Of a DNA stretch of 64,000 nt, positions 1 to 64,000 are shown in pieces (within the stretch, counting starts at the first letter, position 1; each line of letters opens with the position of its first letter). Source of the DNA: Actinomycetota bacterium (GTDB lineage Bacteria; Actinomycetota; Actinomycetes; Nanopelagicales; Nanopelagicaceae); contig CANFRP010000001.1 in the NCBI GenBank assembly GCA_947449535.1, positions 1 through 64,000 of the forward strand, given 5' to 3'. Position numbers and translations under genes: made by a program. The notes beneath the pieces were generated by a model that had not been told where the DNA came from, made no database searches, and was given only the letters and a program-made list of their open reading frames with translations.

Positions 1-106
1 CCGTTCGCCACTAATCCATCCCCGAAGGAACTTCATCGTTCGACTTGCATGTGTTAAGCACGCCGCCAGCGTTCGTCCTGAGCCAGGATCAAACTCTCCA
101 TAGAAA
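1..106 (-). rRNA. rrs: 16S ribosomal RNA, 5' end only (gene runs off the left edge)
   Basis: The plus strand reads the reverse complement of the conserved bacterial 16S 5' region. The classical 27F primer site lies at 78-97, followed leftward by the usual GACGAACGCTGGCGGCGTGC stretch. Only about the first 100 bases of the gene are present; the rest lies left of the window. The exact mature 5' end is placed by analogy, a few bases before the GGAGAGTTTGATC motif, and could be off by about 5 bases. The operon is transcribed leftward from the promoter at 441-469. Confidence 0.97.
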
Positions 107-434
107 GTTGTGATCTGGCAAAAAACAAAACTAGCGTTTATAGCTATATCTGTTTTACCAATTGTTTTTGTTTTGTACTTCTCTTTCGAGAAAAATACAA
201 AGGAATTTAGACCTTGCTTTTTACAGCTAAGGCCTGATTGTTATTGATTTTTGCACGTTGTTGAGTTCTCAAGGTACGGACGCGCACCGGTCGCAGTGAT
301 TCCTCACTGTTCGCAGGGCAGACCGCCAAACCTAGTGGAAGGCACACGAGAAGACAAATCCGTGGACTTCATACGGTTCGGTTGGTAATTCGTCGCATGA
401 CCTAAGAGAAAATCTCAGTCCATTTCGCGAGCGA
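107..434 (-). promoter_or_regulatory. rRNA operon leader with boxA-like element
   Basis: This is the transcribed spacer between the rRNA promoter and 16S. On the minus strand it contains, at 253-273, the TTGAGAACTCAACA element found in front of actinobacterial 16S genes (boxA-like antitermination/processing region; identification from memory of the family). Upstream of it, at 294-309, is a perfect hairpin CAGTGA-GGAA-TCACTG with a tetraloop. The part next to 16S is A/T-rich. A short ORF can be drawn through 332-595, but it looks spurious because it crosses the leader and promoter. Confidence 0.75.
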
Positions 435-440
435 GAGAGA

Positions 441-469
441 AAGATAACCCAGGCTGGGATCAGGGTCAA
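441..469 (-). promoter_or_regulatory. rRNA operon promoter
   Basis: On the minus strand TTGACC (464-469) and TATCTT (441-446) are separated by 17 bases, a near-consensus housekeeping sigma promoter. It would start transcription near 434, about 330 bases before 16S. It lies just downstream of the tyrS terminator, so the rRNA operon should be transcribed independently. Confidence 0.75.
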
Positions 470-570
470 ATTGGGGCAAAAAGGGCCCCTCAAATCGCAA
501 AAATGGCTCCGAAATCGCTGAAAGCATTGTTTTATAGGGGTTATAGAGCCTAAGCGAGGCTCAAAAATGG

Positions 571-604
571 CAAAAACCCCGGAATTTACGCTCAAAACCG
601 GGGT
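571..604 (-). terminator. Rho-independent terminator after tyrS
   Basis: Minus-strand stem ACCCCGG (604-598) and CCGGGGT (582-576) with a 15-base loop, followed directly by a run of Ts (575-571). It sits about 30 bases beyond the tyrS stop codon and ends the tyrS/arg transcription block before the rRNA promoter. A second small hairpin (GAGCC...GGCTC, 546-562) lies just beyond. Confidence 0.85.
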
Positions 605-634
605 CTAGAAGGGTGTGATCCTTGTTATACCTGA

Positions 635-1939
635 CTAGGTCAATTCTACCGATGCCAAGTCGCGCTTTCCTTTGCGCAGGACCAGGAAGCGTCCGTGAAT
701 CAAGTCGCTTACCGAAGGTGCAAAATCCTCCCCTTCGATCTTGGTGTTATTTAAATATGCGCCATTCTCTTTCACGATTCTTCGCGCGGCAGATTTAGAT
801 TCAACAACTCCAGTAGCAACCAATAGATCTACCCACGACGGAAATTTGTTATCGACAAGTTCATTCTTTGCAACAGTGGTGCGCGGAAGTTGAGAGAGTG
901 CAGATTCCAAAATGCTTTCATCAAGCTTTGCAAGATCACCTTGTCCGAAAAGTGCCTTCGAAGCATCCTCCACATTTGCACATGTCGCAGAACCATGCAC
1001 GAGCGTCGTTAATTCTCTTGCGAGTTCGCGCTGCGCTTCACGTGCACCAGGATTGGTCGCAACTGTTTCGATGAGGCGTTGAATTTCTGCGCGATCTTTA
1101 AAAGAGAAAACTTTGAGGAAATTTTCGACATCTGCATCTTCTGAATTAATCCAAAATTGAAAGAAAGCATAAGGAGAAGTCATTTCTGGATCTAGCCAGA
1201 TTGCACCAGATGCCGTCTTGCCGAATTTGCTTCCATCTGATTTGGCCATGAGCGGAATTGTGAATGCATGGGCGCTACCTTGTTCGACTTTACGGATTAA
1301 ATCTAGCCCTGCGATGATATTTCCCCATTGATCACTTCCGCCAAGTTGAAGTATGCAATTGTGGCGACGGTAGAGTTCGAGGTAATCCATTCCTTGTAGA
1401 ACTTGGTAGGAAAATTCGGTATATGAAATACCGTTACTTTCCAGTCGTGATGAGACAGAATCCTTTGCGAGCATTTGATTTACCGAAAAGTGTTTTCCGA
1501 TATCTCGCAGAAAAGTAATAGCTGACATAGGCGCGGTCCAATCAAGGTTGTTCGCCATGATTGCTCCGTTTGAACCTTCGAAAGTGAGGAAGGCTTCTAG
1601 CTGTTTGCGAATTCGTCCGACCCATTCCCCAACAAGCTCAGTATCGTTCATAGAGCGTTCTTCATTGCGACCACTGGGATCTCCGACCAGTCCAGTGGCC
1701 CCTCCGACCAGTGGAATGGGCTGATGTCCGGCGAGCTGAAAACGACGCATCACAAGAAGGACAACGAGATTGCCTACATGAAGACTTGGGGCAGTTGGAT
1801 CAAAGCCGATGTAAAAGGAGCGAGGTTTAGCGGAGAAGTCTTTGATAAGCGCCGCTCGATCTGTGGTTTGCGCAATTAACCCTCGCCACTCAAGGTCCGC
1901 AAAGAGAGCTTTCGTCGCTGCTGAAATATCTGTAGACAT
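635..1939 (-). CDS. tyrS: Tyrosyl-tRNA synthetase
   Basis: Cytoplasmic class I aminoacyl-tRNA synthetase that charges tRNA-Tyr. The 434-residue product has the HIGH-type motif as HVGN (residues 54-57), the KMSKS-type loop as KFGKT (238-242), the tyrosine/ATP-site stretch GGSDQWGN (about 200-207) and a C-terminal S4 RNA-binding domain (about 365-430), all normal for bacterial TyrRS. The ATG overlaps the argH stop by one base (TAATG), so translation is probably coupled to argH. It is the last gene of the minus-strand arg block and is followed by a strong terminator. Confidence 0.97.
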   Translation of the reverse strand: MSTDISAATKALFADLEWRGLIAQTTDRAALIKDFSAKPRSFYIGFDPTAPSLHVGNLVVLLVMRRFQLAGHQPIPLVGGATGLVGDPSGRNEERSMNDTELVGEWVGRIRKQLEAFLTFEGSNGAIMANNLDWTAPMSAITFLRDIGKHFSVNQMLAKDSVSSRLESNGISYTEFSYQVLQGMDYLELYRRHNCILQLGGSDQWGNIIAGLDLIRKVEQGSAHAFTIPLMAKSDGSKFGKTASGAIWLDPEMTSPYAFFQFWINSEDADVENFLKVFSFKDRAEIQRLIETVATNPGAREAQRELARELTTLVHGSATCANVEDASKALFGQGDLAKLDESILESALSQLPRTTVAKNELVDNKFPSWVDLLVATGVVESKSAARRIVKENGAYLNNTKIEGEDFAPSVSDLIHGRFLVLRKGKRDLASVELT

Positions 1940-3369
1940 TACTTCCCCATCATTTCCACGAAGCGAGATGCCTCACTAGATATCCAACTCTTAGCTAAAG
2001 AGTTCTCTGAATTTAAAAGCTCGATCTGCTCCAGCACGCTCTGCGAAGATGTTGCGAGCGAGGATTGGCGAGATTCGATCGCACCTTGCGCAGAGAGCTT
2101 TTCTCGAAGAGCGGGCACGAGCGCTACATTGATCGACGCAAATTGTTCATCCGATAATTCATGCAGTTCTATGCCCAACTTCTCGCACAACTTCACGCAC
2201 TCCCCTGCTGCTTCATGCGCTTGGGCAAATGGCATTCCACCTTTTGCAAGAAAATCAGCGACCTCCGTTGCCAGAGAGTGGCCATCTAGGACTCCCGCCG
2301 ACATAACCTCTGGATGAAAAGTTGCAGTCTCCACCATGCCTATAAGCGCAGGGAGCAGAACCAAAAGCGTCTCCACCGAATCAAATACTGGTTCCTTGTC
2401 CTCTTGCAGGTCACGGTTGTAGGCGAATGGCAATCCTTTGAGAGTCACGAGCATCGACGTCAAGTTGCCCACAAGTCGACCAGATTTACCACGAGCCAAT
2501 TCCGCAATATCGGGATTCTTCTTCTGCGGCATGATTGATGAGCCAGTCGAGTAAGCATCAGCAATCGTGACCCAACCAAATTCCGAGGTGGACCACAACG
2601 TAAATTCCTCGCCGATTCGCGATAGATGAATGCCAATCATTGCGAAAATAAAAAGTGCCTCAGCAACAAAATCTCGATCACTTGTCGCATCAATAGAATT
2701 TCCCAGGATGCCGATGAATCCCAGTTCTTCTGCACTCGCCTCTGGATGTGGCTGTAGAGCCGATCCCGCAAGTGCGCCAGATCCCAAAGGCGAGAAGGAA
2801 TTACGTTCCAACCAATCGGAGATCCGATCCACATCACGCAAGAGGCCATGGGAATGCTTAGCAAGCTCATGACCGAAGAGAATTGGTTGGGCATGCTGAA
2901 GATGAGTAAAACCGGGCGCTACAGATGAGAGATTTCTGGATGCCTGCGTATTTATCGCTTCTACAAGTGCCGAGAGCGCGGAGGCAACTTCCAGTAGGTG
3001 ATCGATCAAATAGAGTTTGAAGTCAGTAACAACTAAATCATTTCGTGATCGACCAGCGCGAATAGCGCCGCCAAGTGCTCCGAGTTTAGAACTCAGGCCA
3101 CGTTCGATCGCGCTATGCACATCTTCATCGCTCTCGTTGTAAGTGAACTTTCCGTTCGCCACTTCTTGTGCAAGCTCGCGCAAAGCTTGCTCGATCGCTG
3201 ATCCATCTTTGGCTGAGATCACCGCCGAGCTCACCAGTCCGTGCACATGAGCGATATTTACGCGAATGTCATAGGGAGCCAGGCGCCAATCAAAATGCAC
3301 CGATCGAGAAAGCGCAGCAACAGACTCAGTGGGTCCTTGCGAGAACCGTCCACCCCAAAGAGCCATCAA
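1939..3369 (-). CDS. argH: Argininosuccinate lyase
   Basis: Last step of arginine synthesis: argininosuccinate to arginine plus fumarate. The 476-residue protein carries the fumarase/aspartase superfamily signature GSSIMPQKKNPD (276-287) with its catalytic serine loop, and the HLQHAQP segment (156-162). The protein starts MMALWGGRF; the second Met matches the usual MALWGGRF start, so the first codon may be dispensable. It follows argR directly and overlaps tyrS by one base. The argininosuccinate synthase gene argG, often its neighbour, is not in the window. Confidence 0.97.
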   Translation of the reverse strand: MMALWGGRFSQGPTESVAALSRSVHFDWRLAPYDIRVNIAHVHGLVSSAVISAKDGSAIEQALRELAQEVANGKFTYNESDEDVHSAIERGLSSKLGALGGAIRAGRSRNDLVVTDFKLYLIDHLLEVASALSALVEAINTQASRNLSSVAPGFTHLQHAQPILFGHELAKHSHGLLRDVDRISDWLERNSFSPLGSGALAGSALQPHPEASAEELGFIGILGNSIDATSDRDFVAEALFIFAMIGIHLSRIGEEFTLWSTSEFGWVTIADAYSTGSSIMPQKKNPDIAELARGKSGRLVGNLTSMLVTLKGLPFAYNRDLQEDKEPVFDSVETLLVLLPALIGMVETATFHPEVMSAGVLDGHSLATEVADFLAKGGMPFAQAHEAAGECVKLCEKLGIELHELSDEQFASINVALVPALREKLSAQGAIESRQSSLATSSQSVLEQIELLNSENSLAKSWISSEASRFVEMMGK

Positions 3370-3867
3370 TTACTTCTTTCTCTTATTAACACTGGTTGCT
3401 GATTTTACTTTCTTACCCGTCGAAAAGGCTGTTAATTCTTTAGCGAGCCCTGCACCGCCACTCGCACTTCGTGAGACCACGAGAACCGTGTCATCTCCAG
3501 CAATAGTGCCGATAATGGAGGCGATTGTTCCATCGCTCGCTGCTCGATCCAATGTCGATGCTAATAATTGCGCGCCGCCAGGTGGCGTTCGGACCACAGC
3601 TAAATTGCCACTTGCAGTCACGCTGAGAATTAAGTCGCGTGAATTTCGAGCAGCAGGCGCAGCACCTTCTTCCAAGTGGTACCCATTTCGTCCACGAACT
3701 GCTCCTACTTCATCGAGATCCCGAGATGCAGTTGCTTGTGTTACCGATACGCCTTCTTTGGAAAGACGCTTGACCAGATCATCTTGCGATTTGATTCCAC
3801 CTTCTGCGATGAGTGAAGTTACGAGTGCGCGACGTGCTGCTGTAGAGAGAGGAGCCGACTTAGCCAT
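3370..3867 (-). CDS. argR: Arginine repressor ArgR
   Basis: Arginine-sensing hexameric transcription factor. The 165-residue product has an N-terminal winged HTH whose recognition helix lies around residues 41-55 (TQATASRDLDEVG) and the C-terminal arginine-binding/oligomerisation motif GTIAGDDT (120-127). It overlaps the end of argD by 8 bases and is followed without a gap by argH, so it is part of the biosynthetic operon it should regulate. The tandem ARG boxes at 7977-8014 before argC are its probable operator. Confidence 0.95.
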   Translation of the reverse strand: MAKSAPLSTAARRALVTSLIAEGGIKSQDDLVKRLSKEGVSVTQATASRDLDEVGAVRGRNGYHLEEGAAPAARNSRDLILSVTASGNLAVVRTPPGGAQLLASTLDRAASDGTIASIIGTIAGDDTVLVVSRSASGGAGLAKELTAFSTGKKVKSATSVNKRKK

Positions 3868-5029
3868 TTTTGACCACCTTTGAAAATATTTCGAGAAATT
3901 GCGCTATTTGTTGATCTGAGACATTTAGCGCAGGGGCGAGGCGAATGACTTCGCCTGTCGCCGCATTTGCCAACACGCCTTCTTGCATCAAGGCTGCCGC
4001 TACAACTTTCGCGTCCTTCGACTTCAGGACTACTCCGAGTAATAATCCAGAACCACGAACCTCCTGAACTTGTGATAATTCTGATAGAGCTTGCTTGATC
4101 ATCATTCCTTTGCGGCCGACTTCTGCAAGTAGGCCATCTCTTTCAATAATTTCTATAACTTTATTTGCTGCAGCACAGGCAATCGGGTTCCCACCAAAAG
4201 TTGTTCCATGTGATCCAGCTTGAAAAAGCTGGGCGGCGCTCCCCAACGCAATCATCGCGCCGAGCGGCAGTCCTCCGCCTAAGCCCTTTGCCAACGTGAT
4301 CACATCTGGCGTGATTCCCTCAGACTCATAACCAAACCAGGTTGAAGTGCGACCCATGCCAGTTTGCACTGCATCCACAACTAATAGCGTTCCCGTCTTA
4401 TATGTGTGATCTCGAAGCGCAGCCAGATACCCGACAGGTGGTACGACTACCCCGTTCTCGCCTTGAATTGGTTCGAGAATGAACATCGCAGTTCGCTTGG
4501 TAATTGCTTTCTTTGCGGCTGAGATATCACCAAATGGCACATGAGTAATCTTTTTGAGCAATGGCTTGAATGCCCTCTTCTTGCTTTCTTGACCCGTCAA
4601 TGAAAGTGCGCCCATGGTGCGACCGTGGAAAGCACCGGAAGTCGCAACAATTCGGTTACGTCCGGTCAATCGCGACAATTTAAAAGCGGCCTCATTTGCT
4701 TCCGCGCCTGAATTGCAGAAGAAGACACGGGCAGTTGAATCTCCAGTCAAATCTTGAAGTTTGAGCGCGAGCTTTAGAACTTGTGGGTGCGCGTAAAAAT
4801 TGGAAACGTGATTAAGAGTCTTGGCCTGTTGGGAGATCGCTTCCACAAGTTCGGGATGCGCATGTCCCAAAATATTGGTTGCGATACCTCCGAGAAAATC
4901 CAAATATCTCTTCCCCTCCACATCCCATACTTCGACACCTTGCCCATTCGAAAGCGCGATAGTCGGTGATCCGTAGTTGGATTGGATAGCGAGGTTCCAT
5001 TGTGCGATCGCTTCACTATTTGAATTCAC
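3860..5029 (-). CDS. argD: Acetylornithine aminotransferase
   Basis: PLP-dependent class III aminotransferase: N-acetylglutamate semialdehyde to N-acetylornithine. At 389 residues it is of normal length. It has the phosphate-binding segment SGAEANEAA (108-116), the PLP lysine K248 in TLAKGLGGG, and a GTTFGGNP loop near residue 275. The usual DE-VQTG motif reads DAVQTG here (219-224). The gene overlaps argB by 4 bases and argR by 8 bases. Some ArgD proteins also act in lysine synthesis as succinyl-DAP aminotransferase; the sequence alone does not decide. Confidence 0.95.
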   Translation of the reverse strand: MNSNSEAIAQWNLAIQSNYGSPTIALSNGQGVEVWDVEGKRYLDFLGGIATNILGHAHPELVEAISQQAKTLNHVSNFYAHPQVLKLALKLQDLTGDSTARVFFCNSGAEANEAAFKLSRLTGRNRIVATSGAFHGRTMGALSLTGQESKKRAFKPLLKKITHVPFGDISAAKKAITKRTAMFILEPIQGENGVVVPPVGYLAALRDHTYKTGTLLVVDAVQTGMGRTSTWFGYESEGITPDVITLAKGLGGGLPLGAMIALGSAAQLFQAGSHGTTFGGNPIACAAANKVIEIIERDGLLAEVGRKGMMIKQALSELSQVQEVRGSGLLLGVVLKSKDAKVVAAALMQEGVLANAATGEVIRLAPALNVSDQQIAQFLEIFSKVVKNG

Positions 5030-5793
5030 GGCAGAACCACCGTCCCACCTTTGCCAGAGAGAGCTGATTCCAAATTCGCGACTGCACGACCATCAAAAAT
5101 ACGAACCATCTTGGCGCCCGCCGCAATCGCCGCCAATGCCGAGGTCACCTTTGGAATCATTCCATCCGAGAAAGTTGGCAAAAGAGATTCCAATTCAGCC
5201 ACGGTGATCGACTCAATCAGCGAACTCTCATCGGGCCAATTCAGAAAAATTCCAGAAACATCTGTCATGTACAGGACGTGATCAGCAAGGAGCGCACCAC
5301 CGATCGCTCCAGCAACCAAATCAGCGTTGAGATTGAGCCCCACGCCTTGAGCAGAAGCGCCGATAGGGGAAATCACCGGCAAGAAACCGTCTTTGATCAG
5401 AGTGTGCAGAATTTTTGGGTTTACTTCCTTAACTTCACCTACCAAACCGATCTCATCATTCATAACTCCAGCGCGAATTAACCCACCACCGGAGGAAGAA
5501 AGACCAACAGCATTCACCCCTTCAGCAAGCAGCTGATTGACGATCGAAGGAAGGACTGAACCACTAAGCACGCGCTGCACAATTTCAAATACTTCTGGAG
5601 TGGTTTTTCGATAACCCCCGACCATCTCCTTGCCGATACCCTTTTCGGCCAGCGCAGCATTAATTTGTGGGCCGCCGCCATGAACAACGACAATCTTTTC
5701 TCCGGCCATGTGGCGCTTTGCGATCGCAGTTAATACCGGATCCGTGGAACCAGCTTTTGGGAGGGCGTGTCCCCCATATTTAATAACGATCAT
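5026..5793 (-). CDS. argB: Acetylglutamate kinase (short form)
   Basis: Phosphorylates N-acetylglutamate, the second step of arginine synthesis. The amino-acid kinase fold is clear: KYGGHA (5-10), VVHGGGPQ (36-43), and a C-terminal GKGG. At 255 residues it begins at the first beta strand and lacks the N-terminal helix that precedes it in arginine-inhibited enzymes (mycobacterial homologues are about 295 residues). It is thus like the short E. coli enzyme, which is not feedback inhibited. The ATG overlaps the argJ stop (ATGA), which supports this start. Confidence 0.95.
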   Translation of the reverse strand: MIVIKYGGHALPKAGSTDPVLTAIAKRHMAGEKIVVVHGGGPQINAALAEKGIGKEMVGGYRKTTPEVFEIVQRVLSGSVLPSIVNQLLAEGVNAVGLSSSGGGLIRAGVMNDEIGLVGEVKEVNPKILHTLIKDGFLPVISPIGASAQGVGLNLNADLVAGAIGGALLADHVLYMTDVSGIFLNWPDESSLIESITVAELESLLPTFSDGMIPKVTSALAAIAAGAKMVRIFDGRAVANLESALSGKGGTVVLP

Positions 5794-6941
5794 GACGAAT
5801 ACGACGAATTCTCGTGAACATATTCTGCAGTCAAATCATTGGTCCAAATTGTTGCTTGGTGAGGGCCCGCTTTGAGGTCGATTAAAATTTCGACTTCCTT
5901 CTCTTTCATATCCACCAGCGAGCGATCTTCACCTGGAGCACTAGATTTGCAGACCATCACGCCATTTAAAGAGACATCGATGGTGTAAGGATCAAAAGTC
6001 GCACTAGTAGTACCGATTGCTGCCAGTACTCGACCCCAATTGGGATCCTCGCCGTGAATTGCACATTTCAGGAGATTATTGCGAGCACACGAGCGCCCTA
6101 CTTCTACCGCATCCGCTTCGGAGGCCGCATTCTTGGTCACGATCGACACTATTTTGGAGTGACCTTCGGCATCACCGATTAATTCAAAAGCTAGATAACC
6201 ACAGCATTCCAAAAGCATATGTTCGAGTTCTTTATCAGTGAGAGTGATTCCTGATGCTCCAGAAGCCATCAGCAGGACAGTGTCATTGGTCGAAGTGCAT
6301 CCGTCGGAATCGATTCGGTTGTAAGTCCGTGAGACCACTCTCTCAAAAATTGCTTGCGCAGAAACTGGGTCAACGACGGCATCTATTGCTACAAGGCTCA
6401 ACATCGTCGCTAGCGAAGGGGCCAACATTCCAGCACCTTTTGCCATTCCATAAATGGTCACACCGTTAATGGTTGCCGAAAAATATTTGGGATGAGAGTC
6501 GGTGGTCATGATCGCCTCTGCAGTGGCAATTCCCGCATCTCGCGTCAGCGAGGCAGCGGCGCTGGCTATCCCACCCAGAACTTTCTCCATGGGTAGGCGA
6601 ATTCCGATCATTCCAGTCGAGCAAACGACAACATCACCAGAGCCAATTCCCAGAGTGGTGGCCACATATTCAGCAGTCTTATGGGTATCGGCAAAGCCTT
6701 CTGGGCCAGTACATGCATTGGCGCCACCACTATTGAGGACTACCGCACTGACTTCACAATCCTTTACTACTTGCTGGCTCCACGTTACGGGCGCTGCTAG
6801 AACTTTATTGGTTGTAAAAACCGCCGTACCAAATTTCTGCGGTCCATCATTCACAATCAGAGCAAGATCCTTCGCACCAGAACTTTTAATCCCAGCAGAA
6901 ACTCCCGCTCCACTAAACCCCAGAGGTAAAAGGCTTTGCAT
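5790..6941 (-). CDS. argJ: Bifunctional ornithine acetyltransferase / N-acetylglutamate synthase
   Basis: Transfers the acetyl group from N-acetylornithine to glutamate, making the arginine pathway cyclic; bifunctional forms also use acetyl-CoA. The 383-residue precursor carries the autoproteolysis site KGAGMLAPSLATML, so cleavage is expected between Ala178 and Thr179, with Thr179 as nucleophile. The downstream motif CTSTNDT is also present. It overlaps argC by one base and argB by four. Whether it has the acetyl-CoA activity cannot be read from sequence. Confidence 0.95.
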   Translation of the reverse strand: MQSLLPLGFSGAGVSAGIKSSGAKDLALIVNDGPQKFGTAVFTTNKVLAAPVTWSQQVVKDCEVSAVVLNSGGANACTGPEGFADTHKTAEYVATTLGIGSGDVVVCSTGMIGIRLPMEKVLGGIASAAASLTRDAGIATAEAIMTTDSHPKYFSATINGVTIYGMAKGAGMLAPSLATMLSLVAIDAVVDPVSAQAIFERVVSRTYNRIDSDGCTSTNDTVLLMASGASGITLTDKELEHMLLECCGYLAFELIGDAEGHSKIVSIVTKNAASEADAVEVGRSCARNNLLKCAIHGEDPNWGRVLAAIGTTSATFDPYTIDVSLNGVMVCKSSAPGEDRSLVDMKEKEVEILIDLKAGPHQATIWTNDLTAEYVHENSSYSS

Positions 6942-7957
6942 TAGCGCGCACCCATTGCGGTGAGCCCAGAATCTGCAGGTAGGCCGGCCATTAAATTTGC
7001 ATTGTGAATAGCTTGACCAGCTGCGCCCTTACCAAGATTGTCAATTGCGCATGAGACGACCAAACGATTGGTATGGGCATCGATTGCCAATTGGATATGA
7101 GCTTGATTAGTGCCAAGAACGGCAGATGTTTGTGGCATTGATCCCTCGGCCAATATGTGGACAAATCCAGCGCCGTAGAATTGTTCATAGGCGTGTCGAA
7201 CTTGGTCAAGAGAAACTTCCTTAGTCATTTTTGCCGTTACTGTGGCCAAAATACCTCGCGGCATGGGTGCCAAAATGGGAGTAAAGAGAACTTTCACTTC
7301 GCTCTGTGAAATAGCGGAAAGCGTCTCTTCGATCTCAGGAGTATGTTGATGAGCTCCTCCAAATTTATAGGACGTAAGCGAGTTCATCACTTCACTGCCC
7401 AGAAGATTCACCTTTGCAGAACGACCCGCACCTGTTGTTCCAGAGGCAGCCACAACAGTGATATCAGAGGCATCAACTGCTCCAAGTTTGATCGCGGGTG
7501 CAATAGATAGCGCAATTGAAGTGGCATAACATCCTGGATTAGCCACGCGTGAAGAAGCTGCGATGGAGGTTGCTCCCGTAATTTCCGGAAGCCCGTAGCA
7601 CCATTTACCAGCATAGGAGCCGCCGTAATATTTGGACCATTGATCGGCGCTGGATAATCTGTAATCCGCACCAAGGTCCACTACTTTTATATCAGGGAGG
7701 AGGCTGGTAACTATTTTCGATGATTCCCCATGTGGAAGTGCGATAAAGAGAAGATCGCATTTATTCATTTCGGCCGAGTTGGTCTCAGCAAAACGCACTC
7801 CAGCAAAGGCAGTGAGAGCGGGATGAACAGAGGTAACCAACTCCCCCGCATTGGTGCCTGCAGAAATATAAGAGATATCAAAATGTGGGTGGGCAGAGAG
7901 TAAACGCAACAGCTCTCCGCCTGCGTATCCGCTTGCTCCAACGATGCCGATTTTCAT
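6941..7957 (-). CDS. argC: N-acetyl-gamma-glutamyl-phosphate reductase
   Basis: NADPH-dependent reduction of N-acetylglutamyl phosphate. The 338-residue protein has the dinucleotide motif GASGYAGGE (7-15) and the active-site cysteine C143 in NPGCYAT. It is the first gene of the arg operon. No convincing Shine-Dalgarno precedes the ATG; instead a TAGGCT hexamer (7964-7969) lies six bases upstream, typical of leaderless actinobacterial mRNAs. Two ARG boxes lie just beyond it. Confidence 0.96.
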   Translation of the reverse strand: MKIGIVGASGYAGGELLRLLSAHPHFDISYISAGTNAGELVTSVHPALTAFAGVRFAETNSAEMNKCDLLFIALPHGESSKIVTSLLPDIKVVDLGADYRLSSADQWSKYYGGSYAGKWCYGLPEITGATSIAASSRVANPGCYATSIALSIAPAIKLGAVDASDITVVAASGTTGAGRSAKVNLLGSEVMNSLTSYKFGGAHQHTPEIEETLSAISQSEVKVLFTPILAPMPRGILATVTAKMTKEVSLDQVRHAYEQFYGAGFVHILAEGSMPQTSAVLGTNQAHIQLAIDAHTNRLVVSCAIDNLGKGAAGQAIHNANLMAGLPADSGLTAMGAR

Positions 7958-7963
7958 GATTCC

Positions 7964-7969
7964 AGCCTA
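7964..7969 (-). promoter_or_regulatory. -10 element of argC, probably leaderless
   Basis: TAGGCT on the minus strand, followed by six bases and the argC ATG, would place the transcription start at or next to the A of ATG. No clear -35 is visible; the region where it should lie is occupied by the ARG boxes. Confidence 0.6.
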
Positions 7970-7976
7970 CCGCATT

Positions 7977-8014
7977 CATGCATATTTATGCAATAAAATG
8001 CATATATATTCATG
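7977..8014 (-). promoter_or_regulatory. Tandem ARG-box operator for ArgR
   Basis: Two A/T-rich palindromes match the ARG-box pattern TGNAT-N4-ATNCA. Box 1 core is TGAAT-ATAT-ATGCA (7999-8012) and box 2 core is TGCAT-AAAT-ATGCA (7979-7992). As 18-bp boxes (7997-8014 and 7977-7994) they are 2 bp apart, the side-by-side arrangement bound by ArgR hexamers in other bacteria. They cover the -35 region of the predicted argC promoter, so binding should repress. They lie immediately after the pheT stop codon. Confidence 0.85.
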
Positions 8015-8016
8015 GC

Positions 8017-10476
8017 TCAGGAACGAATTTGAGCTTTGCAGATCTCGATCGCCTTGGCTCCTGCTGCTTCTCGATAGCCAGTAACCTCCTCAGCCGTCAA
8101 GGTGCGATCTGATGCGCGGAATACCATCGTGAATGCGAGTGAGACTTTTCCTTCCCCTGCCTTCTCGTATCGATCAAAGAGCGTGATGGATTCCAGCAAA
8201 TCGCCAGCGCCACTACGAAGTGCGCTTTCAACATCCAATGAGCGAGTTCCAGAGTCAACGATAAGCGAGATGTCCTGACTTGCAGCGGGCATTGTCCATA
8301 TTTGCGGAGCACGCAAGGTAGCTACATAAGGAAGAGCACTCAGAACAACCACGAAGGAACATGATCGATCTGGAAGACCCAGCGCCGAAATCACGCGTGG
8401 ATGAAGTTCACCGGCATGTGCAACGGCTTTGCCATCTACTCGAAGTTCGGCGCAGCGACCTGGATGCCAGGGCGCAAAATCAGATGCGACTATCTCGTAG
8501 GTATTGCCGGTCTCTTCAATAATTCTTGCAGCAGCGCCAATCGCATCACTCCACGTGTATTCAACTCCTGAAGCTGACCAATTCTTGGGTGAGAGTTTTC
8601 CCAGCACAAGACCAGCTACCTGAACCGGCTGACCAGGGACGCTGGAATAAATCAGATCGAGATTGGCCGGAGTAGGGCGTTTGTCGGTAGGAATGGCAGG
8701 CACTTTGGGAAGTTGTACGGTATCTCTAAACACTGATCCGATTTCAAAGAGCGCAACATCCTTGAAGCCGCGAGATTGATTTCGCACGGCCGCTTGCAGC
8801 AAACCAGGTAGCAGATGAGTGCGAAGAAGTGGAAATTCTTCCGACATGGGATTTGCTAAACGAAATGCCTTCGCCCGATCTCCCACGAATCCCAAAGAAT
8901 CAATCATTGCTTGCGAGATAAAGGGATAGTTATAAGTTTCAGAGAATCCTTGAACTGCAAGTGATTGAGCAACTGTGCGCTTTCGAGATTGAAAAGGAGA
9001 GAGCGCCGCTCCGGCTTTGCCGATCGGTAAGTGAGATGGGATCGCGTCATACCCAACCATTCGTGCAACTTCCTCCACGACATCGGGGCCAGTCAACAGG
9101 TCAGGTCGCCAGGTTGGTGGAGTGATTGTCCACGGGATGGTTGTAGCGACAACAGTTGCGCCCACCACTTCCAATTTTTCCTTCACTATGTGATCAGAAA
9201 TATCAGCACCTAAAAGCTCGCGAACATAACCTGGATCAAATTCAAGTGGAGCGGGGAATATCGGAGTCCCATCTACTGAAGTGCCTAAGTGTTTTGCTCC
9301 ACCCAATTCGACCATGAGATCTACCCCGCGGGCGGAGGCGATTTCCGCTAAGGAAGGGTCAACTGCGCGCTCGAGGCGACGAGAAGCTTCCGATGAGAGC
9401 TTGTGACGTCTTGAGTTCTTTGCAACATCCATCGGATTAAAACGCACTGCTTCTAGAGCAATACTTGTGGTTGATGCAGTCACTTCAGAATCGAGTCCGC
9501 CCATCGTTCCGGCCAGTGCCATGGAGCGCTGCGAATCTGCAACCATTAAATCTTCTGGTGAAAGTTTACGAACTTGACCATCCAAAGTTGTGAAAGTCTT
9601 TTCTGAGCCTGCACGGCGGATCTGCAATCCCCCATCAATCTTTGCGCTATCAAAGGCATGTAAAGGTTGACCAAGTTCCAACATCACATAATTAGTAATG
9701 TCGACTGCCAGTGAGATTGAGCGCATCCCACATTTCTCAATTCGACGAGACATCCACAACGGGGTTTTGGCAGATACATTGAAATCTGAAATCGTCCGCA
9801 AATACATAACGGAAGCGGCCGATGCATCCTCAATCTTTGCGGTCACACCTTTCTTATTAATTTCATATTTCTTGGGATCTACTAGCAAAGCAGGATCGGT
9901 GTATGAAACTTTGAGAGAGGCAGCAATTTCACGAGCTAGGCCGCGAATCGACAGCGCATATCCTCGGTCTGGATTGATCGCAACATCAATTATGAGATCA
10001 TTAATTTCGAGAAGCGAAATGGCATCAGCCCCAATTGACGCTACGCCTTCCGGAAGAACAATAATCCCTGCGTGTTCATCACTGATACCGAGTTCACGGG
10101 CGGAACAGATCATGCCATTGGAGATTTTTCCATAAGTCTCCCGGGCTGAAATCGCGAAATTGCCTGGAAGCACGGCGCCGGGAAGTGCAGCGACAACAAG
10201 ATCTCCAACCGCGAAATTCTGGGCTCCGCAGATGACAAAACGAAGAGTGCCTTCTCCACAGTCAAGTCCTACATAACGAATTGGCTTCTTGTGTTCTTTA
10301 AGTTCTTCAATGCTTTCGACCCGGGCAACTACAAGTGGGCCGATGAGGTCGACGCCTTGTGGCACGATCGACTCGACTTCGAAACCGATCGAAACAAATG
10401 CTTGGTCGATCGCTTCTGCCGAAATTTTTTCTGGGATGGCCGCAAACTCACGAAGCCAGGACAAAGGTACTTTCAC
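8017..10476 (-). CDS. pheT: Phenylalanyl-tRNA synthetase beta subunit
   Basis: Beta chain of the (alpha-beta)2 synthetase. At 819 residues it has the expected order: an N-terminal EMAP/OB tRNA-binding domain (about 40-150), the B3/B4 editing domain in the middle, the B5 domain (about 400-475), the class II-like core, and the C-terminal ferredoxin-fold anticodon-binding domain (about 725-819). It overlaps pheS by four bases (ATGA), so the subunits should be made in equal amounts. The gene is followed by the ARG-box region and the arg operon. Confidence 0.97.
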   Translation of the reverse strand: MKVPLSWLREFAAIPEKISAEAIDQAFVSIGFEVESIVPQGVDLIGPLVVARVESIEELKEHKKPIRYVGLDCGEGTLRFVICGAQNFAVGDLVVAALPGAVLPGNFAISARETYGKISNGMICSARELGISDEHAGIIVLPEGVASIGADAISLLEINDLIIDVAINPDRGYALSIRGLAREIAASLKVSYTDPALLVDPKKYEINKKGVTAKIEDASAASVMYLRTISDFNVSAKTPLWMSRRIEKCGMRSISLAVDITNYVMLELGQPLHAFDSAKIDGGLQIRRAGSEKTFTTLDGQVRKLSPEDLMVADSQRSMALAGTMGGLDSEVTASTTSIALEAVRFNPMDVAKNSRRHKLSSEASRRLERAVDPSLAEIASARGVDLMVELGGAKHLGTSVDGTPIFPAPLEFDPGYVRELLGADISDHIVKEKLEVVGATVVATTIPWTITPPTWRPDLLTGPDVVEEVARMVGYDAIPSHLPIGKAGAALSPFQSRKRTVAQSLAVQGFSETYNYPFISQAMIDSLGFVGDRAKAFRLANPMSEEFPLLRTHLLPGLLQAAVRNQSRGFKDVALFEIGSVFRDTVQLPKVPAIPTDKRPTPANLDLIYSSVPGQPVQVAGLVLGKLSPKNWSASGVEYTWSDAIGAAARIIEETGNTYEIVASDFAPWHPGRCAELRVDGKAVAHAGELHPRVISALGLPDRSCSFVVVLSALPYVATLRAPQIWTMPAASQDISLIVDSGTRSLDVESALRSGAGDLLESITLFDRYEKAGEGKVSLAFTMVFRASDRTLTAEEVTGYREAAGAKAIEICKAQIRS

Positions 10477-11489
10477 TTTGCCCCCAACCCGAATGCTTGG
10501 CTAAAGCGAAGATCGCCTTCAACTATGTCATGCATATCCGTTATTCCATGGCGAACCATCAAGGTGCGCTCAAGGCCCATGCCGAATGCAAAACCAGAAT
10601 AGATATCGGTATCAATTCCGGCAGAACGCAAAACTTTCTGATTCACCATTCCGCAGCCGCCCCATTCAATCCAGCGACCATTGAAAAAGAAATCAACTTC
10701 CGCACTTGGCTCAGTGAATGGAAAGAATGATGGACGCAATCGAGTCTTTACTTCCGGTCCAAACATGGCGCGGGCAAAATGATCGAGAGTTCCTTTGAGG
10801 TCAGCCATAGTGATTCCGCGGTCAACCACCAAACCTTCGACTTGGCTAAATACCGGTGTGTGAGTGGCATCAAGCTCATCGGCGCGATAGGTCCGACCTG
10901 GGCAGATGACATAAATAGGAGGTTGGTTCTCTAACATTGTTCGCACTTGTACCGGTGATGTGTGTGTGCGCATTACCAATCGGGCATCAAGTGGTTCAAC
11001 AAAAAACGTGTCTTGCATCGTCCGAGCAGGGTGGTCCGCCGGAATGTTGAGTGCATCAAAATTGAGCCACTCGGATTCCAACTCGGGTCCTTCAGCCACT
11101 CGATAACCAAGACCAATAAAGAGATCGCTAATTTCATTGGTCAGAATCGTAAGAGGATGTAATCCACCTTTAAGAATTTTGCGACCCGGAAGAGTGACAT
11201 CCACACGCTCTTCAACCAATGCCCGCTCATCGCGCTCCGCCTCTAAAACTAGTAGGCGAGCTTCAAAGGCCGAAGATACTTTGCTTCTTTGCGCACCAAC
11301 CACTTTGCCAAATTCGGCACGTTCGTCTTGCGGGAGCGTGCCAAGGGATTGACTTGCCTTTGCTAAAGCAGATTTGTCACCGATAAATTCGATTTTTACT
11401 TGCTTAAGGGCATCTAAGTCCGGAGCTCCTTCGATCGCAGATAGCGCTTCATCCGCGGCTTTCTGCAGGTCTTTTACGCTGAGCGACAT
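10473..11489 (-). CDS. pheS: Phenylalanyl-tRNA synthetase alpha subunit
   Basis: Catalytic subunit, class II. The 338-residue protein has an N-terminal coiled coil (about 1-90), motif 2 with MRTHTSPVQVRTM (near 170-182) and motif 3 with FGMGLERTLMVRHGI near the C terminus. It starts at an ATG six bases after TAAGAT (11496-11501) and has no Shine-Dalgarno, so it probably begins a leaderless pheST transcript. That -10 abuts the stop codon of the upstream methyltransferase gene. Confidence 0.97.
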   Translation of the reverse strand: MSLSVKDLQKAADEALSAIEGAPDLDALKQVKIEFIGDKSALAKASQSLGTLPQDERAEFGKVVGAQRSKVSSAFEARLLVLEAERDERALVEERVDVTLPGRKILKGGLHPLTILTNEISDLFIGLGYRVAEGPELESEWLNFDALNIPADHPARTMQDTFFVEPLDARLVMRTHTSPVQVRTMLENQPPIYVICPGRTYRADELDATHTPVFSQVEGLVVDRGITMADLKGTLDHFARAMFGPEVKTRLRPSFFPFTEPSAEVDFFFNGRWIEWGGCGMVNQKVLRSAGIDTDIYSGFAFGMGLERTLMVRHGITDMHDIVEGDLRFSQAFGLGAK

Positions 11490-11495
11490 GCGGGA

Positions 11496-11501
11496 ATCTT
11501 A
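11496..11501 (-). promoter_or_regulatory. -10 element of pheST, probably leaderless
   Basis: TAAGAT on the minus strand, then six bases, then the pheS ATG. It abuts the stop codon of the preceding gene, so pheST can be transcribed apart from the ribosomal-protein genes. Confidence 0.55.
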
Positions 11502-12338
11502 CTAAGCGTCTGCCGCAGATCGTTGGCTATTTTGTGCAATTCCGTAATGAAACATAGTGATTGCTGCTGCGCTAGCGACGTTGAGGCTCTCGGAGTAACC
11601 CTTCATTGGTATGCGCACCCGAGCATCTACATCGGCAAGCTCTGGCAAACCGCGCGCCTCATTGCCGAAGATCAACAGGGTCTTCTCTGGGATTTCCATA
11701 TCAAGGAAGGAGTCGATTGCCTCCCCGGCCATTGCAATTGTCGTGAATTCATTCTCCCGCGCGAAAGTGAAGAGTTCATCTAAAGTCACACTTTCCACTA
11801 TCGGCAAATGCCATAGCGAGCCGACAGTCGCGCGAACAGTTTTGGGACTGAAAATATCAACCGATTTATCTGAGAAGAGAACTGCGTCAAAACCGCAAGC
11901 ATCTCCCGTGCGAATCACCGTACCGCTATTGCCCGGATCTTGAAGCTCCCAGAAATAGGCCAATCGAGTGGGTGTGAGCGCTGCCAACTTATATAGATTC
12001 ATTTCGCGAAACGAGCAGAGCGCCAGAATGCCCTGAGGGGACTCGGTATCTGCCATCGCCTTCATCACTTCATCTGTGACGGGAAAAATCTCAACTTCTG
12101 AAAGTACCTCTGAATCAATCTCTTCTTGAAGCTTGGCCATGCCCTGATCGGTGACATAAAGTCGTTCAACCACGGGTGCGCTATCAATCTTCGGCGCTAG
12201 CGCTTCGCGAACGGATTGAATTCCATCAGCAATAAATTGCTTCTCTTCTTTTCGAAATTTCTTGCCGCGAGAACCCAAAAGAGCCTTCACTCTCTCAACA
12301 TGTGGAGAGTGAAGGCTCGTAATCTGGGAGTTAGGCAT
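11502..12338 (-). CDS. 23S rRNA 2'-O-ribose methyltransferase, TrmH/SpoU family (TsnR-like)
   Basis: Predicted AdoMet-dependent RNA 2'-O-methyltransferase with the SPOUT trefoil knot. The 278-residue protein has an N-terminal substrate-binding domain (about 1-105) and the C-terminal SpoU domain, with [16 protein letters not shown]-like motif 1 (here [16 protein letters not shown]), [10 protein letters not shown] (motif 2) and [16 protein letters not shown] (motif 3). Its place after rpmI-rplT matches tsnR of mycobacteria, so a 23S rRNA target is likely; the exact nucleotide is unknown. It overlaps rplT by 8 bases, tying it to ribosome production. Confidence 0.9.
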
Positions 12339-12693
12339 TAACTACGTGCTTGCGAGCAACTTCAACGAGAGCAGCGAATGCTGCTGGATCGTTGACGGCG
12401 AGCTCAGCAAGAACACGACGGTCTGCTTCAATTCCAGCACCCTTGAGTCCCTGGATGAAACGGTTATAAGTCAATCCGTGTTCACGAGCACCTGCATTGA
12501 TACGTTGGATCCAGAGGCGACGGAAATCGCCCTTCTTATCCTTACGATCATTAAATGCATAAACAAGCGAGTGAGTTACTTGCTCTTTTGCCTTTGAGAA
12601 AAGGCGTGAACGCTGACCACGATATCCAGCTGCGCGCTCGAGAGTTGTACGACGCTTCTTTGCGGCATGTACGCCACGTTTTACTCTTGCCAT
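12331..12693 (-). CDS. rplT: Ribosomal protein bL20
   Basis: Large-subunit assembly protein that binds 23S rRNA, in many bacteria also an autoregulator of infC-rpmI-rplT. The 120-residue protein has the typical basic N terminus (MARVKRGV) and the conserved [20 protein letters not shown] segment. It follows rpmI by 15 bases with a ribosome-binding site and overlaps the downstream methyltransferase by 8 bases. Confidence 0.98.
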
Positions 12694-12708
12694 GGTTTAG
12701 TCCTTCCT

Positions 12709-12906
12709 TTACTTCAGGCCGAGCATGCGCTTGGCGGTAGTTGTGACAGGGGCATTCGCAGTTGCATCTTTGCTCAACCGACGAGTAACGCGAGAAGATT
12801 TGTGCTCGAGAAGGTGGCGCTTGCCAGCACGCTCATGCATGATTTTTCCAGTTCCCGTAAGACGGAAAGTCTTCTTTGCACCGCTATGGGTCTTCATCTT
12901 TGGCAT
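12709..12906 (-). CDS. rpmI: Ribosomal protein bL35
   Basis: Small basic large-subunit protein, 65 residues, with the family start [20 protein letters not shown] and the [14 protein letters not shown] segment. It lies between infC and rplT in the conserved infC-rpmI-rplT operon and has a GGGAGG-type ribosome-binding site ahead of the ATG. Confidence 0.97.
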
Positions 12907-12951
12907 TCGCTAACCTCCCAGTTAGTTTCTTGTACTGCTCTTACAAACCTT

Positions 12952-13581
12952 TTATTCGGCTGCCGCTTCGACAACCGGTGAAACTTCTTCCGACGTTTCA
13001 TTGGCAACCTTCTTAGAAGCTTTCGCAGGCTTTTCCACTTTCTCCTGCTTTGGCTTAACGATGCTGCCCTTCTTTACTGTCGGTCCCAAAACCATCGACA
13101 TATTTCGACCCTCTTGCTTAGGGGCAAATTCGACGATGCAGTTATCACCAAGCTCCGCTGCCATTTTCATGAGTAAGCGGTAACCAATCTCAGGCTTAGC
13201 TTGCTCGCGACCACGGAACTGAATTGTCACCTTCACCTTGTCGCCACCCTTGAGGAAGCGCTCGACGTGTGATTTCTTAGTTTCGTAATCATGAGGCTCG
13301 ATCTTTGGGCGCAACCGCATTTCCTTGACAACGATATGTGTCTGATTGGCTCGTGCTTCACGTGCCTTCTGCGCGATCTCGTATTTGTACTTACCGAAAT
13401 CCATAATCTTGCAGACGGGAGGTTGTGCATCGGGAGATATCTCTACGAGGTCTAGACCCACTTCATCTGCCATTTGTAGGGCAGTATCGATGGAAACGAC
13501 GCCGACTTGATCTCCGTCAAAACCTATGAGACGAACTTCCGGAACGCGGATTCGATCATTGATTCGTGCTTCTGCGCTGAT
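12952..13581 (-). CDS. infC: Translation initiation factor IF-3, starting at an ATC codon
   Basis: Binds the 30S subunit and proofreads initiator tRNA and start codon. The N domain includes [14 protein letters not shown] and the C domain [13 protein letters not shown]; an Ala/Lys/Glu-rich tail ends the protein. The longest reading frame begins with an ATG at 13635, but that codon has no ribosome-binding site and adds 18 residues the family lacks. The family start (ISAEARIND) is encoded by ATC at 13579-13581, with a perfect AAAGGA (13588-13593) six bases upstream. I therefore place the start at ATC, giving 209 residues. E. coli infC likewise uses a rare start (ATT), which IF-3 discriminates against, giving autoregulation. 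Confidence 0.93.
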
Positions 13582-13783
13582 AACTATTCCTTTCGCGACC
13601 TGTTGATAAATTCTTGCTGCCTTCGCAAGTGTCATTAGTCGCGCAAATAGATAAAGAGCCCAGAAAATCTGGAGTCTTACACGTACTTGACCGCTCCGCT
13701 TTAAGCGAAGAAGGTGGGAGCGACTAGCTCCACTTGATGGGATGAGGATACCCGAGCGGCTCGGATAGGTGAAATCGGGGAAT
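13582..13783 (-). promoter_or_regulatory. infC leader region with promoter candidate and hairpins
   Basis: About 200 bases between fabI and infC. On the minus strand a candidate promoter is TTTCAC (13769-13774), 18 bases, TATCCT (13745-13750); the spacer contains a 13-bp palindrome CCGAGC-C-GCTCGG (13752-13764). The transcribed leader then holds a hairpin GGAGC-5-GCTCC (13717-13731) and a CGCT-TTA-AGCG hairpin (13697-13707 region). IF-3/L20 operons often have structured autoregulatory leaders; homology to a known one cannot be judged by eye. Confidence 0.45.
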
Positions 13784-14557
13784 TTACCCGCCTATTGCGT
13801 GTACTCCACCGTCCACATGGACTATTTCGCCCGTTGTTTTGGGGAAGAAATCACTGAGCAGAGCTACTGCGGCTTGAGCTGCTGGCACGGGGTCGGTGAC
13901 ATCCCAGTGGAGTGGGGCTTTGGAGTTCCATACTTGTTCGAACTCATCAAATCCCGGGATTGATTTAGCGGCCATTGTGCGAATTGGGCCGGCAGCTACA
14001 AGATTGAAGCGAATATTCTCCTTGCCCAGATCGCGCGCCAAATATCGATTGGTGGATTCAAGGGCTGCTTTTGCAACGCCCATCCAATCGTATTTTGGCC
14101 AAGCTACTTGAGCATCGAAGGTAAGTCCGACAACACTTGCACCAGTGGGTTGCGTAAAAAGTGGTCGAGTAGCCATAGTTAAAGATTTCAATGAATACGC
14201 AGATACATGCACCGCAGTTGCGACATCTTCCCAAGCAGTATTGAGAAAGTTTCCACCGAGAGCTGCCTCAGGTGCAAAACCAATTGAGTGGACGACTCCA
14301 TCTAAATGTGGAACGTGCTGACGAACTTTCTCGGCCAAGGCATCCAGGTGTTCAACGCTAGTGACGTCAAGTTCTATCACGGGTGCAAGTTGTGGCAAGC
14401 GGGCCGAAATACGATTCGTAATACTCAGCGCTCGACCGAAGGAGGTGAGGAGAACTTCAGCGCCTTGCTCTTGTGCAATTCGAGCAATGTGAAATGCGAT
14501 CGAAGCATCAGTGAGGACACCGGTTACCAAAATCTTCTTGCCAGCGAGAATTCCCAT
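13784..14557 (-). CDS. fabI: Enoyl-[acyl-carrier-protein] reductase, InhA type
   Basis: Last reduction of the fatty-acid elongation cycle, NADH dependent. The 257-residue SDR protein has the InhA/FabI pattern: glycine-rich [13 protein letters not shown] (13-25), the HSIGFAPE segment (90-97) and the Y-x6-K pair Tyr156/Lys163 in [13 protein letters not shown]. It directly abuts fabG, the same order as mycobacterial mabA-inhA. FabI is a better name than inhA because nothing indicates mycolic acids here. Confidence 0.94.
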
Positions 14558-15268
14558 TTAGTGCCCCATTCCTAAACCGCCATCAACCGGGATGACTGCG
14601 CCTGTTATATAACTAGCTTCAGGTGAAGCTAGAAATGCCACAACTCCTGCAATTTCATCTGCCGTCGCCAAACGTTGAAGCGGAATGGCTTCAGATATCT
14701 CTTTCCGACGAGCTTCCTCTAATACCGCCGTCATATCTGTCTCTACAAATCCAGGTGCAACCACATTGGCTGTAATGCCACGGCTACCTAATTCACGAGC
14801 AAAAGATCGGGCCATTCCGACCAAACCAGATTTAGTAGCAGCGTAATTCACTTGGCCAGCCGATCCTAAAAGTCCAACAACAGAACCAACAAAGATCATT
14901 CGACCAGAACGCTTCTTCATCATTCCCTTAGTGCAAGAGCGAGCGACACGAAATGCGCCCATGAGATTAGTCTGAACAACTGCTTCAAAATCTTCATCAG
15001 ACATTCGCATAACCAGACCATCTTTGGTGATACCAGCATTTGCAACGAGAACATCAACTGTTCCGTAGGTAGCTTCTATTTCACTAAAAGCAGAGTTCAC
15101 ACTTTGGGTGTCTGAGACGTCCATGACGACGCCATTCAGTCCCTCGGGCGCTACCCCACTGCGATAAGTGACGACTACGGTAAAACCTTCGCTCTTCAAT
15201 TTATGCGCGATCGCTAGACCGATTCCACGATTGCCACCCGTGACCAGGGCCACTTGCTCTGTACTCAT
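14558..15268 (-). CDS. fabG: 3-oxoacyl-[acyl-carrier-protein] reductase
   Basis: NADPH-dependent SDR enzyme of fatty-acid elongation. The 236-residue protein has GGNRGIG (11-17), the NAG motif (77-79) and the catalytic Ser129-Tyr142-Lys146 triad (YAATK). It is first in a two-gene unit with fabI. The ATG is preceded by TAAGTT and six bases, with no Shine-Dalgarno, so it is probably leaderless. It is divergent from the DUF3099 gene. Confidence 0.94.
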   Translation of the reverse strand: MSTEQVALVTGGNRGIGLAIAHKLKSEGFTVVVTYRSGVAPEGLNGVVMDVSDTQSVNSAFSEIEATYGTVDVLVANAGITKDGLVMRMSDEDFEAVVQTNLMGAFRVARSCTKGMMKKRSGRMIFVGSVVGLLGSAGQVNYAATKSGLVGMARSFARELGSRGITANVVAPGFVETDMTAVLEEARRKEISEAIPLQRLATADEIAGVVAFLASPEASYITGAVIPVDGGLGMGH

Positions 15269-15274
15269 GAGAGA

Positions 15275-15280
15275 AACTTA
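15275..15280 (-). promoter_or_regulatory. -10 element of fabG-fabI, probably leaderless
   Basis: TAAGTT on the minus strand, six bases before the fabG ATG. It belongs to the divergent fabG/DUF3099 intergenic region of 72 bases. Confidence 0.5.
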
Positions 15281-15328
15281 CTGGCTACTCACGCGTATGT
15301 TAGAAAATCCCACGCACCGGCGGGCCAA

Positions 15329-15334
15329 TAGACT
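15329..15334 (+). promoter_or_regulatory. -10 element of the DUF3099-SURF1 unit, probably leaderless
   Basis: TAGACT followed by six bases and ATG at 15341. No Shine-Dalgarno lies between, so the mRNA probably starts at the ATG. Confidence 0.6.
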
Positions 15335-15340
15335 CGACTC

Positions 15341-15628
15341 ATGAGAATTCGTCGCCGCCCGAAGAGCGCTGTTGCTTCGATCACGACCGCCCAAACGGGA
15401 TTGATTAACGATCAGAGTTCCCGCCAAAAGCGATATTTCATTTCCATGATGGTTCGCACAGCTTGTTTCATTCTGGCTGTTGCCCTCCCTAGCCCGTACC
15501 GTTGGATTGCACTTTTTGGCGCAGTCGTACTGCCCTATATTGCTGTTCTCTTCGCAAATGCCGGCCGCGAAACAATTACTGGTAAAAGTGCGATCACTTC
15601 AAAAGGCAACAAGGAGATAACTTTTTAA
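15341..15628 (+). CDS. DUF3099-like small membrane protein
   Basis: A 95-residue protein with a basic, polar N terminus (about 1-35), two closely spaced hydrophobic segments (about 36-52 and 56-73) and a short polar tail, so two membrane helices with probably both ends inside. Length, double-helix layout and the TTAQTGLINDQSSR segment resemble the actinobacterial DUF3099 family, whose function is unknown. It is translated just ahead of SURF1, which starts at the next base after its stop codon, so a link to respiratory membrane assembly is possible but unproven. Confidence 0.8.
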   Translation: MRIRRRPKSAVASITTAQTGLINDQSSRQKRYFISMMVRTACFILAVALPSPYRWIALFGAVVLPYIAVLFANAGRETITGKSAITSKGNKEITF

Positions 15629-16330
15629 ATGCGCGGAAAGTTCGCTTCTGCATTCCAAACTTTGCTTGCCTTTCTCCTAATTTTCCTTTGTATCATTGCA
15701 GCGCAATGGCAATACCATCGAGGTCAAAGTCGTTCGATTCAAAATTCAATTATTATCAGAAATGAGACCTTGCCAGCTTTAACCAAGGGTGAGATCGCAG
15801 ATATCGATTCGCAACGAGATCAGTGGCGAACCGTGGAATTGTCCGGAACTTTTGATTCGCGCCATCAGCTTCTTATTCGTAATCGATATTCTCAAGGCCG
15901 CTTAGGTTTTGAAGTTCTTAACCTCTTTCGAACCGATGTCGGAAATTTCTGGTTGGATCGTGGATGGGTTGTGGCTGGTAAAGATGCCGCTACTCCCCCA
16001 ACAATTTCAACGCTACCAACGATGCCACTAACGATCCAAGCGCGCATACGTAGCGAAGATATTAGTAAACAAGTCGAGGGCTCATTCTTTGCTTCACTTC
16101 CAAGTAAAAAGATAGTCAATTTAACGAGCGCGCAAGGTGTCGAAGCGGCGCCTTACTACCTTGATTTACTGCCTACAAATGCCTCTATTTCTCCATTAAC
16201 AGCTATCGACTTGCCTGAATTATCCAATGGGCCGCATTTTGCCTACGCACTTCAATGGCTCTTCTTTGCGCTCATTATTCTTGTTGGACGCATTGCAATT
16301 TTTCGAGAGAAATTACACCGCACTATTTAA
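15629..16330 (+). CDS. SURF1 family cytochrome c oxidase biogenesis protein
   Basis: Membrane protein of aa3-type oxidase maturation, thought to aid heme a insertion. The 233-residue protein has the SURF1 layout: one N-terminal membrane helix (about 8-26), a large extracytoplasmic domain including QWRTVELSGTFD, then GFEVLNLFRT and WLDRGWV, and a C-terminal helix (about 208-224). It immediately follows the DUF3099 gene. Its last 18 bases overlap the end of the convergent ABC-exporter gene. ctaA at 24.6 kb serves the same oxidase pathway. Confidence 0.9.
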   Translation: MRGKFASAFQTLLAFLLIFLCIIAAQWQYHRGQSRSIQNSIIIRNETLPALTKGEIADIDSQRDQWRTVELSGTFDSRHQLLIRNRYSQGRLGFEVLNLFRTDVGNFWLDRGWVVAGKDAATPPTISTLPTMPLTIQARIRSEDISKQVEGSFFASLPSKKIVNLTSAQGVEAAPYYLDLLPTNASISPLTAIDLPELSNGPHFAYALQWLFFALIILVGRIAIFREKLHRTI

Positions 16331-18181
16331 CATCTGGCGTTGGTAAAGCTCAAAATAGAGACCACTCTGTGCCACTAGCTCGTCGTGCTTACCCCGCTCA
16401 ACTATATTTCCAGATTCCAAAACAAGAATTTGATCTGCTGCTTGGATGGTCGACAGCCTGTGAGCAATAACAATGCTGGTCCGACCCACGAGCGCTGATT
16501 TCAAAGCTTCTTGAACTAGTGCCTCATTTTCAGAATCCAAATGCGCCGTGGCTTCGTCGAGAATGACGACGCTGGGGGCTTTGAGCAATAAGCGAGCAAT
16601 TGCTAATCGCTGCTTCTCTCCACCAGATAATCGATGTCCGCGTTCCCCAACAACGGTATCGAAGCCGTTGGGAAGGGAGCGAATGAAATCTCCAATTTGG
16701 GCCGCATCGCATGCTGCCCACATTTGCGCTTCAGTCGCATCTTCTTTGGCATATCGTAAATTCACCGCAATGCTGTCGTGAAACATATGAGAATCCTGGG
16801 TTACTACCCCGATCGAATTGCGCAAGGAGATTAACGAATATTCTCGAATATCGATTCCATCAATCTCTATCGCACCAGAATTCACATCATAGAGTCGTGG
16901 CAAAAGTCCCGAGATTGTGGACTTGCCAGCGCCAGATGGACCGACGATTGCAGTGAGAGTTCCGGGTTTTACCGTGAAAGAAATGTTGTTGATCACCGAG
17001 CCGCTCTCTACTATCTCAGGCTTGGCAATCGACTCAAGAGAAGCAAGTGAAATTTCATCAGCTTTGGGATAGTGGAAAGAGACGCTCTTGAATTCAACCG
17101 AAGGTGTTTTCGTGGAAAGTACTTTCGGATTTGGAAGATCGGTCACCATCGGCTCTAGATCAAGGACTTCAAATACTCTTTCAAAGGAGACCAATGCAGA
17201 CATGACATCGACGCGAACATTGGATAGCGCCGTTAACGGCCCATAAAGGCGAGCCAATAGCGCCGTTATTGCCAGAAGAGTTCCGACCGTAATGGAGCCA
17301 CCAATAGCTAGATGACCGCCCACTCCAAAGGCGATTGCAGTAGCCACGGCCGCAACCGAAGTCATTGCTACGAAAAATATTCTGTTGAGGAGGGCGATCC
17401 GAATTCCGATATCTGCCACCCGGCGTGCGCGGGTAGCAAAATGAATCCGCTCTTTATCGCGATCTCCATAGAGCGATACGAGAAGCGCCCCGGAAACATT
17501 GAATCGCTCAGTCATTGTCGATGACATTTCTGCGTTGAGGTTAAATGATTCACGAGTGAATGCTTGAATCTTGCGACCAACCCATTTGGTGGGATAGAGA
17601 AAAAGCGGCAAGAGCGCCAGGGATAGAACCGTGATTTGCCATGAGAGAGTCAGCATCGCGCCTGTAACTAAGACCAAACTTAAGGAATTTGAGACTAATC
17701 CAGAAAGGGTCCCGGTGAAAGCTTGTTGCGCTCCGATCACATCTGAATTGATTCGCGAGATCAGCGCACCAGTCTGGGTACGAGTGAAGAAAGCAATCGA
17801 TTGAGTTTGGATATGCGAGAAGACTTGAGAACGAAGATCGTAGATCAGACCTTCACCTATACGCGATGAAAACCATCGCCCGATCAAAGTAAACCCAGCA
17901 TCTCCCACCGCAATTATTCCAACAATTATTGCAAGTCTTGTTACGACCCCACCATCTTTAGGAACTACGCCTTGGTCAATCAATTTTTTAAGCAGGAGTG
18001 GTGATGCGATCATTAAAACCGCATCTATAACAACGGTTATGAGGAAAATGGAGAGCCAGGTTTTATAAGGCTTGGCGAAAGCCAAAATTCGTCGAAAGGT
18101 TCCGGCCTTGAGTTTTTGGTTTTTCAACGACTGATCTTGCGACATCGCACGCATCATCGCGAAATTGGCATGGAAGGACAT
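16313..18181 (-). CDS. ABC exporter, fused membrane and ATPase domains
   Basis: Half-size exporter (622 residues) that should act as a dimer. An N-terminal six-helix ABC membrane domain (about 45-330) is followed by the nucleotide-binding domain with Walker A GPSGAGKST, signature LSGGEKQR, Walker B VVILDEATAHLD and the H-loop IVIAHRLST. It has the MsbA/multidrug-lipid exporter form; substrate unknown. The linker between the domains is longer than usual (about 340-395). The ATG is preceded by TAAGGT and six bases, so the gene is probably its own leaderless unit beyond sufT. Confidence 0.9.
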   Translation of the reverse strand: MSFHANFAMMRAMSQDQSLKNQKLKAGTFRRILAFAKPYKTWLSIFLITVVIDAVLMIASPLLLKKLIDQGVVPKDGGVVTRLAIIVGIIAVGDAGFTLIGRWFSSRIGEGLIYDLRSQVFSHIQTQSIAFFTRTQTGALISRINSDVIGAQQAFTGTLSGLVSNSLSLVLVTGAMLTLSWQITVLSLALLPLFLYPTKWVGRKIQAFTRESFNLNAEMSSTMTERFNVSGALLVSLYGDRDKERIHFATRARRVADIGIRIALLNRIFFVAMTSVAAVATAIAFGVGGHLAIGGSITVGTLLAITALLARLYGPLTALSNVRVDVMSALVSFERVFEVLDLEPMVTDLPNPKVLSTKTPSVEFKSVSFHYPKADEISLASLESIAKPEIVESGSVINNISFTVKPGTLTAIVGPSGAGKSTISGLLPRLYDVNSGAIEIDGIDIREYSLISLRNSIGVVTQDSHMFHDSIAVNLRYAKEDATEAQMWAACDAAQIGDFIRSLPNGFDTVVGERGHRLSGGEKQRLAIARLLLKAPSVVILDEATAHLDSENEALVQEALKSALVGRTSIVIAHRLSTIQAADQILVLESGNIVERGKHDELVAQSGLYFELYQRQMLNSAV

Positions 18182-18187
18182 GGCTAA

Positions 18188-18193
18188 ACCTTA
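18188..18193 (-). promoter_or_regulatory. -10 element of the ABC exporter, probably leaderless
   Basis: TAAGGT on the minus strand, six bases before the ATG. It overlaps a 13-bp palindrome CTTAGT-G-ACTAAG, and a hairpin GTCTGA-TTC-TCAGAC lies just upstream, after the sufT stop; the hairpin has no T-run, so it is an uncertain terminator. Confidence 0.5.
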
Positions 18194-18210
18194 GTGACTA
18201 AGTCTGAGAA

Positions 18211-18531
18211 TCAGACAGTGAAGCCGATAGCGCGAAGCTGCTCGCGTCCATCGTCGGTAATGCGATTTGGACCCCATGGTGGCATCCACACCCAATTAAT
18301 TTTGACATCACTAGTGAGATCCTGGAGCACGGAACGAGTTTGGTCTTCAATCACATCTTGAAGTGGGCATGCAGCAGAAGTGAGGGTCATATCCAAAGTT
18401 GCAATATTGCCTTCATCCACGCGCATGTCATAGACAAGACCGAGATCTACAACATTGATACCAAGTTCTGGATCGATGACATCTTTCATCGCCTCAGTGA
18501 CATCTTCTAGTGACGCTAGCTTCTCGCTCAT
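18211..18531 (-). CDS. sufT: MIP18/DUF59 family Fe-S assembly factor (SufT-like)
   Basis: A 106-residue single-domain DUF59 protein with the family pattern: VIDPELGINVVDLGLVY (18-34), LTSAACPLQD with the conserved cysteine (about 50-59), and a C-terminal WMPPWGPNRIT. SufT-type proteins help Fe-S cluster maturation or delivery. It is the last gene of the suf operon, three bases after sufU. Confidence 0.9.
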   Translation of the reverse strand: MSEKLASLEDVTEAMKDVIDPELGINVVDLGLVYDMRVDEGNIATLDMTLTSAACPLQDVIEDQTRSVLQDLTSDVKINWVWMPPWGPNRITDDGREQLRAIGFTV

Positions 18532-18533
18532 AT

Positions 18534-18986
18534 CTATCCCTTTGCTTCGGTCTCGGAAAGTGCTTGAGATGTTGCATCCTTAAATGCCATCCACCCCAGT
18601 AAAGCACATTTGATTCGGGCTGGAAATTGAGAGACCCCTGCTAACGCAACCGCGTCTTCGAGAATCTCTTCATCGCCACTTTTCGTCCCCTTGCTTTGCA
18701 TAAGTTCGGTAAAATTTTCAAGAATTGCAAAATCTTCATCAATCTTCTTGCCGATGAGTAGATCGCTCATAATTGAGGTGCTCGCCTGCGAGATGGAACA
18801 TCCCACGCCATCCCAACTAATATTCGTAATCAGATCACCTTCTACGGTGACATTCAACGTGATCTCATCGCCGCAAGAAGGATTCACATGATGAACTTCC
18901 TTGGAATAAGTGGGGCTCAACTTCTTATTCATAGGATTTTTATAGTGATCAAGAATCACTTCTTGGTAGAGCGAGTCAAGTTGCAT
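18534..18986 (-). CDS. sufU: SufU, sulfur-transfer partner of SufS
   Basis: IscU-like protein of 150 residues. In SUF systems of Gram-positives it binds zinc and accepts sulfur from SufS. The ligand residues are visible: Cys in PSCGDEI, Cys in GVGCSISQAS and Cys in RIKCALLGW, with the Asp of CGD. It lies between sufS and sufT with two-base gaps, which fits a SufS partner. Confidence 0.95.
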   Translation of the reverse strand: MQLDSLYQEVILDHYKNPMNKKLSPTYSKEVHHVNPSCGDEITLNVTVEGDLITNISWDGVGCSISQASTSIMSDLLIGKKIDEDFAILENFTELMQSKGTKSGDEEILEDAVALAGVSQFPARIKCALLGWMAFKDATSQALSETEAKG

Positions 18987-18988
18987 GG

Positions 18989-20239
18989 CTAGACCTTGAA
19001 ATATTTCTGGGCATACTCAATGCCGTCTATAAGTGCGTCAATATCGGAAGTGTCGTTATAGATATAGAACGATGCGCGAGTAGTCCCCACCACATGCATT
19101 TTGCGCATCAGCGGCCAGGCGCAGTGATGTCCTGTTCGAACCGCGATCCCATGTTGGTCGAGCACCTGTCCCGCATCATGCGGATGGATACCTTCGATCG
19201 TGAAAGAGATGACTCCCCCGCGCATTTGGGTATTTGTTGGACCGATGATCGATACGTCGCGAAGCGTTGAGAATTTTTCTAACGCATATTTAGTCAGAGC
19301 GTGTTCGTGTGCTTCGACTTTATCCATGCCAATCTTTGTTAGATAGTCGAGTGCGGCGGCCAATCCGACAGCTTGCGCCATATTTGGAACGCCAGCTTCA
19401 AATTTGCGAGGCGCGGGCGCCCAGGTCGCATCCGTCATCGTTACCGATTCAATCATCGATCCACCAGTGAGAAATGGCTCCATGGATTGCAAGTGTTCAA
19501 ACTTTCCCCAAAAAATTCCTACACCAGTGGGTCCCAGTGCTTTATGGCCAGAGAATGCAAGAAAATCAATTCCAAGCTTTTTTACGTCAACTGCGAAGTG
19601 TGGAACAGATTGACAAGCATCAAGTACGAAAACCGCCCCCACATCGTGAGTGCGCTTTACTAAAGCTTCCAGTGGGTTGATCGTTCCCAATACATTTGAT
19701 TGGTGAGTGATAGCCACAATCTTTGTCTTCGTAGAAATAATTGAATCGATATCAGATAGATCCAGCCGGCCTTGATCGGTAACCGGAAACCATGTGATTT
19801 CGGCGCCTGTCCTTTTTGCAAGCTGTTGCCAAGGAATGAGATTGGCGTGATGTTCCATCTCCGACAGAACTATGCGATCGCCTGGTTGTAGGGCAAAGCG
19901 CGAGCCGGGAAGAGAATTTCCGAAGGAATAGGCGATGAGATTGATGCTCTCGGTTGCGCTCTTTGTGAATACAACTTCCTCGACATCTGCGCCGATAAAT
20001 TTTGCAACTGTGGCCCGCGCACCTTCGTAGGCTTCACTCGCTTCTTCGGCGAGCAAATGGGCACCTCGATGCACAGCTGCATTGTGTTCGCTATAGAAGC
20101 GACGTTCAGCCTCTAACACGATATTTGGCTTCTGGCTTGTAGCGCCGCTGTCGAGATAAATGAGTTTGCCATCGTTACGCATCTTTTTAGAAAGGATCGG
20201 GAAATCCTTCTTGATTGATGCAACGTCCAGCATGCTCAT
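18989..20239 (-). CDS. sufS: Cysteine desulfurase SufS
   Basis: PLP enzyme that takes sulfur from cysteine for Fe-S clusters (class V aminotransferase fold). The 416-residue protein has the PLP lysine in FSGHKALGPTG and the reactive cysteine in RTGHHCAWP, the group II (SufS) type loop. It follows sufC by 11 bases and precedes sufU. No clear Shine-Dalgarno is visible ahead of the ATG, which is followed two codons later by a second ATG. Confidence 0.96.
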   Translation of the reverse strand: MSMLDVASIKKDFPILSKKMRNDGKLIYLDSGATSQKPNIVLEAERRFYSEHNAAVHRGAHLLAEEASEAYEGARATVAKFIGADVEEVVFTKSATESINLIAYSFGNSLPGSRFALQPGDRIVLSEMEHHANLIPWQQLAKRTGAEITWFPVTDQGRLDLSDIDSIISTKTKIVAITHQSNVLGTINPLEALVKRTHDVGAVFVLDACQSVPHFAVDVKKLGIDFLAFSGHKALGPTGVGIFWGKFEHLQSMEPFLTGGSMIESVTMTDATWAPAPRKFEAGVPNMAQAVGLAAALDYLTKIGMDKVEAHEHALTKYALEKFSTLRDVSIIGPTNTQMRGGVISFTIEGIHPHDAGQVLDQHGIAVRTGHHCAWPLMRKMHVVGTTRASFYIYNDTSDIDALIDGIEYAQKYFKV

Positions 20240-20250
20240 GAAATTAGAAA

Positions 20251-21003
20251 TTACGCGTTAACGTAATCTGCATAGCCCTTCTCTTCCAACTTATCGGCTA
20301 GCTCCGGACCGCCTTCTTCAACCACGCGACCGTTAGCAAATACATGAACGAAATCTGGCTTGATGTAGCGAAGAATTCGGGTGTAGTGAGTAATCAAAAG
20401 AACGCCAAGATCACTGTTCGCCTTCACTCCGTTAACTCCTTCAGAGACTATTCGAAGCGCATCGACATCAAGACCTGAATCTGTCTCGTCAAGGATTGCA
20501 AACTTCGGCTTAAGAAGAGCAAGTTGAAGAATCTCGTGACGCTTCTTCTCGCCTCCAGAGAAACCCTCATTAACCGAGCGCTCAGCAAATCCAGGATCCA
20601 TATTGAGCCCGGCCATCGCCTCTTTTACTTCTCCGACCCAGGTACGAACTTTTGGAGCTTCACCGCGAATCGCAGTAACTGCGGTACGAAGGAAGTTAGT
20701 CACAGAAACTCCCGGAACTTCTACTGGGTACTGCATCGCAAGGAAGAGCCCTGACTTTGCGCGCTCATCCACCGACATCGCCAAAACATCTTGACCATCG
20801 AGAGTCACTGATCCATCAGTGATTGTGTACTTAGGATGACCAGCAATTGAGTAGGCAAGAGTCGATTTACCAGAACCGTTGGGCCCCATGATTGCATGTG
20901 TCTCACCTGATTTAATGGTCAGATCGACACCACGCAAAATCTCTTTGAATCCCTCTTCGGTTGCTACAGAAACATGCAGGTTCTTAATTTCTAATGTGCT
21001 CAT
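20251..21003 (-). CDS. sufC: Fe-S assembly ATPase SufC
   Basis: ABC-type ATPase of the SufBCD scaffold. The 250-residue protein has Walker A GPNGSGKST, the signature FSGGEKKR and Walker B FAILDETDSGLDVDAL (the SufC form, with ETDSGLD). It has no membrane domain, as expected. AAGGAAAATC precedes the ATG. It follows the Rieske gene. Confidence 0.97.
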   Translation of the reverse strand: MSTLEIKNLHVSVATEEGFKEILRGVDLTIKSGETHAIMGPNGSGKSTLAYSIAGHPKYTITDGSVTLDGQDVLAMSVDERAKSGLFLAMQYPVEVPGVSVTNFLRTAVTAIRGEAPKVRTWVGEVKEAMAGLNMDPGFAERSVNEGFSGGEKKRHEILQLALLKPKFAILDETDSGLDVDALRIVSEGVNGVKANSDLGVLLITHYTRILRYIKPDFVHVFANGRVVEEGGPELADKLEEKGYADYVNA

Positions 21004-21011
21004 GATTTTCC

Positions 21012-21314
21012 TTACTCGGCCGATGTGATGGTGACGGTATTTCCATCACGTTCTACTGAAAAAATAGGGACAGGAGAGGTGGCGGGCGGTGTTACCGCTT
21101 CGCCAGTACGAAGATCGAACTCCGCTCCGTGGAGCCAACATTCGATTTTGTATCCAGAGATGTCACCTTCTGCAAGTGATGCGTCAGAATGGCTACAGGT
21201 ATCGCCGATCGCAAAAACTTCTTCACCAATGCGTGCAACACAAACCGCTCTTCCATCAACTTCGATCCGAAGCGGTTTATTTGGCGTGAGAGATTCAAAA
21301 TCTATGGTGGTCAT
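21012..21314 (-). CDS. Rieske-type [2Fe-2S] ferredoxin in the suf operon
   Basis: A 100-residue soluble Rieske protein of the dioxygenase-ferredoxin class. The cluster ligands are in CSH (about 40-42) and CWLHG (about 60-64), the C-x-H...C-x2-H pattern. It overlaps sufD by four bases and sits before sufC, an arrangement I recall from other actinobacterial suf operons. A role in electron supply to Fe-S assembly is inferred from context only. Confidence 0.93.
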   Translation of the reverse strand: MTTIDFESLTPNKPLRIEVDGRAVCVARIGEEVFAIGDTCSHSDASLAEGDISGYKIECWLHGAEFDLRTGEAVTPPATSPVPIFSVERDGNTVTITSAE

Positions 21315-22390
21315 TCGCCCACCTTCGATAGCTCGGAATCGATACGATCCATAATGCGCTCCTGGATAACTTCAATCCCAATCTTGCTGACGATCTCGGC
21401 GAAGAAGCCGCGAATAACAAGGCGACGCGCGAGCTCTGCAGGGATGCCACGAGACTCTAAGTAGAAAAGCTGTTCATCATCAAAACGTCCAGTAGTACTT
21501 GCATGGCCAGCACCAACAATTTCGCCAGTTTCAATCTCAAGATTAGGGACAGAATCGGCGCGAGCCCCATCTGAGAGCAAGAGATTGCGGTTAAGTTCGT
21601 AAGTATCTGTGCCTTCGGCATTTGCGCGAATGAAAACATCGCCAATCCAGACTGAATGTGCATTATTGCCAGCAAGGGCACCTTTGTAATTCACGCGAGA
21701 TTTGGCATGAGGGAAATTGTGATCTACATGGATCCGATGTTCTTGATGTTGACCATCTGTTGCAAAGTAGACGCCAGAAAGCTCGGCGCTTGATCCTTGA
21801 CCTGAATACTCCACTGTAGGAAGTATGCGAACAACCGATCCACCGATAGTTACTACAGTGGAGACAAATTGCGCATCTTTTCCGATGATTGCATGATGAC
21901 GCGCTAAGAAAACAGCATCGGATTCGAACTCTTGCAACGTTACGAAAGTCAGATGAGAACCGGTGTCGAGTGAGAATTCCATCTCCTCAGCCAAAATTCC
22001 GCCGCCAGTATTTTCAACGATGACCGTCGCGCGAGCATGCGTACCTAATTTAATTAGTGTGCGGGATGCTTCGGGGCCGGTGCTCACGCCAGATCGATGG
22101 AGATAGATCGGAGCATCGAGCTCGACATCTCGAGCAATCTCAAGAACGAGCTCTTGCGAAACGGCTGAGCGAACTCTCTCAGTCACCAAGTCATCGGTAG
22201 TAGATAGTGGCGCTGACACGCTTTGTGAGAGCTTTACGCCCGTAGGAAGTTCGCCTATCACCTGTAGTGATGGATGATCTAGCAAGGTAACGGAGGCGTC
22301 GTGCAAACCACCAAGTCTTGCAAGTGGAGTGAAACGCCAGGCTTCCTCCCGACCAGTTGGAGTGAGGTAATTAGTGGTGAGTACGCTCAT
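21311..22390 (-). CDS. sufD: Fe-S assembly scaffold protein SufD
   Basis: Beta-helix partner of SufB in the SufBC2D complex. The 359-residue protein shares the C-terminal SUF core with SufB, including GHASTTGRFDDEQLFYLESRGI near residue 305. It overlaps sufB by one base (TAATG) and the Rieske gene by four, so translation is coupled along the operon. Confidence 0.95.
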   Translation of the reverse strand: MSVLTTNYLTPTGREEAWRFTPLARLGGLHDASVTLLDHPSLQVIGELPTGVKLSQSVSAPLSTTDDLVTERVRSAVSQELVLEIARDVELDAPIYLHRSGVSTGPEASRTLIKLGTHARATVIVENTGGGILAEEMEFSLDTGSHLTFVTLQEFESDAVFLARHHAIIGKDAQFVSTVVTIGGSVVRILPTVEYSGQGSSAELSGVYFATDGQHQEHRIHVDHNFPHAKSRVNYKGALAGNNAHSVWIGDVFIRANAEGTDTYELNRNLLLSDGARADSVPNLEIETGEIVGAGHASTTGRFDDEQLFYLESRGIPAELARRLVIRGFFAEIVSKIGIEVIQERIMDRIDSELSKVGE

Positions 22391-23811
22391 TAACCAACTG
22401 CCCCTTCCATTTGAAGTTCAATCAAACGGTTGAGCTCAAGTGCGTATTCCATTGGCAATTCGCGGGCAATTGGCTCAATAAATCCACGAACGATCATCGC
22501 CATCGCTTCATCTTCGGACAATCCACGTGACATCAAATAGAAGAGCTGATCATCTGAGATCTTTGAAACTGTGGCTTCGTGACCCATCGAAACATCATCT
22601 TCTCGAATATCAACGTAAGGATAAGTATCTGAGCGAGAGATTGTGTCAACGAGAAGTGCGTCGCACTTAACGGTGGACTTGGAGTGGTGAGCGCCTTCTT
22701 GAACCTGAACCAAGCCACGATAGGAGGTACGTCCACCACCGCGTGCAACTGATTTAGATATAACCGATGAGGATGTATATGGAGCGGCATGAACCATCTT
22801 TGCTCCAGCATCTTGATGTTGGCCTGCGCCAGCAAATGCAATTGAAAGTGTCTCGCCCTTTGCGTGAGGTCCCATAAGGAAGACCGCCGGATATTTCATA
22901 GTCACTTTGGAGCCAATGTTTCCATCGATCCATTCCATGGTCGCACCTTCAGCACATGTTGCACGCTTGGTAACGAGGTTATATACATTGTTAGACCAGT
23001 TTTGAATGGTGGTGTAGCGAACGCGCGCACCCTTCTTGACGATGATCTCGACAACTGCAGAGTGCAATGAATCGGATGAGTAAATAGGAGCAGTGCAACC
23101 TTCGACATAGTGCACGTATGAATCCTCATCGGCGATGATCAATGTCCGCTCGAATTGGCCCATATTCTCAGTATTGATGCGGAAATAAGCTTGCAGCGGA
23201 ATATCAACCTTTACGCCCTTGGGGATATAGATGAAGGAGCCGCCAGACCAAACCGAAGTATTGAGAGCAGCAAATTTATTGTCGCCAACCGGAATAACTG
23301 TTGCAAAATATTCCTTAAATAGCTCTGGGTACTGCTTAAGCGCAGTATCAGTATCTACAAAAATTACGCCTTGTGCCTCGAGATCTTCTCGAATGGAGTG
23401 ATAAACCACTTCTGATTCGTATTGGGCGGCAACTCCAGAAACTAACCGTTGTTTTTCGGCTTCAGGAATTCCGAGTCGGTCGTACGTATTCTTAATATCA
23501 TCTGGCAGGTCGTCCCAGGTTGTCGCTTGCTTCTCGGTTGAGCGAACGAAGTACTTGATAGTGTCGAAAAAGATTCCAGAGAGATCAGATCCCCATGATG
23601 GCATCGGCTTCTTGTCGAATAACTTCAAACCCTTTAATCGCAGGTCAAGCATCCATTCTGGCTCTGATTTCTTCGCTGAAATATCGCGAACTACCTCTTC
23701 GTTGATTCCACGTCTGGAATTGGCACCAACATCGTTCTTATCAGACCAGCCATACTCATAATTTCCAATTCCCTCGATCTCTTGCAAAGTAGCTTCTGTT
23801 GTGTCGCTCAT
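22390..23811 (-). CDS. sufB: Fe-S assembly scaffold protein SufB
   Basis: Core scaffold on which the cluster is built. The frame is open further upstream, but I place the start at 23811 ([12 protein letters not shown]): the ATG overlaps the sufR stop as ATGA and has AAAGAG upstream, giving the usual 473 residues. Conserved parts include [13 protein letters not shown], the VEGCTAP cysteine and the C-terminal [21 protein letters not shown] with the conserved Glu/His region. Confidence 0.96.
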
Positions 23812-24536
23812 TTTTTGCTCTTTCCTGTAGATGCGAGTTCGCGTTTGGTTGCTGAAAGGTTGGGGATAAATGTTGTACACACTCCATCGCCATGGGCGAT
23901 AGTGGCGAGGCGTTGAACGTGTGTTCCAAGTAGCGCAGAGAATGCTTCAGTTTCTGCGTCGCATAGTTCTGGATATTGGGCAGCCACATGTGCAATCGGA
24001 CAATGATTCTGGCAGAGCTCTTCGCCAACCCCTCGGGAATGAGAATTAGCGGCATACCCTTCGGCAGAGAGAAATGTTGCGAGCGCTTCACTCTTATCTT
24101 TAATGCTCTTCTTCGCTTCAATGCTCTTCCCAGCACGACGTGAAATATCTTCCGCGCGACTAGTGGCGAACTCTTTTACGAGGGCTCCCCCAGATTTGGT
24201 TGCCATAAATTTGAGAGCAGAGACAGCTAGGTCGTCGTAGGAATGTTCAAACTTTTCGCGACCAAAATCTGTCATAACAAAAACTTTTGAGGGCCGACCG
24301 CGACCACGAACTGATGTGGACGTTTGGTGAGGTTCACGTGCATCGAGCACGCCTTCTTCCTTAAGAGAATCCAGATGGCGGCGAATGCCTGCAGAAGTTA
24401 TGGAAAGTCGCTCGGCCAGATCCACAGCCGTGGCTGGACCACCTTCAAGGATCGCTTTAGCGACCTGGTCTCGGGTCCGGTCTGGCTCACTCTTTTTCAC
24501 AACAGTAGTGTTGCGTAATTCCCCCAAACTCTCCAC
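23808..24536 (-). CDS. sufR: SufR, Fe-S cluster-dependent repressor of the suf operon
   Basis: DeoR/ArsR-like winged-helix regulator. The HTH is at [24 protein letters not shown]; a C-terminal cysteine group (CQNHC and then PELC) supplies probable 4Fe-4S ligands. The frame is open to 24665, but that would run into ctaA. I choose the GTG at 24534-24536 because AAAGGG lies nine bases upstream (24546-24551), giving 242 residues. A second GTG at 24500 has no ribosome-binding site. The gene heads the suf operon, overlaps sufB by four bases and has a SufR-type palindrome at 24497-24513. Confidence 0.9.
24497..24513 (-). promoter_or_regulatory. SufR operator palindrome
   Basis: On the minus strand the bases read ACACT-N5-TGTGA (24497-24511), which matches the inverted repeat I recall for mycobacterial SufR. 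The overlapping CAAC-N6-GTTG (24500-24513) matches the cyanobacterial SufR site. It lies just inside the chosen sufR start, downstream of the divergent promoter region, so SufR probably represses its own operon here. Confidence 0.75.
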
Positions 24537-24574
24537 TTCAGCGGGCCCTTTCGAGTGTGAGTTAGCCCCCCGCG

Positions 24575-24584
24575 AGAATAGGGT
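24575..24584. promoter_or_regulatory. Overlapping divergent -10 elements of sufR and ctaA
   Basis: On the plus strand TAGGGT (24579-24584) lies six bases before the ctaA ATG, the leaderless pattern. On the minus strand TATTCT (24575-24580) could be the -10 of the sufR operon. The two hexamers overlap by two bases, so the two polymerases should exclude each other. No good -35 is visible for either. Confidence 0.5.
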
Positions 24585-24590
24585 TAGGCC

Positions 24591-25532
24591 ATGCCTCAGA
24601 TCCGCGCGCTGCTCGAGCGAATTGCCCAGCGACTTCTGCCCTATGTAGACCGGTTCCTCCTCCATCGCAGAGTCTTCACTTGGCTAGTAGTGCTCCAAGC
24701 GGGGTTGATTATTACGGGTGGCGCGGTTCGTCTCTCCAAGTCCGGACTGGGCTGCCCCACCTGGCCAAAGTGCACAACGGATTCTTATGTCCCGGTCAAA
24801 GGGCAAATGCAAGGAACCCTTCATTCGTGGATTGAATTTGGCAACCGCCTGCTGACCTTCGTTCTCGTTATCGGAAGTCTGCTCGCCATCGCCACCGCTC
24901 TTCGACTCTACGGACGGCGCAAGCCTCGCTACATACTCGTGATGACTCTTCTTCAATTTTTGGGGATTTTTGGTCAAGGAATTCTGGGTGGGATCACTGT
25001 TCTCACAAAACTTAATCCCATTCCAGTGGCAGGGCATTTCCTCCTCTCCATAATTTTGGTGGCAGGTGCGATCTCACTTCGACAAAGGGCTTTCGATAGA
25101 GCTCCCCTCGTTTTGAAATCCACCACTGTGCGAATGTCCAAGATATTGGTTGCACTGACCGGATTAGTCCTGGTTGTCGGCACTGTAGTAACTGGCAGTG
25201 GCCCTCACGCTGGAGATATTCAAGCCCCTCGCACAGGATTGGACCCGGCAAAAGTTGCACTCCTCCATGGCGATCTGGTCATTGCTTTAATTTCACTCAC
25301 TATCGGATTGTTGCTAGTGATTCGCGTTTCCGAGAGCGAACCAGCTAAAAAAATTATCTACCGGGCGGTAGCGGTATTTCTCTTTGTCTCACTCGCCCAA
25401 GGTTTTATAGGATACGTGCAGTATTTCACAGCGCTACCAGAATTATTGGTGGGTGCTCATCTGCTTGGTTCCACATTGGTGTGGAGCGCTGTTTGGAGAA
25501 TTAATTTATTAAGTCCTTCCATTCGCAAGTAA
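24591..25532 (+). CDS. ctaA: Heme A synthase
   Basis: Membrane enzyme that converts heme O to heme A for aa3-type cytochrome oxidase. The 313-residue protein has about eight hydrophobic helices and the N-terminal GGAVRLSKSGLGCPTWPKC segment, whose cysteine pair (extracytoplasmic loop) is typical of one CtaA class; further His residues lie in GHFLL, GPHAG, LLHGD and VGAHLLG. It is divergent from sufR. The heme O synthase gene ctaB, often between ctaA and tkt, is absent here. Confidence 0.93.
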   Translation: MPQIRALLERIAQRLLPYVDRFLLHRRVFTWLVVLQAGLIITGGAVRLSKSGLGCPTWPKCTTDSYVPVKGQMQGTLHSWIEFGNRLLTFVLVIGSLLAIATALRLYGRRKPRYILVMTLLQFLGIFGQGILGGITVLTKLNPIPVAGHFLLSIILVAGAISLRQRAFDRAPLVLKSTTVRMSKILVALTGLVLVVGTVVTGSGPHAGDIQAPRTGLDPAKVALLHGDLVIALISLTIGLLLVIRVSESEPAKKIIYRAVAVFLFVSLAQGFIGYVQYFTALPELLVGAHLLGSTLVWSAVWRINLLSPSIRK

Positions 25533-25566
25533 TGCGAATTGGCGATACGAGAGAGAGTAAGTAGAT

Positions 25567-27627
25567 ATGTCACGCAATCAATGGACCACTTTGGATGATC
25601 GAGCAGTTGCAACAGCGCGCGCGCTATCAATGGATGCCGTGCAGAAAGTTGGAAATGGTCACCCAGGTACAGCGATGTCGCTTGCTCCAGTGGCGTACTC
25701 ACTATTTCAACGTTTTCTCGTTCATGATCCTTCCCGCCCAGATTGGCTAGGTCGCGATCGCTTCGTACTTTCCTGCGGCCACTCCTCGCTGACTTTATAT
25801 GTGCAGTTGTTCCTCTCTGGATATGGACTAGAACTTAAAGATCTTCAGGAATTTCGCACGGCAGGTTCTTTGACTCCAGGTCACCCGGAGTTTGGTCACA
25901 CCACAGGTGTCGAAATCACTACTGGCCCATTGGGTTCAGGAATTGCATCAGCTGTGGGAATGGCCATGGCGGCTCGCTACGAAAAGGGCCTCTTCGATCC
26001 CCAAGGCACCACAAAACTCTTTGATCATAATGTTTGGGTGATCTGCTCTGATGGAGATCTGCAAGAAGGCGTCTCCGCCGAAGCTTCTTCCATCGCAGGT
26101 ACACAAGAGCTTGGCAACCTCAAAGTTATTTATGACGATAACCGCATCTCCATCGAAGGCGATACTCATGTCTCCTTCACCGAAGATGTCTCTGCTCGAT
26201 ATCGCGCCTATGGCTGGAACGTTATTGATGTCGCTGCGCTCGGCGATGGAAACGTTGATCGCGAAAATCTGGAGAAGGCGATGGATTCAGCAGTTGCTGA
26301 GACCAAGAAGCCAACTCTAATTCGCTTAAAAACAGTTATTGCTTGGCCAGCTCCCAAACTTCGCAATACCGCAAAATCTCACGGTTCAGCACTTGGTGCC
26401 GAAGAGATCGCCGCTACTAAGACACTTCTTGGTCTTAGCCCTGATCTTGATTTCCAACTTCCTGAAGGAGTTCTGGAACATGTTCGCCAAGTTATTGCTC
26501 GCGGCAAAGCGAAGAGCGCAGCTTGGGATGTTGAATTCTCTGCCTGGCAGAAAGCCAACCCTGAGCAAGCTTCACTTCTTGCTCGATTGCAGAAAAAGGA
26601 ATTGCCTGCAGGTTGGGAGAAGTCACTTCCTGTATTCCCAGCAGGTAAGGACATTGCAACACGCGCAGCATCTGGAAAAGTTATTAATGCAATTGCAGAA
26701 GTACTTCCAGAATTCTGGGGCGGTTCGGCAGATTTGGCGGATTCCAACAACACCACCATTGAAGAAGGCCACTCCTTCTTGCCTGCCACTAGTGCCATGA
26801 AAGATGCCGATCCCTTCGGTCGGATCGTGCACTTTGGAATTCGCGAACATGCGATGGGCGCAATTCTCAATGGCATCGCTCTTCATGGTTTGTCCAAGCC
26901 TTTTGGCGGAACATTCCTCGTCTTTAGTGATTACATGCGTGGCTCTGTTCGCCTGGCGGCGCTCATGGATATCCCAGTAACTTTTGTCTGGACTCACGAC
27001 TCTGTTGGCCTTGGTGAAGATGGCCCAACCCACCAACCAATCGAACACGTTGCTTCACTTCGCTTAATCCCTAACTTCGCGGTAATTCGTCCAGCAGATG
27101 CCAACGAAACAACAGCTGCATGGGTTGAGGTAATTAAACGTCAGAAGCCAGTTGGTTTCGCACTCTCCCGTCAGAACCTTCCGGTCTACGACCGCACATC
27201 GTGTGGTTCAGCAGATGGCGTCGCCAAGGGTGCATACATTCTCTGCGATACCGATGGAACTCCTGATGTTCTGCTTATTGCTACTGGCTCAGAAGTGGGC
27301 GTTGCAGTTGCTGCTGCCGAATTGCTGAAAGCGGATGGAATCAAAGCTCGCGTTATCAGCGCACCATGTCTTGAGTGGTTTGCCGAAGAGAGAGATTCAT
27401 ATCGCGAATCCGTACTTCCATCATCGATCAAAGCCCGCGTCTCCATTGAAGCTGGCGTTGCACAAGGATGGCGCGAATTTGTCGGCGATGCTGGCGAGAT
27501 CATCTCGCTCGATCGCTTTGGCGCATCAGCTTCTGCTGGCGTGCTCTTTAAGGAATTTGGATTTACCCCGGAAAATGTAGCGGCCGCTGCAAAGAGGTCG
27601 ATCGCTAAAGCTGGAGGCAATAAGTAA
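25567..27627 (+). CDS. tkt: Transketolase
   Basis: ThDP enzyme of the non-oxidative pentose phosphate pathway. The 686-residue protein has the N-terminal GNGHPGTAMS, the ThDP/Mg motif SDGDLQEG (near 160), the Pyr-domain GIREHAMGAI (near 425) and THDSVGLGEDGPTHQPIEH. First gene of tkt-tal-pgi; overlaps tal by one base (TAATG). The ribosome-binding site is a weak purine stretch (GAGAGAGAG) 9-17 bases upstream; no leaderless -10 is present. Confidence 0.97.
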   Translation: MSRNQWTTLDDRAVATARALSMDAVQKVGNGHPGTAMSLAPVAYSLFQRFLVHDPSRPDWLGRDRFVLSCGHSSLTLYVQLFLSGYGLELKDLQEFRTAGSLTPGHPEFGHTTGVEITTGPLGSGIASAVGMAMAARYEKGLFDPQGTTKLFDHNVWVICSDGDLQEGVSAEASSIAGTQELGNLKVIYDDNRISIEGDTHVSFTEDVSARYRAYGWNVIDVAALGDGNVDRENLEKAMDSAVAETKKPTLIRLKTVIAWPAPKLRNTAKSHGSALGAEEIAATKTLLGLSPDLDFQLPEGVLEHVRQVIARGKAKSAAWDVEFSAWQKANPEQASLLARLQKKELPAGWEKSLPVFPAGKDIATRAASGKVINAIAEVLPEFWGGSADLADSNNTTIEEGHSFLPATSAMKDADPFGRIVHFGIREHAMGAILNGIALHGLSKPFGGTFLVFSDYMRGSVRLAALMDIPVTFVWTHDSVGLGEDGPTHQPIEHVASLRLIPNFAVIRPADANETTAAWVEVIKRQKPVGFALSRQNLPVYDRTSCGSADGVAKGAYILCDTDGTPDVLLIATGSEVGVAVAAAELLKADGIKARVISAPCLEWFAEERDSYRESVLPSSIKARVSIEAGVAQGWREFVGDAGEIISLDRFGASASAGVLFKEFGFTPENVAAAAKRSIAKAGGNK

Positions 27628-28718
27628 TGTCAGAGAACCTCAGAGATTTATCTGCTGCCGGCGTTTCCATCTGGCTCGATGATCTCTCCCGCGATCGACT
27701 CCAAAGTGGATCACTTGCAAAACTTATTGAAGGCTCAAGCGTTGTGGGTGTCACCACCAACCCTTCTATCTTCTCTGCTGCCATTTCAGGTTCGGCGCTC
27801 TATAAGAATGACATCCTCGCTCTCCGCGCTGAAGGAAAGTCGATCGATCAGATCGTCACCAGGCTCACCACTGATGATGTGCGCGAAGCGTGCGATCTCT
27901 TTAAGCCGGTCTTTGATCGCACCAAAGGCGTAGATGGTCGCGTCTCCATTGAAGTTGAGCCAGATCTCGCACACCAGACTGCGCAGACAATTACTCGTGG
28001 CCTCGAGCTTGCGGGAATTGTCGATCGTCCAAACCTCTTAATCAAAGTCCCCGCCACCATTGAAGGCCTTCCTGCGATTGAAGAACTCACCTACCAGGGT
28101 ATTTCGGTAAACGTAACTTTGATTTTCTCCACTGAACGCTACATCAAGGTGATGGAGTCATACCTCAAGGGTCTCGAGCGACGCTTGGCAGAAGGTAAGT
28201 CACTCTCAGATATTCACTCCGTTGCCTCCTTCTTCGTGAGCCGAATTGATGCCGAGATCGATAAGCGGCTTGACGCGAAGGGCGCAGCTTCACCGCTCCT
28301 TGGCAAGACCGCTGTTGCAAACGCTCACCTTGCTTACGAAGCATTCCTCAACGTGACATCTTCTGATCGTTGGAAGGCGCTTGCTTCTGCAGGTGCAAAC
28401 TTCCAACGTCCGCTCTGGGCATCTACCGGTGTCAAGAACAAAGCTTATGAATCAACTCGTTACGTCATCGAACTTGTTGCTGCCAATTGCGTCAACACCA
28501 TGCCAGAAGGAACTCTCAATGAGACACGCGAGCATGGCGTAGTCCGCGGAGACACCATTACCGCCAATATCTCTGCTGCGCACGCAATCTTCGCTGATCT
28601 GGCATCGGCCGGAATTGATTTCGCAGATGTCGTCAAGCAACTCGAAACAGTGGGAGTCGCATCATTCTCCGATGCGTGGAAACAACTCCTCGCCAATATC
28701 GAGGCTGCCACTAAATGA
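27627..28718 (+). CDS. tal: Transaldolase
   Basis: Class I aldolase-type enzyme moving a dihydroxyacetone unit between sugar phosphates. The 363-residue protein is of the actinobacterial type: SIWLDDLSRDRL (14-25), GVTTNPSIF (41-49), and the Schiff-base lysine in LIKVPAT (near 137). It overlaps tkt by one base and pgi by four, so the three enzymes are made together. Confidence 0.97.
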   Translation: MSENLRDLSAAGVSIWLDDLSRDRLQSGSLAKLIEGSSVVGVTTNPSIFSAAISGSALYKNDILALRAEGKSIDQIVTRLTTDDVREACDLFKPVFDRTKGVDGRVSIEVEPDLAHQTAQTITRGLELAGIVDRPNLLIKVPATIEGLPAIEELTYQGISVNVTLIFSTERYIKVMESYLKGLERRLAEGKSLSDIHSVASFFVSRIDAEIDKRLDAKGAASPLLGKTAVANAHLAYEAFLNVTSSDRWKALASAGANFQRPLWASTGVKNKAYESTRYVIELVAANCVNTMPEGTLNETREHGVVRGDTITANISAAHAIFADLASAGIDFADVVKQLETVGVASFSDAWKQLLANIEAATK

Positions 28719-30265
28719 CAATTTCGATCGCCGGTCCAGCACTCTCGCATCTAGATTCCCAATCTGATGTTTATCAAGACTTACTATCTATTGCTCCTCG
28801 ATTAGCTGCGAAAGATCACACTTTGTGGGGCGAGGATGCGCAAGCTGAGGCATCGATCCGCCTTAATTGGGTTGATCTACCCACCGCGTCTCGCGAATTA
28901 CTCCCCCAACTAGATGCACTTAGCGCTTGGGCTCGTTCCAATAATCTAACCAACATCATTCTCTGTGGAATGGGCGGCTCATCATTAGCGCCGGAAGTTA
29001 TTGCAAAGACATCTAAGAAATCGCTGACTGTGCTCGATTCCACTGACCCAGCACAAGTGCTTGCGGCAGTACCTTCCGATTTCACCAACACTGTCATCGT
29101 GGTTGGCTCCAAGTCAGGATCGACAATCGAGACCGCATCTCAACGCGCTTTCTTCACGGAAAAATTAGTCGCCGCTGGTCTTAAGCCAGAAAATCACATC
29201 GTCATTGTGACTGACCCAGGCTCACCATTGGATAAAGAGGCACGTAGCGCTGGTCTTCGCGTCATCAACGCAGATTCCAATGTCGGCGGCCGCTACAGCG
29301 CACTCAGCGCATTCGGATTAGTGCCAGCCGCACTTATGGGCGTAGATCCATCGGTACTGATCGATGATGCAGCTGCCGCAGCTCAGACATTTACTACGGC
29401 CGGCTCTCCTGCAGTTTCACTCGCAACACTCCTCTTTACCCAAACTGAACAGAACATCGCATTTTTCGATGCTGGGTCAGAGGTTCCAGGGCTCTCTGAT
29501 TGGATCGAACAACTCATTGCCGAATCCACCGGTAAGAATCAAGTGGGACGTCTTCCGATAGTTATTGAATCAGCTGATTCCCACGTTGCAGGTTCTGCGC
29601 TTCGGATTGGATTTGCTGGTACATCAGGAGATCTCATTGTTACAGGGACACTTGGCGAGCAATTTATTCTTTGGGAATGGGTGACCGCTCTCCTCAGCCG
29701 CGCTCTGAAAGTCGATCCATTTAATCAACCCAATGTTACGGAAGCTAAAGAGCGCACCAATGAAATCTTGAGCGAATGGAGTGATGGAAAAATACACTCC
29801 CCTTCACCTACCTTCTCAACAACGAATATTGATCTTTTCAGCACCGATTCTGCAGATTCGCTTGCGGGATATATAAGAGCGTTGCTAGCTCATCCTTCGC
29901 ATTACATCGCAGTGATGGCATATCTCCATCGTGGCGCCGATGATGCGATCTTGCCGATTCGTGAAGCGATCGCCGAGAAATCTGGACGCGGCACCACATT
30001 TGGATGGGGTCCACGCTTCTTGCACTCCACTGGGCAGTTCCACAAGGGTGGGCAGCACAACGGTCTATTCCTACAGATCACTGCTGATTCCAAAGTGGAT
30101 GCTTTGATTCCAGCAAAAAATTTCTCTTTTGGTACTTTGGTTATGGCGCAAGCCTTAGGCGATGCAAAGGCGCTTGAAGCAAGAAAATTCCCGACACTTC
30201 GGATTCATTTAAAGAATCGAAGCGCGGGAATCTCTGAAATTCTAGAAGCGATTAACAGCCTCTAA
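28715..30265 (+). CDS. pgi: Glucose-6-phosphate isomerase
   Basis: Interconverts glucose-6-P and fructose-6-P. The 516-residue product belongs to the divergent actinobacterial PGI type, shorter than the 550-residue E. coli form, with GMGGSSLAPE (phosphate site), VVGSKSGSTIET (SIS domain) and the C-terminal GPRFLHSTGQFHKGG containing catalytic His/Lys candidates. It is the last gene of tkt-tal-pgi and ends directly at the stop codon of the convergent rbpA, with no room for a terminator. Confidence 0.92.
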   Translation: MTISIAGPALSHLDSQSDVYQDLLSIAPRLAAKDHTLWGEDAQAEASIRLNWVDLPTASRELLPQLDALSAWARSNNLTNIILCGMGGSSLAPEVIAKTSKKSLTVLDSTDPAQVLAAVPSDFTNTVIVVGSKSGSTIETASQRAFFTEKLVAAGLKPENHIVIVTDPGSPLDKEARSAGLRVINADSNVGGRYSALSAFGLVPAALMGVDPSVLIDDAAAAAQTFTTAGSPAVSLATLLFTQTEQNIAFFDAGSEVPGLSDWIEQLIAESTGKNQVGRLPIVIESADSHVAGSALRIGFAGTSGDLIVTGTLGEQFILWEWVTALLSRALKVDPFNQPNVTEAKERTNEILSEWSDGKIHSPSPTFSTTNIDLFSTDSADSLAGYIRALLAHPSHYIAVMAYLHRGADDAILPIREAIAEKSGRGTTFGWGPRFLHSTGQFHKGGQHNGLFLQITADSKVDALIPAKNFSFGTLVMAQALGDAKALEARKFPTLRIHLKNRSAGISEILEAINSL

Positions 30266-30601
30266 TTAATCTTCTCCTCGTAGCGCAGAGAGCGCATCCT
30301 CAAGAATCTTCTTTGCTTCTGCTTCAGTACGACGCTCTTTAACGTAAGCCAAGTGAGTCTTATATGGCTCATTTTTAACTGGCATTGGTGGTTTATCTTT
30401 ATTGAGGCCTGCTGGATAACCGCAACGTGGGCAATCCCATTCCTCAGGAATAACCACTGTTCCATCTTGAGCAAATGAAGGCTTGGTCTCATGACCGTTT
30501 GCGCACCAATAGGAAACTCGGAAACGAGGAATAGCTTCCCCGCGCTCTGCCTCGCCCATTGGGCCGGCTCCAACACGACTTCCACGAATTGCACTTCCCA
30601 T
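30266..30601 (-). CDS. rbpA: RNA polymerase-binding protein RbpA
   Basis: Actinobacterial transcription factor that binds the principal sigma factor and RNA polymerase and stabilises the open complex. The 111-residue protein has an N-terminal tail, a core with four potential zinc ligands (Cys33, His37, Cys57, Cys60; the Streptomyces type, whereas mycobacterial RbpA lacks the metal), a basic linker with KPPMP and a C-terminal sigma-interaction helix pair (about 88-111). AAGGAG lies seven bases before the ATG. Last gene of the glycolytic unit. Confidence 0.95.
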   Translation of the reverse strand: MGSAIRGSRVGAGPMGEAERGEAIPRFRVSYWCANGHETKPSFAQDGTVVIPEEWDCPRCGYPAGLNKDKPPMPVKNEPYKTHLAYVKERRTEAEAKKILEDALSALRGED

Positions 30602-30612
30602 AGTTGTGCTCC

Positions 30613-30843
30613 TTACTTCTTAAGCCATAGAGAGAGCGCGATAACTGACCCAAACCAGAGGGTTCCGGTTACGACAGTGATGCGATCTAAGTTCTTCTCT
30701 ACAACAGAGGAACCGCCGTAGTTTGAGGAGACGCCGCCACCAAAGAGGTCGGAAAGTCCGCTTCCTTTGCCCTTGTGAAGGAGAACGAGCAAGATCATTA
30801 ACAAACTTGTAATGACCAGAAGAATGGATAGAGCTACGATCAC
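30613..30843 (-). CDS. secG: Preprotein translocase subunit SecG
   Basis: Small accessory subunit of SecYEG. The 76-residue protein has two membrane helices (about 2-22 and 55-73) joined by a glycine-rich loop with GKGSGLSDLFGGG, the family signature. It starts with GTG; GGAG lies seven bases upstream. The position between tpiA and rbpA follows the usual actinobacterial gap-pgk-tpi-secG order. Confidence 0.95.
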   Translation of the reverse strand: MIVALSILLVITSLLMILLVLLHKGKGSGLSDLFGGGVSSNYGGSSVVEKNLDRITVVTGTLWFGSVIALSLWLKK

Positions 30844-30903
30844 GAGAAACTCCTATTAATAGTCAGAAAACTGGTTACTGCAATGACAGAAGGATACCGC
30901 CCT

Positions 30904-31683
30904 TTAGGCACTGGCCACTCGGTGGAACTTGGCGATTCGAGCGAATTCCTCGGGATCAAGGCTAGCCCCACCCACCAGAACTCCATCAACATCGGCTTGC
31001 TTCATGATTTCTACGATATTTGCTGACTTCACTGAACCGCCGTAGAGAATACGGGCAGCTTCTGCAATCTCATCCGAACCGATCTTTGCGAGCTCGACGC
31101 GAATGGCAGCGCACACTTCTTGCGCATCTTCTGGAGTCGCAGTCTTGCCAGTACCAATTGCCCACACTGGTTCATAAGCAAAGACAATTTTCTTGAGATC
31201 TGGTTTATGAAATCCCTTAAGGCCATTGCGCACCTGGTTCAAAACATGCTCAACATGCGTCCCGGCTTCACGAATTTCAAGCTCCTCACCAATGCAAAAA
31301 ATTGGTGTGATTTCATTGGCGAGTGCGGCCTTAATTTTCTTATTGACAATCTCATCGCCCTCGCTATGAATTGCGCGACGCTCAGAATGTCCTACCGCAA
31401 CAAAGGTGCAGCCCAACTTATTGAGCATCGAGCCAGAGATATCGCCGGTAAATGCCCCGGATACTTCTGATGAGAGATCTTGAGCACCGTAGGTAAGGCG
31501 GAGTCGATCTCCATCAATTAAAGTTTGGACAGAACGAATATCAGTAAATGGCGGAAGAATTGTCACATCAACTGCGTCATAATCTTTATCATCAAGTGAG
31601 TATGAGAGCTTTTGGGTTACCGCGATCGCCTCAAGGTGATTGAGGTTCATCTTCCAGTTACCTGCGATAAGTGGCTTGCGCAT
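30904..31683 (-). CDS. tpiA: Triosephosphate isomerase
   Basis: Glycolytic TIM-barrel enzyme. The 259-residue protein has the N-terminal NWKMN (Asn/Lys), catalytic His in VGHSERR (near 100), catalytic Glu in [13 protein letters not shown] (near 170) and the phosphate-binding GGSV and GVLVGGASL near the end. AAGGGAG five bases before the ATG is a good ribosome-binding site. Confidence 0.98.
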
Positions 31684-31700
31684 TATTTCTCCCTTAATAA

Positions 31701-32885
31701 CTACTGCAAAGCAATCAGGCCAGGAAGTTCCTTGCCCTCTAAATATTCAAGCGAGGCGCCGCCGCCAGTAGAAATATAACCAAACTGATTATCGGCGAAG
31801 CCAAGTTTGCGAACAGCTGCTGCTGAGTCGCCGCCACCTACAACAGAAATACCAGAAACCTTAGTGAGGGCTTCGGCGACAACTTTTGTTCCCTGCGCAA
31901 AATTGGGAAATTCAAATACGCCCATTGGTCCATTCCAAAATACGGTCTGGCAACCTTCGATGGCTGATGCGAAAGCTTTGGCTGTATTCGGTCCGATATC
32001 TAGACCCATTTGATCTGAAGGAATCGCATCGGCCGAAACCGTTGTGGGAGTTGCATCTTTATCAAATGCAGGGGCAACGACTATGTCAGTAGGTAGAAGA
32101 AGCGTGACGCCAAGCTTTTCAGCGCGCTCCATCAACTCTTTAACTGTGGGAATGAGATCTGGTTCAACAAGTGAGGTTCCGATCTCTTTGCCTTGCGCAG
32201 CAAGAAAGGTAAAGAGCATTCCGCCACCGATGGCCAAAACATTGACCTTGTCGAGCAAGTTGGTGATTACACCGATCTTATCTGAGACTTTGGAGCCACC
32301 AAGCACTACGCCGTACGGGCGAGCAGGATCTGTGGTGAGCTTCTTCAATACTTCAACTTCGGCTGCAACCAAATATCCGGCAGCGTGTGGAAGGAGTTTT
32401 GCTACATCGTAAACAGAGGCGTGCTTACGGTGCACTGCACCAAATCCATCTGAAACAAATACATCCGCATATCCAGCAAGTGATTTAGCCAATACCGCAC
32501 GCTCTGAATCGTCCTTTGATGTTTCGGCTGCTTCATATCGAATGTTTTCTAGAAGTAGAACATCGCCGCCCTTGAGCGCCGCTACTGATGAATCTGCGCC
32601 AACGATCTCGGATGAAAATGTAACCGCTGTTCCGAGCAATTCCCCGAGACGCTTGGCAACTGGAGCAAGTGAGAGTTCAGGCTTGCGCTCCCCCTTTGGT
32701 CGACCAAGGTGCGCAGTAATAATTACTGACGCACCTTGAGCAACGAGATATTTAATAGTTGGTAGTGAAGCTTTAATGCGGCCATCGTCAGTAATGACGC
32801 CATCTTTCAACGGCACATTGAGATCACAGCGTAGAAGTACCCGCTTTCCGGCAACATCAAGTGATTCCACATTAGGAATATTCAT
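31701..32885 (-). CDS. pgk: Phosphoglycerate kinase
   Basis: Glycolytic ATP-forming kinase. The frame could open at a TTG two codons earlier, but the ATG at 32885 has AGAGG six bases upstream and gives the family start [19 protein letters not shown], 394 residues. Conserved parts: RCDLNVP, the HLGRPKG loop, [11 protein letters not shown] and the C-terminal [11 protein letters not shown]. It lies between gap and tpiA. Confidence 0.97.
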
Positions 32886-32905
32886 AACCAACCTCTTCTA
32901 ATTAA

Positions 32906-33919
<1,014 letters not shown>

Positions 33920-33969
33920 TTAAATTCGATGAGGACGGAGAAAACCCGCCAGAAAATTACTGAAAATTA

Positions 33970-33985
33970 ATCACAACTTTGTGAT
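33970..33985. promoter_or_regulatory. 16-bp palindrome upstream of gap
   Basis: ATCACAA-CT-TTGTGAT, two perfect 7-bp arms two bases apart, lies 63-78 bases before the gap start in the 137-base whiA-gap gap. It could be an operator for a glycolysis regulator, or the stem of a weak whiA terminator, because TTAATTTTC follows on the minus strand. I cannot choose between these. Confidence 0.5.
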
Positions 33986-34044
33986 GCCCTAACCCTATCA
34001 GCCGCGCCCTTCAATTCTTAGCGCTACTTACGCGTAGAAAAGGC

Positions 34045-35022
34045 CTATCCGAGTAAATCTGGGCTGAGTCCCGCTTCGGTATCAGGAATTCCAAGGTCAT
34101 GGGCCCGTTTATCGGCCATCGCCAAGAGTCGGCGAATACGACCAGCGATTGCATCCTTGGTCATTGGTGGAGTGGCCAGTGATCCCAACTCCTCCAAACT
34201 TGCTTGACCGTGATTGATTCGTAACTCCCCTGCCTCTTTGAGGTGATCAGGAATTTCCTCGCCAAGTATCTCCATCGCCCGGGCAACGCGCGCCGATGCT
34301 GCGACCGCCGCTCTCGCTGACCTACGGAGATTTGCATCGTCAAAGTTGGCTAGTCGATTAGCTGTTGCTCGGACTTCGCGGCGCATCCGACGCTCTTCCC
34401 AAGCCAGCACACTTTCATGAGCGCCCAGTCGAGTGAGCAGAGCGCCAATTGCATCGCCATCGCGCAATACGACTCGATCTACATTTCGCACTTCCCGAGC
34501 TTTCGCAGTAATGCCAAGTCGCCGAGCTGCTCCCACTAGCGCTAACGCCGCTTCTGGGCCGGGGCAGGTAATTTCCAAAGCAGATGAACGACCAGGCTCA
34601 GTCAGAGAACCATGAGCGAGAAAAGCACCGCGCCATGCCGCTTCTGCATCACAAATACCAGCCGAAACTACTTGTGGAGGTAGGCCGCGGATTGGACGAT
34701 TATTTGCATCAATAAGCCCAGTTTGGCGCGCTAACGCATCTCCATCCGAGGTAACGCGAACAACATATCGGCTGCCCTTGCGGATACCAGATGGCGATAG
34801 GACCGAGAGTTCTGATTCATGTCCATAGACTTCACTTAAATCTTTGCGAAGGCGACGAGAAGTTTGCGCCGTATCTAATTCCACTTCAATAACAATTTTG
34901 CCCGCCGCTACATGCAGACCGCCCGCGAATCGCAAGAGTGCTGATACTTCGGCCTTACGGCAGCACGGGCGAGTAATAGAGAGTCGACTTAGTTCATCTT
35001 TAACAGATGCGGTCATTGCCAT
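34045..35022 (-). CDS. whiA: WhiA, sporulation/cell-division regulator homologue
   Basis: DNA-binding protein with an N-terminal degenerate LAGLIDADG fold and a C-terminal HTH ([30 protein letters not shown]). The 325-residue protein starts [14 protein letters not shown], as in Streptomyces. It occurs in non-sporulating actinobacteria too, where it links to cell division. It lies in the conserved uvrC-rapZ-yvcK-whiA order. A G-rich GGGGGAG precedes two possible ATGs (35022 and 35016). Confidence 0.96.
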
Positions 35023-35080
35023 GCGCTCCCCCTCTCACCAAATTCTCGGCTTATGTAACTGGGGGCAATCTAAGCAGGGT

Positions 35081-36013
35081 TCACGCGAAAATGTGGCTGA
35101 AAGCGGAGGTCAATTTTTTTGGATCATGGTGATTAGGTGCACCATCTTGAACTAAATCGCGTACCAGCAATTCACCACCCAATCCCTCAATGACAACTTG
35201 AAGGTTGGAATGAGGCGAAAGCGCGGTGGGATCGATAAAGGCGTAATCGAATTTCATGTTCGGTGCCTTTCGAAGCAATAGATCCAGATGTTCTTCCGGG
35301 GTATATCCCGCGAATTCATTAGTTGAATCAGCTTCAGGCATATTAAAAACAAGCACTCGCTTAGCTGATGAATTCGCAATTGCCGCTGCCTCTTCCTTGA
35401 GAAGGACGTGTGGCATAACGCTAGATAACCAAGATCCAGGACCCATGGTGATGAAATCAGAATCTGCAATAGCTTGCAAAGATTGCGCACACACTTTGGG
35501 AGAGGCCGGAATTAATCGAAGTGATTCCATTTTTCCTTTAGCAGTAGCAACTTGGATCTGGCCTTGCACGAGCTCGCTACCCTCGGAAGTAATGAACTCC
35601 CCTTCAATATCCAGGGGCTCTGAAGCCATCGGCAGAACTCGTCCGACCACTTTCAGAAGTGCACCGACGCGATCTAAGCCAGCGACAATATCTTCATCTC
35701 GGTCCCAGAGAGCAGTCAGCAAGAGATTGCCCAAGGAGTGGCCATTGAGATCGCCTTCACTTGTAAATCGATATTGCATAATCTCAGCCCAGCTCCTTCC
35801 CCACTCATCATCCGAGCAAAGTGCAGCAAGTGCCATCCGTAAATCACCAGGTGGAAGAAAGCCAAATTCTTCGCGCAGCCGGCCAGATGAGCCACCGTTA
35901 TCGGCCACAGTGACAATCGCTATGATCTCACTGGTGATTGCGCGCAGCGCCGTCAGAGTTGTGGCAAGGCCATGTCCTCCACCGAGAGCAACAACTCGCG
36001 GGGATCTCATCAT
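35081..36013 (-). CDS. YvcK/CofD-like protein (gluconeogenesis factor family)
   Basis: A 310-residue protein with the UPF0052/CofD-like Rossmann fold: VALGGGHGLATTL near the N terminus, TVADNGGSSGRLR, and the GDLRMAL and NGHSLGNLLL segments. YvcK proteins bind UDP-sugars and affect cell-wall and carbon balance in other bacteria; the enzymatic role is unsettled. It overlaps rapZ by one base and precedes whiA. Confidence 0.92.
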   Translation of the reverse strand: MMRSPRVVALGGGHGLATTLTALRAITSEIIAIVTVADNGGSSGRLREEFGFLPPGDLRMALAALCSDDEWGRSWAEIMQYRFTSEGDLNGHSLGNLLLTALWDRDEDIVAGLDRVGALLKVVGRVLPMASEPLDIEGEFITSEGSELVQGQIQVATAKGKMESLRLIPASPKVCAQSLQAIADSDFITMGPGSWLSSVMPHVLLKEEAAAIANSSAKRVLVFNMPEADSTNEFAGYTPEEHLDLLLRKAPNMKFDYAFIDPTALSPHSNLQVVIEGLGGELLVRDLVQDGAPNHHDPKKLTSAFSHIFA

Positions 36014-36897
36014 TAAAGCTCTCGACCCAAATCTCTATGAACTGCATGAGAGGTAATCTTTTTGCCAGATTGATGTTTAATCCCAGAGAGCCGAGAGGCT
36101 AATTCTTCGGCAATCGCAACACTGCGGTGTTTGCCACCCGTACATCCCACGGCCAGCGTCAGATATTTCCGCCCCTCGTGGATAAATCCGGTTGCCATCG
36201 TTTCAAAGAGAGCTTGATACTTCGTTAAGAAATCTTGAACATTTTCACTTCCGAGCACATTTTCTTTTACATCTTTATCGAGACCGGTTTGAGGCCGTAA
36301 TTCGGGGATCCAATGTGGGTTAGCAATGAAGCGACAATCCATCACCAGATCAGCATCCACCGGAATTCCATATTTGTAGCCAAAGGAGAGGACATTGACA
36401 CGGAGATCACTCGACTCCGCCTCCTCAAAAATGTCGGCTACTTTCTTCTCTAACTGATGAATATTGAGTGCGGATGAATCGATAACCACATCGGCGATAG
36501 ATCGAACTTCCTGTAGTCGCTCGCGTTCCTTCGCGATTCCATCAACGATGCGATCATTTCCTTGCAAAGGGTGCGGACGGCGATTGGACTCAAAGCGACG
36601 TACCAGAGAATCATCGGAGGCATCGACGAAGAGCACGCGTCGGGAAATTCCTTTATCGGCAACCTCTGCAAGTGCACGATTGAAATCATCAAAAAATTGG
36701 CGACCGCGCACATCAATAACCACAGCGATAGATGTTGCACTTTTTGCAGCCATCTCACAGAGATTGGCAAGCATAGATGGCGGCAGGTTATCTACTACAT
36801 ACCACCCAAGATCTTCCATAGTGTGGGCGATGGTTGAACGACCGGCACCACTCATACCGGTGATGACAACTAGTTCGTTGGAGTTGAGTGGAGACAT
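36013..36897 (-). CDS. rapZ: RapZ-type nucleotide-binding protein
   Basis: P-loop protein of 294 residues. Walker A reads GMSGAGRST, with Arg in the usual Lys place, which I recall as common in actinobacterial members. The C-terminal domain has CTGGKHRSVA near residue 250. RapZ binds small RNAs in E. coli and nucleotides elsewhere; the role in actinobacteria is unclear. It has its own TAGAAT-N6-ATG leaderless signal, so it can be transcribed apart from uvrC upstream. Confidence 0.93.
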   Translation of the reverse strand: MSPLNSNELVVITGMSGAGRSTIAHTMEDLGWYVVDNLPPSMLANLCEMAAKSATSIAVVIDVRGRQFFDDFNRALAEVADKGISRRVLFVDASDDSLVRRFESNRRPHPLQGNDRIVDGIAKERERLQEVRSIADVVIDSSALNIHQLEKKVADIFEEAESSDLRVNVLSFGYKYGIPVDADLVMDCRFIANPHWIPELRPQTGLDKDVKENVLGSENVQDFLTKYQALFETMATGFIHEGRKYLTLAVGCTGGKHRSVAIAEELASRLSGIKHQSGKKITSHAVHRDLGREL

Positions 36898-36903
36898 GTG
36901 AAA

Positions 36904-36909
36904 ATTCTA
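36904..36909 (-). promoter_or_regulatory. -10 element of rapZ, probably leaderless
   Basis: TAGAAT on the minus strand, then six bases, then the rapZ ATG, in the 22-base gap after uvrC. No Shine-Dalgarno is present. Confidence 0.6.
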
Positions 36910-36919
36910 CTGGCCTACG

Positions 36920-38830
36920 TTAGAGAATTTCACCCGTGGTCATATCAATCGCAGGCTCTGGTGCGGAAAGTTCTGCCAAAGTCTCCAATATCTGACTCGC
37001 AATCTTCTCCCCGATTCCTGGTACCGAAGCAATCTCCTCTGAAGTGGCCTTTCGCAAAGCAGCAATCGATCCAAACTTATTGAGCAGGGCTGATCGCCGA
37101 CTATCCCCCAGATTCGGAATCTCATCAAAGAGCGATTCCAACATCACCTTAGAGCGCTTGCTCCGGTGAAAGGTGATAGCGAATCGATGGGCTTCATCGC
37201 GGATGCGCTGGAGTAGGTATAGGCCTTCACTGTGGCGAGGAAAAATTATGGGATCTTTAGAGTCAGGGAGCCAGACTTCTTCCAAACGCTTGGCCAATCC
37301 ACATAGCGCGATGTCGTTAATTCCCAACTCGGCCAGTGCCCGCGCTGCTGCTGCAACTTGTGGGGCTCCACCATCCACCACGATGAGTTGTGGTGGATAA
37401 GCAAATTTTGGTTTGGCTCCACCCAGCACATTGACTTCTGATAAATCAATATCGCGTTCGGCGAGATATCGCTTTAAGCGGCGAGTGAGCACATGATGCA
37501 TTGCGCGGGTATCATCAAATCCGGCTTTATCATCAATAGCGAAACGTCGATAATCAGCTTTCTTTGCTTGTCCATCTTCGAATACCACCATAGATGCCAC
37601 CATGGAAGTTCCCTGAATATTTGAGATATCAAAACATTCAATTCGCAAAGGTAATTCTTGTAGGTCTAAGGCCGTGGCTATTTCTTCGAGCGCGCGCCCA
37701 CTTACTGCGGCATCGTTCGAACGCCTGCTGAGATATTGGATGAGCGCCTGATTAGCATTGCGTTTTACTGTTGCAATGACTTCAGCTTTCTCGCCCCGTT
37801 GAGGTTGGTGGATGGAGACTGAATGTCCCGACTTTTCTACCAGCCAGGCCTCGATAACTTCCAGATTTTCTGGGAGTGAATCGACCAAAATTTCCGATGG
37901 CACATCAGCCTCGGTATAAATCTTGGCAAGCATGGCATCAATAACGCTTTCGCCTTCTAAGACATCTGCTCGGTCCATAATCCAGGAACGAGAACCCACC
38001 ACGCGACCGTGTCTAACAGTGAAGAGTGTTATTCCCGCGTGAGTGATCTCTTCATGTGTAGCAATCAAATCTGCCGAGAAGTTCTGGCTCAGAAAAGTTC
38101 CCGCTGTCTCGGAGGATCGCTTAATTGCACCAATTTGATCCCGATACTTAGCCGCTTTCTCATATTCCTGGGCTTGGGATGCTGCCGCCATATCGGATTC
38201 AAGTTGGGCGCTGATGTCATCCGGATTGGTATCGACAAATTTCACTAAATCCTTAGCAATCTGCAGATGCTCTTCCTTGCTCACCCATTCCACACACGGA
38301 GCTGCGCATTTGCCGATATCTCCCAAGAGACATTGGCGCTTACTCTTTTGCGCCCGCGAGAAATTTGAGTCACTACATGTGCGAATTGGATAGAGTTTTT
38401 GCAGAACGTCAAAGGTACTTCGCAGCGCCCAGGCATGCGCATATGGGCCGAAATAGGTAACGCCAGATCTTTTCTTAGCTCGTGAGATAAACATTTTGGG
38501 AAATTCTTCATTGATACTCACTGCTAAAAAGGGGTAGGACTTGTCATCCTTGAATTGAATATTAAATTGCGGATTTTCTGATTTGATCCAAGTGAATTCG
38601 AGTTGTAGAGCTTCGATCTCAGTATTGACTACCGTCCAGTCCACACGAACTGCGGTGTGAACCATTCGATAAGTTTTTTCCAGCAAATTACTTCCAAAGT
38701 AGCTATTAAGGCGATTCTTTAAGTTCTTCGCTTTACCCACGTAAATAACTTGATCATCTTTATCAAAGAATCGATAGACCCCAGGATCGGTTGGGAGATT
38801 CGAGGGGCGGTAGCTCTGCGGATCCGACAT
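36920..38830 (-). CDS. uvrC: Excinuclease ABC subunit C
   Basis: Dual-incision nuclease of nucleotide excision repair. The 636-residue protein has an N-terminal GIY-YIG domain (PGVYRFFDKDD then VIYVGKAKNLKNR, about 16-45), a UVR motif (about 205-240, EYEKAAKYRDQI), the RNase H-like 3' domain (near 390-480) and two C-terminal HhH motifs (SVPGIGEKIA near 605). It abuts uvrA with no intervening base. Confidence 0.97.
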   Translation of the reverse strand: MSDPQSYRPSNLPTDPGVYRFFDKDDQVIYVGKAKNLKNRLNSYFGSNLLEKTYRMVHTAVRVDWTVVNTEIEALQLEFTWIKSENPQFNIQFKDDKSYPFLAVSINEEFPKMFISRAKKRSGVTYFGPYAHAWALRSTFDVLQKLYPIRTCSDSNFSRAQKSKRQCLLGDIGKCAAPCVEWVSKEEHLQIAKDLVKFVDTNPDDISAQLESDMAAASQAQEYEKAAKYRDQIGAIKRSSETAGTFLSQNFSADLIATHEEITHAGITLFTVRHGRVVGSRSWIMDRADVLEGESVIDAMLAKIYTEADVPSEILVDSLPENLEVIEAWLVEKSGHSVSIHQPQRGEKAEVIATVKRNANQALIQYLSRRSNDAAVSGRALEEIATALDLQELPLRIECFDISNIQGTSMVASMVVFEDGQAKKADYRRFAIDDKAGFDDTRAMHHVLTRRLKRYLAERDIDLSEVNVLGGAKPKFAYPPQLIVVDGGAPQVAAAARALAELGINDIALCGLAKRLEEVWLPDSKDPIIFPRHSEGLYLLQRIRDEAHRFAITFHRSKRSKVMLESLFDEIPNLGDSRRSALLNKFGSIAALRKATSEEIASVPGIGEKIASQILETLAELSAPEPAIDMTTGEIL

Positions 38831-41686
38831 TTAAATCTTTAAAGTTTCTTTCAGGAAAGTTCCGGTGTAGCTCGCCTTATTCTTTGCTACATCTTCTGGT
38901 GTTCCTTCTGCAATCACCAATCCTCCGCCGGCGCCGCCTTCCGGCCCCATATCAATCACCCAGTCTGCAGATTTGATCACATCAAGATTGTGCTCAATAA
39001 CGATTACAGTGTTTCCGGTATCAACTAAGCGGTTGAGAACGATCAAAAGCTTGCGCACGTCTTCAAAATGAAGTCCAGTAGTTGGCTCATCGAGAACATA
39101 GATGGTTCGACCGGTAGATCGGCGTTGAAGTTCGGTAGCAAGTTTTACCCGTTGGGCTTCGCCACCAGAAAGGGTTGGAGCTGACTGGCCGAGTCGAACA
39201 TAGCCCAGGCCTACTTCATTTAAAGTCTTTAAGTAACGCGCAATCGCAGGAACCGATTCGAAGAAAGTAAAGGCCTCCTCGATTGACATATTTAAGACAT
39301 CTGCAATTGTCTTGCCTTTGTAATGAACTTCTAAAGTCTCCCGGTTATAGCGCGCACCATGACATACCTCGCAAGGAACATAAACATCAGGTAGGAAGTT
39401 CATTTCAATGGTGATGGTTCCGTCACCAGAACAATTCTCGCAACGTCCACCTTTGACATTGAATGAGAATCGACCTTGCTGGTATCCACGAATTTTCGCC
39501 TCTGCCGTCTCGGCAAAAAGTGCGCGAACTTTGTCGAAAACACCCGTATATGTCGCAGGGTTGGAGCGAGGGGTGCGACCAATCGGTGATTGATCGACAT
39601 GGACTACTTTGTCTAGATGATCAAGTCCGGTGATCGTACGATGGCGTCCCGGAACGATTCGAGCGCCATTGAGTTTGTTCGCAAGAACTGAATAGAGAAT
39701 GTCGTTGACGAGCGTTGATTTCCCAGAACCGCTCACTCCAGTAACGGCTACGAATGCACCAAGCGGAAATGTCACATCGATTTTTTGCAGATTATTTTCA
39801 CGTGCTTCCTTCACCGTGACTGACCGCTTAGGGTCGATCGGACGTCGCTTAGCTGGAATGTCAATCTTTAAGCGACCCGAAAGGTAGGCACCCGTAATCG
39901 AATCCTTGGCCGTGATGAGCGCCTGGTAATCCCCGCTGGAGACAACTTTTCCACCGTGCTCTCCGGCACCAGGGCCGATATCTACAATCCAATCAGCAGT
40001 ACGAATTGTGTCCTCATCGTGTTCGACGACGATCAAAGTATTTCCGAGATCGCGCAATCGAGTGAGAGTCTCGATCAATCGGCGGTTATCGCGTTGGTGC
40101 AGACCAATACTCGGCTCGTCCAATACATAGAGGACACCCACAAGTCCGGAGCCAATTTGCGTTGCAAGTCGGATGCGCTGAGCCTCTCCGCCTGAGAGTG
40201 TTCCTGCTGGGCGTTCCAGAGATAGGTAATCAAGTCCCACATCGAGCAAGAATCCCAACCGGGCATGGACTTCTTTTAGGACACGTTCTGCGATCTGTTT
40301 CTCGCGAGCATTGAGCGAGAGCTTCTTAAGAAAAACTGCACAATCGGCAATCGAGAGTTGGCAAATTTCGGCGATGCTTTTTGCACCAAGTTTTACTGCC
40401 AATATTTCTGGCTTGAGTCGAGTTCCCTTGCATACGGGACATGGAGTTTCGCGCATATACGCTTCGTATTTATCGCGGCTGAAGTCGCTATCGGTCTCGG
40501 AATGACGACGTTCAACAAATGACACTACGCCTTCAAAGCCGGTGGAATAATTTCGCACGCGGCCATAACGATTCTTATATTTCACATGGACTTCATAATC
40601 CCAGCCGTGAAGAATCGCTTCTTTTGCTTTGATCGAAAGAGCTTTCCATGGCTTTTCAAGTGAAAATTTTAACTCCCCCGCTAATCCTTCCAGGAGGCGC
40701 TGGAAATACTCAGAGGAATGACCTCCCGACCACGGAGCGATTGCTCCCTCGTTAATGGAGATTGAATCGTCTGGGATTACTAAATCTTCATCGACCTCAA
40801 GTTTTGTACCAATACCTGTGCACTCAGGGCAGGCACCAAAAGGTGAATTGAAAGAGAAAGAACGCGGTTCAAGCTCCTCGAAAGAGAGTTCACAATCATG
40901 GCAAGCCATATGCTCGCTGTAGGTACGCTCTTTTTCGGGATCACCTTCTTGGAGATCAACGAAGTCGAGAATTACCAGGCCATTAGCTAGTTTGAGAGCG
41001 GTTTCTATGGAGTCGGTAAGTCGAGATTTAGATTCACTCTTTACCGTGAGCCGATCAACTACAACTTCAATGGCATGCTTCTCTTGCTTTTTAAGTTTGG
41101 GAACTTCTGAGAGTTGATGAACAACGCCATCGACTCGAACACGAGAAAAACCTTGGGTGGTGAAGTCAGTGAAGAGATCGACAAATTCACCTTTCCGAGC
41201 CCGAATTACTGGAGCGAGTACTTGGAACTTAGTTCCAGATTCCATGCCAAGAATTTGATCAACAATATTTTGTGGTGTCTGCTTTGCGATCGGCTTTGCG
41301 CAATTAGGGCAATGTGGCCGACCGGCACGAGCAAAAAGTAGTCGGAGATAGTCATAGACCTCGGTGATAGTGCCGACAGTCGAGCGAGGGTTCCGGTTGG
41401 TGGATTTTTGATCGATCGACACCGCAGGTGAAAGGCCTTCAATGAAATCAACATCGGGCTTATCCATCTGACCGAGGAATTGGCGGGCATAAGCCGAGAG
41501 TGACTCCACGTATCTGCGTTGGCCTTCCGCAAAAATCGTATCGAAGGCCAAGGAAGATTTACCTGATCCGGAGAGGCCGGTAAAACAAATAAGTGAGTTT
41601 CGTGGCAGATCAAGTGAAACGTTCTTAAGGTTATGTTCGCGGGCACCGCGAATAATGAGGCGATCCTCTTTGCGTTCGGCGCTCAC
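38831..41686 (-). CDS. uvrA: Excinuclease ABC subunit A
   Basis: Damage-recognition ATPase. The 951-residue protein has two ABC modules: Walker [15 protein letters not shown] near residue 35 and [10 protein letters not shown] in the second half, two LSGGEAQR signatures, and zinc modules with CHDC...CPEC and CENC...CEVC. It overlaps uvrB by four bases (ATGA), so the repair genes uvrB-uvrA-uvrC form one translationally linked run. Confidence 0.98.
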
Positions 41687-43767
41687 GTATTTGCCTCTTC
41701 CATTCCCCTAAGTTCTTTCTTTAATTCTCGAATCTCATCGCGTAGTCGTGCTGCCACTTCAAAGGCCAATTCTGATGCGGATAGCTTCATCTGCTCGGTG
41801 AGGGATTCTATGAGAGCAATCAGCTCTTGGCGTGGCAATGAAAGAGCCGCGCCGATCTGCGCCTCAAGGCCAGAGGAGATCGCACTCTTCTTCCCCTTTT
41901 TAAAGGATGCCGCGAGATCCTCGGTGTCCTCCGCCTCTTTAGTGATGAGATCAGTGATGTCGGCGATCTTCTTTCGCAGTGGCTGTGGATCAATGCCTCG
42001 CTCGGTGTTGTACGCAACTTGTTTTGCACGACGGCGATTTGTCTCATCGATTGCCTTCTCCATAGCCGGAGTAATCGAATCGGCATACATATGAACCTCA
42101 CCGGAGACGTTTCGAGCAGCACGACCAATAGTCTGGATTAATGAGGTAGCCGAGCGAAGGAAACCTTGCTTGTCTGCATCCAAAATTGCTACGAGTGAGA
42201 CTTCGGGTAGATCTAGTCCCTCGCGAAGCAGATTTATACCAATGAGAACGTCATACTCGCCAGATCTAAGCTCACGCAATAGCTCGACTCGTCGCAAAGT
42301 ATCGACTTCTGAATGCAGATATCGCACTCGAACGCCCTGCTCTTGCAAGTAATCAGTCAGGTCTTCCGACATTTTCTTTGTCAATGTCGTGACAAGTACG
42401 CGTTCATTCTTCGCCGCGCGAAGGTTGATCTCCACTAATAGATCATCAATCTGACCCTTAATGGGCTTAATGACAATCTTTGGATCAATTAGACCGGTAG
42501 GCCGAATAACTTGCTCGACAAACTCTCCACCAGTTTTTTCCATCTCATATTTGCCAGGCGTCGCTGACAAATAGACCGTCTGGCCTTTTCGCTCCAGAAA
42601 TTCTTCGAAACGAAGGGGGCGATTATCCATTGCTGATGGAAGCCGGAATCCATGCTCAACAAGTGTGCGCTTTCGTGAAGCATCCCCCTCAAACATTGCG
42701 CCGATCTGCGGAACAGTCACATGCGATTCATCAATCACAACGAGAAAATCTTCTGGGAAGTAATCCAAAAGACAGTTGGGAGGAGAGCCTGCATCTCGAC
42801 CGTCAATATGTCGCGAATAATTCTCAATTCCCGAGCAGAACCCAAGTTGTTGGATCATTTCAATATCGAAGGTGGTGCGCATTCGTATGCGCTGCGCCTC
42901 AAGTAACTTATTCTGACGTTCAAACTGGTCAACCTTTATTTCCATTTCTTCCTGGATCGCAACAACTGCTCGCTTCATGGTCTCTGGGCCTGCTGCATAA
43001 TGACTCGCCGGGAAGATATACATCTCCTGCTCATCGCGAATGATCTCGCCGGTTAGCGGATGAAGGGTCATGATTTTTTCAATCTCATCGCCAAACATTT
43101 CAATCCGAAGAGCTAACTCTTCATACATGGGAATAATCTCGATTGTGTCTCCGCGAACTCTAAATGTTCCTCGCTCAAAAGCCATATCGTTTCGCTTGTA
43201 CTGAATATCTACAAATTTCCGGAGAAGGGTATTTCGCTCGATGCAATCTCCAACTCGAAGCCGGATCATTCGATCGACATATTCTTGCGGTGTACCCAGA
43301 CCGTAGATACATGAGACTGTCGCAACAACGATTACATCCCGGCGGGTAAGAAGTGAATTGGTCGCGGAGTGACGTAAGCGCTCAACTTCTGCATTCACTG
43401 AAGAGTCCTTCTCAATAAAGGTATCAGTTTGAGGGACATATGCTTCTGGTTGGTAATAGTCGTAATAGGAGACAAAATATTCGACTGCGTTATTTGGGAG
43501 TAACTCTCTAAATTCGTTTGCGAGCTGGGCGGCAAGAGTTTTGTTAGGTGCCAGCACCAAAGTGGGGCGTTGAAGTTTTTCGATCAGCCAAGCTGTGGTG
43601 GCGGATTTTCCGGTACCAGTGGCGCCTAAGAGAACGACATCTGATTCTCCGGCGTTGATTCGGGCCGCCAAATCCGCAATCGCCGTCGGCTGATCGCCGG
43701 AAGGGATGTAATCACTAATGACTTGAAAGGGATTTACTTTCCGTTCTAAATCGGTGATTGCACGCAC
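41683..43767 (-). CDS. uvrB: Excinuclease ABC subunit B
   Basis: Helicase-like damage-verification subunit. The 694-residue protein has Walker [13 protein letters not shown], the beta-hairpin [12 protein letters not shown] (about 105-116), helicase motifs including DESHVT, and a C-terminal UVR domain for UvrC contact (about 645-680). It overlaps coaE by one base and uvrA by four. Confidence 0.98.
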
Positions 43768-44375
43768 TAAATCGATCCTTTTGCACGTGCAAGTGGAAGC
43801 AATACTTCGGAGTAGAGGTTTTCAATTTGTCGGAGCAGATGGTCAGAATCGCCATCGTTGCGAAGAACATGATCAGCTATCTCTTCTCGCTCGCCATCGC
43901 TTACTTGTGATTCAAGACGTTTATCGATCTCATAGCTCTTCATTCCTCGTGCAGCTAGTCGTTCACGTCGTAGCTCCACGGGAGCAGAAATGGTTATTAC
44001 CCGATCAAAGCGACTCTTACCTTGGGTTTCGACTAAAAGTGGTATTTGATTGATCACCACTGTCCCTGGATTAGCTCTCATTACTATCTCATCTAGCGCT
44101 TTACGAATTCGTGGATGAGTAATCTCTTCCAATTCCTTACGGGAAGCAGGATCATTGAAAACTATCTCCCCCAATTTCGCGCGATCCAACACTCCATCGC
44201 GCAACACTTCATCGCCAAACCTGGCAACAATTTCGTCAAAACCTGGAGTTCCTCGTTCGACGACATCGCGAGCCAATTGATCAGAGTCAATTACGGTTGC
44301 ACCCAAATCAGCAAAAAGTTCGCCGGCATAAGATTTGCCCGAGCCAATCCCGCCAGTAAGAGCCACTAACAACAT
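43767..44375 (-). CDS. coaE: Dephospho-CoA kinase
   Basis: Last step of CoA synthesis. The 202-residue protein has the P-loop GGIGSGKS (8-15), the [13 protein letters not shown] segment (34-46) and the Q-I-P-L-L-V-E lid region. It is first in the coaE-uvrB-uvrA-uvrC unit. TAGGCT lies six bases before the ATG with no ribosome-binding site, so the unit probably begins leaderless, isolated from rpsA by the terminator at 44424-44459. Confidence 0.95.
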
Positions 44376-44381
44376 GAGCAG

Positions 44382-44387
44382 AGCCTA
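44382..44387 (-). promoter_or_regulatory. -10 element of coaE-uvrBAC, probably leaderless
   Basis: TAGGCT on the minus strand, six bases before the coaE ATG. It lies just beyond the rpsA terminator. It is the same hexamer and spacing as at argC. Confidence 0.6.
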
Positions 44388-44423
44388 CCTTCCCGCATAT
44401 TTTGTGAGAGACCGAAGAGAAAT

Positions 44424-44459
44424 GAAAAGGGCCCCGACCTCGTGAGAAGTCAGGGCCCT
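44424..44459 (-). terminator. Rho-independent terminator after rpsA
   Basis: Minus-strand stem AGGGCCCTGAC (44459-44449) with GTCGGGGCCCT (44438-44428), ten-base loop, one mismatch-like A/G position, then TTTTC. It lies 24 bases beyond the rpsA stop and is among the strongest terminators in the window. Confidence 0.88.
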
Positions 44460-44482
44460 CAACTCTAGTTAAGGAGCAGAAA

Positions 44483-45835
44483 TTACTCCGCAGCAACCTC
44501 GACAGCTGGAGCGTCGCCAGCGGCAGCATCTGCAGCCTTAGCTTCTTCCTTCTGCTTGCGGTGAGCCATGAAACGTGTTTGAGCTTCAGCGTATTGACGC
44601 TCCCACTCTTCACGTTGTGATTCGAATCCTGGACGCCACTCTTGGGTATCAGCATCGAATCCTTCAGGATAAATGAAGTTTCCTTCAGCATCGTAACGAG
44701 CAGCCATTCCATATTGAGTTGGATCAAATGCTTCCACCTCTACTTCATGACCTTCATTTGCTTGCTTAAGGGAGAGAGAGATGCGGCGGCGCTCAAGATC
44801 AATATCGATGATCTTGACGAATAGCTCGTCGCCAACTTGAACAACCTGCTCTGGGATCTCCACGTGGCGTTCTGCCAACTCTGAGATGTGAACAAGACCT
44901 TCGATTCCTTCGAAGACGCGGATAAATGCGCCGAATGGAACGAGCTTGGTAACTTCACCAGGAACAACTTGGTTGATCGCATGTGTGCGAGCAAATGCCT
45001 GCCATGGATCTTCCTGTGTTGCCTTAAGTGAGAGTGATACGCGCTCGCGCTCGAAATCAACTTCAAGAACTTCGACAGTTACTTCATCCCCGACTTCAAC
45101 AACCTCTGATGGGTGATCGATGTGCTTCCATGAAAGCTCAGAGACGTGGACGAGACCATCTACGCCACCAAGGTCAACGAATGCACCGAAGTTAACGATT
45201 GATGAGACAACGCCTGTGCGAACCTGACCCTTTTGGAGCTGGTTAAGGAACTCAGTGCGTGATTGTGATTGGGTCTGCTCGAGGTATGCACGACGTGAGA
45301 GAACAACGTTGTTGCGGTTCTTATCGAGTTCGATGATGCGGGCTTCAACCTGCTTGCCGATGTAAGGGGTGAGGTCGCGTACGCGACGCATCTCCACGAG
45401 TGATGCTGGAAGGAAGCCGCGAAGACCGATGTCAACGATCAAGCCGCCCTTAACAACTTCAATAACGGTACCGACGACAACCTCGTCGCGCTCCTTCTTG
45501 CCTTCGATCTCGCCCCAAGCACGCTCGTACTGAGCACGCTTCTTGGAGAGGATCAAGCGACCTTCTTTATCTTCTTTCTGTAATACAAGTGCTTCAACGC
45601 GGTCGCCGACTGAGACGATCTCTGATGGATCAATGTCGTGGCGGATGGAAAGTTCGCGAGATGGAATAACACCTTCAGTTTTATATCCAATGTCGAGCAA
45701 AACTTCTTCGCGGTCAATTTGTACAACGATTCCTGAGACTAAATCTCCATCGTTAAAATTCTTAATTGTGCCTTCGATTGCGGCAAGAAAATCTTCTGCT
45801 GAACCAATATCGTTAATTGCTATTTGTGAGGACAA
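44483..45835 (-). CDS. rpsA: Ribosomal protein bS1, TTG start
   Basis: Binds mRNA on the 30S subunit. The protein holds four S1 repeats (starting near residues 28, 115, 200 and 285), as usual for actinobacteria, with an acidic Ala/Glu tail. The frame is open to 45994, which would add 53 residues with no family match and overlap the divergent MFS promoter. The family start SSQIAINDIGSAEDF follows a TTG at 45833-45835, with GGAG four bases upstream, so I place the start there (450 residues). Confidence 0.93.
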   Translation of the reverse strand: MSSQIAINDIGSAEDFLAAIEGTIKNFNDGDLVSGIVVQIDREEVLLDIGYKTEGVIPSRELSIRHDIDPSEIVSVGDRVEALVLQKEDKEGRLILSKKRAQYERAWGEIEGKKERDEVVVGTVIEVVKGGLIVDIGLRGFLPASLVEMRRVRDLTPYIGKQVEARIIELDKNRNNVVLSRRAYLEQTQSQSRTEFLNQLQKGQVRTGVVSSIVNFGAFVDLGGVDGLVHVSELSWKHIDHPSEVVEVGDEVTVEVLEVDFERERVSLSLKATQEDPWQAFARTHAINQVVPGEVTKLVPFGAFIRVFEGIEGLVHISELAERHVEIPEQVVQVGDELFVKIIDIDLERRRISLSLKQANEGHEVEVEAFDPTQYGMAARYDAEGNFIYPEGFDADTQEWRPGFESQREEWERQYAEAQTRFMAHRKQKEEAKAADAAAGDAPAVEVAAE

Positions 45836-45940
45836 GGTGCTCCGTAGGGATAGAAAGTCGTCTCGAACGTATGGGCGCCTAAGCCCGCCGAATGAGTCGC
45901 AACGCTTTGTCGCGAAGGGCCAAGGGTACTTTGGCAGGCG

Positions 45941-45946
45941 TAGGAT
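45941..45946 (+). promoter_or_regulatory. -10 element of the MFS gene, probably leaderless
   Basis: TAGGAT, six bases, ATG at 45953. No Shine-Dalgarno. It lies in the 117-base divergent region between rpsA and the MFS gene. Confidence 0.55.
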
Positions 45947-45952
45947 CAGCAA

Positions 45953-47179
45953 ATGAGCTCCTACTGGCAGATCTTTCGCTATCGGCCCGCTCAATTGCTC
46001 CTTCTCAGCGCATTTCCAGGGCGGTTTGCCTACGGAATGATCTCACTCGCCATCTACTTCAAAGTGCACCAAGACACATCCTCGATTGGCATCGCTGGGT
46101 TGGCAGTTGGGCTAAATGGATTGGCCGGGGCGCTGACTGCCGGCATCCGATCGGCCGTCATAGATAAATTTGGTTTGCTCATTCCACTTCGAATACTTGT
46201 TCCTTCATATGCACTCTTGATCATCACCTTTAATCATATGCATGGTGCAACCCCGCTTGTCATCGTCTCATTCATTATGGGCTTCACTGCTCCCCCTATC
46301 AATCTTGCAGTTCGCCCCATCTGGAAAGTTACTGTTCCGCAAGAGTGGTATCGCGCAACTTTTGCAGTTGATACCGCGATGATGAGTGTTACAGCAGTAA
46401 TCGGGCCGGTTGTTGCCACATCACTCGCTCTCTCTTCTCATCCAAGCTTTGGTTTGAATGCAGCAGCTAGTCTCATGGTCATTAGTGGTATCTCCATATC
46501 GCTCCTCTCTATGACAAAGAAATGGCGCCCCGAGGAGAAGATAAAGGGTGGACCATCTCTGCTCTCCTCCCCTGCAATTCGCTTGCTAATGCTGGAAGGA
46601 GCATTTGTAGGGCTAGGCACTGGGACATTTGAAATCGCAATTCCAGCCTTCGCAACGCTTAAAAATGTGCAGGGACACACCGGCCCAATTTTTGCGGCAT
46701 TGGCAATCTTTAACGTTATCGGCAGCCTCATTGGCGGACTTCTCTCCAAGAAATTCTCACCATTGGCGGCCTTTCGACTGACCTATTTCTCATGGTTCGT
46801 TGCGAGCTTGCCGCTTGCACTACTTAATCCGGACTGGACTTTAATGATTGGGGCAAGCTTCTTGGGGCTAGCGATTGGCGCACAACAAGTCTTCTATTGG
46901 GAGATCACCGAAGCGGTTCGACCACAAGGCAGCGCTGCATCTGCCATTGGTTGGCTCTGGACGGTTGAGGGTAGCTGCGCAGCTTTTGGTACAACTCTCG
47001 GTGGATATATCAGCCAACACTTCTCACCACGCTGGTCACTTCTTATGACAACGACTTCAATTGGGATTGGATTAATTGTCATCCTCTGGGGAAGTAAATT
47101 CTTACATGCCGCCAATCACATACCGAGTGATGAGCAGGATATAAGAGCCCTTGATGATAAAACTTCTACCGAGAGTTAA
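45953..47179 (+). CDS. Major facilitator superfamily transporter
   Basis: A 408-residue integral membrane protein with about twelve hydrophobic helices in two halves separated by a polar stretch (around 190-205, KKWRPEEKIKGG). It looks like an MFS drug/metabolite efflux-type carrier, but no substrate motif is recognisable. It is a single-gene unit between rpsA and polA; its stop overlaps the convergent polA stop by four bases, so there is no terminator between them. Confidence 0.85.
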   Translation: MSSYWQIFRYRPAQLLLLSAFPGRFAYGMISLAIYFKVHQDTSSIGIAGLAVGLNGLAGALTAGIRSAVIDKFGLLIPLRILVPSYALLIITFNHMHGATPLVIVSFIMGFTAPPINLAVRPIWKVTVPQEWYRATFAVDTAMMSVTAVIGPVVATSLALSSHPSFGLNAAASLMVISGISISLLSMTKKWRPEEKIKGGPSLLSSPAIRLLMLEGAFVGLGTGTFEIAIPAFATLKNVQGHTGPIFAALAIFNVIGSLIGGLLSKKFSPLAAFRLTYFSWFVASLPLALLNPDWTLMIGASFLGLAIGAQQVFYWEITEAVRPQGSAASAIGWLWTVEGSCAAFGTTLGGYISQHFSPRWSLLMTTTSIGIGLIVILWGSKFLHAANHIPSDEQDIRALDDKTSTES

Positions 47180-49770
47180 TGCGCCGCTAAATCCCAGCTG
47201 GCTCCGATGCCGATATTCACATCTAACGGCACAGTGAGGCTCATGGCGCTTCCCATCTCGCGGCGAACCAACGCACTTAATTGATCAGATTCTCCGGGAG
47301 CAATTTCAAAAATCAATTCATCATGGACTTGAAGAAGTAGCCGAGATTTAAGTTTCTGGTCTTTCAACGCCTTCGCCACATTTAGCATTGCTAATTTAAT
47401 AATGTCAGCCGCGGAACCTTGAATCGGTGCATTGAGCGCCATGCGTTCTGCCACTTCCCGGCGGGCTCGATTATCGCTCATTAAATCTGGCAAGTATCTT
47501 CGACGACCCATGATGGTTTCGGTATATCCCTTGGACGTTGCCTCGACTACAACTGTCTTTAAGTAATCACGAATCCCACCGAAGCGGGCGTAGTACTGAT
47601 CCATGAGCACTGCTGCATCGGTTGGTGACAAATCTAATTGTTGCGCCAACCCATAAGCAGAAAGACCGTAGGCCAGACCATAGGACATCGCTTTGATCTG
47701 TCGACGCATTTCTGGATCAACATCTCCAGCTTTCACACCAAAGACAATGGATGCGACTGTTGAATGTAAATCTTCGCCGCTCTTAAACGCTTCTATCAAA
47801 TGCTCATCCTTTGACAGGTGGGCCATGATCCGCATTTCAATCTGACTGTAATCGGCCGTCAAAAGATCCACGAATGGTTTTTGAGAGATGAAGCAATCAC
47901 GAATTTTGCGACCCTCCTCCGTTCGTACCGGAATATTCTGCAAATTAGGATTTGTGGAGGAGAGCCGCCCGGTCGCGGTAACTGTCTGCTGGAAAATCGT
48001 ATGAATACGATCATCATCTTCGACCGCGTTAGATAGTCCATCAACAGTTGTCATTAATTTACTGGTCTCGCGGATACGCAACAGATGCTTGAGGATGGGG
48101 TGGCCAGTCTTAGCAAAGAGCCAATCTAGGCTTTCTGCATCCGTCGTAAAGCCAGTCTTTATCTTCTTCGTCTTGGGAAGGCCTAATTCTTCGAAGAGAA
48201 CAACCTGTAGTTGCTTGGGAGAGGCGACGTTAAATTCATGTCCGGCAACCTCATGTGCCGACTTGGTCTCACGCTCTACTTCCGAGCGGAAGAAGGCAGA
48301 GAGCCCATCTAATTTCTCGAGATCAACTCCGATACCAATTGATTCCATATCAGCAAGTTCGACCAGCACAGGAATCTCAAGCTCATTCATCAAACCAAGC
48401 ATCGCTCGATCTTCCAGCTCCTTGGTCAATATCGGTACAAGTGAAAATATCGATGCCGCGCTCTGGCCGGTGTAAGAAGTAAATAGATCGCTTGCTTGTT
48501 CAGCATTGATAACTCCCAAGAAGCGTTCTGTGAGGTCATCGAGTCCTAGATTGCGACCGCCAGGATTGATTAGATAAGCAGCAAGTTCTGTGTCAAAAAG
48601 AATTCCGGCCAGAGGATAAGAGCGAGTAATCTCTTTACTGGAATGCAAATATTTGGGGAGGGAGGCATCTGCTATCCACTCTCCCATTTGGGCATCGCGA
48701 ACTATATAAAAAGTCTTTGCATCTAGCGCCACTGAATATTCTTGAACTTCTCCTTCGATTAATGAGAAGTGAACTGCGATGGGCTCGCTTCGCCCCTTGA
48801 GAAGAGCGCTTAACTCCTTGTACCCAACTTCCTTGCCAACTGTGGTTGGTGCGACTTCCACCTTCTTCGTTTCTGGCTCAGTTGTACCGACACCAGCCAG
48901 TCCCTTCACGCGATCCTTGAGCGCTTTAATTTCCAAAGTATCAAGTAAAGCGAAAAGGGAGGGTGCATCTATGCCACTCCATTCCAATTCAGCTGAAGTA
49001 ACACCCAAATCCATATCGCTTCGAAGATGAGTGAGCTCTTGGTTGAGGCGGACTCCATCAATATTTGCCCGCAAAGACTCCCCGACTTTGCCCTTCACTG
49101 AGTCAGCAGATGCCAACAGGTTCTCTAGTGATCCATATTCCTGAATCCACTTCGCAGCTGTCTTCTCGCCCACACCAGGAATTGATGGCAAATTATCTGA
49201 TGGGTCGCCTCGAACCGCTGCAAAATCTGGATACTGCGCTGGCGTCAAGCCGTACTTCTCCTCGACCGCTTCTGGTGTCATTCGAGCTAAGTCCGCCACC
49301 CCGCGCTTGGGATACAGAACTGTTGTACTTGCATTCACCAACTGAAAAGAATCGCGATCACCTGTGCAAATGAGAACTTCATACCCATCAGTCTGGGCTC
49401 GCTTGGCGAGAGTGGCGATAATGTCATCGGCTTCAAATCCCTCCACTGCAAAATGGCGAATTCCAAAGGCGTGAACTAATTCATAGAGGTATGGAGTCTG
49501 GGATCGAAACTCATCGGGAGTCGCTGAACGGTTCGCCTTATATTCCGGAAATCTCTCACTGCGAAAAGTCTTACGAGAAACATCGAAAGCTGCCGCAATG
49601 TGGGTCGGCTTCTCGTCTCGAATGAGATTTGTCAGCATGGATGCGAAACCATAGATTGCATTGGTAGCTTGTCCTGAAGCTGTTGCAAAGTTCTCAACCG
49701 GCAGAGCGTAGAAAGCACGGTAGGCCAACGAGTGGCCATCTATCAGAAGTAACCGTTTTTCCGCTTTCAC
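47176..49770 (-). CDS. polA: DNA polymerase I
   Basis: Repair and Okazaki-fragment polymerase, 864 residues. An N-terminal 5' nuclease domain (1 to about 290; LLIDGHSLAYRAFYAL, AFDVSRKTFR) is followed by a degenerate 3'-5' exonuclease-like domain (about 315-470) without the DTE motif, and the polymerase domain with DYSQIEMRI (motif A), MSYGLAYGLSAYGLAQQ (motif B) and LLQVHDELIFE (motif C). It starts with GTG, preceded by TAGAAT and seven bases, so it is probably leaderless. Loss of proofreading matches mycobacterial PolI and Taq. Confidence 0.97.
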   Translation of the reverse strand: MKAEKRLLLIDGHSLAYRAFYALPVENFATASGQATNAIYGFASMLTNLIRDEKPTHIAAAFDVSRKTFRSERFPEYKANRSATPDEFRSQTPYLYELVHAFGIRHFAVEGFEADDIIATLAKRAQTDGYEVLICTGDRDSFQLVNASTTVLYPKRGVADLARMTPEAVEEKYGLTPAQYPDFAAVRGDPSDNLPSIPGVGEKTAAKWIQEYGSLENLLASADSVKGKVGESLRANIDGVRLNQELTHLRSDMDLGVTSAELEWSGIDAPSLFALLDTLEIKALKDRVKGLAGVGTTEPETKKVEVAPTTVGKEVGYKELSALLKGRSEPIAVHFSLIEGEVQEYSVALDAKTFYIVRDAQMGEWIADASLPKYLHSSKEITRSYPLAGILFDTELAAYLINPGGRNLGLDDLTERFLGVINAEQASDLFTSYTGQSAASIFSLVPILTKELEDRAMLGLMNELEIPVLVELADMESIGIGVDLEKLDGLSAFFRSEVERETKSAHEVAGHEFNVASPKQLQVVLFEELGLPKTKKIKTGFTTDAESLDWLFAKTGHPILKHLLRIRETSKLMTTVDGLSNAVEDDDRIHTIFQQTVTATGRLSSTNPNLQNIPVRTEEGRKIRDCFISQKPFVDLLTADYSQIEMRIMAHLSKDEHLIEAFKSGEDLHSTVASIVFGVKAGDVDPEMRRQIKAMSYGLAYGLSAYGLAQQLDLSPTDAAVLMDQYYARFGGIRDYLKTVVVEATSKGYTETIMGRRRYLPDLMSDNRARREVAERMALNAPIQGSAADIIKLAMLNVAKALKDQKLKSRLLLQVHDELIFEIAPGESDQLSALVRREMGSAMSLTVPLDVNIGIGASWDLAAH

Positions 49771-49777
49771 TTGCGTG

Positions 49778-49783
49778 ATTCTA
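49778..49783 (-). promoter_or_regulatory. -10 element of polA, probably leaderless
   Basis: TAGAAT on the minus strand, seven bases before the GTG start. Shares a 50-base divergent intergenic region with the thioesterase promoter. Confidence 0.55.
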
Positions 49784-49807
49784 GGCTTGCTCGCGCAGTT
49801 GTCTCGG

Positions 49808-49813
49808 TAGACT
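49808..49813 (+). promoter_or_regulatory. -10 element of the thioesterase gene, probably leaderless
   Basis: TAGACT, seven bases, ATG at 49821; no Shine-Dalgarno. Confidence 0.55.
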
Positions 49814-49820
49814 CCACGTC

Positions 49821-50228
49821 ATGAGCGATTTTCTTCAAATTATCCGTGAACGCGGTTCTGGCGCACTTGACCAAAAAATGGGGATCGAAATAATTGAAGC
49901 ATCCCCGCAGCGATTAGTTGGCACGATGCCGGTAGAAGGAAATACGCAGCCACTTGGGATCCTTCACGGCGGTGCCAATGTTGTCCTTGCGGAAAGTTTG
50001 GGGTCTATCGGAACTCAATTGCACGCTGGTCCTGATCGTCGAATTGTGGGCGTAGATATCAATGCCACGCATCACAAATCAGCAACCATAGGCAAAGTGA
50101 CTGGTGTAGCAACAGCCATATCTCTAGGTAAGACTATGTGCTCGTATGAAATTGTTATAACAAATGAGGCAGGTGAACGAACCTGTACGGCTCGAATCAC
50201 CTGCCTCATTCTTGCTGAACGAAAGTAA
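49821..50228 (+). CDS. Hotdog-fold acyl-CoA thioesterase (PaaI/MenI-like)
   Basis: A 135-residue single hotdog domain with the PaaI/YdiI pattern: MPVEGNTQP (36-44), LHGGANVVLAESLGS (49-63, with the catalytic Glu candidate at about 59) and VDINATHHKSA. It resembles E. coli YdiI/MenI, which hydrolyses DHNA-CoA in menaquinone synthesis, but family members vary in substrate and no menaquinone genes lie nearby. Single-gene unit divergent from polA. Its 3' end contains a 14-bp inverted repeat that probably terminates the convergent liv operon. Confidence 0.88.
   Translation: MSDFLQIIRERGSGALDQKMGIEIIEASPQRLVGTMPVEGNTQPLGILHGGANVVLAESLGSIGTQLHAGPDRRIVGVDINATHHKSATIGKVTGVATAISLGKTMCSYEIVITNEAGERTCTARITCLILAERK
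50163..50210. terminator. 14-bp inverted repeat inside the thioesterase coding end
   Basis: AATGAGGCAGGTGA (50163-50176) and its exact reverse complement (50197-50210) flank a 20-base loop. It lies in codons near the end of the plus-strand thioesterase gene and 38-85 bases beyond the livF stop. On the minus strand it is followed by TGTTATAACAATTTC, so it is a candidate terminator for the liv operon placed inside a neighbouring gene. Confidence 0.6.
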
Positions 50229-50247
50229 ATCGCTCAGGTCAATCTAA

Positions 50248-50979
50248 TTAGTGATGGCCCTCTGCTGCGCCAGTTCCAAGGTATGCCGCACGCACTGCTG
50301 GATCGTTAAGTAGATCAGAAGCCTTAGCTTCCTTCACCACTTTTCCGGTCTCCAGAACATATGCGCGATGCGCGCGTTGGAGTGCTTGCTGAGCATTCTG
50401 CTCAACCAGAAGAATTGTGGTTCCAGTCCTATTGATCTCGGTGATGATTCTGAAGATATTTTGAATCATCATTGGAGCAAGACCCATGGAAGGCTCATCG
50501 AGAAGAAGAAGCTTTGGACGGGCCATAAGTGCGCGACCAATAGCAAGCATTTGCTGCTCGCCACCAGAGAGAGTTCCGCCAGCTTGACCGGAGCGTTCTT
50601 TCAAACGTGGAAACAAGTTATATACATTTTCGAGATCTTCATTCATCTCAGCTTTGCGGTTCTTGCGGAAGTACTTTCCGATTTCAAGATTCTCGAGCAC
50701 GGTCATGCCTGGGAAAATTCCGCGACCTTCTGGCGCTTGTGAGATACCCAGCTCTACGCGCTCATGCGCAGAGACTTTAGAGATATCTTGACCATCAAAA
50801 ATGATCGATCCGCTACCGACGGGGCGAAGTCCAGAGACGGTCTTGAGCATTGTGGTCTTACCTGCTCCGTTAGCGCCGATAAGTGTGACGATCTCGCCTT
50901 GATTGACAGTGATGCTTATGCCTTTGATTGCCTCAATTTTTCCATAGAAAACGTGAAGGTCATTAATTTGAAGATTCAT
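50248..50979 (-). CDS. livF: Branched-chain amino-acid ABC transporter ATPase LivF
   Basis: One of two cytoplasmic ATPases of the high-affinity branched-chain amino-acid (HAAT) importer. The 243-residue protein has Walker A GANGAGKTT, signature LSGGEQQML and Walker B LLLLDEPSMGLAP (the LivF form). It overlaps livG by 17 bases. Substrate range of HAAT systems includes Leu/Ile/Val but also urea or amides in some bacteria. Confidence 0.93.
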   Translation of the reverse strand: MNLQINDLHVFYGKIEAIKGISITVNQGEIVTLIGANGAGKTTMLKTVSGLRPVGSGSIIFDGQDISKVSAHERVELGISQAPEGRGIFPGMTVLENLEIGKYFRKNRKAEMNEDLENVYNLFPRLKERSGQAGGTLSGGEQQMLAIGRALMARPKLLLLDEPSMGLAPMMIQNIFRIITEINRTGTTILLVEQNAQQALQRAHRAYVLETGKVVKEAKASDLLNDPAVRAAYLGTGAAEGHH

Positions 50980-51745
50980 CGGCAGGCGCTCCTAAGTAGG
51001 CTTCGATGACCTTAGGGTCATTCTGAACTTCAGTAGTTGTTCCATCGGCAATCTTTACGCCGAAGTCCAAAACAGAGACTCGGTCGGAGATTCCCATGAT
51101 GAGGGACATATCGTGTTCAATCAAGAGAACGGTGTAACCGTTGTCGCGAATGCGGCGAATTGTGGCGGCTAGCGCAACCTTTTCGGCCGGGTTAAAGCCA
51201 GCAGCTGGCTCGTCCAACATAATTAATTCTGGATTTGTTCCCATAGCGCGAGCGATCTCAAGTCGACGCTGATCTCCATAAGGAAGATTTTTGCCGAGTT
51301 GATCTGCGCGGTGATCGATTCCCATGAACTTAAGCAGCTCGTGCGCCTTCTCACGATCTTGCTTCTCTTCGCGACGTGCACGAGGAGTACCAAAGAGTGA
51401 GCCGACCAAACCTGACTTCTTATGTACATCAGTTGCAGTCATGACATTTTCAAGTGCAGTCATCTCGCCCCAGAGTCGAACATTCTGGAAGGTACGAGCG
51501 ATGCCACCACGAGTGATGTTCTGACGCTTCTTTCCAACGACACTCTCTCCCTTGAAAAGAATCTCGCCAGATGTTGGGGTGTAGACGCCGGTAACCACGT
51601 TAAAGACTGTTGTCTTTCCGGCTCCGTTAGGGCCGATCAGTGCGCAGATCTCGCCCTTGTTAACGTGGAAATCCACGCCATCAAGTGCCGAGACGCCACC
51701 AAAGCGCATGGTCACATTTTTGAGTTCAAGAATTCTCTCAGACAT
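50963..51745 (-). CDS. livG: Branched-chain amino-acid ABC transporter ATPase LivG
   Basis: Second ATPase of the HAAT importer. The 260-residue protein has GPNGAGKTT, the GIARTFQNVRLW loop, DQRRLEIARAM and Walker B LIMLDEPAAGFNP, with the LivG-type GFNP ending. It abuts livM and overlaps livF by 17 bases. Confidence 0.93.
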   Translation of the reverse strand: MSERILELKNVTMRFGGVSALDGVDFHVNKGEICALIGPNGAGKTTVFNVVTGVYTPTSGEILFKGESVVGKKRQNITRGGIARTFQNVRLWGEMTALENVMTATDVHKKSGLVGSLFGTPRARREEKQDREKAHELLKFMGIDHRADQLGKNLPYGDQRRLEIARAMGTNPELIMLDEPAAGFNPAEKVALAATIRRIRDNGYTVLLIEHDMSLIMGISDRVSVLDFGVKIADGTTTEVQNDPKVIEAYLGAPADESSN

Positions 51746-52771
51746 TTACTCACCTGCCTTTGTAATTTTTTCGCGCTTCTTGCGAGGCAGCAAACCATCT
51801 GGACGAATGTTCATAATCAGAACAAGTGCTACACCGAATACGAATTGGCGGGCATTGGAGATAAAGCGGATGCGCTCTGGAATATAGGCAAGGAGTGTTC
51901 CACCCAAAATAACGCCCCAGATATTTCCCATTCCGCCGAATACGACGCATGAGAGAATAAGTACGGAGATGTTGAAGGAGAACATATCGGGCGCTACATA
52001 CATTGATTTGGATGCAAAGATCACTCCTGCAGCGCCACCAATCGCAGCTCCGATGGAAAATGACCAGATCTTGTATTTAAGAGTTGAGACACCCATGAGC
52101 GCTGCAACATCTTCATCTTGGCGGATAGCTTCCCAGGCACGACCAGGACGACGTGCAGTGAAACGACGCACCATCCAGATGATCAAGAGAATCATGATCA
52201 CAACTACCCAGAAAAAAGATTCCATGTGATCTAGACCAAAGGAGACTCCGAGCGTCTTTGGTGGATTTGGAACGTTTGCAATTCCATTTGGGCCACCGAT
52301 GCTGGGATTATTTACAGCAACGATACGAACGATCTCTCCAAAGCCCAATGTAACAATCGCTAGATAGTCACCACGTAGACGCAAGGTAGGCAGTCCAAGG
52401 AGTACGCCAGAGAGCATGGCAAGTGCCATACCAAGTGGAAGACATTCCCAAGTATTCCAATGGAAGTGAGTACCCATAATTGCTGCGGTATAGGCACCGA
52501 TTGCAAAGAAGGCCACATAACCTAAGTCGAGAAGTCCACTCTTTCCCACCACAATGTTTAGACCCAGCGCCATCAATACGAACATGCCAACTGGGTAAAC
52601 GAGAACAGCCTGATAGGAAGAGATTGGAGTATTAAGAATATTTGTGAATGAGAAGTTGCCGGCATAAGGCAACATCATCACAACTGCAATGAGTCCAATA
52701 ACGAAGGTAGAGCGAGTAGGACGGTTCCAGCCCTCCCAAATTTCTGCACCCTTATCGCGAATATTTAACAT
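51746..52771 (-). CDS. livM: Branched-chain amino-acid ABC transporter permease LivM
   Basis: Membrane permease with eight or more hydrophobic helices and the family segments GLNIVVGKSGLLDLGYVAFFAIGAY and LPTLRLRGDYLAIVTLGFGEI. Two starts are possible: a GTG at 52777, only three bases after an AAGGGGGA stretch, and the ATG at 52771, nine bases after it. I prefer the ATG (341 residues). It follows livH by a short gap. Confidence 0.92.
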   Translation of the reverse strand: MLNIRDKGAEIWEGWNRPTRSTFVIGLIAVVMMLPYAGNFSFTNILNTPISSYQAVLVYPVGMFVLMALGLNIVVGKSGLLDLGYVAFFAIGAYTAAIMGTHFHWNTWECLPLGMALAMLSGVLLGLPTLRLRGDYLAIVTLGFGEIVRIVAVNNPSIGGPNGIANVPNPPKTLGVSFGLDHMESFFWVVVIMILLIIWMVRRFTARRPGRAWEAIRQDEDVAALMGVSTLKYKIWSFSIGAAIGGAAGVIFASKSMYVAPDMFSFNISVLILSCVVFGGMGNIWGVILGGTLLAYIPERIRFISNARQFVFGVALVLIMNIRPDGLLPRKKREKITKAGE

Positions 52772-52785
52772 GATCACATTCCCCC

Positions 52786-53757
52786 TTAGACACGACTTTG
52801 CTGAACGGCTTCGCCGAAGAGCCCGTTAGGTTTGAATAGAAGGACAAGCACCAGAACAACGAAGACAGTTACTGACTTCCATTGGGTACCGAGAACTGCA
52901 GCGATGAATACTTCGAGGAGACCAAGGGTCAACCCACCAAAGAATGCACCGCGAAGATTTCCGATTCCACCGAGAACTGCTGCAGTAAAGGCTGCAAGTC
53001 CAATGGAGAATCCCACGTTGTACTTTGTATTTTCATAGACAGTCTCATATAAGAATGCTGCGGCGCCCGTCATGAATCCACCGATCAAGAATGTTGCGGA
53101 GATGACTCGGTTGAGGTTAATACCCATCAAGCGGGAAGTCTCTTCTGACATAGATACTGCGCGGATTGCTTTTCCAAGCAAAGTCTTTGAGACGAAGCGA
53201 TCAACTGCAAAAAATAGTGCAGCAGCGAAAACGATCACAAGCAAAATGTCGTTACGGATGACGACGTTATTTGGAGTATTCACATCTCCGATAGTGATAG
53301 CGCCAAATTTGCGGAGCAAGCGAGGGTTGGACATCGGGGTGGAGTGAGTCAAGATACGTACGCCCTCTTGCAGCATGATCGATGTGCCGATTGCCGAGAT
53401 CAAGCTGGCAAGGCGGTTAGTGCCTTTGGCACGCAGACGACGATAGGCAATTAATTCGACCATCACTGCGGTAACGCCTGACATCAACATCGAGGCGATC
53501 AAGCATGCGCCCATTGTGTAGAAAAGTCGGAAGCCATGTAGCGGATCAGTGTTCTGATCAAAATGAAAGAAGTAGCGCGAGACAATCACAGTGGCAAAGG
53601 TGCCGACCATAAAGATTTCAGAGTTTGCGAAGTTGATGAGGCGAAGAACGCCATAGACCATGGTGTAACCCAAGGAGATCAGAACATAAATGAAACCCAG
53701 CGCAAGACCTGAGATAAGCAAAGGCCAGAACTGATTAAGGACTACCGAGAAATTCAT
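52786..53757 (-). CDS. livH: Branched-chain amino-acid ABC transporter permease LivH
   Basis: Membrane permease of 323 residues with about eight hydrophobic helices, the N-terminal SGLALGFIYVLISLGYTMVYG and the segments GVLRLINFANSEIFM and GGIGNLRGAFFGGLTLGLLE typical of LivH. First of the four downstream liv genes after the intercistronic hairpin at 53826-53862. Confidence 0.93.
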   Translation of the reverse strand: MNFSVVLNQFWPLLISGLALGFIYVLISLGYTMVYGVLRLINFANSEIFMVGTFATVIVSRYFFHFDQNTDPLHGFRLFYTMGACLIASMLMSGVTAVMVELIAYRRLRAKGTNRLASLISAIGTSIMLQEGVRILTHSTPMSNPRLLRKFGAITIGDVNTPNNVVIRNDILLVIVFAAALFFAVDRFVSKTLLGKAIRAVSMSEETSRLMGINLNRVISATFLIGGFMTGAAAFLYETVYENTKYNVGFSIGLAAFTAAVLGGIGNLRGAFFGGLTLGLLEVFIAAVLGTQWKSVTVFVVLVLVLLFKPNGLFGEAVQQSRV

Positions 53758-53825
53758 CAGACCTACTTCTTAATAATTCTTGAGGGATTTAGGTGCTCTT
53801 ACTTGTGCTGACTTTAATCAAGGAA

Positions 53826-53862
53826 GTGTCCCGACTCCCCCATTTAGGGAGAATCGGGACAC
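53826..53862 (-). terminator. Hairpin between the binding-protein gene and livH
   Basis: GTGTCCCGA (53826-53834) pairs with TCGGGACAC (53854-53862), extended by CTCCC/GGGAG across a two-base bulge. There is no T-run on the minus strand, so it may be an attenuator or a 3'-end stabiliser that raises binding-protein mRNA above that of the permeases. It sits about 50 bases beyond the binding-protein stop. Confidence 0.7.
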
Positions 53863-53912
53863 ATTTACTACTTATTCCTAGACTCTTACGAGTTTAGAAC
53901 TGGATTAACGGC

Positions 53913-55079
53913 TTAGACAGCACCGAAGTACTTGATTGTTCCGTTAACTACCTGGAAGCCACCAACTGGAGCTCCGCCTACAACCTCGCCGAAGCGAGTG
54001 AACTTGAGGACAGTCTTGCCATCAAGGCCGTAGAAGGTACCTGTTGATACGCAGAGCTGGATTCCAGCGCGAGATGTCTTACCCTGCTTGATGCAAGCAA
54101 GGAAAACGTTTGTCGCGTTGAATGTCTCTGTTACGTATACGTGGCCTGCAGCTGTCTTGAGGCCTGTGGCCTTTGTGAATGCTGCTTGCTGTGCATCAGA
54201 TGCTGCGATTTCGAAAGGTACAGCAGGTGCTGTGAACTTTGAACCTTCAGCTGCAGCCTTACCAGCTACACCGATGTATGCATCGTTAAGAACTCCATCG
54301 CCACCGGCGAATGTGCCCTTCCATGATGCATCGTCAAGAGCCTTTGCAAGCTGTCCACCGTCTGGGTAGTAACCGGTGTAGATGACAACGTTTGCTCCTG
54401 CTGACTTGATCTTTGCCACTGTTGCTGAGTAGTCAGATGTCTTTTGAGCAACTGAGTCCTTGCCAACGAGTGAAACTTTTGTTGCCTTGATGTAATCAAG
54501 AGCAGCATCGCGAAGACCTGTTCCGTATGGTGTCTGGTCATCAATGACGTAGACCTTTGGTGATGTAACACCCTTTGTTGACCAGCGAACTACTGCTGGA
54601 CCTTGAAGAGCATCGTTACCAACGACACGGTGGAAGAATGGGTATCCGTTATCTGCAGACTTTGGATCAGTCAAGGTAACGCGGGTTGCTGATGGTGAAA
54701 CCATTGTCAAACCGGTTGACTTGTATGAAGGGAATGATGCGATTGATGCACCTGAGTAAGCAGGTCCAACTACACCGACTACTGCCTTGTTAGCAGCGAT
54801 TCCTGGTGCAACTGTTCCAGCGACTGCGCCTTCACCCTGATCGTCAGCTGTAATTAACTTAACTGTGACTGCTGGGTTTGTAGCGTTATAGATTGCAACA
54901 GCTGTCTTTGCGCCAAGAAGTTCATCCTGACCTGTCTGTGCATCTGTACCAGTCAATGGTCCCTGGTAAACCAAGGTTACTGACTTTGTTGCTGCGTTAG
55001 CTGATGAAAGTGCAACTGATGCCAATACGAGGCCAGATGCAGCTACAACAGCAAGAACGCGCTTTGAGTTCTTGTTCAT
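53913..55079 (-). CDS. Branched-chain amino-acid ABC transporter substrate-binding protein
   Basis: LivJ/LivK-like periplasmic-binding fold (type I), 388 residues, first gene of the liv operon. A Sec signal peptide is clear: basic start, hydrophobic core (about 8-24) and an AXA site, Ala27-Asn28-Ala29, before Ala30. There is no lipobox cysteine, so it is predicted to be released rather than lipid anchored. The mature protein reads KSVTLVYQGPLTG, then GVVGPAYSGASIA, matching the family. A strong AGGAAGG (55086-55092) precedes the ATG by six bases, fitting high expression. Confidence 0.93.
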   Translation of the reverse strand: MNKNSKRVLAVVAASGLVLASVALSSANAATKSVTLVYQGPLTGTDAQTGQDELLGAKTAVAIYNATNPAVTVKLITADDQGEGAVAGTVAPGIAANKAVVGVVGPAYSGASIASFPSYKSTGLTMVSPSATRVTLTDPKSADNGYPFFHRVVGNDALQGPAVVRWSTKGVTSPKVYVIDDQTPYGTGLRDAALDYIKATKVSLVGKDSVAQKTSDYSATVAKIKSAGANVVIYTGYYPDGGQLAKALDDASWKGTFAGGDGVLNDAYIGVAGKAAAEGSKFTAPAVPFEIAASDAQQAAFTKATGLKTAAGHVYVTETFNATNVFLACIKQGKTSRAGIQLCVSTGTFYGLDGKTVLKFTRFGEVVGGAPVGGFQVVNGTIKYFGAV

Positions 55080-55128
55080 GTAGAACCTTCCTGTTTTTTC
55101 TTTCTTATCCCGGGACAGGGAGGGTAGA

Positions 55129-55158
55129 AGAATAGAGGTCAGGTAGAGGTGAATTCAA
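55129..55158 (-). promoter_or_regulatory. Promoter of the liv operon
   Basis: Minus strand: TTGAAT (55153-55158), 18 bases, TATTCT (55129-55134). Transcription would start near 55122, giving a leader of about 42 bases that carries the strong AGGAAGG site. In contrast to other first genes here, this unit is not leaderless. Confidence 0.6.
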
Positions 55159-55178
55159 TCCGGATTAGCCCAAATCGA

Positions 55179-55208
55179 GATCTTTACCCGATTGTTACAA
55201 AGATCGGG
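55179..55208 (-). other. Overlapping inverted repeats after pdtaR
   Basis: Two pairings are possible and exclude each other: CCCGAT (55187-55192) with ATCGGG (55203-55208), and GATCTTT (55179-55185) with AAAGATC (55199-55205). They lie 47-76 bases after the pdtaR stop and upstream of the liv promoter. No T-run follows, so a standard terminator is doubtful. Confidence 0.4.
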
Positions 55209-55254
55209 GGCTGATTTATGCGGGGAAAATGCGAACCATCTGCAGATGGGTGAA

Positions 55255-55863
55255 TTACTTGTCCGGGACTGAATCTGGCGAGATGACGGCCTCGGCAACA
55301 CCCTTCATCGTCATTCGGCGATCCATGGCGGCCTTTTGTATCCAGCTAAAGGCTTCTGGTTCGGACAAATTGAGTGCGGCCATCAAGATGCCTTTTGCAC
55401 GATCAATCAACTTTCGAGTTTCCAGCCGCTCATGAAGATCTGCAACCTCATCCGCTAGCGCTCGAAGTTGGGTATGACGACTGACAGCAATTTCGATTGC
55501 AGGAACTAAATCTGATATCGAGAAGGGTTTAACGACATAGGCCATGGCGCCGGCATCGCGCGCTCGTTCAACTAATTCTCGTTGGCTAAAAGCTGTCAGC
55601 ATAAGAACTGGTGCGATATCAATAATAGATTGCGCAGCAGTAATGCCATCCATTTCTGGCATTTTCACATCCAGTATCGCAAGATCGGGCTTGTACTCCT
55701 TTGCGAGTGCTACTGCTTCGACTCCATTAGTCGCCTGTGCAATAATCTCATAGCCTGCTTCGGTCAGCATTTCGACTAGATCAAGTCGGATGATTGCTTC
55801 ATCTTCAGCGACAAGAATGCGCGTCTTTTTCTTATCTGTGGCAGTTGCACCATCTGTACTCAT
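55255..55863 (-). CDS. pdtaR: PdtaR-type response regulator with ANTAR RNA-binding domain
   Basis: Two-component regulator acting on RNA. The N-terminal receiver domain (about 14-130) has Glu20/Asp21 and the phospho-acceptor Asp65 in LAILDVKMPEMDG; a coiled linker leads to the C-terminal ANTAR domain (about 138-195; RKLIDRAKGILMAALNLSEPEAF), which binds dual-hairpin antiterminator RNAs. At 202 residues it matches mycobacterial PdtaR. The ATG is only two bases after the last base of the upstream tRNA, with no room for a ribosome-binding site except inside the tRNA. No partner kinase is in the window. Confidence 0.93.
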   Translation of the reverse strand: MSTDGATATDKKKTRILVAEDEAIIRLDLVEMLTEAGYEIIAQATNGVEAVALAKEYKPDLAILDVKMPEMDGITAAQSIIDIAPVLMLTAFSQRELVERARDAGAMAYVVKPFSISDLVPAIEIAVSRHTQLRALADEVADLHERLETRKLIDRAKGILMAALNLSEPEAFSWIQKAAMDRRMTMKGVAEAVISPDSVPDK

Positions 55864-55864
55864 G

Positions 55865-55937
55865 TGCCTCGAGTCGGATTTGAACCGACACTGTGCGGAT
55901 TTTGAGTCCGCCCTCTCTACCGTTGGAGTACCGAGGC
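55865..55937 (-). tRNA. tRNA with anticodon CAA (Leu), class I form, no encoded CCA
   Basis: A complete 73-base cloverleaf: acceptor GCCTCGG/TCGAGGC with discriminator A73; D-arm with CTC/GAG pairs, A14 and GG; anticodon stem GCGGA/TCCGC with loop CTCAAAA, anticodon CAA; a five-base variable region ACAGT; T-arm GTCGG-TTCAAAT-CCGAC. CAA reads TTG (Leu), but bacterial tRNA-Leu normally has a long variable arm, absent here. A perfect TATAAT lies upstream. The 3' end is one base before the pdtaR ATG. Confidence 0.9.
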
Positions 55938-55945
55938 GTGCCGCA

Positions 55946-55951
55946 ATTATA
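55946..55951 (-). promoter_or_regulatory. TATAAT -10 of the tRNA-pdtaR unit
   Basis: Perfect TATAAT on the minus strand, eight bases before the tRNA 5' end; a weak TTTCCC lies 17 bases further up. The palindrome TATGGCCATA lies in the spacer and partly overlaps the hexamer. Confidence 0.65.
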
Positions 55952-55990
55952 TGGCCATACGGCTAGCCGGGAAATTCGAGAAGTGGGTGC

Positions 55991-57433
55991 TTACTTTCGG
56001 TAAGCGGGGGCTACCCCACCAACAGCATCACCTGCGCGGTGCACGCGCATTGCATTTGTCGATCCAGGGATTCCTGGAGGTGAACCTGCAACGATGATCA
56101 CTTCTTCACCCTTTTTAACACGACCAGAATCGAGAAGAATTGCATCAACCTGCTTCACCATCTCATCGGTGTGATCAACAGATGGAGTAATCATTGGTTC
56201 GATTCCCCACGACAAGGCAAGTTGGTTATAAACATGCGTCTCTGGAGTCAACGCCAAAATAGGAATTGGCGAACGCAATCTCGACATACGACGAGCAGAG
56301 TCTCCACTTTGCGTAAATGCAATCAAATACTTAGCTCCAACAATTGCGCCAACTTCAGCCGCGGCTTTAGTAATTGCGCCACCTTTTGTATGAGGAGTGT
56401 GTCCGAGAGGTGCAATCCGATTGAGCATCGCCTCTTCTGTGCGCGCAATAATGCGACTCATGGTGAGAACGGATTCAATGGCGAAATCTCCGACTGAGGT
56501 TTCCCCCGAAAGCATGAGCGCATCGGCACCATCGAGAACAGCATTTGCACAGTCAGTCGCTTCGGCGCGAGTCGGACGTGAATTGGAGATCATGGAATCG
56601 AGCATTTGAGTAGCAACAATTACTGGCTTTGCATTTGCGCGAGCTAGCTCGATACAACGCTTTTGAACAAGTGGTACTTCTTCAATCGGCATTTCAACGC
56701 CGAGATCACCACGAGCAACCATGATGCCATCAAAAGCTGCGACGATCTCTTCTAGATTATCAACCGCTTGAGGCTTCTCAATTTTCGCAATTACGGGGCG
56801 ACGAATTCCTTCTTCATCCATGATTGCATGAACATCCTTAATATCAGCTGCGCTGCGTACAAAGGAGAGAGCGATGAAATCTGCGCCAGCGCGAAGACCC
56901 CAACGAAGATCATCGCGATCCTTCTCCGAGAGAGCTGGTACTGACACTGCTACGCCGGGAAGATTGATGCCCTTATTGTTTGATACTGCGCCTGGCTCGA
57001 TGCATTTGGTGATGACATCGTTGCCCTTAACTTCAACCACTTCGACCGTAACTTTGCCATCATCAATCAAAATGCGATCGCCCGCTTTACAATCACCGGG
57101 AAGACCTTTGTAGGTGGTACCCACACGATCCTTGGTGCCAGAGACTTCATCAGTAGTAATCGTGAAAATATCTCCGCGGGCCAAGTTGTGTGGTCCATTT
57201 TCGAAACGGGCTAAGCGAATCTTTGGCCCTTGGAGGTCCACGAGGATTGCCACTGCTGTGCCAGCTTTGGCTGCTCCCGCGCGAACTAAATCAAGTCGAG
57301 CCTGATGTTCTTCGTAGCCGCCGTGAGAGAGATTAAGCCGGGCCATATTCATTCCCGCCGCGATAATCTCATCGATCTTCTCGGGTGATTCAACAGCAGG
57401 ACCCATGGTGCAAACAATTTTCGCTCTACGCAT
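55991..57433 (-). CDS. pyk: Pyruvate kinase
   Basis: Makes pyruvate and ATP from phosphoenolpyruvate. The 480-residue protein begins RRAKIVCTMGPA and has NLSHGGYEEH, LVDLQGPKIR, the catalytic IAKIEKPQAV (Lys), ARGDLGVEMP and SGETSVGDFAIE, then a C-terminal allosteric domain (about 345-475). TAAGGT lies six bases before the ATG, so it is probably leaderless. It is followed by the tRNA-pdtaR unit. Confidence 0.97.
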   Translation of the reverse strand: MRRAKIVCTMGPAVESPEKIDEIIAAGMNMARLNLSHGGYEEHQARLDLVRAGAAKAGTAVAILVDLQGPKIRLARFENGPHNLARGDIFTITTDEVSGTKDRVGTTYKGLPGDCKAGDRILIDDGKVTVEVVEVKGNDVITKCIEPGAVSNNKGINLPGVAVSVPALSEKDRDDLRWGLRAGADFIALSFVRSAADIKDVHAIMDEEGIRRPVIAKIEKPQAVDNLEEIVAAFDGIMVARGDLGVEMPIEEVPLVQKRCIELARANAKPVIVATQMLDSMISNSRPTRAEATDCANAVLDGADALMLSGETSVGDFAIESVLTMSRIIARTEEAMLNRIAPLGHTPHTKGGAITKAAAEVGAIVGAKYLIAFTQSGDSARRMSRLRSPIPILALTPETHVYNQLALSWGIEPMITPSVDHTDEMVKQVDAILLDSGRVKKGEEVIIVAGSPPGIPGSTNAMRVHRAGDAVGGVAPAYRK

Positions 57434-57439
57434 ACCTCA

Positions 57440-57445
57440 ACCTTA
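57440..57445 (-). promoter_or_regulatory. -10 element of pyk, probably leaderless
   Basis: TAAGGT on the minus strand, six bases before the ATG. A 10-bp palindrome TTACTAGTAA (57471-57480) lies about 25 bases further upstream, near the -40 position, and could be an operator. Confidence 0.55.
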
Positions 57446-57494
57446 ACCTAATTAATATCTACGAAATGGATTACTAGTAAGTAAATGGAGTGAA

Positions 57495-58952
57495 TCAGAC
57501 CATCAACGATCGTTCTGTGGGTGTAATTGGTGCGGGAAGTTGCGTCTCCCCTACCAAATAAGTATCAACCGCAGCAGCAGCAGAGCGCCCTTCTGCGATC
57601 GCCCACACGATGAGTGATTGACCACGGCCCGCATCGCCAGCAACAAATACACCATCTATGCTCGTCTGGAAGTGTGCATCTCGCTTAATGTTTCCACGAT
57701 CATCAAATTCAACACCTAATTGTTGTAGCAGCGGTGATTTCTCTGGTCCGACAAATCCCATAGCAAGAAATGCAAGATCGGCCGGAATTTCTCGCTCTGT
57801 TCCCGCAATTGCCTCAAATTTTCCATTAACAAATTGAGTCTCCACCAATTTAAGAGCGCGAAGATTTCCTTGGCTATCGCCCAAGAATGATTCGGTAGAG
57901 ACAGCAAAGAGACGTTCACCCGACTCTTCATGGGCGCTACTGACGCGATAAATCATTGGATAGGTAGGCCACGGTTGAGCAGAAGGTCGCTCATCTGTTG
58001 GTCGCGGCAAAATCTCAAGTTGAGTAACACTTGCAGCGCCTTGGCGAATTGCTGTGCCGAGACAATCTGCTCCGGTATCTCCACCTCCGAGAATCACAAC
58101 ATGCTTTCCTGCTGCGTTAATGGGTGGTACTTCAGTGAGTTCCTTCAACCCTTGCTTGTTACCCCAAGGCAAATATTCCATTGCTTGGTGAATACCTTTA
58201 AGTTCGCGTCCAGGTACCTGCAGGTCGCGCCAATTAGTTGAGCCCACCGCAAGGACTATCGCATCATATTTTTTGCGTAGATCTGCGCCGGTGATTTCCC
58301 CGCCCACATCGACGCCTGCCCGAAAACGCGTTCCTTCGGCTTCCATCTGTCGCAAACGGCGATCAAGAATAGATTTCTCCATTTTAAATTCTGGAATTCC
58401 ATAGCGAAGTAATCCACCGATTCGATCGGCGCGCTCATAGACAGCAACGGTATGGCCAGCGCGAGTCAATTGTTGAGCAACTGCAAGACCTGCGGGTCCA
58501 GAACCAATAACAGCAACAGTTTTGCCAGTGAGGCGATCTGGAGGAAGGGGAACAACATGTTCATTCTTAAATGCTTCTTCAATAGTGCGAAGCTCTACTT
58601 GCTTGATGGTGACCGCATCAGCATTGATTCCGACTACGCACGCTGTCTCACATGGTGCTGGGCAGAGCCGACCAGTGAACTCGGGGAAATTATTTGTCGC
58701 ATGTAAGCGGGCAAGGGCTTCCTTCTTCTCATTTCGCCAAATCAAATCGTTCCACTCCGGAATGAGATTTCCCAGTGGGCATCCTTGATGACAGAAAGGA
58801 ATGCCGCAATCCATACAGCGCCCCGCTTGCTTTTGAAGCTCAGGAAATGCCTGCTCTTCATACACTTCTTTCCAATCCTTGATGCGAACATCTACCGGGC
58901 GGCGAGTTGGTGTTTGGCGAGGAGTAGTTAAGAAACCCTTTGGATCAGCCAT
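57495..58952 (-). CDS. gltD: Glutamate synthase, small subunit (GltD)
   Basis: FAD/NADPH subunit that supplies electrons to the large subunit. The frame is open further, but the start at 58952 ([19 protein letters not shown]) fits the family, overlaps the gltB stop by eight bases (ATGGCTGA) and gives 485 residues. N-terminal Fe-S cysteines occur in [17 protein letters not shown] and [11 protein letters not shown] motif [12 protein letters not shown] and NADPH motif [11 protein letters not shown] follow. Confidence 0.96.
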
Positions 58953-61900
58953 TGATTGCCTCCATGATTGCTTGATCTGCTGGTCGGCCCTCTGCCTCAG
59001 CCTTAGCGATAATTGATAGCACTCGCGCATAATCCCTAGGCATAACTAATGAAATACGCGACTTAGCACTCTCCCAATCCTTAAGTAAAGAATCAGCAAC
59101 GACTGAACCCGTTTCTACATGGAAAGATGAGAGAAGCTCGCGCACGCGCGCTTCTTGATCTACCGGAAGAGCCAAGACATCAACCATTTCGGGATTAACA
59201 AGAAGTGGATTGAGATCGAGAACAAAGGCACGCCCACCAGACATTCCTGCCGCAAAATTACGGCCAGTTTTGCCAAGAATGAGAACTGTTCCACCTGTCA
59301 TGTATTCACAACCATGATCGCCTACGCCTTCAACAATTGCAGTAGCGCCAGAATTGCGGACACAGAATCGCTCGCCCACATTTCCACGAATCATGATTTC
59401 ACCGGAGGTTGCGCCGTAGCCGATAACGTTTCCGGCAATCACATTCTCTTCAGATGCGAAAGTTGCTTTCTCATCTGGGCGGACAATGACGCGCCCACCA
59501 GAAAGCCCCTTACCTACATAATCATTTGCATCACCATAAAGACGAATAGTTAATCCCTTAGGTATAAATGCACCGAGTGATTGACCGGATGATCCATGTA
59601 ATGCAACATCAATGGTGCTATCAGGTAGCCCTGCTCCCCCATATCGACGTGTGATTTCTGAGCCCAGCATGGTTCCGGCTGTTCGGTTGATATTCCGAAT
59701 TGGCATATCGATCTTTACTGGGTTCTTGTTCTCAAGGGCATCCATTGCGAGCTCAATTAACTTATTGTCGAGCGCCGCGGCAAGTCCGTGATCTTGAGTT
59801 GTGGTGTTAAAGCGTGGCGCATCGGTGGCAAAGACTGGTGCCAAAAGCAATGGCGCAAGATCTAAGCCACTCGCTTTCCAATGATCGACCGCAACGCGAG
59901 TATCCAAGAATTCCACTTGACCGACTGCTTCACCTAACGTGCGGAAGCCAAGCTTGGCAAGCCATTCTCGAACTTCCTCAGCGATGTATTCGAAGAAGGT
60001 TTCAACGAACTCTGGCTTGCCAGAGAATCGTGCGCGAAGCGCTGGGTTCTGAGTGGCCACACCTACTGGACATGTATCTAGATGGCAGACGCGCATCATG
60101 ACGCAACCAGAAACAACAAGTGGCGCTGTTGCAAAACCGAACTCTTCTCCACCAAGGAGCGCAGCAATGACAATATCTCGACCAGTTTTCATCTGACCGT
60201 CAACTTGAACAACGATGCGGTCGCGAAGACCATTGAGCATCAGAGTTTGCTGCGTTTCTGCAAGGCCAAGCTCCCAGGGAGCGCCTGCATGCTTGAGTGA
60301 TGTCAAAGGTGATGCGCCAGTTCCGCCATCGTGGCCAGAGATCAATACGACATCTGCGTGTGCTTTAGAGACGCCAGCAGCAACGGTTCCGATACCAACT
60401 TCGGCAACAAGCTTTACGTGAATTCGCGCATCCTTGTTTGCATTCTTGAGATCGTGAATTAACTGCGCTAGATCTTCAATGGAATAAATATCGTGATGAG
60501 GAGGTGGTGAAATTAAACCTACGCCAGGAGTTGAGTAACGAACTTTGGCAATCCATGGATAGACCTTGCCACCAGGTAGCTGGCCACCTTCGCCCGGCTT
60601 TGCGCCTTGCGCCATTTTGATTTGAATATCATCAGCATTCACTAAATATTCAGATGTCACACCGAAGCGGCCAGATGCCACTTGCTTAATTGATGAACGC
60701 TTTGAGTCACCATTAGCTTCTAGCGTGTAACGAGATGGATCTTCGCCACCTTCGCCAGTGTTGGACTTTCCACCTAGACGATTCATAGCAATAGCTAGCG
60801 TCTCATGCGCTTCGGCAGAGATTGATCCGTACGACATTGCGCCCGTAGCAAAACGCTTTACGATTGAAGAAACTGGCTCCACTTCCTCGAGCGGAACTGG
60901 TGGTCGTAGGCCTTCTTTAAAAGTGAAGAGTCCGCGAAGGGTCATCAAATTCTTTGATTGATCATCAATTTTCTGGGTGTAACGCTTGAATATGTCATAA
61001 CGCTTAGAGCGAGTGGAATGCTGAAGCGTGAAGACGGTTTCTGGATCAAAAAGGTGTGGTTCACCATCTCGGCGCCACTGATACTCCCCGCCGATCGGAA
61101 GTCGCTTAGTTCCTGGAACTTCTCCCCCCGGTGGATATGCAATGTGATGTCGCTTGATGGTCTCTTCGGCAATCGTCGCAAGTGATATTCCCCCGAGGCG
61201 TGAAGTCACACCAACGAAATATTCATCCACAACTTCCTTCGATAGACCGATTGCTTCGAAAACTTGAGCGCCGGTATATGAGGAGATGGTGGAGATGCCC
61301 ATCTTGGACATGACTTTAAGTACGCCTTTACCTAATGACTTAATTAAATTTGCAACGGCCTTCTCAGGTGTAATGCCCGTGATCACGCCTTGGCGTACTA
61401 GATCTTCGGCAGATTCCATCGCGAGATATGGATTAACTGCAGCTGCGCCAAATCCCACGAGAAGTGCGACGTGGTGGACTTCGCGAACTTCACCTGTCTC
61501 AACGACTAGGCCAACTTGGGTACGAGTCTTCTCGCGAATCAAATGGTGGTGGACAGCTGCAGTGAGTAAGAGCGAAGGAATCGGCGCATCTTCTGAGTCG
61601 CCATCACGATCGGAGAGCACGATGATGTGCGCACCATCAGCGATTGCTTGCGAAACTTCCCGGCGAATTTCTTGAATCCGATCGCGTAGAGCTTCTCCGC
61701 CACCTGCAACTGGGAAGAGTCCACGAACGACGTGCGCCTGAAAGCCTTCCTGATCACCATCATCATTTGCGTGAATAATTTTGGCGAGCTCGTCATTATC
61801 TATGACTGGGAAATCTAGTGAGATCTGTTTGCATGACTCCGCGCTGGGATCTAAGAGATTGTGCTCTGGCCCAATACTTCCGCCAAGTGAGGTGACAAGC

Positions 61901-63474
61901 TCTTCGCGAATTGCATCTAGTGGTGGATTTGTTACTTGCGCGAAGAGTTGGGCAAAATAATCGTAGAGATTACGTGGCTTATCGGAGAGCGCAGCGATCG
62001 GCGTATCGGTTCCCATGGAACCAAGGGCTTCTCCGCCACTCTTTGCCATCGGAGTCAAAATAATACGTAACTCCTCCTCAGTGTAACCAAAGGCGCGTTG
62101 GCGACGAACAACTGATGAGTGCGGATAAACAATATGTTCGCGTGCAGGTAGATCGGCAAGTCGAACTAATCCATCTGCAAGCCACTTTGAATATGGCGCA
62201 GCTTCTGCCAGCGAGTTCTTAATTTCACTGTCTTCAATAATGCGGCCTTCTTCAATGTCCACAAGGAACATACGACCTGGTTGGAGTCGTCCCTTCCGCG
62301 CAATCTTTTCCGGTGCAAAATCAAGTACACCCACTTCTGAAGCGAGTACTACAAGTCCATCGTGAGTTACCCAATAACGAGATGGACGCAGGCCATTACG
62401 ATCAAGAACTGCTCCCACTTGATGGCCATCTGTAAATGTCACACATGCCGGCCCATCCCATGCTTCCATCATCGTGGAGTGAAATTGATAGAAATCGCGG
62501 AGCTTCTGCGGCATGGTTGCGTGGTTCTCCCACGCTTCTGGAATCATCATCAAAACTGAATGTGGAAGTGAGCGACCACCGAGATAGAGAAGTTCGAGCA
62601 CTTCATCAAAGGAGGCAGAGTCCGACCCAGAAGTATCAACGATCGGGAAGAGGCGATTGAGATCTCCTGGAATAAGTGAACTTGCGAGGAGATTCTCGCG
62701 CGCACGCATCCAGTTACGGTTACCACGCACTGTATTGATTTCACCATTATGCGCGATGAAACGATATGGGTGCGCAAGTGGCCAGGAAGGGAAAGTGTTA
62801 GTTGAAAAACGTGAGTGAACGAGTGCGAGCGTGGATGTAACTCTTGGATCAGAGAGATCGGTAAAGAAATCTTCCAATTGGCCGGTCGTAAGCATTCCCT
62901 TATAAACAATGGTACGAGAGGAGAGGGAGGGGAAATAAACCGGGAAGTTATGTTCTACTCGCTTACGAAAACAAAAAGCAAGACGATCGAGAACTAGATC
63001 GCTCTCTCCTTTTTTGCCCGCGAGAAAAATCTGTTCAAACTTTGGCATGACAGAGACGGCGGTCTTACCTAGCGATGATGGATTTGTAGGCAGATTGCGC
63101 CAACCCAGAATTGTTAATCCTTCTTCATTTGCAATCTTTTCAATTTCCGCACGATCAGAGAACGATGGCTCTACAAAAGCGATTCCTGTTGCATAGGAAC
63201 CAGCTGCCGGAATCTGAAATTCGACTACTTCTTGATAAAACGCATCTGGCACAAGGATGAGAATTCCAGCGCCATCGCCGCTATCAGGTTCGGCGCCTGA
63301 TGCTCCTCGGTGTTCCATATTGCGAAGCGCAGTGAGCGCTTGCGAAACGATCTCATGAGTAGCTTTCTTATTGAGAGTTGCGACCATAGCAACGCCACAT
63401 GCATCACCTTCGTGCATTGGGTCATAAAGACCTTGCGCAGGTGGCACAGAAGAAAACTTAGATAGTGCGGTCAC
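58945..63474 (-). CDS. gltB: Glutamate synthase, large subunit (GltB)
   Basis: Ammonia assimilation: glutamine plus 2-oxoglutarate to two glutamate. The 1509-residue precursor has a 25-residue propeptide, then Cys26 (CGVAMVA), the N-terminal nucleophile of the glutaminase domain; the central and FMN synthase domains; a 3Fe-4S loop CHLDTCPVG with a third Cys just before; and the C-terminal GXGXG beta-helix (about 1270-1500). Starts with GTG, with GAGGAG five bases upstream, so gltBD is an ordinary leadered operon. First gene of gltB-gltD. Confidence 0.97.
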
Positions 63475-63565
63475 GATCGCTCCTCATGAACGGTCGGGAC
63501 GGCGGTGGCCCAACAACTTCAAACACTGCCGGGTAGATACCTCAGCGAGTGCGAAATGTTAGCAA

Positions 63566-64000
63566 CTAGATGCCTGATAGGTGAAACAAATTGCCAATTC
63601 CCGCTGTGATCGCCATGCCTGCTGAGCCTCCGATAAGCACTCGTAAGGTGGGCTTTAAGAGCGGTGAGCCTGCAGTTTTGGCGCCAACTGCGCCCGTGGT
63701 GAGCAAGCCCAGAAGAGTGAACCCAACGATGGCATAGATACGCCCAGTCGAAGTTGGGGGAATCGCACCCAGTAGCGGTATTGAGCCGCCCAAGGTGTAA
63801 GCAATCGCCGATGCAAGAGATGCTTGTGCGGGGCGAGCTTTCGTATGGTCGAATTGACCAAGCTCATCACGCAAATGTGCTTCGAGTGCATCTCTCTCTG
63901 TCATTACCTTTGCCACTTGCGCAGCTAGATCATAGGAGAGCCCACGATCCACATAAATTTGAGTGAGTTCGGCTAGTTCACCTTCCGGATCGGTCCGTAG
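63566..64000 (-). CDS. VIT1/CCC1 family membrane protein, partial (5' end beyond the window)
   Basis: Only the C-terminal 144 codons are present; the frame stays open to the right edge and is not truly started at the GTG at 63952. The visible part reads EGELAELTQIYVDRGLSYDLAAQVAKVM, then a double-helix stretch (GSIPLLGAIP; YAIVGFTLLGLLTTGAVG) and a last helix LRVLIGGSAGMAITAGIG. This is the typical C-terminal half of VIT/CCC1 Fe2+/Mn2+ carriers, which in bacteria move iron or manganese across the membrane. Confidence 0.85.
   Translation of the reverse strand, partial: LRTDPEGELAELTQIYVDRGLSYDLAAQVAKVMTERDALEAHLRDELGQFDHTKARPAQASLASAIAYTLGGSIPLLGAIPPTSTGRIYAIVGFTLLGLLTTGAVGAKTAGSPLLKPTLRVLIGGSAGMAITAGIGNLFHLSGI

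Follow-up and report, generated by a model that had tools for sequence, protein, structure and literature searches.

A class-I-shaped tRNA-Leu(CAA) as the probable UUG reader of a freshwater actinobacterium, and its short relatives in Actinomycetota

As a rule, bacterial tRNA-Leu is a class II tRNA with a long variable arm. Such class II tRNAs, for example, the bldA-type Leu(UAA) of Streptomyces and the Leu(GAG) and Leu(UAG) of the genome studied here, share with the gene described below A73, A14, a 15-48 Levitt pair, a 3-bp D-stem with an unpaired 13.22, and the decoding of leucine, whereas the short form has 5 nt instead of 13–17 nt in the variable region, C13 in place of G13, and A9 in place of G9. 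Mitochondrial tRNA-Leu(UUR) also has no long arm and is recognized through A73 and A14 (PMC9976931). In contrast, the gene described here lies on a bacterial chromosome, forms a well-paired cloverleaf and would be charged by a LeuRS that also serves class II tRNAs, and the likeness noted here is one of form. Short tRNA-Leu genes of phages (Felixounavirus fjerdesal, Bacillus phage P59, mycobacteriophage Kykar, and others) have the same core, UA-NNCC-AA...GG, an NCAGU-like variable region and A73, but they are phage-borne and mostly carry the anticodons UAA or UAG. Similarly, a mycobacterial tRNA cluster contains one Leu(TAG) with a leucine anticodon and a short variable loop in an actinobacterium; however, it is an extra copy beside the normal isoacceptor and not the sole reader of its codon (PMC6582537). 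A human Leu-CAA gene likewise lacks the long arm, but it is near tRNA-Met with a changed anticodon, whereas the gene described here has a leucine core (PMC8450103).

In the open literature, to which our search was confined (subscription papers and tRNA databases lay outside it), we found nothing that treats class I tRNA-Leu genes on chromosomes as a class of their own; the tRNA databases probably list these short genes. One CAA tRNA has been reported for each of six Streptomyces, with its shape unremarked in the accessible text (PMC4932002), and the accessible part of a review of non-canonical tRNAs contains no mention of short chromosomal tRNA-Leu (PMC7609411).

Fold of the window tRNA and the leucine-type core

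The window, that is, the whole stretch of 64,000 nucleotides analyzed here, contains a single tRNA according to ARAGORN, which is read as Leu CAA at 55864–55937 on the minus strand. Rfam RF00005 matches 55865–55937 on the same strand with 55.7 bits (cut-off 29, E 2.8e-9), which places the gene in the tRNA family. A previous sequence-only reading had described a gene of class I shape and 73 nt with a five-base variable region, the anticodon CAA, and A73, A14, and GG as in tRNA-Leu. The class I shape is confirmed here, ARAGORN and Rfam both recover the gene, ARAGORN returns the same anticodon, and all of the named nucleotides are present in the gene (Table 1).

Table 1. Features of the tRNA-Leu(CAA) locus in window coordinates
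Feature	Position	Strand	Source
tRNA-Leu(CAA) of class I shape (73 nt, CCA not encoded)	55865..55937	-	ARAGORN, Rfam
Anticodon CAA, tRNA positions 34-36	55902..55904	-	ARAGORN
Variable region ACAGU, 5 nt, positions 44-48 (long tRNA-Leu arm there, 13-17 nt)	55890..55894	-	
Leucine-type D-arm (positions 10-26) with 3-bp stem, C13.A22, A14, A15, GG, A20a	55912..55928	-	
pdtaR-like ANTAR response regulator (presumed name), conserved neighbor, used as anchor	55255..55863	- (same strand as tRNA)	
Pyruvate kinase gene, upstream of tRNA	55991..57433	- (same strand)	

The cloverleaf consists of the acceptor strands GCCUCGG/UCGAGGC, the first followed by U8 and A9; a D-stem of C10-G25, U11-A24, and C12-G23, with C13.A22 unpaired; the anticodon arm GCGGA-CUCAAAA-UCCGC; and the T-arm GUCGG-UUCAAAU-CCGAC, with A73 as the discriminator. 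The calculated folding energy is −26.6 kcal/mol (z −2.53). Because the free-energy fold places the D-stem in a different register, the assignment of this stem rests on covariation. Across 11 short homologues, both sides are changed in 13 of the 20 pairs, compensatory changes occur in every helix, and the covariation score was reached by 0 of 500 shuffles. With 5 nt, the variable region falls below the class II arm of about 10 or more nucleotides, and the gene shows all features of a short architecture, namely, a variable region of 5 nt, C13.A22, A73, and a leucine anticodon.

The reading frame next to the tRNA is presumably pdtaR, a name taken over from the sequence-only reading rather than from a family search. 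This frame and pyk abut the tRNA gene, and no integrated element or integrase was found beside it. A candidate ATG of pdtaR (window 55861–55865) is located one base past A73 of the tRNA. In one relative (L081), the pdtaR match runs into the 3' end of the tRNA, and thus the true pdtaR start is probably further in. The window tRNA may be cut out of the pdtaR message.

For the anatomy of the two forms, we compared leucine tRNAs from cellular loci, 88 distinct short sequences and 55 distinct long ones; this set leaves out L238–L265 (LeuRS) and L322 onward (phage, plasmid, and viral), and the ARAGORN reading of L159 is one base out of register. The 88 short tRNAs are uniform in C13.A22, A73, and a variable region of 5 nt. 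Their variable loop is mostly N-C-A-G-U, with CAG at positions 45–47 in 73 of the 88, and the pair 15-48 is A-U in 76, G-C in 11, and G-U in one. Among the 55 long tRNAs, 50 have G13.A22, three have A13, and two have C13; position 9 is G in 50 of the 55 long tRNAs and A in 86 of the 88 short ones. Collectively, the aligned genes indicate that the long and short forms share a leucine D-arm, with a 3-bp stem and an unpaired 13.22, and differ jointly at position 9, position 13, and the variable arm. The 11 short Leu(CAA) alleles with the Levitt pair G15-C48 are L103, L114, L122, L124, L127, L128, L130, L144, L145, L148, and L151. Since E. coli requires A15-U48, these 11 of 88 alleles indicate that some E. 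coli determinants are not kept everywhere.

In the explanation that we propose, the 5-nt loop, mostly N-C-A-G-U, stands in for the long variable arm, and a leucine-type core is retained, consisting of A14, the Levitt pair 15-48, G18G19, usually A20a, the 3-bp D-stem, the unpaired 13.22, and A73. Position 13 is C in the short form, where the long form has G.

Codon meaning and charging of the short tRNAs

The genome that contains the window (1.455 Mb in 60 contigs) is 94% complete and has 39 RF00005 matches, four of which are leucine tRNAs on the ARAGORN reading. The CAA and UAA genes are short, and the UAG and GAG genes are class II; no class II UUR-reading tRNA-Leu occurs among the 39 matches. 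As a safeguard against a gap in the draft, the same reading was made on a finished chromosome, that of Candidatus Planktophila lacus (NZ_CP016769.1, pdtaR locus L084). Its 41 matches include the same four leucine tRNAs, with UAA and CAA short and UAG and GAG long, and again no class II UUR tRNA is among them. The normal class II Leu(CAA) that the sequence-only reading had suggested looking for was thus found in neither genome. Of 25 genomes from the genus of the window, 23 contain one or more short matches above 70 bits under the covariance model R2, and the other two are 60% and 66% complete. Some low-scoring extra tRNAs with odd anticodons were also observed, namely, a second Val(GAC) and an Ala(AGC) in the own genome (L034 and L037) and a Gly(ACC) and a Val(AAC) in P. 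lacus (G264:C1:331800–331871 and L495).

In 37 open reading frames of the window (three of the 40 were omitted for overlap with another frame), UUR codons account for 473 of the 1714 leucine codons; hence both short tRNAs would be needed and heavily used. The meaning of the codons was assessed by aligning the own LeuRS with 27 homologues and counting the cells that face leucine. Leucine was faced by TTG in 289 of 471 cells, by TTA in 149 of 214, and by CTT in 317 of 492, compared with 115 of 532 for ATG and 35 of 387 for TTT as controls; the codons facing them in the homologues are mainly CTG and CTC. A smaller check of pyruvate kinase and GltB against PDB proteins, which drew on three of four alignments for pyruvate kinase and, for GltB, on nine blocks from two truncated alignments, gave leucine at 13 of 25 TTG and 4 of 10 TTA codons and is weaker for TTA. 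Collectively, the alignments indicate that UUG and UUA mean leucine in this genome and, because these codons stand at leucine positions, that the short tRNAs must carry leucine. No other tRNA that would explain the leucine meaning of UUG was found.

The sequence-only reading had also considered a different synthetase. By this account, the short CAA tRNA would be charged with another amino acid, which UUG would wholly or partly encode; the customary long arm of bacterial tRNA-Leu is in its favor, as is the human short Leu-CAA gene, which is close to tRNA-Met (PMC8450103). We consider this account very improbable. The UUG and UUA columns are leucine columns, and both codons match conserved leucine at the rate seen for CUU. 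Moreover, the leucine-type D-arm with C13.A22 is found in 88 of 88 distinct short sequences, and the tRNA of the own genome closest to the window gene is the short Leu(UAA) with a score of 39, with Met far behind as the next (17). Accordingly, a recoding of UUG was rejected on the alignment with leucine positions, and a derivation from tRNA-Met or another isotype by a switched anticodon was rejected on these scores.

For charging by the leucine enzyme, the evidence comes from the genome and from work on E. coli. The own genome has one LeuRS above the family cut-off, and we infer that this ordinary single LeuRS charges the window tRNA through A73 and the core. E. coli LeuRS can dispense with the long arm and has the determinants A73, A15-U48, G18G19, and A20a (PMC9976931), with which charging through A73 and the core would fit; these nucleotides, together with A14, are all present in the window gene. 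Leucylation, which the sequence-only reading had called plausible, is therefore the reading that we retain. In Actinomycetota, two kinds of LeuRS were compared (sets L238–L254 and L257–L265). One kind matches the own LeuRS along most of its length; the other matches only at residues about 149–590 and has a longer frame. A special LeuRS where the tRNAs are short was unsupported, as genomes with short Leu(CAA) and genomes with long Leu(CAA) include both types.

Because the tRNA lies one base before a possible pdtaR ATG on the same strand, it might alternatively be a tRNA-like leader of pdtaR, either decayed or regulatory, that plays no role in translation. Such a role seems to us highly doubtful, since compensatory changes occur in every helix and the gene is the sole UUG reader found in the own genome and in the complete P. 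lacus chromosome. Furthermore, the tRNA gene is divergent from pdtaR at the Streptomyces pdtaR loci, and its link with pdtaR is thus not leader-like. A pseudogene was rejected on the compensatory changes and the sole UUG reader. Collectively, these results suggest that the window gene is a working UUG-reading leucine tRNA of a second, class-I-shaped tRNA-Leu architecture, to which we assign a probability of roughly 0.9. In this abundant freshwater lineage, no reader other than a class I tRNA was found for either of two leucine codons.

Spread and exchange of short and long alleles in Actinomycetota

At an E value of 1e-12, the covariance model R2 has matches in 47 of 149 Actinomycetota genomes, and 41 of the 149 have matches of at least 70 bits. 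Among 26 newly fetched R2 loci, nine are CAA and 16 are UAA, and one, read by ARAGORN as Phe(AAA), resembles the UAA ones. Short Leu(UAG) genes were observed as L234, L235, and L237 in the Actinomycetota genomes G132, G137, and G134. The oddity that the sequence-only reading had seen in the short arm holds insofar as the arm departs from the class II rule; however, the gene is not isolated, given the 41 genomes and the phages described below. Judged from the genes themselves, the short form is a second tRNA-Leu architecture of wide occurrence. Such genes may be misflagged by annotation tools and by isotype models built around a long arm. No match to the window tRNA was found in E. coli genomes at the sensitivity of blastn.

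Among the pdtaR loci of the phylum, 21 of 30 have Leu(CAA) in the stretch covered, of which 10, including the window, are short and 11 are long. In the named collection, Leu(CAA) is present at 80 of 80 pdtaR loci, in the short form at 55 and in the long form at 25. In other actinobacteria, the pdtaR-adjacent homologue to which the sequence-only reading had pointed is thus short in many cases and long in others. In particular, all 17 named Nanopelagicales loci within the 80 have an identical or near-identical short gene. Since the gene is kept in 17 of 17 independent loci, a sequencing or assembly error that removed the variable arm, named in the sequence-only reading as a possible refutation, is excluded for all practical purposes; the short gene is also present in a finished genome (P. 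lacus), and its relatives show compensatory changes.

We set up a FastTree phylogeny of the flanking DNA with the tRNA removed, for 63 loci outside Nanopelagicales (38 short and 25 long). A minimum of 15 class changes is needed on this tree, every one of them forced by strongly supported branches, compared with 19.9 for shuffled labels. A tree of pdtaR only, for 49 Streptomyces and Kitasatospora, gave 16 changes versus 14.7 with shuffled labels, of which strong branches force only 7. Sister pdtaR loci are frequently unlike in their Leu(CAA) class. For S. blattellae (L120, long) and Streptomyces sp. GESEQ-4 (L145, short), the flanks are 98% identical 100–300 nt upstream and approximately 90% identical downstream, with the same hairpin past the gene, whereas the tRNA and approximately 50 nt before it are unlike. 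Near-identical flanks around an unlike tRNA indicate gene replacement and not drift. The idea that the whole 3' side of sister loci is unalignable was dropped, as many pairs in an all-against-all comparison proved homologous to either side of the tRNA.

A sample of 61 Streptomyces genomes includes 42 with a short match; CAA was read from the locus in 31 of these, G180 is UAG, and 10 are assigned by the match alone. Short UAG alleles were observed in the Streptomyces genomes G178 (L230) and G180 (L231). The bldA-type Leu(UAA) is found in 60 of the same 61 genomes, with a single match each and 86–100% identity over 83–86 nt; in Streptomyces, this tRNA keeps its class II form. Genome G023 consists of one contig; its single CAA tRNA is the single short R2 match, and the five other leucine tRNAs are class II. 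Leu(UAG) failed as a second conserved control, since a relative of the G023 gene is recognizable in only 8 of the 61 genomes; Streptomyces Leu(UAG) may be exchanged in the same way as Leu(CAA).

In Actinomycetota, the short form would accordingly be pictured as one of two interchangeable alleles, and at the Streptomyces pdtaR locus, whole tRNA genes of either class would be swapped, presumably by recombination. This exchange between species would concern a seemingly essential tRNA gene. Sister species of Streptomyces offer one gene at one locus in both a class I and a class II version, and such natural allele pairs would allow in vivo tests of the role of the long arm and of how LeuRS distinguishes its tRNAs from tRNA-Ser. 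A more speculative idea, which we consider rather unlikely, is that the minor leucine tRNA genes of Streptomyces (CAA and, as a first hint suggests, UAG) exist as exchangeable alleles whose diversity is maintained through conflict with phages or tRNA-cutting toxins, in which a class swap would remove the feature recognized by an integrase or anticodon nuclease while LeuRS, which can do without the long arm, charges both forms. If this were true, a tRNA would contribute to host range or resistance through its structural class.

Short tRNA-Leu genes of phages and plasmids

A short Leu(CAA) query from Tsukamurella matches 367 of 50,697 phage records, 173 of which cover at least 80% of the tRNA; the hosts are Mycobacterium (164), Escherichia (38), and Salmonella (32), among others. 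The phage tRNAs that we fetched are short and have the same core, with hosts including E. coli K-12, Bacillus, Lactobacillus, Enterococcus, Acinetobacter, Vibrio, Myxococcus, Synechococcus, Streptomyces, and Mycobacterium. A strict short-form pattern, which by design selects short ones, is present in at least 120 IMG/VR stretches; of the Leu tRNAs that ARAGORN reads there, 132 are short and 2 are long. In M. smegmatis, tRNA-Leu-CAA serves phages as site attB-11 and is complemented by the Leu-CAA that phage Gaia carries (PMC10865867). The attP region of Minerva, classed as an Omegavirus, matches the 3' half of a short Leu(CAA), which implies that the M. smegmatis Leu(CAA) gene is short. On plasmid 5 of Tsukamurella (L331 601–690), a site-specific integrase gene begins 15 nt after a short Leu(CAA).

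The abundance of phage matches, the attB-11 site with the gene of Gaia, the Minerva attP region, and the Tsukamurella plasmid would suit an origin of the chromosomal short genes from phages, in which replacement followed integration into a host tRNA-Leu (tRNA-dependent lysogeny) instead of loss of the arm in place. We regard this origin as a possibility of some weight but do not favor it. The swapped stretch goes down to the tRNA gene and approximately 50 nt, and no firm integrase was found close to the Streptomyces loci: a piece of the Tsukamurella integrase matched 3 of 214 loci weakly, and a PF00589 search of 20 genomes, in which the position relative to the tRNA was comparable in two only, gave nothing firm. 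Of two PF00589 matches in P. lacus, the closer one lies approximately 68 kb from the tRNA, which does not mark this locus as a phage attB site. Phage traffic could supply alleles for the exchange of whole tRNA genes.

Exceptions are also present among the neighboring phage tRNAs. An Enterococcus phage carries a long Leu(UAG), and phage BeanWater (L456 446–520) carries an odd short Leu(GAG) with a D-arm unlike the short-Leu core.
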